From positions 1 through 21,141 of IMG/VR virus record IMGVR_UViG_3300048446_000038: a stretch of DNA of 21,141 nt; one strand, written 5' to 3'. A program made the position numbers and the translations under genes. The stretch comes from a virus. How positions within the stretch are numbered: the first letter of the stretch is position 1; every line of letters starts with the position of its first letter. The notes below the pieces were generated by a model, which saw nothing but the letters and a program-made list of their open reading frames with translations, had not been told where the DNA came from and made no database searches. This document shows positions 1 through 21,141 of the stretch, piece by piece.

Positions 1-1
1 T

Positions 2-1342
2 TCTATTGACCCAGTTAACTACGGAGCTTGTACTGGTACACCTGTTACAATATATGGAGATAGAGATTCTTTAACTAATTTCTGTGTGCCTTCTGCAACA
101 TTTTTCTCTAATCCTCAAGGTAGTTCATCGCCATCATTAAGTACAGGATGGTATGCCTTTGATGATGGAACAAATCACAACTTAAGATATATAGAAGCAA
201 ATGGTATTCCTGCCACAGGGTGTGTAACTGGTGGATGTACAGAAACTCCTGACCCTACACCATCACAACCAACTGCTGGATATGCAACAATACAAAAATG
301 TCCTAATCAAACTAATGCAGGAATAGTATTTGACGTAGCTTTTGATGGGTTTACACGAGATGCTGGTCAAATTGTACAATTAACTGATTTTGCAGGAAAT
401 GGAACTTCAAGTGGTTGTTATGAAATAACACAAGTATATGTAACTTTATCTAATTGGGATTACACGCTTTCAAGTGATGAGTTTGTTAGATTACAGCCTT
501 ATGGTTCTTGTGAAGAATGTGTTGGAGATATACAAGTAGAAGAAGAAGTTATTGTTGACCCTAATAAATACTATGGAGCATACAGACAATGTAATAATGA
601 ATCTTCTCCTCTATTTTATGTTGTTTCAGACTCGGAAATATCTAACGTTACAAGACTAGGGTCAAACACAGAAACTTGTAGGCACCTTGTTTATGAGTTA
701 CATAACAATCAAGGAAATATTGCTGCATTTAGTGATAGTGCTTCCATTTATGAAGATTTATTTTTTACTGAATTTAATGATTGTACCACTTGTTTAGAAG
801 GTGACACAATTACTCCTGACCCTCTTGCTTATTTTAGACAGTATAATAATTGTGATGGTAATGGTGGATTTATTATTGCAGGAAGCACAACTGATTTAGA
901 TGCTACTGGTCATTGGCCTTCTGTAGTAGAATTTGGAGATATATGTTATAATGATGGAGGAAACACATCAACTACTTCAAATAGAAATATAAATGATTTA
1001 GTAACATATCCAGATTGTGCTACTTGTGGTTATGTTCCGCCAGCACCTGAAGACCCTATTGGTTTTGAAACAAATGTAATTAGAATATCAAGTACAACAT
1101 TTACATCAATAACAAATGCTTGTGCTGGACTAACAAGTAGTTTCCCTACAACTCTATATTATACTGGATTTCTTGGAGATGGAACACAATTATATTCTGA
1201 TTCTGCATTAACAAGGGTTTATGCACCTGCATCTACTAATTTTTATTTATCAGAAGATTCTTACTATTTCAAAATAGGAACTGGTACAGGAGACCCTCGT
1301 GGAGAAATATATAACTTTGGCCAGTGTGGTGATATAATATAA
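2..1342 (+). CDS. Cys-rich modular tail/adhesin-like protein, 5' truncated by window edge
   Basis: The frame is open from the first complete codon at base 2 to the TAA at 1340-1342, so the gene starts upstream; a GTG at 86 lies inside the open frame and is not a convincing start. No enzyme motif is visible. The protein is built from modules of about 80 residues that open with a Tyr-rich strand and a Cys and close with a Cys-x-x-Cys pair (Cys codons at 509/518, 782/791 and 1016/1025), separated by Asp-Pro-rich linkers. A GCVTGGC element lies at 218-238, and the last module has only isolated Cys residues. Low Lys, high Gly/Ser/Thr/Tyr and the repeated beta-rich modules fit an extracellular virion protein such as a fibre or adhesin. 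It precedes two tail genes, which supports a tail-tip location. The function is inferred from composition and context only. Confidence 0.7.
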   Translation, partial: SIDPVNYGACTGTPVTIYGDRDSLTNFCVPSATFFSNPQGSSSPSLSTGWYAFDDGTNHNLRYIEANGIPATGCVTGGCTETPDPTPSQPTAGYATIQKCPNQTNAGIVFDVAFDGFTRDAGQIVQLTDFAGNGTSSGCYEITQVYVTLSNWDYTLSSDEFVRLQPYGSCEECVGDIQVEEEVIVDPNKYYGAYRQCNNESSPLFYVVSDSEISNVTRLGSNTETCRHLVYELHNNQGNIAAFSDSASIYEDLFFTEFNDCTTCLEGDTITPDPLAYFRQYNNCDGNGGFIIAGSTTDLDATGHWPSVVEFGDICYNDGGNTSTTSNRNINDLVTYPDCATCGYVPPAPEDPIGFETNVIRISSTTFTSITNACAGLTSSFPTTLYYTGFLGDGTQLYSDSALTRVYAPASTNFYLSEDSYYFKIGTGTGDPRGEIYNFGQCGDII

Positions 1343-1367
1343 GTTGTAATACTATATTATTTTTTTT
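1334..1367 (+). terminator. Possible AT-only intrinsic terminator
   Basis: A perfect 8-bp inverted repeat, ATAATATA (1334-1341) and TATATTAT (1353-1360), has an 11-base loop and is followed directly by a run of T to 1367. It overlaps the stop codon of the upstream gene. The stem contains no G-C pair, so it would be weak; in such AT-rich DNA it could be chance. Confidence 0.35.
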
Positions 1368-1390
1368 AGTTATATACTTAAAGAAAAGAT

Positions 1391-2479
1391 ATGGCAGTAT
1401 TAACAAGCTCTACATTAGATTTATATTGTTGGTCTGGAAGATGGAGTTCAGTGCCATCTCAACCTCAATACGTTATTAGAAAAACAAATCCTGACACAAA
1501 TAACTTAATACGTTTTGAAATATCAGAATTAATACAAGATTACATTGATGTTGTATTTGATAATGATTATACAATTAGTGGTGGAGGTCTTTCTAATATA
1601 AAATCTACTTGTTGGTTTTATTATATAAAAAGAAATACATACAGTGATAGAGATGCACAGGAATTTTATGGGTATGGAATAGGAACAAAAGGTTATACTT
1701 ACTTTGAAGATGGAATAAATTCTGTTCTATCAACATCAAGATTATTCTCTAACAATTATATTTATTTACCAGAAAACTCTAGTATTAATATACCTATATA
1801 TGTTGGACCTGGTGGAGTTAAATTTATTAGATTCTTTAAAATAGATTCACTGGGAAATGAAACGGTAGCTCAAACACAAAGTTTTGATTTATTACTAGAC
1901 ACACCAACTTCTGAAGATTCAAACTCTTATATTAGATATGCTTCTTCTAACATTCAAGCTAGTAAAATAGAAATAGAATCAGTTAATACATCCTCTTCAA
2001 CATATTCGGCTGCAACAGGAACAGCAATAGAGACAGTTTATCCTATTTATACTTGTGAACCTAAATACACTAACTATAAAGTGTCATTTATAAATAAATT
2101 TGGTGCAATACAAGACTTGTACTTTAACAAAAAAAGAACAGATAATTTAAATGTAAAAAGGGATGACTATAATACAAGCACAATATCTTCATCATCTTCA
2201 GGTGTAAGTTATAATACTTACGACGCAACCAACATAGTTCAAGATGTTGCTGCAACAAAATCTCTTACATTAAACACAGGATTCTTAAAAGAAGAGTATA
2301 ATGAAATAATGAGACAGTTATTTCAGTCAGAAAATGTATGGGTTAGAGAAAACAATCAAACATTACCTATAAAAATTAAAGATAGTAGTTTTACTTATAA
2401 AACACATCTAAACGACAAACTTGTAAATTATACTGTTCAATTTGAATATGCTTTTGATGGTATTAACAACATTAGATAA
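1391..2479 (+). CDS. Putative tail structural protein (362 aa)
   Basis: The ATG follows an A-rich leader (AAAGAAAAGAT) and the frame ends in a TAATG overlap with the next tail gene, implying translational coupling. No signal peptide, membrane segment or catalytic motif is visible. The sequence is rich in Tyr, Ser, Asn and Thr with alternating hydrophobic stretches, as in beta-rich virion proteins. The N-terminal part carries FEISELIQDYI, and the end has a helix (LKEEYNEIMRQLFQSENVWV) followed by beta strands ending in NYTVQFEYAFDGINNIR. From memory, this helix-plus-strand ending resembles structural proteins next to the tail hub of other Bacteroidota phages. Its place between an adhesin-like gene and the hub/tip gene suggests a distal tail or baseplate part. 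The exact role is not recognised. Confidence 0.7.
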   Translation: MAVLTSSTLDLYCWSGRWSSVPSQPQYVIRKTNPDTNNLIRFEISELIQDYIDVVFDNDYTISGGGLSNIKSTCWFYYIKRNTYSDRDAQEFYGYGIGTKGYTYFEDGINSVLSTSRLFSNNYIYLPENSSINIPIYVGPGGVKFIRFFKIDSLGNETVAQTQSFDLLLDTPTSEDSNSYIRYASSNIQASKIEIESVNTSSSTYSAATGTAIETVYPIYTCEPKYTNYKVSFINKFGAIQDLYFNKKRTDNLNVKRDDYNTSTISSSSSGVSYNTYDATNIVQDVAATKSLTLNTGFLKEEYNEIMRQLFQSENVWVRENNQTLPIKIKDSSFTYKTHLNDKLVNYTVQFEYAFDGINNIR

Positions 2480-5247
2480 TGAACCAAAAAGTACAGTTAT
2501 TTATAGAGAATCAAGAAGTTGATATATTTCAGGATAATTCAATTAATATTGTATCATCAATAAAAGATTATAGAGAACCTGATAAATTATTTACTGATTA
2601 TTCTCAAAACTTTAATCTTCCTGCTACTACAAGAAACAATAAAATATTTAAACATTATTACGATTATGATATAGGAGATGGAGGTTTTGATGCAAGAAAG
2701 TCAAAAGAAGCAAGAATAGAAATAAACGATAGACCATTTAGAGAAGGATATATAGTTCTTGAAAGTGTAGATTTAAAATACAATAAGCCTTCAACATATA
2801 AGGTTACTTTCTTTGGTGGATTAAGATTATTAAAAGAGTTATTCCAGGATTTAAAACTATCTGATTTAACATGGCTAGATAATTTTAATATAACAAATCA
2901 AGGTTACGATGCTTCAAAAACAGATACTTTTTATAATTATTTAACTACATCTAAAGATGTAACAATAGATTCTACAACATATACACAACCAGTTGTAGTT
3001 CCTTTAATATCTAACAAAGATAGATTGTATTATAACTCTAATACTGCTTATTATGGAGTTTTAGAAGATGGTAATTTATATTATGATTCTAATGACTACC
3101 CATTAAATAGCAAAAAGAATGGAGTAAACTGGCAGAACTTAAAACCAGGTATTAGAATAGACAATATAATAAGAGCTGTAGAAAAACTAATTAATGCTAA
3201 TACAGAAACTCCAAGTATAGAGTTTTCTAATGATTTCTTTAATTCATCTAATTTAGATTATTACAATCTTTATATGTGGCTTAATAAAGATGTAGATGAG
3301 GAAAAAGATATAATTACACAAAGAAAAATAATAGATGTATTTAATAACGGTGTAAGTAGAATATACAGGACTTATGGAGGTGGGACCATTCAAGAACAAG
3401 TTATGTCTATTGTATCTACTGATGATGAAGGAAATACTAGTGGACAAACCTCTGATAGGTTTATATTATCTGGAGTTCAAGATGAAAGTGTAGATAGTGT
3501 AGAATGTAGAGTAAGTTTAATTAGTTCAAATACTACTGACAAGTTTGATTTACAATTAATGAAAGATGGTGTAGTTATAAGCACAATAAATCAAGAGGTT
3601 CAAACAGGTGGTAATTCTTATTTAAGTTTTTATCTAGAGCAAGATGGTAAATATCAATTTAGACTACAAACAAAGTCAGATGTAAATATAAATTTTGATA
3701 GTGGTTTTAAAGTTCAGTTTGTTATAAGAGCTGTAAGTGATAGAGATAGCTTTAACGATGTAACAATATTTGGTGGAGCATTAAACATATTAGCTAATGT
3801 AGGTGAATTTTCTATGACAGAAAATATGCCTGATATGACAATTTTAGAGTTTCTATCAGGAATATTTAAAATGTTTAATTTAGTGTGTTATGTACAAAGT
3901 GATATAAATGCTACTTATGCAAATTATTCTGCAAACATCACAAACGTCAAAACAATTAGAGTAATGACATTTGATGCTTATTACGCATCTTCTAATGCAG
4001 AGCTTGACATAACAGACAAAATAGACATTTCATCAGCATCAGTTCATAGACAAGTTCCTTATACTAAAATAGAATTTAAGTATGAAGATACTCAAGCTGT
4101 TCTTGCAGAACAACATCTATCTGAACTTGGTCAAGAATGGGGTGGAGAAAAATGGGAGATAACAGAGTCAAGAGCTGAAAAGAAATATGAAATTATCCCT
4201 CCTTTTGCACACATGAAGTTTGAAAGATTGTATGATGAGAATGGAGATACTTTATCAGGGGTTCAGGTTGGTTATAGTATAAAAAGAAGTAGTACAAGTA
4301 AAGGAGAATATAAAGATGAGAAGTATAATCCACATTATGGAAAGCCTGTTTTATTCTATCCATATTTAGCACAAAACTCAACAACCATACCTTATCTATA
4401 TAAAACAAACGTCAATACTTATGAAGCTGAACCTATAGATGATTATTTCATTCCACTAAATTCAGTAGATATAAATGTATCTCAATCTAAACACTTTGGA
4501 GAAGAAGTAGATGAATATAGAGCTTTTGATGCAGAGAATCAAAGTAATGTAAATAATTTATTTAATATATATTATAAAAACTATATAACACACTTATTTG
4601 ACCAAAGGTCTAGGATAACAAAATTAAAAGCAAATTTAACTAATGCTTTCCTGTCTAAATATTCTTTAGCTGATAAAATAAGAGTATCAGGTAAAACTTA
4701 TAGTATAAATAAAATAAATGTAAACTTAATAAACGGTAAAGCTGATTTAGAATTACAAAGATATTATTCTATTAAATCATTTGCTTGTTTAAGTGATAAT
4801 ATAGAAGTAGATGTAGAGTTGACATCAGCTGGTAATTTATATGTATTTGATAATAAATTTGGTGCATATCAAATGGGTGAAGGTGTTTATGTATTTAATG
4901 ATGTACCTTCAGGTCATCCTATAGCATTCTACAACTTTGGTAAAACAAATGAATTATCTTATACAGGAACAGTTAATGGAGGAACTAAAACAGGACAAGA
5001 TGGTAATACTTATACATATTATTCTGGTGATGTAACAGTAACAGTTAATGGTGACTTTGGAACTACTAGCTACGAATGTTATAATCACGGATATATGGGC
5101 GGTGAAAGTAATTTAACTTTTAATGCAGATTGTGAAGTAGATACTACACCTACTCCACCTCCTGTAACTGGAGATTTAAGAGTAGATGCAACGGACATTA
5201 CTGTAGATAATGCAATTATAACATCAGACCAAACTAATAGACAATGA
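2479..5247 (+). CDS. Tail tip/hub protein with C-terminal cupredoxin-like module (922 aa)
   Basis: The start shares a TAATG with the upstream gene and the stop shares an ATGA with the 48-codon gene. The N-terminal 150 residues carry LFTDYSQNFNLPAT and YKVTFFGGLRLLKELFQDL, which I associate with large tail-tip or hub proteins of Bacteroidota phages. Residues to about 765 are the main tail body, with no visible peptidase motif. Residues about 795-885 look like a separate module with all four type 1 copper ligand positions: His813 in GHPIAF, then Cys867, His870 and Met873 in YECYNHGYMGG. A proline-rich linker (TPTPPP) leads to a C-terminal repeat of period 7 (898-922) that is also found in the 55-residue gene at 14469. 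It lies directly upstream of the tape measure, where hub proteins usually map. The tail assignment is fairly secure; copper binding is inferred. Confidence 0.75.
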   Translation: MNQKVQLFIENQEVDIFQDNSINIVSSIKDYREPDKLFTDYSQNFNLPATTRNNKIFKHYYDYDIGDGGFDARKSKEARIEINDRPFREGYIVLESVDLKYNKPSTYKVTFFGGLRLLKELFQDLKLSDLTWLDNFNITNQGYDASKTDTFYNYLTTSKDVTIDSTTYTQPVVVPLISNKDRLYYNSNTAYYGVLEDGNLYYDSNDYPLNSKKNGVNWQNLKPGIRIDNIIRAVEKLINANTETPSIEFSNDFFNSSNLDYYNLYMWLNKDVDEEKDIITQRKIIDVFNNGVSRIYRTYGGGTIQEQVMSIVSTDDEGNTSGQTSDRFILSGVQDESVDSVECRVSLISSNTTDKFDLQLMKDGVVISTINQEVQTGGNSYLSFYLEQDGKYQFRLQTKSDVNINFDSGFKVQFVIRAVSDRDSFNDVTIFGGALNILANVGEFSMTENMPDMTILEFLSGIFKMFNLVCYVQSDINATYANYSANITNVKTIRVMTFDAYYASSNAELDITDKIDISSASVHRQVPYTKIEFKYEDTQAVLAEQHLSELGQEWGGEKWEITESRAEKKYEIIPPFAHMKFERLYDENGDTLSGVQVGYSIKRSSTSKGEYKDEKYNPHYGKPVLFYPYLAQNSTTIPYLYKTNVNTYEAEPIDDYFIPLNSVDINVSQSKHFGEEVDEYRAFDAENQSNVNNLFNIYYKNYITHLFDQRSRITKLKANLTNAFLSKYSLADKIRVSGKTYSINKINVNLINGKADLELQRYYSIKSFACLSDNIEVDVELTSAGNLYVFDNKFGAYQMGEGVYVFNDVPSGHPIAFYNFGKTNELSYTGTVNGGTKTGQDGNTYTYYSGDVTVTVNGDFGTTSYECYNHGYMGGESNLTFNADCEVDTTPTPPPVTGDLRVDATDITVDNAIITSDQTNRQ
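4861..5133 (+). other. Cupredoxin-like (type 1 copper site) domain within the tail protein
   Basis: This covers residues about 795-885 of the 922-residue tail protein. The visible motif is GHPIAF (His codon 4915-4917), then YECYNHGYMGG with Cys at 5077-5079, His at 5086-5088 and Met at 5095-5097. The Cys-x2-His-x2-Met spacing equals that of amicyanin (Cys92, His95, Met98), and the first His sits in a His-x-hydrophobic-x-Phe strand as in that family. The His-to-Cys distance is 54 residues, longer than in amicyanin (39). I recall HP...YYxCxxHxxMGG modules in marine cyanophage structural proteins. Copper binding is not shown. Confidence 0.55.
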
Positions 5248-5390
5248 TTAAATTAATAATAGAACTATTAAAGACAGATAACTTTTATGGAGTTAATCCT
5301 TATATAGACATTGCTAAAGGATGGTATAAAGCACCAGAAAATTGGAAAGAATTAAAACATCATGTAATTAGAAGATATTATGGAAGGTAA
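5244..5390 (+). CDS. Small conserved-looking protein between hub and tape measure (48 aa)
   Basis: ATG at 5244 overlaps the upstream stop (ATGA) and the frame ends at TAA 5388-5390, overlapping the tape-measure start by 11 bases. It begins MIKLIIELLKTDNF and ends HHVIRRYYGR; it is aromatic and basic, with a GWYKAPENWKELK segment. There is no membrane segment beyond a short hydrophobic N-terminus. The tight overlaps on both sides and absence of rival frames argue that it is real. In many long-tailed phages the genes just before the tape measure encode tail assembly chaperones; this position suggests a similar helper role, but its size and sequence do not prove it, and no frameshift product is evident. 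Confidence 0.65.
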   Translation: MIKLIIELLKTDNFYGVNPYIDIAKGWYKAPENWKELKHHVIRRYYGR

Positions 5391-7605
5391 AGAAATAATA
5401 ATTAATATAAAACTTACTGGAGACGGAGCTGTAGATGTTAAAAAGTTAAAACAAGCTCTTTCTGAATTTACTAAAGAGACAGAGAAGAATATAAATGTCA
5501 GGAAGAAAACTACCCAAGCAATAAAAGGAACAGAGAAGGCTTATCTAAATGAAATAAAAAGAATAAAACAAGAAAGAGCTGAAACTGCAAAAACATCAAA
5601 ACAATATAATTCTTATACAAAACAATTAATAGTTGTTGAGAATCAATTAAGAGAGTTAACAGAAGCAAGAAGAACTGATATTCAAGTTAATGCCGCTCAA
5701 ATTAGTAATCAAGGATTAGCGTCTGCTTCGTTAACTGAATTTGGTAGGTTAATTTCAGATGCTCCTTTTGGAATTATAGGTATGACTAACAACATATCTC
5801 AACTTGGTTCACAATTAGGAACTTTATCAAGAAAAACAGGAAGTGCAAAAGCTTCTTTTGATTTACTTATAACTCAACTTAAATCTGGTGGAGCTTTAAT
5901 TTTAGGTTTTCAGATACTTATTTCTTTAATAACCTTGTATAGAGATGAAATAACAGATTTTATAAAAGGTACGAACACAGCTGCTGCTAAATTAAAAGAG
6001 TTAAGAAAAGAAATAGAAGAAGCAAATAAAAGTTTTGATGCTGAAGGAGCCAAGCTTATGATTCTTAATAATATTATAAATGATAATAGTGCTAGTAGAG
6101 AGGCACAAATAGCTGCTGCAAATGAGTTGGCAAGTGTTTTACCAGACTTAACACTTAAAGAAATTCAAAATAAAAATGCGGTTGAGGATAACACGTTAGC
6201 TATTGAGGATTATATAACACAACAAAAAGCAAGAGCAGAAATGGATGCTATTTTAGATGCTAATGCAGATATATTTGCTAAAAAAGCCAAGATAAGAGCA
6301 ATAGAATCCATGGAAGAAGGAGAAGAAAAAGAAGCTGCTTTAATAAAGTTTATAAAAGCTAATGATTCTTTTCTATTAAGAATGGAAGCTGGTATGCGTT
6401 CTTCGATTCAGTCTGGTGGATTAGGAAGACTACCAGGTGTAGCAAAAGCAAGAGGTTTCTTTTCTGCAGTTATAGGTTCAAATGATTCAGAAAGAAAACA
6501 AATATTGAATGAAATAACAAAAGATGTTGATAAAACTGCATCAGAAATAACAACTATTCTAACTGATTTACAAAAACAAATTACACAATCTGCTGGTTCT
6601 GGAGACGGAGACGGAAATGGTGCAGATGTTATTGAAGGAAGTATAAAAGCTTTACAAAACCAAATATCAGCATTAAAAAAATTAAGAGATGAAACATCTA
6701 CTACTGGGGATGAATATACTGAATTTACATTAAAAATAGAAAAGCTTCAAGATGAGCTAAAAGAACTTCAAGGTATAATGGATAGACCGCAAGTTGAATC
6801 TGTAAGTGCTTTTATAGCTGCTGAAGACACAAAATTAACAAAGTTCCTAGAAACCGAACTTGCAAAAAGAGAATCTGCTGAAGTAACAAGTGAAATATTA
6901 GCTCAAGGTGAACAAGATAGATTATTAGCTCAAGAAAAATTAGCTGATATGATAGTTAAACAAGCTAGTAAATTTGGACAAATACAATCACAAGCTTTTG
7001 ATGCACAAGTTAAAAGATTAGATACCGAAAGAGATATTATATTAAACAACGACAATCTTACATCTCAAGAGAAGGATAGACTATTGAAAGAAAATGATAA
7101 GCAGTCAAGAAAAATAAGAATTCAGCAAATAAAGTTTGAAAGAGATATGCACATGATAGAAATGTCTATGGAGCTAACTAAATTTGCTTTACAAGGAAAG
7201 ACGTTGTTGGCTGGAATTGCAGGTGATGCTGCTAAAAATACAGCTGATGCAACTGGCTCTATTGGTAAGTTTTTAAGTCAATTAGGCCCTATAGCTGGTC
7301 CTGTAGCTTATGCTGCAATGATAGGTGGTGTTATAGCACAAATAGTGACTGCAAGAAGAAAAGCAGAACAGCAAATAAAAGCATTATCAGGTCCTTTAGC
7401 TGGTGTAAGTTCAGGTGGTGGAGGTTCTTCTACTAGTGTACAAGCTCCTGCATTCAACGTAGTAGGTGCAACACAAACAAGTCAATTAGCTCAAACAATT
7501 GCTGGTTCAGAAGATAAACCATTAAGAGCTTATGTAGTAGCATCTGATGTATCAACAGCACAAGAACTTGAACGTAGTACGATAGAAGGTGCATCAATAG
7601 GATAA
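5380..7605 (+). CDS. Tail tape measure protein (741 aa)
   Basis: Tape measure proteins fill the tail tube, set its length and are ejected with the DNA. The start at 5380 overlaps the 48-residue gene. Residues 1-100 are Lys/Glu-rich and predicted helical or coiled-coil. Residues 119-139 carry LTEFGRLISDAPFGIIGMTN, a signature I associate with tape measures of Bacteroidota phages. A hydrophobic segment lies at about 169-187 and a second Gly/Ala-rich one at about 628-660 (GPIAGPVAYAAMIGG), which fits the membrane-interacting segments of this family. Long charged helical stretches (about 200-290 and 410-600) separate them. At about 0.15 nm per residue the length predicts a tail near 110 nm. It lies directly after the tail-tip genes, and the next gene begins a head module, an uncommon order. 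It has no visible lytic domain. Confidence 0.88.
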   Translation: MEGKEIIINIKLTGDGAVDVKKLKQALSEFTKETEKNINVRKKTTQAIKGTEKAYLNEIKRIKQERAETAKTSKQYNSYTKQLIVVENQLRELTEARRTDIQVNAAQISNQGLASASLTEFGRLISDAPFGIIGMTNNISQLGSQLGTLSRKTGSAKASFDLLITQLKSGGALILGFQILISLITLYRDEITDFIKGTNTAAAKLKELRKEIEEANKSFDAEGAKLMILNNIINDNSASREAQIAAANELASVLPDLTLKEIQNKNAVEDNTLAIEDYITQQKARAEMDAILDANADIFAKKAKIRAIESMEEGEEKEAALIKFIKANDSFLLRMEAGMRSSIQSGGLGRLPGVAKARGFFSAVIGSNDSERKQILNEITKDVDKTASEITTILTDLQKQITQSAGSGDGDGNGADVIEGSIKALQNQISALKKLRDETSTTGDEYTEFTLKIEKLQDELKELQGIMDRPQVESVSAFIAAEDTKLTKFLETELAKRESAEVTSEILAQGEQDRLLAQEKLADMIVKQASKFGQIQSQAFDAQVKRLDTERDIILNNDNLTSQEKDRLLKENDKQSRKIRIQQIKFERDMHMIEMSMELTKFALQGKTLLAGIAGDAAKNTADATGSIGKFLSQLGPIAGPVAYAAMIGGVIAQIVTARRKAEQQIKALSGPLAGVSSGGGGSSTSVQAPAFNVVGATQTSQLAQTIAGSEDKPLRAYVVASDVSTAQELERSTIEGASIG

Positions 7606-7639
7606 TAAAACAAAATAGACCTAGTAGGGTTATTTAATT

Positions 7640-8803
7640 ATGGAAAAGATAATAGAACTTATTATAGACGAAGAAAATGAGATTAGTGGTATTGAAGCTA
7701 TCTCTGTCGTTGAAAATCCAGCAATAGAAGAAGACTTTATTGCACTAAAAGAACATAAAGATATTAAACTTGCAGAAGTAGATGCAGAACAAAGGATTCT
7801 TATGGGTCCTGCACTTATACCTAACAAGAAGATATTTAGAAAAGGAGAAGAAGATGATTACTACATATACTTCTCTGAAGATACAGTTAGAAAAGCATCT
7901 GAATTATTCTTTATAAAAAGTAAACATCAGAACTCTACATTTGAACATTCATTTGAATTATCTGATATGTCAGTTGTAGAATCTTGGTTAATAGAAGACC
8001 CTAAAAATGATAAAGCATCAGCTTATGGTTTTGACCTACCAAAAGGAACTTGGATGGTATCAATGAAAGTATTAAATGATGATGTGTGGAAAGCAGTAAA
8101 AGAAGGAGAAGTAAAAGGATTTTCTATAGAAGGATATTTTGCTGATGGACTTGAAAGACCAAAAGAAAGCGTAGAAGAAAATGCTTGTGATGATTGTTTA
8201 AATGAATTGAACGCAGAATATGAACTAGCAGAAGTATTAGCGTCTTTAACTGAAGACGTAGAATTAGAATCTTATGGTGGTTATCCACAGTCTGCAAAGA
8301 ACAATGCAAAAAGAGGTATTGCTTTAAACGAAAAAGTAAACAATAAATGTGCAACTCAAGTTGGTAAAGTTAGAGCTAGACAGCTTGAGAGAGGAGAGAA
8401 ATTTACACTCTCTACATTAAAAAGAATATATTCTTATTTATCAAGAGCAGCTGCTTATTATGAGCCAGGTAACAATGAAGCTTGTGGTACTATTTCATAT
8501 TTATTATGGGGTGGTAAATCAATGCTTAACTGGACAACATCTAAACTAAAAGGACTTGATGCTATAGAAGCATCTTCAACAATTATAGATGGAAGAGCTG
8601 CCTATTCAACACAGGAAGAAGCAGAAAAAGCTGCTGAAGATATAGGTTGTTCAGGGTATCATACACACGAGTACGAAGGAGATGTGTGGTATATGCCTTG
8701 TGAGGAACACAATCTAAAAGCTCCTTGTCAAGATGGATATGAGCAAATAGGAATGAAAGATAAAGATGGTAGAAAGGTTCCTAATTGTGTTCCAATAAAA
8801 TGA
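7640..8803 (+). CDS. XkdF-like prohead protease with extra C-terminal domains (387 aa)
   Basis: Residues 1-170 match the XkdF-type phage serine protease pattern: GIEAISVVENPAIEEDF near the start, LIPNKKIFRK, a Phe-Glu-His around His103 and GFSIEGYF with the likely nucleophile Ser162. Such enzymes process scaffold and capsid during head maturation. The rest is unusual. Residues about 212-305 form a separate domain (YPQSAKNNAKRGIALNEK ... ACGTISYLLWGG). Residues about 313-357 are Cys/His-rich (IGCSGYHTHEYEG, YMPCEEH). The C-terminus ends in DGRKVPNCVPIK, a short motif I recall at the ends of several phage head proteins. The gene ends in an ATGA overlap with the next one and lies upstream of scaffold and capsid genes, consistent with a protease. 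The protease call is firm; the added domains have no known role that I can name. Confidence 0.82.
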   Translation: MEKIIELIIDEENEISGIEAISVVENPAIEEDFIALKEHKDIKLAEVDAEQRILMGPALIPNKKIFRKGEEDDYYIYFSEDTVRKASELFFIKSKHQNSTFEHSFELSDMSVVESWLIEDPKNDKASAYGFDLPKGTWMVSMKVLNDDVWKAVKEGEVKGFSIEGYFADGLERPKESVEENACDDCLNELNAEYELAEVLASLTEDVELESYGGYPQSAKNNAKRGIALNEKVNNKCATQVGKVRARQLERGEKFTLSTLKRIYSYLSRAAAYYEPGNNEACGTISYLLWGGKSMLNWTTSKLKGLDAIEASSTIIDGRAAYSTQEEAEKAAEDIGCSGYHTHEYEGDVWYMPCEEHNLKAPCQDGYEQIGMKDKDGRKVPNCVPIK

Positions 8804-9018
8804 TGAAAAGAAGAAAAAATGCAACATTAAGTTATTCTTCTCCAAGAAGTTCATCAAGAGCTTGTTTGTGTCCTGATGGTAGAACATATTCAATAAAGTG
8901 CTGTGATGGAACATTAGAAGCACAAGGAATAGGAAGCACGCATAAGACAAGTAATTATTTATTACAAGAAAATAGAGATTTAATATTACAAGAAGACAAC
9001 AGTAAAATAAAATTATAA
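8800..9018 (+). CDS. Small Cys-containing phage protein, CLCPDG/KCC type (72 aa)
   Basis: I chose ATG 8800, which overlaps the protease stop as ATGA; a second ATG follows at 8803, and an upstream in-frame TTG at 8785 is less likely. The protein starts MMKRRKN, has a Ser/Arg-rich stretch, then ACLCPDGRTYS followed by KCCDGTLEAQGIG, and an acidic, Gln/Leu-rich tail. The four clustered Cys residues could bind metal or form disulfides. From memory, similar short proteins occur in other Bacteroidota phages near head or fibre genes, but without a known function. The stop TAA overlaps the next start (TAATG). Coding is likely; the role is unknown. Confidence 0.7.
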   Translation: MMKRRKNATLSYSSPRSSSRACLCPDGRTYSIKCCDGTLEAQGIGSTHKTSNYLLQENRDLILQEDNSKIKL

Positions 9019-9497
9019 TGGCAGATAAAAAAATATCCGAATTAAGTTTAGTAGCAGCATCAGATTTAGATGGTTCAGAAGTAATAGCTATTGTTCATTC
9101 ATCAGAAACTAAAAAAACTACAATATCTAATTTAGAGAATCTAATAGTTACACATTTAGTATCAACTGACATTACGGTTATATCTGGAGGTAGTGATATA
9201 GATTTAAATGATTCTGCTTATGACAATGCAGAGATGATTAAATTAAGCTGGTCAGGTGGAAGTGATACAGTAGAGATAACTTTACCAGACGCAACAGCAA
9301 CAAAAAACTTAAATAGACAAATAAGACTAATAACAGACAGTTCATATACAACAAATACACACGCAGATTTAACACCAAGAAGTGGACAAACATTAGATGG
9401 TGAATCTACTCATTATAGAATTAATAAAGCGTATGAAGGTATAACGGTATGGTGTGATGGTACTGAATGGTTTATAATCCAAGCTAAAGCATCTTAA
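9018..9497 (+). CDS. Putative virion surface/fibre-like protein (159 aa)
   Basis: It starts in a TAATG overlap. The N-terminus MADKKISELSLVAASDLDGS is a form often seen at the start of phage fibre or appendage proteins, where a short helix precedes beta repeats. The middle is beta-rich with GGSDIDLND, and the end is GITVWCDGTEWFIIQAKAS, a terminal strand pair ending in Trp-x-Ile-x-Gln similar in layout to the end of the 177-residue fibre gene at 14648. There is no membrane segment or enzyme motif. Its position between protease and scaffold suggests a head decoration or fibre as alternatives. It is a structural protein by composition and context only. Confidence 0.6.
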   Translation: MADKKISELSLVAASDLDGSEVIAIVHSSETKKTTISNLENLIVTHLVSTDITVISGGSDIDLNDSAYDNAEMIKLSWSGGSDTVEITLPDATATKNLNRQIRLITDSSYTTNTHADLTPRSGQTLDGESTHYRINKAYEGITVWCDGTEWFIIQAKAS

Positions 9498-9546
9498 AAA
9501 TACAACAAAGTATTTAAAATCAGTAATAACTATAAATAAGAATCTT

Positions 9547-10047
9547 ATGAAAGCAAGTGAAATTGTAACTAAAATCAAAGATGTTCTTTTATCAACTAAT
9601 ACAGAGGAAGAAGTAACTACTCCTGAAGTTGAATTAAAAGAAGAAGCTCCTAAAGCTAAAAAGAAAGAAGCTAAAAAGGAGATTAAAGAAGAGGTTCCTG
9701 CTGAAAATGTAACTAAAGTAACATATTCTGCTGAAGAGCCTACTGACGAACTACAAGAGGAAAACTACGAGGAGAATCCAGTAGAAGAAGCTCCTGCTGT
9801 AGAGTACGCTACTAAAGACGAAGTGTCAGAACTTAAGTCTATGGTAGAGAAATTAAGAGGTATGATTGAAGCTAAAGAAGAAGCTAAAGAAGAAGTTCCA
9901 CAAGAATTATCTGCTGATGAGCCTGCTGAAGCAATTAATCATTCACCAGAAAACGAAGTAAGTGAAAAGGTTGGTGTTAGGTTTTCACCTAATGCAAACA
10001 AAAACACTACTTACAATAGAGTATTAAACGCAATAACTAATAATTAA
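9547..10047 (+). CDS. Probable scaffolding protein (166 aa)
   Basis: The protein is extremely Glu/Lys-rich, lacks Cys and Trp, and has long disordered stretches (KEEAPKAKKKEAKKEIKEE). A coiled-coil-like segment follows at about 88-117 (ATKDEVSELKSMVEKLRGM), and the C-terminus is more hydrophobic (TTYNRVLNAITNN), suited to docking on capsid subunits. It lies immediately upstream of the major capsid gene and two genes after the prohead protease, the standard place for a scaffold that guides capsid assembly and is then removed by proteolysis. The start ATG 9547 follows a 49-base AT-rich gap. Identification rests on composition and gene position, not on a sequence motif. Confidence 0.78.
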   Translation: MKASEIVTKIKDVLLSTNTEEEVTTPEVELKEEAPKAKKKEAKKEIKEEVPAENVTKVTYSAEEPTDELQEENYEENPVEEAPAVEYATKDEVSELKSMVEKLRGMIEAKEEAKEEVPQELSADEPAEAINHSPENEVSEKVGVRFSPNANKNTTYNRVLNAITNN

Positions 10048-10058
10048 ATTAATTTAAA

Positions 10059-11003
10059 ATGGCAAATAGTTTAAACACACCAATAACTACTACTTACGCT
10101 GGTGAATTTGCAGGAAAATATATTTCTGCAGCACTATTAAGTGGTAAAACTTTAGCAGAGGGGAATATTACAGTAGTACCTAATGTTAAATATAAGCAGG
10201 TAATGAAAAAAGCTGTTTCAGGAGACCTAGTAAAAGACGCAACTTGTGACTTTTCAGGTGAAGCAGATGTATTGACATTATCAGAAAGAATTTTAACACC
10301 TGAAGAGTTTCAAGTAAACCTTGAGTTGTGTAAAAAAGACTTTAGAAGTGACTGGGAAGCAGCTCAAATGGGATATTCTGCATTTGACAACTTGCCACCT
10401 TCTTTCTCTGACTTTTTAATTGCTCACGTAGCAGATAAAGTAGCTCAAAGAATGGAAACTAACATCTGGACAGGTACTAACGCAACATCAGGTCAATTTG
10501 ATGGATTCATCACTACTTTAGGTGCTGATGGTGACGTTAATGACGTAACAGGTACTGCTTCAACTGCAGCTAACATTATTACAGAGCTTGGTAAAATTGC
10601 TGATGCAATTCCAAGTGCTGTATATGGTTCAGAAGATATGACTATCTACTTACCTTCTAATATGTATAGAAACTACGTTAGAGCATTAGGTGGATTTGGT
10701 TCTGCTGGATTAGGTGCTGCTGGTACTGACAACAAAGGTACACAATGGTACAACATGGGTTCTGGTCTTCAGTTTGATGGTATTCAAATTGCACACGCAC
10801 CAGGATTATCAAGTAATGACGCTGTAGCAGCTGAAAAATCAAACTTATTCTTTGGAACAGGTCTATTATCTGACCAAAACGAAGTAAAAGTAATTGATAT
10901 GGCTGACCTAGACGGTTCTCAAAATGTGAGAGTTGTTATGAGATTTACTGCTGGTATTCAGCATGGAATTGGTGGTGATATCGTATTATACGCTACTGCA
11001 TAA
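10059..11003 (+). CDS. Major capsid protein (314 aa)
   Basis: The start ATG 10059 lies 11 bases after the scaffold stop in an A/T-rich leader. The protein is of typical length for an HK97-fold capsid subunit without a large delta domain. It begins NSLNTPITTTYAGEFAGKYI, carries LTPEEFQVNLELCKKDFRSDW at about 78-98 and a Gly/Ala-rich segment near 210-230, and ends in beta strands (HGIGGDIVLYATA). These sequences resemble, from memory, major capsid proteins of flavobacterial phages. Codon choice here is richer in C-ending codons (for example GAC, AAC, TAC) than in neighbouring genes, as expected for the most highly expressed gene. It is preceded by scaffold and protease genes and followed by a strong terminator. 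Confidence 0.85.
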   Translation: MANSLNTPITTTYAGEFAGKYISAALLSGKTLAEGNITVVPNVKYKQVMKKAVSGDLVKDATCDFSGEADVLTLSERILTPEEFQVNLELCKKDFRSDWEAAQMGYSAFDNLPPSFSDFLIAHVADKVAQRMETNIWTGTNATSGQFDGFITTLGADGDVNDVTGTASTAANIITELGKIADAIPSAVYGSEDMTIYLPSNMYRNYVRALGGFGSAGLGAAGTDNKGTQWYNMGSGLQFDGIQIAHAPGLSSNDAVAAEKSNLFFGTGLLSDQNEVKVIDMADLDGSQNVRVVMRFTAGIQHGIGGDIVLYATA

Positions 11004-11021
11004 TAAATAAATGTTCAACTT

Positions 11022-11062
11022 AAAAAAGGGTAGGTAAGCCTTGAGCCTGCCGCCCTTTTTTT
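11022..11062 (+). terminator. Intrinsic terminator after the major capsid gene
   Basis: AAAAAGGG (11023-11030) pairs with CCCTTTTT (11053-11060). Inside, U31-G52, GGTA (11033-11036) with TGCC (11048-11051) and GC (11038-11039) with GC (11045-11046) continue the stem around one bulge and one mismatch, leaving a five-base loop (CTTGA). A T run to 11062 follows. It is the most GC-rich hairpin in the window. Confidence 0.82.
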
Positions 11063-11080
11063 ATATAAAAAATAAAAATT

Positions 11081-11629
11081 ATGGCTTGTGATTTATCATT
11101 AGGAAGAAAAGAACCTTGTAAAGATGTCGTTGGTGGAATAAAAGCAGTTTATTTCACTGATTTTGGAGACTTTGGAACTGTAACATTAACAGATGACGAG
11201 ATTACTGATATGTCAGGTACTTTTACAGCATTTAAATATGAAGTAAAAGGTAACTCATCATTAGAACAAACTGTTAACGCTTCAAGAGAAAACGGAACTG
11301 TTTTTTATGAGCAAACATTAAATTTAACTCTTAAGAAGTTATCTAAAGAAGATAATAAAGAATTAAAGTTGTTAGCTTATGGAAGACCTCACGTTGCTGT
11401 TGAAGACTATAACGGAAATGTAATGGTTATGGGACTTGAACACGGTGCAGATGTATCAGGAGGTACAATTGTAACTGGTGCTGCAATGGGAGACTTAAGT
11501 GGATATACATTAACATTAACTGGTATGGAAACAAAACCAGCTAATTTTGTAGATTCACCTACATCTGCTGACCCATACGCAGGTATGTCAAGTGCAACTG
11601 TAACTGTAACTGTAGGTACTAACTCTTAA
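11081..11629 (+). CDS. Probable major tail (tube) protein (182 aa)
   Basis: The ATG at 11081 follows the capsid terminator by about 20 bases. The protein is beta-rich with a conserved-looking N-terminus (MACDLSLGRKEPCKDVVGGI) and a distinctive central block around residues 100-150 (LLAYGRPHVAVEDYNGNVMV, then GLEHGADVSGG and LSGYTLTLTGMETKPANFV). I recall this type of block in major tail proteins of Bacteroidota phages. The size fits a tube subunit, and the Thr/Gly-rich ending (TVTVTVGTNS) is flexible. It has its own downstream terminator, which suits a protein needed in hundreds of copies. It sits next to the capsid gene rather than next to the tape measure. Tail tube is the best call; head decoration is the alternative. 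Confidence 0.68.
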   Translation: MACDLSLGRKEPCKDVVGGIKAVYFTDFGDFGTVTLTDDEITDMSGTFTAFKYEVKGNSSLEQTVNASRENGTVFYEQTLNLTLKKLSKEDNKELKLLAYGRPHVAVEDYNGNVMVMGLEHGADVSGGTIVTGAAMGDLSGYTLTLTGMETKPANFVDSPTSADPYAGMSSATVTVTVGTNS

Positions 11630-11653
11630 ACATAGAGCGTTCTTAAACATAGA
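11624..11653 (+). repeat. 13-bp direct repeat spanning the stop of the major tail gene
   Basis: TCTTAAACATAGA occurs at 11624-11636 and again at 11641-11653, offset by 17 bases. The first copy contains the TAA stop (11627-11629) and the second runs into the terminator stem. The core TTAAACATAG is also present at 19567-19576, just before the holin start. Confidence 0.8.
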
Positions 11654-11683
11654 AAGGGGACTTTAATAGTCCTCTTTTTTTTT
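11653..11683 (+). terminator. Intrinsic terminator after the major tail gene
   Basis: AAAGGGGACT (11653-11662) pairs with AGTCCTCTTT (11668-11677) with one G-T wobble, around a TTAAT loop, and the T run continues to 11683. This is a classic intrinsic terminator shape on the + strand. Confidence 0.85.
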
Positions 11684-11715
11684 GAACAATATTAAGCTTT
11701 ATAGGTTATATAAGT

Positions 11716-12081
11716 ATGATAAGATTATCACCAACAACATCATCTCAAACAATTAGTATAATACCAAGAGTTTATACAGTTGCAAGTGACTTATCTATGG
11801 TTATCGTAGAAGATGGTACAAGGAAAACACAAACAATAACAGACATTACTTCAAGTCTTTCATCTAATGGTAATTTCTTGCAGATGTCTATTGAATTTAG
11901 TATTTTAACAGCTGAAAACAGTTATTCGTTTGAACTTAAACAGGGCAACACTTTATTATATAGAGGAAAAGCATATTGTACTTCACAGACTGATAATACA
12001 ACAGACCACACATTAAACAGTAATAAATATAATCAGTATGTTGGAACTGACACGGATGACCAAAAATACATAATAATATGA
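11716..12081 (+). CDS. Small beta-rich phage protein of unknown role (121 aa)
   Basis: The ATG at 11716 lies 32 bases after the terminator and the stop overlaps the portal start (ATGA). It begins MIRLSPTTSSQTISIIPRVY and continues with alternating strands (LSMVIVEDGTRKTQTI, YSFELKQGNTLLYRGKAYC), ending TDDQKYIII. The layout looks like one or two small beta-sandwich domains. From memory, similar short proteins occur directly beside portal or fibre genes of flavobacterial phages without an assigned function. No membrane segment or catalytic motif is visible. Because the gene follows a terminator, some transcription must start nearby or read through; I could not identify a convincing promoter in the 32-base gap. 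Confidence 0.7.
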   Translation: MIRLSPTTSSQTISIIPRVYTVASDLSMVIVEDGTRKTQTITDITSSLSSNGNFLQMSIEFSILTAENSYSFELKQGNTLLYRGKAYCTSQTDNTTDHTLNSNKYNQYVGTDTDDQKYIII

Positions 12082-13811
12082 GCAAAGTAAAAGTAATAAA
12101 CCTATCAGGTTACGAAGTACCAAGTATAAAAGAATCTACTAGATATGACTGGGTAGAATATGGTGACAGCAATAATTATTTTGGTGAACTAATAGACAGA
12201 TATACAGGTAGTCCAACTAACTCAAGATGTGTTAATGGAATATCTGATTTAATTTATGGTAGAGGATTAAATGCAACAGATTCAGAAGAGAATCCTGTTC
12301 AGTTTGGACAAATGCAACAGATATTAAAAGATGCAGATGTAAGAAGGATTGTTAGTGATTTAAAATTGCTAGGTCAAGCATCTATACAAGTTGTATATAA
12401 CAAAAGAAAAACTAAAATAATGTCTCTTAAGCATTTCCCAACAGAAACATTAAGAGCAGAAAAAGCAAAGAATGGTAAAATAGAAGCATATTATTATCAT
12501 CCTAAATGGAATGAAATAAAGCCATCTGATAAACCTAAAAGAATACCAGCATTTAAGTTTGGTAAAAAAAGTGAAACAGTAGAATTATATTGTGTAAAAC
12601 CATATAAAGCTGGTTTTTATTATTACTCTCCTGTAGATTATCAAGGATGTTTACAGTATTGTAATTTAGAGGAAGAAGTATCTAATTATCATATTAATAA
12701 TATACAGAATGGACTTCAGCCTTCTTTACTATTAAACTTTAACAATGGTATTCCAGGTGATGAAGCACAACAAATAATAGAATCAAAAATATATGAGAAA
12801 TTTAGTGGTTCTTCTAATGCTGGTAAATTCATTTTATGTTTTAATGAAGATAGTGAAGCTCAAGCTACAGTAGAACCTATTCATCTACCAGATGCTCACG
12901 CACAATATGACTTTTTAGCTAAAGAATCAAGAGAGAAGATAATGATTGGTCACGGTGTTGTATCTCCAATATTACTTGGTATTAAAGATAATACTGGTTT
13001 TGGTAATAATGCAGAAGAATTAAGAACAGCAAGTGTTTTAATGGATAACATTGTTATTAGACCATTTCAAACATTATTAATTAATGCCTTTAATGAACTT
13101 TTATCGTTCAACGGAATAGGTTTAAATCTTTACTTTGTTACTCTACAACCAATTGAGTTCACAGAGCTTGATAATATTGAAACAAAGATTAAAAGAGAAG
13201 AAGAGACTGGTGAAAAGTTATCAAGTCAAGAAAAAGAAGACTTTACTGATGAAGAAGGTGATGACATTTTATCACAATTAGAGTCTTTAGGGGAAAAGAT
13301 TGATGAAAATGACTGGGAACTTGTTCATACAGAGAAAGTAGAAGATACAGAAGCAGAATTTGACTTTACTAAACTTGCAGATGTAAAAAAAGATGATGCT
13401 AAACCTAATAAGAAGTCTTCACAAGACAATTCAACATATAAGGTTCGTTATTCTTATGGTCCTGTAAGAAATTCTGCTAACAGTAGAAGATTTTGTATGA
13501 AAATGGAAACATTAACATCACAAAACCTTGTATTTAGAAAAGAAGATATAAATACGATGTCTTTTAGAGGTGTAAATAAAGAATTAGGTCATAAAGGACA
13601 GAACTATTCATTATTTAAGTATAAAGGTGGTGTAAATTGTCATCATTATTGGGAAATGAAGGTCTATAAGAAGAAGGTTTCAGACAATAACCTTGTTAGT
13701 GAGTCAGAAGCAATAAAAGATGGCTTAAAAGAGCCTAAAAACCCTTCAGAGGTATCAGTTGCACCTAAAAATATGCCTAATAACGGACATCATCCAAACT
13801 ATAAGAAATGA
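12078..13811 (+). CDS. Portal protein with extra Cys/His C-terminal domain (577 aa)
   Basis: Portal proteins form the dodecameric ring for DNA entry. Residues 1-365 have the portal layout: an N-terminal YDWVEYGDSNNYFGELIDRY, a segment around 95-125 (KLLGQASIQVVYNKRK), a central LEEEVSNYHINNIQNGLQPS and a long helical stem including IGHGVVSPILLGIKDNTGFG and TASVLMDNIVIRPFQTLL. A charged, acidic linker follows at about 366-450. Residues about 452-532 are a separate domain with RRFCMKMETL, a VFRKEDINTMSF strand and GGVNCHHYWEMKVY (517-530), which resembles C-terminal pieces of minor head proteins such as the Mu gpF type. The gene overlaps both neighbours by 4 bases. It lies downstream of the capsid gene, the reverse of the usual order. 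The portal call is strong; the C-terminal domain role is unknown. Confidence 0.85.
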   Translation: MSKVKVINLSGYEVPSIKESTRYDWVEYGDSNNYFGELIDRYTGSPTNSRCVNGISDLIYGRGLNATDSEENPVQFGQMQQILKDADVRRIVSDLKLLGQASIQVVYNKRKTKIMSLKHFPTETLRAEKAKNGKIEAYYYHPKWNEIKPSDKPKRIPAFKFGKKSETVELYCVKPYKAGFYYYSPVDYQGCLQYCNLEEEVSNYHINNIQNGLQPSLLLNFNNGIPGDEAQQIIESKIYEKFSGSSNAGKFILCFNEDSEAQATVEPIHLPDAHAQYDFLAKESREKIMIGHGVVSPILLGIKDNTGFGNNAEELRTASVLMDNIVIRPFQTLLINAFNELLSFNGIGLNLYFVTLQPIEFTELDNIETKIKREEETGEKLSSQEKEDFTDEEGDDILSQLESLGEKIDENDWELVHTEKVEDTEAEFDFTKLADVKKDDAKPNKKSSQDNSTYKVRYSYGPVRNSANSRRFCMKMETLTSQNLVFRKEDINTMSFRGVNKELGHKGQNYSLFKYKGGVNCHHYWEMKVYKKKVSDNNLVSESEAIKDGLKEPKNPSEVSVAPKNMPNNGHHPNYKK

Positions 13812-14305
13812 AAGCATTATTTATAACATTAGAAGAGTTAAAGAGAAAATCCATCATTGATGGTAATGTAGATACTGATAAGCTAGTACAGTTTGTTGAA
13901 GTAGCACAAGATACAGTTATACAAAACTATCTTGGAACAAGATTATATACTACACTACAAACACAAGTAATAAACAGCAGTTTGTCTAGCGATAATGAAA
14001 CATTAATAAACACATACATTAAACCAATGCTTATTTGGTACACACAAGCAACATATTTACCTTATGCTGCTTATCAAATCAGTAATGGTGGAATTTACAA
14101 GCATAATTCAGAAAATGCTAGTTCTGTTACAGAAAGTGAGATAACTAAATTAACTAGACACGCAACAGAAACAGCAGACTTTTATGCAAAGAGATTTATG
14201 GATTACATGGATGATAATTTAGACCTTTATCCTGATTATATTGGTAGTCAAGATGGTGGTATGTATCCAGAAAGAGACGTTAATTTTACAGGATGGGTTC
14301 TATAA
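13808..14305 (+). CDS. Head-tail adaptor/connector-like protein (165 aa)
   Basis: The start overlaps the portal stop (ATGA). The protein is mainly helical: an N-terminal FITLEELKRKSIIDGNVD, then FVEVAQDTVIQNYLGTRLY, a helical segment with TYIKPMLIWYTQATYLPYAA, and a C-terminal helix ending YAKRFMDYMDD, followed by a Tyr/Pro/Asp-rich tail. This matches, from memory, the DUF6712-like proteins of Bacteroidota phages, which have the shape of gp6-type adaptors that bind under the portal. The position directly after the portal agrees. No other function is suggested. I am fairly sure of the structural class and less sure of the exact layer of the connector. Confidence 0.75.
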   Translation: MKALFITLEELKRKSIIDGNVDTDKLVQFVEVAQDTVIQNYLGTRLYTTLQTQVINSSLSSDNETLINTYIKPMLIWYTQATYLPYAAYQISNGGIYKHNSENASSVTESEITKLTRHATETADFYAKRFMDYMDDNLDLYPDYIGSQDGGMYPERDVNFTGWVL

Positions 14306-14406
14306 AGAATAACAAGTCAACATATAAACCTAAAAAAGAAAACGAAATTAAATTAAGTAGTTATTTAAAAAAGATTAAAAATGTCGTTTGGAAACGTTTA
14401 CAATGA
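14293..14406 (+). CDS. Small basic protein (37 aa), tentative
   Basis: The ATG at 14293 lies inside the end of the adaptor gene (13-base overlap) and the frame ends TGA 14404-14406, overlapping the next mini-gene by 26 bases. The product begins MGSIKNNKSTYKPKK and ends KNVVWKRLQ; it is very basic, with a short amphipathic helix at about 21-37. It has no recognised relatives. It is the only frame that fills the space between 14305 and 14381. Evidence is limited to position and composition, so it may be non-coding. Confidence 0.4.
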   Translation: MGSIKNNKSTYKPKKENEIKLSSYLKKIKNVVWKRLQ

Positions 14407-14464
14407 CAGTTGGTGGGGAAACGATAGTGAATCTAATAATTGGGGAATAATTTATCCAGTATAA
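14381..14464 (+). CDS. Trp-rich mini-protein, first of a tandem pair (27 aa)
   Basis: The frame from ATG 14381 to TAA 14462-14464 encodes MSFGNVYNDSWWGN followed by a WGIIYPV ending. It is identical at 17 of 27 positions to the start of the next gene (14469), which supports translation despite its size. It lacks the second half found in that gene. I recall short phage proteins of the SFG-VY-SWWG-WG-YP type beside fibre genes of flavobacterial phages, of unknown function. It could be a truncated duplicate or an independent minor virion part. Confidence 0.5.
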   Translation: MSFGNVYNDSWWGNDSESNNWGIIYPV

Positions 14465-14468
14465 GAAA

Positions 14469-14636
14469 ATGGGATTTGGTTCAGTATATAGTGTAAGTTG
14501 GTTTGGGAACGTTAATGAAGCGAATGGATGGGGTATAATATATCCTTTTGATGCAGATGGTTCTTATTTAACAGTAGATACGACATTATTTAGTGCAGAT
14601 AGCACAACTTTAACAGCAGACGCAACAGTATATTAA
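14469..14636 (+). CDS. Trp-rich mini-protein, second of the pair (55 aa)
   Basis: ATG 14469 follows the first mini-gene by 4 bases and the stop is TAA 14634-14636. Residues 1-27 (MGFGSVYSVSWFGNV ... WGIIYPF) are the paralogue of the 27-residue gene. Residues 31-55 form a repeat of period 7 (TVDTTLF, SADSTTL, TADATVY), matching the last 25 residues of the 922-residue tail protein. The composition (no Lys or Arg, rich in Thr, Ser and Asp) suits an exposed virion element. It precedes the fibre genes, suggesting a fibre-associated or joint role, which is inference. Confidence 0.65.
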   Translation: MGFGSVYSVSWFGNVNEANGWGIIYPFDADGSYLTVDTTLFSADSTTLTADATVY

Positions 14637-14647
14637 AATAAAATAAA

Positions 14648-15181
14648 ATGGCAAAACAAACAATAAATATAGGTACTTCAGCGAATGATGGGACAGGTGA
14701 CCCATTAAGAAGTGCTATGGATAAGACAAATGATAACTTTACAGAGTTATATAATGGTGCTGGTGGTGTTGCTGATGGAGCAGTTACTACAGCAAAATTA
14801 GCAGCAGATGCTGTAGATTCAGATAAAATAGCTGATGGAGCTATTGATTCAGTTCACATAGCAGATGACCAAATTACTTATGCTAAATTAGCAGATGAGT
14901 TTACAGAAATACAAGCATTGACTGGAACTACAATAGATTGGGATGAAGCTACGGTTTTTACTAAAACAGTAACTGCAACAGAAAGTTTTTCTTTTTCTAA
15001 TGCAAAAACAGGGATGGTTATTGATTTAGTTTTAACTGGTGGAGCAGGAGTAACTTTACCAACAAGTGTAAAAGAAATAACAGGTACTTATGATGGAACA
15101 GTATCAAATTTAATTCAAATAGTAAGTACTAACGGCAACACTGAACAGTGGGCAACAATTAGTCAAGAAGCAACAAGTTAA
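14648..15181 (+). CDS. Short tail fibre protein with KLA-type repeats (177 aa)
   Basis: The ATG at 14648 has an A-rich leader. The N-terminus carries the motif INIGTSANDGTGDPLRSAMD and NDNFTELYN, widely seen in fibre proteins of marine phages. Residues about 42-82 are four imperfect repeats of about 10 residues with consensus D-(G/A)-A-(V/I)-x-(T/S)-x-(K/H)-(L/I)-A, a pattern expected to form an extended trimeric stalk. The C-terminal part is beta-rich and ends QWATISQEATS. It lies upstream of a fibre-assembly-like gene and the giant fibre, so it belongs to the adsorption module. The fibre class is well supported; its receptor is unknown. Confidence 0.8.
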   Translation: MAKQTINIGTSANDGTGDPLRSAMDKTNDNFTELYNGAGGVADGAVTTAKLAADAVDSDKIADGAIDSVHIADDQITYAKLADEFTEIQALTGTTIDWDEATVFTKTVTATESFSFSNAKTGMVIDLVLTGGAGVTLPTSVKEITGTYDGTVSNLIQIVSTNGNTEQWATISQEATS

Positions 15182-15183
15182 TT

Positions 15184-15666
15184 ATGAAAGCAGTAAACAA
15201 CAACGGAATTATCACAACGTACCCAGATGTACCAAACAAATTTAGGTCTTCAACAGGTTATCACCTAAACGCAAGAAGTATGACAGCAGACGAACTTCGC
15301 AATGCTGGACTATTTGATGTAATCATAGACGAAAGTTATGACTCAAGAATACATACACTTGGTGAGATATATTGGGACACACAAGCAACAGCATTTAGAA
15401 AAGATGCTGAAGATATAACTTGGAGTGAAACATTAGCAGAATTAAAAGAACAAGCAATCAATAACTTTAAAGCACAAATAGGAAACGAACTTGCAAAGAC
15501 AGACTGGTATATAATTAGAGAAGCAGATAATGGAGCAGATGTACCAGCAGATGTTGTAGATGCAAGAGTAGCTTTAAGAGAATTATCAGAGACAGTTGAA
15601 TCAGAAATCAGTGCATTAACGACTAAAAAGAAAGTTAAGACATACGATTTCCCTAATATAGATTAA
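15184..15666 (+). CDS. Tail fibre assembly-like protein (160 aa)
   Basis: It starts 2 bases after the previous stop. The N-terminal part is beta-rich (GIITTYPDVPNKFRSS). Residues about 70-160 carry WSETLAELKEQAINNFKAQI, then LAKTDWYIIREADNGADVP and an Arg-rich helix (DARVALRELSETVESEISAL). The LxxTDWxxxR...P...R..LR pattern is that of tail fibre assembly chaperones and the C-terminal region of related fibre-associated proteins. Its position immediately before the giant fibre gene fits a chaperone that helps it trimerise. An alternative is a minor structural protein sharing that domain. No Cys is present. Confidence 0.62.
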   Translation: MKAVNNNGIITTYPDVPNKFRSSTGYHLNARSMTADELRNAGLFDVIIDESYDSRIHTLGEIYWDTQATAFRKDAEDITWSETLAELKEQAINNFKAQIGNELAKTDWYIIREADNGADVPADVVDARVALRELSETVESEISALTTKKKVKTYDFPNID

Positions 15667-15668
15667 AT

Positions 15669-18600
15669 ATGGCTGTAAATAAGAGATTATTACAGGGAGC
15701 TACAGGCGGTGGTGCATTAACTCCAAGTGAAAACTTTAAGGTAGTTACTTATACAGGTAATGGCGGAACTCAAGCTATAACAGGAGTAGGTTTCCAACCT
15801 GATATGATTTGGATTAAAGAAAGAAGTGCTGCAGATTCTCATAGATTACTTGATTCAACAAGAGGTGTAAATTCAAGATTATTTCCTGATTTAACTAATG
15901 CAGCATCTGTTGTAAGTGGTACATTAAATTCTTTTGATAGTGATGGTTTTACATTAGGTTCAGCACCTGAAGTAAATCAAAATGGTGAAACCTATGTAGC
16001 TTGGTGTTGGAAATCAGGAGGAGGAACTACAAGCAGTAATACTGATGGTAATATTACATCAACAGTACAAGCAAATACTGCTGCAGGATTTTCAATAGTT
16101 AAATATGATGGTGGGGATATAAGTTCAAGTACAAGTACTGTAGGTCACGGATTAGATTCTGCACCTGAATTAATAATAGTAAAAACTTATGAAACAGGTT
16201 TGACTGCAAGTGAATGGTTTGTTTATTCGCAAGAAGTGGGAAACACTAAAGAAGGAAATTTAAATCAAAATGCAGCATTTGGTACTGATACAGATAGATG
16301 GAATAGTACATCACCAACAAGTTCTGTGTTTACTTTAGGAAGTAGTTGGAGTGATTATCCTGCTTATTATGCAGGTGATACAATAGCTTATTGTTTTCAT
16401 TCAGTTGAGGGCTATTCAAAATTTGGTGGATACACAGGTAATGGTTCTGCAAATGGACCGATTGTAGAAACAGGATTTGAACCTGCGTTTTTGATGATTA
16501 AGAATACAAGTGACACAGGGGATTGGGTAATATTTGATAACAAAAGAAACTTAACTAATCCAAGAAACAATAGGTTGATGGCAAATTTAGATTCTGCTGA
16601 ATCAACAGGTAGTACAACAAGAGTTATTGATTTTTTGTCAAATGGATTTACAATAAAAAGCACTCATCAAGATATAAATGCTAATAATGATACATATATC
16701 TATATGGCATTTGCTGCAGACCCTGACACAGAAGCACCAACACTTGCAAGTAGTTTTAATATAGAAACTTATACTGGTACAGGTGCAGCAAGAAGTATTT
16801 CAGGTCTTGGATTTGGACCTGGACTTGTTTGGACAAAAGATAGAGGTAATGCTGAACAACATCAATTACACGATATAGTAAGAGGTGCAACAAAAGCAAT
16901 AGCTTCAAACCTTTCTAATGCCGAAGCAACAAGAGCAGATGGTTTAACTTCTTTTGATAGTGATGGGTTTAGTTTAGGTTCAGATGGTGCAGGTATAATT
17001 AATGATTCATCAAGAGGACCTTATGTTGCTTGGACTTGGAAAGCCGACGATAACGAACCGACTGCTTTCTTTAATAGCTCTGTAACAGGAGTATATAAAT
17101 TTGAAGATAATGTTAATGATGTAGCAGGGAATAACAATGGTGCTAATGGAGTTGATATAGCTTATACTTCAAGTGGTAAATTTAATAAAGCAGTAATTAG
17201 TAATGGAACAAATACTTCATTATCTCTTTCTCAAACACCACCAATGACAACTGCTTGGACTTTTTCTTTTTGGTTTTATGCAACTGAATCAGATTCTAAT
17301 ATTCGTATAATATTACAAACAGGAACAGGTTTTGCAATAGGATTAGAACTAAGCAAAATATTTATATTTACTGGTGGTTCAAATAGAGGTAGTGGAACAT
17401 CTATTAGCTTAAATACTTGGTATCATTATGCTGCAACTTATGATGGAACAAGTGTAAAAACATACCTTAATGGTTCTTTAGCAGAAACAATAACAACACT
17501 TACAGGTATGTCAGCAGGTAATTTAAAATTATTTGACCCACCTTATGGAAGTTGGGCTCACTATACAGGAAGATTAGACCAATTAAGAGTATATAGTACA
17601 GGTTTATCATCAACTCAAATTACTGCTTTATATAACGAATCAGCTTCAGATAATGACACAGTTGAATTTCCTGATGGATTACCAAATGGTCCAATTGCTT
17701 CAATAGTAAGTGCAAATGCTAATGCAGGATTTAGTATTGTTGATTGGCAACAAATACCTGCAACAGGAACTACAGTTCCACACGGATTATCAGCAGCACC
17801 AAATATGATTATTACTAAAGCACAAAATGATACTGATAATTGGTATGTTTATCATTCTGCACTAGGTACAGGTAAATTTATGTATCTTAATTTAACAAAT
17901 GCACAAGTAAGTAATGCAGGAGGATATTCAGCAGTTGGTGCTTCAACATTTACATCAAACTTATCTAACAATTCAGGAATTAATATGATTAGTTACTGTT
18001 TCCACGATATTGCAGGGTATCAAAAGTTTGGAAGTTATACTGGAAGTGGAAGTGCAGGTAATGCTCAAAATGTAGGATTCCAACCTGATTTTCTTATGTT
18101 TAGAAGATATAATAATTCTGATAATTGGGTAATAGTTGATACAAGAAGAACTGAAGATAAATATCTATTAGCAGACACTACTGATACAGAACAAAGTTTA
18201 GATATATTAGATTTTACTTCTACTGGTTGGACATTTAAAGGAAGTAGTATGAATAGCAGTAGTGATAATTACATCTACTGGGCAATAGCTAAAAATGTAC
18301 CAAGCAACACAACATTAGCGAATAGCTTTAAAGCAGTAACATATAATGGAAATGGTGGCACACAATCAATAACAGGGTTAGGTTTTAAACCTGATTTAGT
18401 TTGGATTAAACATAGAAACGAAGCAAATGACCACGTTGTTACAGACAGTATTAGAGGTAGAGGCCTTCTATATGCAAATGGTAATGACGAACAAAATCAA
18501 AATAGTCAATTAACATCTTTTGATAGTGACGGATTTAGTTTAGCATACAATACTGGACAAAATGTTAAGTTTAATAAATCAGGTGGTACTTATATAGCTT

Positions 18601-19295
18601 GGTGTTGGAAAGCAGGTAATACTTGGCAATCTAATATTGAAGGTTCAATACCAAGTATAACAAACACAAATACTGCAAATGGTTTCAGTATCGTTAAATA
18701 CACTGGAACTGGTGCAAATACAACAGTAGGGCATAATTTAGGGGCTGCACCTGAAATGGTTATAGTAAAAAACCTTTCTAATTCTCATAGTGGAAGTGCT
18801 CATTGGGCAATTTATCACACAAATTTAGGTGCAACAAAAGTTGTTTATTTAAATAGAACAAATGCAGCAGGAACATCAAGTGCTTTTTGGAATGATACCG
18901 CACCGTCATCAACAGTATTCAGTATAGGTACTGATAATGATGTAAATGTATCTGGAGAAGAATTTATTGCCTACTGTTTTAATTCAGTATCTGGATATAG
19001 CAAGATTGGAAGTTATACAGGAAATGGAAGTACACAAAGTATTACAGGATTAGGTTTTCAACCTGACTTTGTTATGATTAAGGGGGTTTCATCAGGAGGT
19101 GCAGGTGATTGGTATATTTTTGATTCAGAAAGAAATGCACAAAATTACTTAAGAGCAAATCTAAGCAATGCGGAAAGTACAGGAGCTTCATCTACATTAA
19201 CATCATTTGATAGTGATGGATTCAGTTTAGGTAATGATGGATTCTTAAATGGAAATACTTACACTTATATATATATGGCAATTAAAATGAATTAA
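15669..19295 (+). CDS. Giant modular tail fibre with three A-B-C cycles and an inserted LamG-like domain (1208 aa)
   Basis: It starts 2 bases after the previous stop. A short N-terminus (MAVNKRLLQGATGGGALTPS) precedes three cycles. Module A is at 22-117, 362-460 and 886-983, with GFxPDxxWIK, an RG pair, SFDSDGF and AWCWK. Module B is at 138-247, 686-783 and 1004-1108, with GFSIV, a GHGL-like turn, the W-V-Y/H-S strand and YCFH/N. Module C is at 248-350, 784-875 and 1109-1206, with SYTGNGS, GFxPDF and W-I-F/V-D. Module A resembles, from memory, the DUF7483-type domain of marine phage fibres. Between A2 and B2, residues about 468-660 form a LamG/concanavalin-like sandwich (AWTFSFWFYA, LNTWYHYAATYDG, GRLDQLRVY), a fold that often binds glycans. 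There is no peptidase or lyase motif. Receptor binding is inferred. Confidence 0.83.
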   Translation: MAVNKRLLQGATGGGALTPSENFKVVTYTGNGGTQAITGVGFQPDMIWIKERSAADSHRLLDSTRGVNSRLFPDLTNAASVVSGTLNSFDSDGFTLGSAPEVNQNGETYVAWCWKSGGGTTSSNTDGNITSTVQANTAAGFSIVKYDGGDISSSTSTVGHGLDSAPELIIVKTYETGLTASEWFVYSQEVGNTKEGNLNQNAAFGTDTDRWNSTSPTSSVFTLGSSWSDYPAYYAGDTIAYCFHSVEGYSKFGGYTGNGSANGPIVETGFEPAFLMIKNTSDTGDWVIFDNKRNLTNPRNNRLMANLDSAESTGSTTRVIDFLSNGFTIKSTHQDINANNDTYIYMAFAADPDTEAPTLASSFNIETYTGTGAARSISGLGFGPGLVWTKDRGNAEQHQLHDIVRGATKAIASNLSNAEATRADGLTSFDSDGFSLGSDGAGIINDSSRGPYVAWTWKADDNEPTAFFNSSVTGVYKFEDNVNDVAGNNNGANGVDIAYTSSGKFNKAVISNGTNTSLSLSQTPPMTTAWTFSFWFYATESDSNIRIILQTGTGFAIGLELSKIFIFTGGSNRGSGTSISLNTWYHYAATYDGTSVKTYLNGSLAETITTLTGMSAGNLKLFDPPYGSWAHYTGRLDQLRVYSTGLSSTQITALYNESASDNDTVEFPDGLPNGPIASIVSANANAGFSIVDWQQIPATGTTVPHGLSAAPNMIITKAQNDTDNWYVYHSALGTGKFMYLNLTNAQVSNAGGYSAVGASTFTSNLSNNSGINMISYCFHDIAGYQKFGSYTGSGSAGNAQNVGFQPDFLMFRRYNNSDNWVIVDTRRTEDKYLLADTTDTEQSLDILDFTSTGWTFKGSSMNSSSDNYIYWAIAKNVPSNTTLANSFKAVTYNGNGGTQSITGLGFKPDLVWIKHRNEANDHVVTDSIRGRGLLYANGNDEQNQNSQLTSFDSDGFSLAYNTGQNVKFNKSGGTYIAWCWKAGNTWQSNIEGSIPSITNTNTANGFSIVKYTGTGANTTVGHNLGAAPEMVIVKNLSNSHSGSAHWAIYHTNLGATKVVYLNRTNAAGTSSAFWNDTAPSSTVFSIGTDNDVNVSGEEFIAYCFNSVSGYSKIGSYTGNGSTQSITGLGFQPDFVMIKGVSSGGAGDWYIFDSERNAQNYLRANLSNAESTGASSTLTSFDSDGFSLGNDGFLNGNTYTYIYMAIKMN
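15732..19286 (+). repeat. Three tandem A-B-C module cycles in the fibre gene
   Basis: Cycle 1 spans 15732-16718, cycle 2 16752-18293 and cycle 3 18324-19286. DNA identity persists in parts: CTTTTGATAGTGATGG occurs at 15931 and 16951 (offset 1020 bases, exactly 340 codons), with one- or two-base variants at 18517 and 19204. Cycle 2 is longer because of the LamG-like insertion. Confidence 0.8.
17070..17648 (+). other. LamG/concanavalin-like domain inserted in the fibre
   Basis: Residues about 468-660 of the fibre. Visible LamG_3-like marks are VYKFEDNVNDVAGNNNG at the start, AWTFSFWFYATES, LNTWYHYAATYDGTSVKTYL and GRLDQLRVYSTGLSSTQI near the end. The sequence resumes with NGPIASIVSANANAGFSIV, equivalent to the A-to-B linker of cycles 1 and 3, so the domain sits at the module junction. 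Confidence 0.75.
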
Positions 19296-19296
19296 A

Positions 19297-19452
19297 ATGG
19301 AAGGGTTCAAACCAACAATAATAGGAATAGGAGTTTATGTAGTAAGTATGTCACAAATAAATGAAGCACTACAAGCACTCTTAATAATAGCAACGTTGGT
19401 TTATACAGTCATAAAGACAATACAACTTTTAGATAAATACGATAAAAAATAA
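19297..19452 (+). CDS. Small membrane protein, holin candidate (51 aa)
   Basis: ATG 19297 follows the fibre stop by 1 base; stop TAA 19450-19452. The product has a weak hydrophobic segment at about 7-19 (TIIGIGVYVVSMS) and a strong one at about 24-45 (ALQALLIIATLVYTVIKTI), then a basic tail (DKYDKK). That layout fits a small class II/III-like holin or an antiholin. It lies two genes upstream of the 3-TM holin and ahead of the endolysin, in the place expected for lysis genes. There is no signal-sequence cleavage site. The function is inferred from topology and position. Confidence 0.6.
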   Translation: MEGFKPTIIGIGVYVVSMSQINEALQALLIIATLVYTVIKTIQLLDKYDKK

Positions 19453-19455
19453 ATT

Positions 19456-19566
19456 ATGGTAAGAATATTTGAGTGGTTAGCACAACAATTTAGAAACTTT
19501 AATAGCTGGTTTGTAACAAACTGGAATAACATCATTAAGAAACTACTATTTAAAAACGGACTATAA
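19456..19566 (+). CDS. Trp/aromatic amphipathic mini-protein (36 aa)
   Basis: ATG 19456 is 3 bases after the previous stop; the frame ends TAA 19564-19566, 11 bases before the holin start. The sequence begins MVRIFEWLAQQF and continues with NSWFVTNWNN and a basic KKLLFKNGL end. It is rich in Phe, Trp, Asn and Lys and could form an amphipathic membrane-surface helix. The tight spacing supports it being a real gene. A role in lysis or membrane association is a guess; no family is recognised. Confidence 0.5.
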   Translation: MVRIFEWLAQQFRNFNSWFVTNWNNIIKKLLFKNGL

Positions 19567-19577
19567 TTAAACATAGT

Positions 19578-19952
19578 ATGTTAAAAGCATTACTTAAAAT
19601 ATTAGGAGTCGGTAAAAAAGAAGATATTAGTGGTTTAGGGTTAGAAATAAGAGAGCTACTAAAAGGTAAAGAGATAGACCCACAAAAGTTAATTGAATTA
19701 CAATCAGAGATAAATAAAGTAGAAGCTCAACATAGAACGATATTTGTTGCTGGTTGGAGACCTTTTATTGGTTGGGTATGTGGAGTAGCATTAGCCTACA
19801 ACTTTGTATTAAGAGATTTATTGATATGGTTTGTGGGACCTGAACAAGTACCTCCAGCTCTTCAAATGGAGCATCTTATGACTGTTTTAATTGGTATGTT
19901 AGGGTTAGGTGGTATGCGTACCTTTGAGAAATTTAAAGATAAAAGTAATTAA
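19578..19952 (+). CDS. Phage holin, 3-TM type (124 aa)
   Basis: Holins permeabilise the inner membrane at the end of infection. Residues 1-50 form a charged amphipathic N-terminus (LLGKEID-type helix with KLIELQSEINKVEAQHR). The motif AGWRPFIGWVCGVALAY at 58-74 is characteristic of the 3-TM holin family related to the gene transfer agent holin. Hydrophobic segments follow at about 62-78, 77-87 and 98-113, and the end GGMRTFEKFK is also typical of the family. It belongs to a lysis block, with the M15 endolysin about 340 bases downstream. The start follows TTAAACATAG and a short AT-rich leader. Family identification is confident. Confidence 0.88.
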   Translation: MLKALLKILGVGKKEDISGLGLEIRELLKGKEIDPQKLIELQSEINKVEAQHRTIFVAGWRPFIGWVCGVALAYNFVLRDLLIWFVGPEQVPPALQMEHLMTVLIGMLGLGGMRTFEKFKDKSN

Positions 19953-19953
19953 T

Positions 19954-19986
19954 ATGTGTAACTGCGAAATCTGCATTTGTAAATAA
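19954..19986 (+). CDS. Ten-residue Cys-dense micropeptide (tentative)
   Basis: The frame ATG 19954 to TAA 19984-19986 encodes MCNCEICICK, with four Cys in a C-x-C-x-x-C-x-C pattern. It starts 1 base after the holin stop and its own stop overlaps the next ATG (TAATG), so ribosomes could pass straight through. It may be a real metal-binding peptide or only a coupling device. Ten codons are too few to prove coding. Confidence 0.35.
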   Translation: MCNCEICICK

Positions 19987-20120
19987 TGCCAAAGAAAGCT
20001 AAAGTATCTATATATATTCCTCCTAAAAAGAAGAAGAGACCAGGAGTGCATTCTAAAAACGCATCTAAAGGTCAAACAGGTTATAAAAAGAAATATAGAG
20101 GACAAGGTAAGAATAGATAA
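19986..20120 (+). CDS. Small Lys/Arg-rich protein (44 aa)
   Basis: It starts in the TAATG overlap with the micropeptide frame and ends TAA 20118-20120. The sequence MPKKAKVSIYIPPKKKKRPG and the ending KKKYRGQGKNR are highly basic, with 'RPGVHSKNASKGQ' in the middle. I recall short proteins with RPG-H-KN and KYRGQG motifs in marine phages near lysis or structural genes, always unassigned. The charge suggests nucleic-acid or membrane-phospholipid binding, but this is inference. It is the last gene before the regulatory gap. Confidence 0.65.
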   Translation: MPKKAKVSIYIPPKKKKRPGVHSKNASKGQTGYKKKYRGQGKNR

Positions 20121-20172
20121 ATTAAAAGAAAAGAAAGAAAAAGGACAAAAAGAAAGAAAAGAAAAAGTCCCC

Positions 20173-20192
20173 CTAGAAAAACAAAATTCTAG
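20173..20192. repeat. 6-bp inverted repeat in the intergenic gap
   Basis: CTAGAA (20173-20178) and TTCTAG (20187-20192) flank an AAACAAAA loop. There is no following T run, so it is a weak terminator candidate at best; it may be an operator-like site. It lies just after a purine-rich tract at 20125-20168. Confidence 0.4.
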
Positions 20193-20235
20193 CTATCTGT
20201 TCCAACAATATTCCTATTGAAGTTTAGTAATTTTT

Positions 20236-20257
20236 AGCGTAGATTTACAGCTACGTT
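20236..20257. promoter_or_regulatory. Inverted repeat abutting the -33 element
   Basis: CGTAG (20238-20242) pairs with CTACG (20251-20255), extended by G-T and A-T pairs at the base (20236-20237 with 20256-20257), around the loop ATTTACAG. A TTTTG follows directly and forms the -33 element of the promoter-like sequence. It could be an operator or the last hairpin of the upstream transcript. Confidence 0.45.
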
Positions 20258-20287
20258 TTGCAAATATAAAAATTATTTCTAACTTTA
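20257..20287 (+). promoter_or_regulatory. Bacteroidota-type promoter upstream of the endolysin gene
   Basis: TTTG (20257-20260) and TAACTTTA (20280-20287) are separated by 19 bases, close to the TTTG-N19-TAnnTTTG pattern of Bacteroidota promoters. The ATG at 20292 begins 4 bases after the -7 box, so the transcript would start at or very near the start codon. The last base of the -7 box differs from consensus. Confidence 0.62.
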
Positions 20288-20291
20288 GTAC

Positions 20292-20654
20292 ATGGAATTA
20301 CGACATTTTACATTTGAAGAATTTGATTCACCTGATTCTCCAGGTAGTGGAGAGAAATATATGGACCGAGAATTTCTTGATTGTTTAGACGAAGCAAGAG
20401 ATATAGCAGGAGTTCAATTCAAAATAAATTCAGGTTATAGAACACCAGCACAAAACAGAAAAGTAGGTGGTGTTTCTACTAGCAGCCATTTAATTGGTAG
20501 AGCTGCAGACATTCACTGTACACATACAGGGAAAAGATTAAAGATTATTGAAGCACTGTCAATGGTAGGTTTTCAAAGGTTTGGCATTGGTAAAACATTT
20601 ATTCATGTAGATAATGATGACCAAAAAAAACCAGCTATTTGGTTGTATTCATAA
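20292..20654 (+). CDS. M15 family peptidase, endolysin (120 aa)
   Basis: It is a compact zinc D-Ala/L-Ala-type carboxypeptidase or endopeptidase of the Peptidase_M15_3 type that cleaves peptide stems of peptidoglycan. Visible motifs are FTFEEFDSPDSPGSG at the start, the substrate-site strand INSGYRTPAQNRKVGG, the zinc motif SSHLIGRAADI with His66 and Asp73, and the third zinc ligand His105 in FIHVD. The length of 120 residues matches single-domain forms; there is no cell-wall-binding domain and no signal peptide, so it needs a holin to reach the wall. The start at 20292 is supported by a promoter-like sequence 4 bases upstream. It follows the holin block, completing the lysis module. Confidence 0.9.
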   Translation: MELRHFTFEEFDSPDSPGSGEKYMDREFLDCLDEARDIAGVQFKINSGYRTPAQNRKVGGVSTSSHLIGRAADIHCTHTGKRLKIIEALSMVGFQRFGIGKTFIHVDNDDQKKPAIWLYS

Positions 20655-20670
20655 TTTTTTTATATATTTA
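20643..20670 (+). promoter_or_regulatory. Second promoter-like sequence upstream of the ERF gene
   Basis: TTG (20643-20645) and TATATTTA (20663-20670) are 17 bases apart. The ATG at 20675 lies 4 bases after the -7 box, exactly the spacing of the promoter at 20257-20287. The -33 element overlaps the end of the endolysin coding region. Confidence 0.5.
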
Positions 20671-20674
20671 CATT

Positions 20675-21141
20675 ATGAATTTATCAGAAAAGTTACTTAA
20701 AATAACTACAGAGCTTAAAGCTCCAAAGAACCAAAGAAATAATTTTGGTAATTATAATTACAGAAGTGCTGAAGATTGTCTTGAAGCACTGAAGCCACAT
20801 CTAAAGAAATACAAATGTATTTTAAAGATGCACGATGAATTAAAAATCGTAGGAGAACATCCTTATATTGAAGCAACTGCAAAGTTGATAGATTGTGAGG
20901 AAGTTAATATGCAGATAGAATCATCTGCTCAAGCAATAATTGACTTTAATGCAAAAGGTATGCAACATCCTCAAAGAACAGGAGCTGCATCTTCTTATGC
21001 TAAAAAGTATGCTATTGGTAATTTGTTTTTATTAGATGATACAAAAGATTCTGATGCAACAAATACAAATACTAAAAAACCTATCTTAAAATCTGAAAGC
21101 ATAGCTTTTCTTAAAGCATCAGAGTTTATAAAAGATGGTGG
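20675..21141 (+). CDS. ERF-type single-strand annealing protein, 3' truncated by window edge
   Basis: The open frame runs from ATG 20675 to the window end (155 complete codons). The N-terminal part matches the Essential Recombination Function family: NLSEKLLKITTELKAPK, NFGNYNYRSAEDCLEALKPH, YIEATAKLIDC and GAASSYAKKYAIGNLFLLDD, with the conserved aromatic and Gly positions in place. Such proteins bind single-stranded DNA and promote annealing in phage recombination and genome circularisation. The residues from about 125 onward are a charged linker, and the C-terminal part is missing. It is the only DNA-metabolism gene visible and marks the boundary of the structural and lysis region. An in-frame promoter-like sequence precedes it. 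Confidence 0.85.
   Translation, partial: MNLSEKLLKITTELKAPKNQRNNFGNYNYRSAEDCLEALKPHLKKYKCILKMHDELKIVGEHPYIEATAKLIDCEEVNMQIESSAQAIIDFNAKGMQHPQRTGAASSYAKKYAIGNLFLLDDTKDSDATNTNTKKPILKSESIAFLKASEFIKDG

Follow-up and report, generated by a model that had tools for sequence, protein, structure and literature searches.

The tail-tip protein of a marine tailed phage probably bears a cupredoxin-like domain in which all ligands of a type-1 copper site are present; on the hub, it would serve as a copper-fixed, optional attachment module loaded after virion release. The domain lies in a 21,141-base IMG/VR virus record, a tailed-phage fragment that is called the window here. The features of the protein are as follows.

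2479-5247, plus strand: predicted tail-tip hub protein with a C-terminal cupredoxin-like domain, 922 aa (ORF, PHROG match, full-length model and fold matches)
2479-4776, plus strand: predicted hub body, aa 1-766, of gp27 / Mu gp44 / VgrG / T5-tip type (VIA-align Z 11-12.6 to phage and injection-system hubs; homologues without the domain stop here)
3316-3735, plus strand: predicted TNF/C1q-like jelly-roll insert in the hub, aa 280-419 (VIA-align Z 6.4-7.6 over ~100-108 residues)
4786-5133, plus strand: cupredoxin-like domain, aa 770-885 (AlphaFold2 pLDDT 94.4; Foldseek and VIA matches; 63 viral relatives)
4786-4788, plus strand: C770, first Cys of a predicted disulfide pair (invariant in 26 domains selected without the motif; co-occurs with C885)
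4915-4917, plus strand: H813, predicted copper ligand 1 (His-Pro), in GHPIAF (invariant, 71/71)
5077-5079, plus strand: C867, predicted copper ligand 2, in YECYNHGYMGG (invariant, 71/71)
5086-5088, plus strand: H870, predicted copper ligand 3, in YECYNHGYMGG (invariant, 71/71)
5095-5097, plus strand: M873, predicted axial copper ligand, in YECYNHGYMGG (invariant, 71/71)
5131-5133, plus strand: C885, second Cys of the predicted disulfide pair (conservation; co-occurrence with C770)
5143-5172, plus strand: proline-rich linker TTPTPPPVTG, aa 889-898 (sequence; also in relatives)
5176-5244, plus strand: conserved C-terminal peptide LRVDATDITVDNAIITSDQTNRQ, aa 900-922 (kept in relatives)

The portal encoded in the window is 34% identical over 99% of its length to that of the flavobacterial phage P12024S of Nonlabens. 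The 922-aa protein is 30% identical, over 76% of the query, to gene 45 of P12024S, the sole source of matches to this protein among phage isolates, and it matches phrog_38559, a family labelled function unknown (E 2.8e-49). Our best reading is a siphovirus of a flavobacterial host, with the module at the distal tail tip. In the full-length model (pLDDT 72.6), aa 1 to ~766 match the hubs of Haloferax virus HFTV1, phiCD508, cyanophage A-1(L), Agrobacterium phage Milano, Mu gp44, VgrG and the T5 tip (VIA-align Z up to 12.6). These hub matches reach Z 11-12.6, against Z below 8 for unrelated proteins, and the body is thus predicted to fold as a tail-tip hub of the gp27/VgrG/T5-tip type. The cupredoxin-like domain begins at aa 770, directly past the hub body, and is followed by the proline-rich linker, which is the order proposed by a sequence-only reading of this DNA. 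The exposure of the domain, which that reading deduced from this order, is supported by the predicted hub fold of the remaining protein.

The C-terminal 23 residues of the window protein (LRVDATDITVDNAIIT..., 5176-5244, plus strand) are similar to the C-terminus encoded by P12024S gene 45 (KFDSTTITFDNTITT) despite a differing preceding domain, and are perhaps a docking peptide. Elsewhere on the plus strand, the window encodes a Cys-rich repeat protein (2-1342; 18 Cys in 446 aa) with three repeats of ~80-90 aa, each ending in CxxC (CEEC, CTTC and CATC at aa 170, 261 and 339), which is possibly metal-binding or disulfide-rich. A 1208-aa fibre-like protein (15669-19295) is built from a laminin-G-like domain and four stretches of DUF7483.

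The four putative ligands, H813, C867, H870 and M873, stand exactly where the sequence-only reading had placed them (window 4915-5097), and the C-x2-H-x2-M spacing that it likened to amicyanin agrees with CTPHPFM of amicyanin in the PDB. It had set the domain at 4861-5133; the end stands, while the start lies further upstream, with the domain running from C770 to C885 (4786-5133). C-x2-H-x2-M occurs once in the window when all ORFs of at least 60 aa in six frames are considered. The ligands follow the order His, Cys, His, Met, the last three within the loop before the final strand. In a set of 34 homologous sequences, C770 and C885 are either both present or both absent, as expected if a disulfide links the two ends of the domain. 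The pair is absent from L052 and L064-L066, and L058 has a Cys further upstream.

Structure prediction followed by a Foldseek search, the check that had been suggested for this site, gave a confident all-beta model of the domain (AlphaFold2 pLDDT 94.4, pTM 0.88), and 49 of the 50 PDB matches listed are copper cupredoxins, including CotA laccase, bilirubin oxidase, pseudoazurin, CueO, amicyanin and plastocyanin. The Foldseek E-values are modest, 0.005 and up; pseudoazurin matches at a Foldseek probability of 0.98. VIA-align superposed the model on copper nitrite reductase and laccases with Z 6-7 and 3.1-3.5 A over ~94 residues. These results point to a cupredoxin-type Greek-key beta-sandwich. 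Among viral predicted structures, the best matches are an unnamed protein (TM 0.88), an Aureococcus virus protein and proteins of cyanophages S-TIM5 and MED4-213, and a 'blue type 1 copper protein' of Fadolivirus ranks lower. The non-copper protein SO1698 ties with the copper proteins in VIA-align (Z 6-7), and the fold alone would therefore not decide for a copper site.

More telling is the conservation of the ligands. A search with the domain identified 63 viral loci, and all four ligands are kept throughout an alignment of 31 viral relatives, down to 43% identity to the window. One seed of that search was ECYNHGYM, which may bias the ligand invariance, and homologues were therefore collected again using aa 1-300 only. 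In this set, 29 of 34 homologues have the domain with all four ligands and the other five (L096, L099, L100, L102 and L104) lack the entire domain, the protein stopping at the hub end; the motif was not found in same-strand ORFs of at least 100 aa at these five loci. No case of a retained domain with a lost ligand was found among the 34. The 26 distinct domains selected in this way are 55-99% identical, and their ligand His codons vary synonymously. An alignment of 71 relatives from two subfamilies has no invariant columns other than the first His, the Pro that follows it, the Cys, the second His and the Met; this set includes microbial (L064-L066) and sister-subfamily sequences, which were found partly via motif patterns or by eye, so that their invariance is partly a matter of selection. 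The domain is an optional module of the hub protein. In P12024S gene 45, a BACON-like domain (from the record annotation; its Pfam score was below the cut-off here) occupies the cupredoxin slot, and together with the similar last peptide this makes the slot look like an exchangeable cassette.

The motif might instead have arisen by chance in a generic Ig-like tail domain. Ig-like sandwiches are abundant in tail proteins, and curated cupredoxin models give no match: neither PF00127 nor PF13473 (Cupredoxin_1) matched the window protein or 31 relatives at E up to 1. However, when the 922-aa protein was shuffled 20,000 times, H-x(40-70)-C-x2-H-x2-M turned up in just 4 of the results, the Foldseek matches listed are specific for copper proteins, and the His residues are fixed where their codons differ. 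Ligand invariance and the shuffle test largely refute a chance origin, which we regard as very improbable.

The sister domain, with the pattern HPF...YYYC-x2-H-x2-MGG, provides a link to known cupredoxins. It occurs on tail proteins of pelagiphages and cyanophages, among them a T4-like cyanophage gp9 (Syn33, with Pfam T4_gp9_10_N in the same protein), a P-TIM68 fibre-like protein and a T7-type tail fibre. These carriers bear out the remark in the sequence-only reading that similar motifs occur in marine phage structural proteins. At least 553 viral stretches were confirmed, and the sister domain is apparently far more abundant than the type in the window. The window domain matches the sister profile at 97% with a score of 61.6, compared with a maximum of 23.9 in 100 column shuffles, and the sister profile matches a canonical set (PF00127 hits, amicyanin and plastocyanin) at 45.1, compared with a shuffle maximum of 17.6; the ligands are aligned in both comparisons. 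Compared directly with the canonical set, the window subfamily profile scored at noise level, and the canonical link is therefore made via the sister domain. With the motif columns masked, the domain-sister score was 28.4 versus 20.0 for shuffles, over only 22 columns, and the sister-canonical score dropped to noise. At the sequence level, the argument for shared ancestry with canonical cupredoxins therefore rests on the motif, and the predicted fold lends it independent support. Weak PDB matches of the sister profile include plastocyanin (E 0.36), collinear over the domain.

Other searches returned little. TIGR02657 (amicyanin equivalog) did not match the domain, and NCBIfam gave no cupredoxin match. 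With the domain alone as query, PHROGs gave weak tail-fibre matches and no cupredoxin family, a PDB sequence search gave nothing relevant, and phage isolates gave weak matches, the best to a tail fibre of an uncultured phage. We regard the domain as a new family of cupredoxin type on virions, outside PF00127, PF13473 and the amicyanin equivalog. Taken together, the fold, the ligand invariance in two subfamilies and the chain of profiles support well the earlier proposal of a cupredoxin-like site on a tail protein.

A second alternative accepts the cupredoxin fold and holds that the H/C/H/M cluster binds Zn or Cu(I) only, or forms a hydrogen-bonded core, in a structural spacer or sugar-binding type of module lacking type-1 copper chemistry. 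The tie with SO1698 is in its favor, as are the frequency of beta-sandwich binding modules in tail proteins, the BACON-like domain of P12024S in the same slot and the scarcity of free copper at the virion assembly site. Nevertheless, apart from one Pro, no side chains are invariant in the two subfamilies except those of His-Cys-His-Met, in exact type-1 order and spacing, and the structural matches are dominated by copper proteins. This alternative seems unlikely to us, but it is the one we take most seriously.

The reading that we prefer is a copper-fixed attachment module. H813, C867, H870 and M873 would form a full type-1 set holding one copper ion, and a C770-C885 disulfide would close a domain of ~116 folded residues. 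Hubs of the gp27/VgrG type are trimers, which suggests about three copies of the domain below the tail tip. Virions are assembled in a reducing cytoplasm poor in free copper, so that the likeliest time for completing the disulfide and the copper site would be after lysis, either in oxic seawater or at the surface of the host. Once bound, copper may fix the ligand loops into a rigid exposed face, which could act as an optional contact module in adsorption. The attachment role is suggested by the position of the module and by domain exchange; given that copper binds, we put its chances at about even. Its optional nature, its replacement by a different binding-type domain in a cultured relative and its recurrence on other tail-end proteins fit an accessory attachment role better than electron transport or a function in the ejection machinery.

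Known blue-copper domains serve in electron transfer or belong to oxidases. In a further alternative, the domain itself works in electron transfer or redox sensing, and a change of copper oxidation state on host contact triggers a change at the tail tip; its ligand set is that of known electron-transfer proteins. However, no redox partner or enzyme is encoded adjacent to it in the window, and hubs lacking the domain occur and presumably work, which argues that the domain is not part of a required trigger. We consider this role improbable. Of the roles offered in the sequence-only reading, redox sensing gained no support here, and adhesion gained indirect support. An acquired host electron-transfer gene was ruled out, the domain being fused in frame to the hub.

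The window-type domain also occurs within a crass-like protein of 612-617 aa in six viruses (L046-L051), one of which (L049) was scanned and matched the C-terminal domain of the crassvirus muzzle at E 8e-16. The muzzle forms the tail end in phage crAss001 (PMC10172136). In L046, the genes neighbouring the domain protein look like cellular-type enzymes. A 118-kb viral contig, apparently from a giant virus infecting a eukaryote (L058), encodes a 2701-aa protein (2388-10493) that contains the domain at least twice, together with a cyclophilin domain and PPPSPPPAPP linkers. Outside viruses, the same domain is found in surface proteins of marine Euryarchaeota (L064 and L068) whose N-terminus is that of an archaeal type IV pilin; the C-terminal end of L064 is a classical amicyanin-like cupredoxin that matches TIGR02657 below the cut-off. 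In two contigs from marine Chloroflexi and Euryarchaeota MAGs (L067 and L068), a sister-type domain is nested in a first-type domain, between the first His and the Cys.

A wider hypothesis is possible, if rather doubtful: type-1 copper domains on host-contacting virion ends may be a widespread, unrecognised trait of marine viruses, spanning siphovirus hubs, crass-like proteins, T4-like gp9, T7-like fibres and giant viruses, with copper taken up after release for attachment and forming a colloidal copper ligand pool in seawater. If the site in the window binds copper, the tail tips of some common marine phages hold copper tightly, with implications for host recognition, for the stability of virions in oxic water and for the composition of organic copper ligands in the ocean. 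The prediction is sharp: one domain of ~120 residues, four ligands and a visible colour. We found no report in the open-access literature searched of cupredoxin domains, including this one, as parts of phage virions, although absence there is weak evidence.

Compared with T4 gp27, Mu gp44, VgrG and the T5 tip protein, the window protein shares the predicted hub fold over aa 1-766 and adds the TNF/C1q-like insert and the C-terminal cupredoxin-like domain. P12024S gene 45 is the same hub protein with a similar C-terminal peptide, but has a BACON-like domain where the window protein has the cupredoxin-like one. The sister domain has the same invariant ligands and is likewise found on tail proteins, whereas its loop lengths differ and it lacks the terminal Cys pair; the records inspected assign it no function.

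Amicyanin, plastocyanin and pseudoazurin have the same ligand set and order, His...Cys-x2-His-x2-Met, and the short ligand loop of the window domain is identical to that of amicyanin. In contrast to these proteins, the window domain has Pro where Asn, Thr or Ser is usual after the first His, is fused to a virion hub, has a terminal Cys pair and is ~20 residues longer. CotA laccase and the type-1 domain of CueO gave the best Foldseek E-values and share His-Pro at ligand 1 with the window domain. In multicopper oxidases, the His-Pro of the first ligand lies within an HPxHxH motif, whereas HPIAF of the window protein has no further trinuclear-centre His. The trinuclear-centre motifs HPxHxH and HCH are absent from the window protein, which has HPIAF and ECYNH only, and its cupredoxin-like region is a single domain and thus no oxidase.

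Iron-binding tail fibres have been described in which HxH pairs hold iron within a fibre trimer, as in T4 gp37 ('Trojan horse' hypothesis, PMC11705849). The window protein differs in that its predicted site is a single-domain Cys/His/Met site and not an HxH fibre trimer; the HxH motif was not found in the 922-aa sequence. In both systems, a metal site is proposed at the host-contacting end of the tail, and if the attachment reading is true, the module described here would be a copper counterpart to the iron-based idea.
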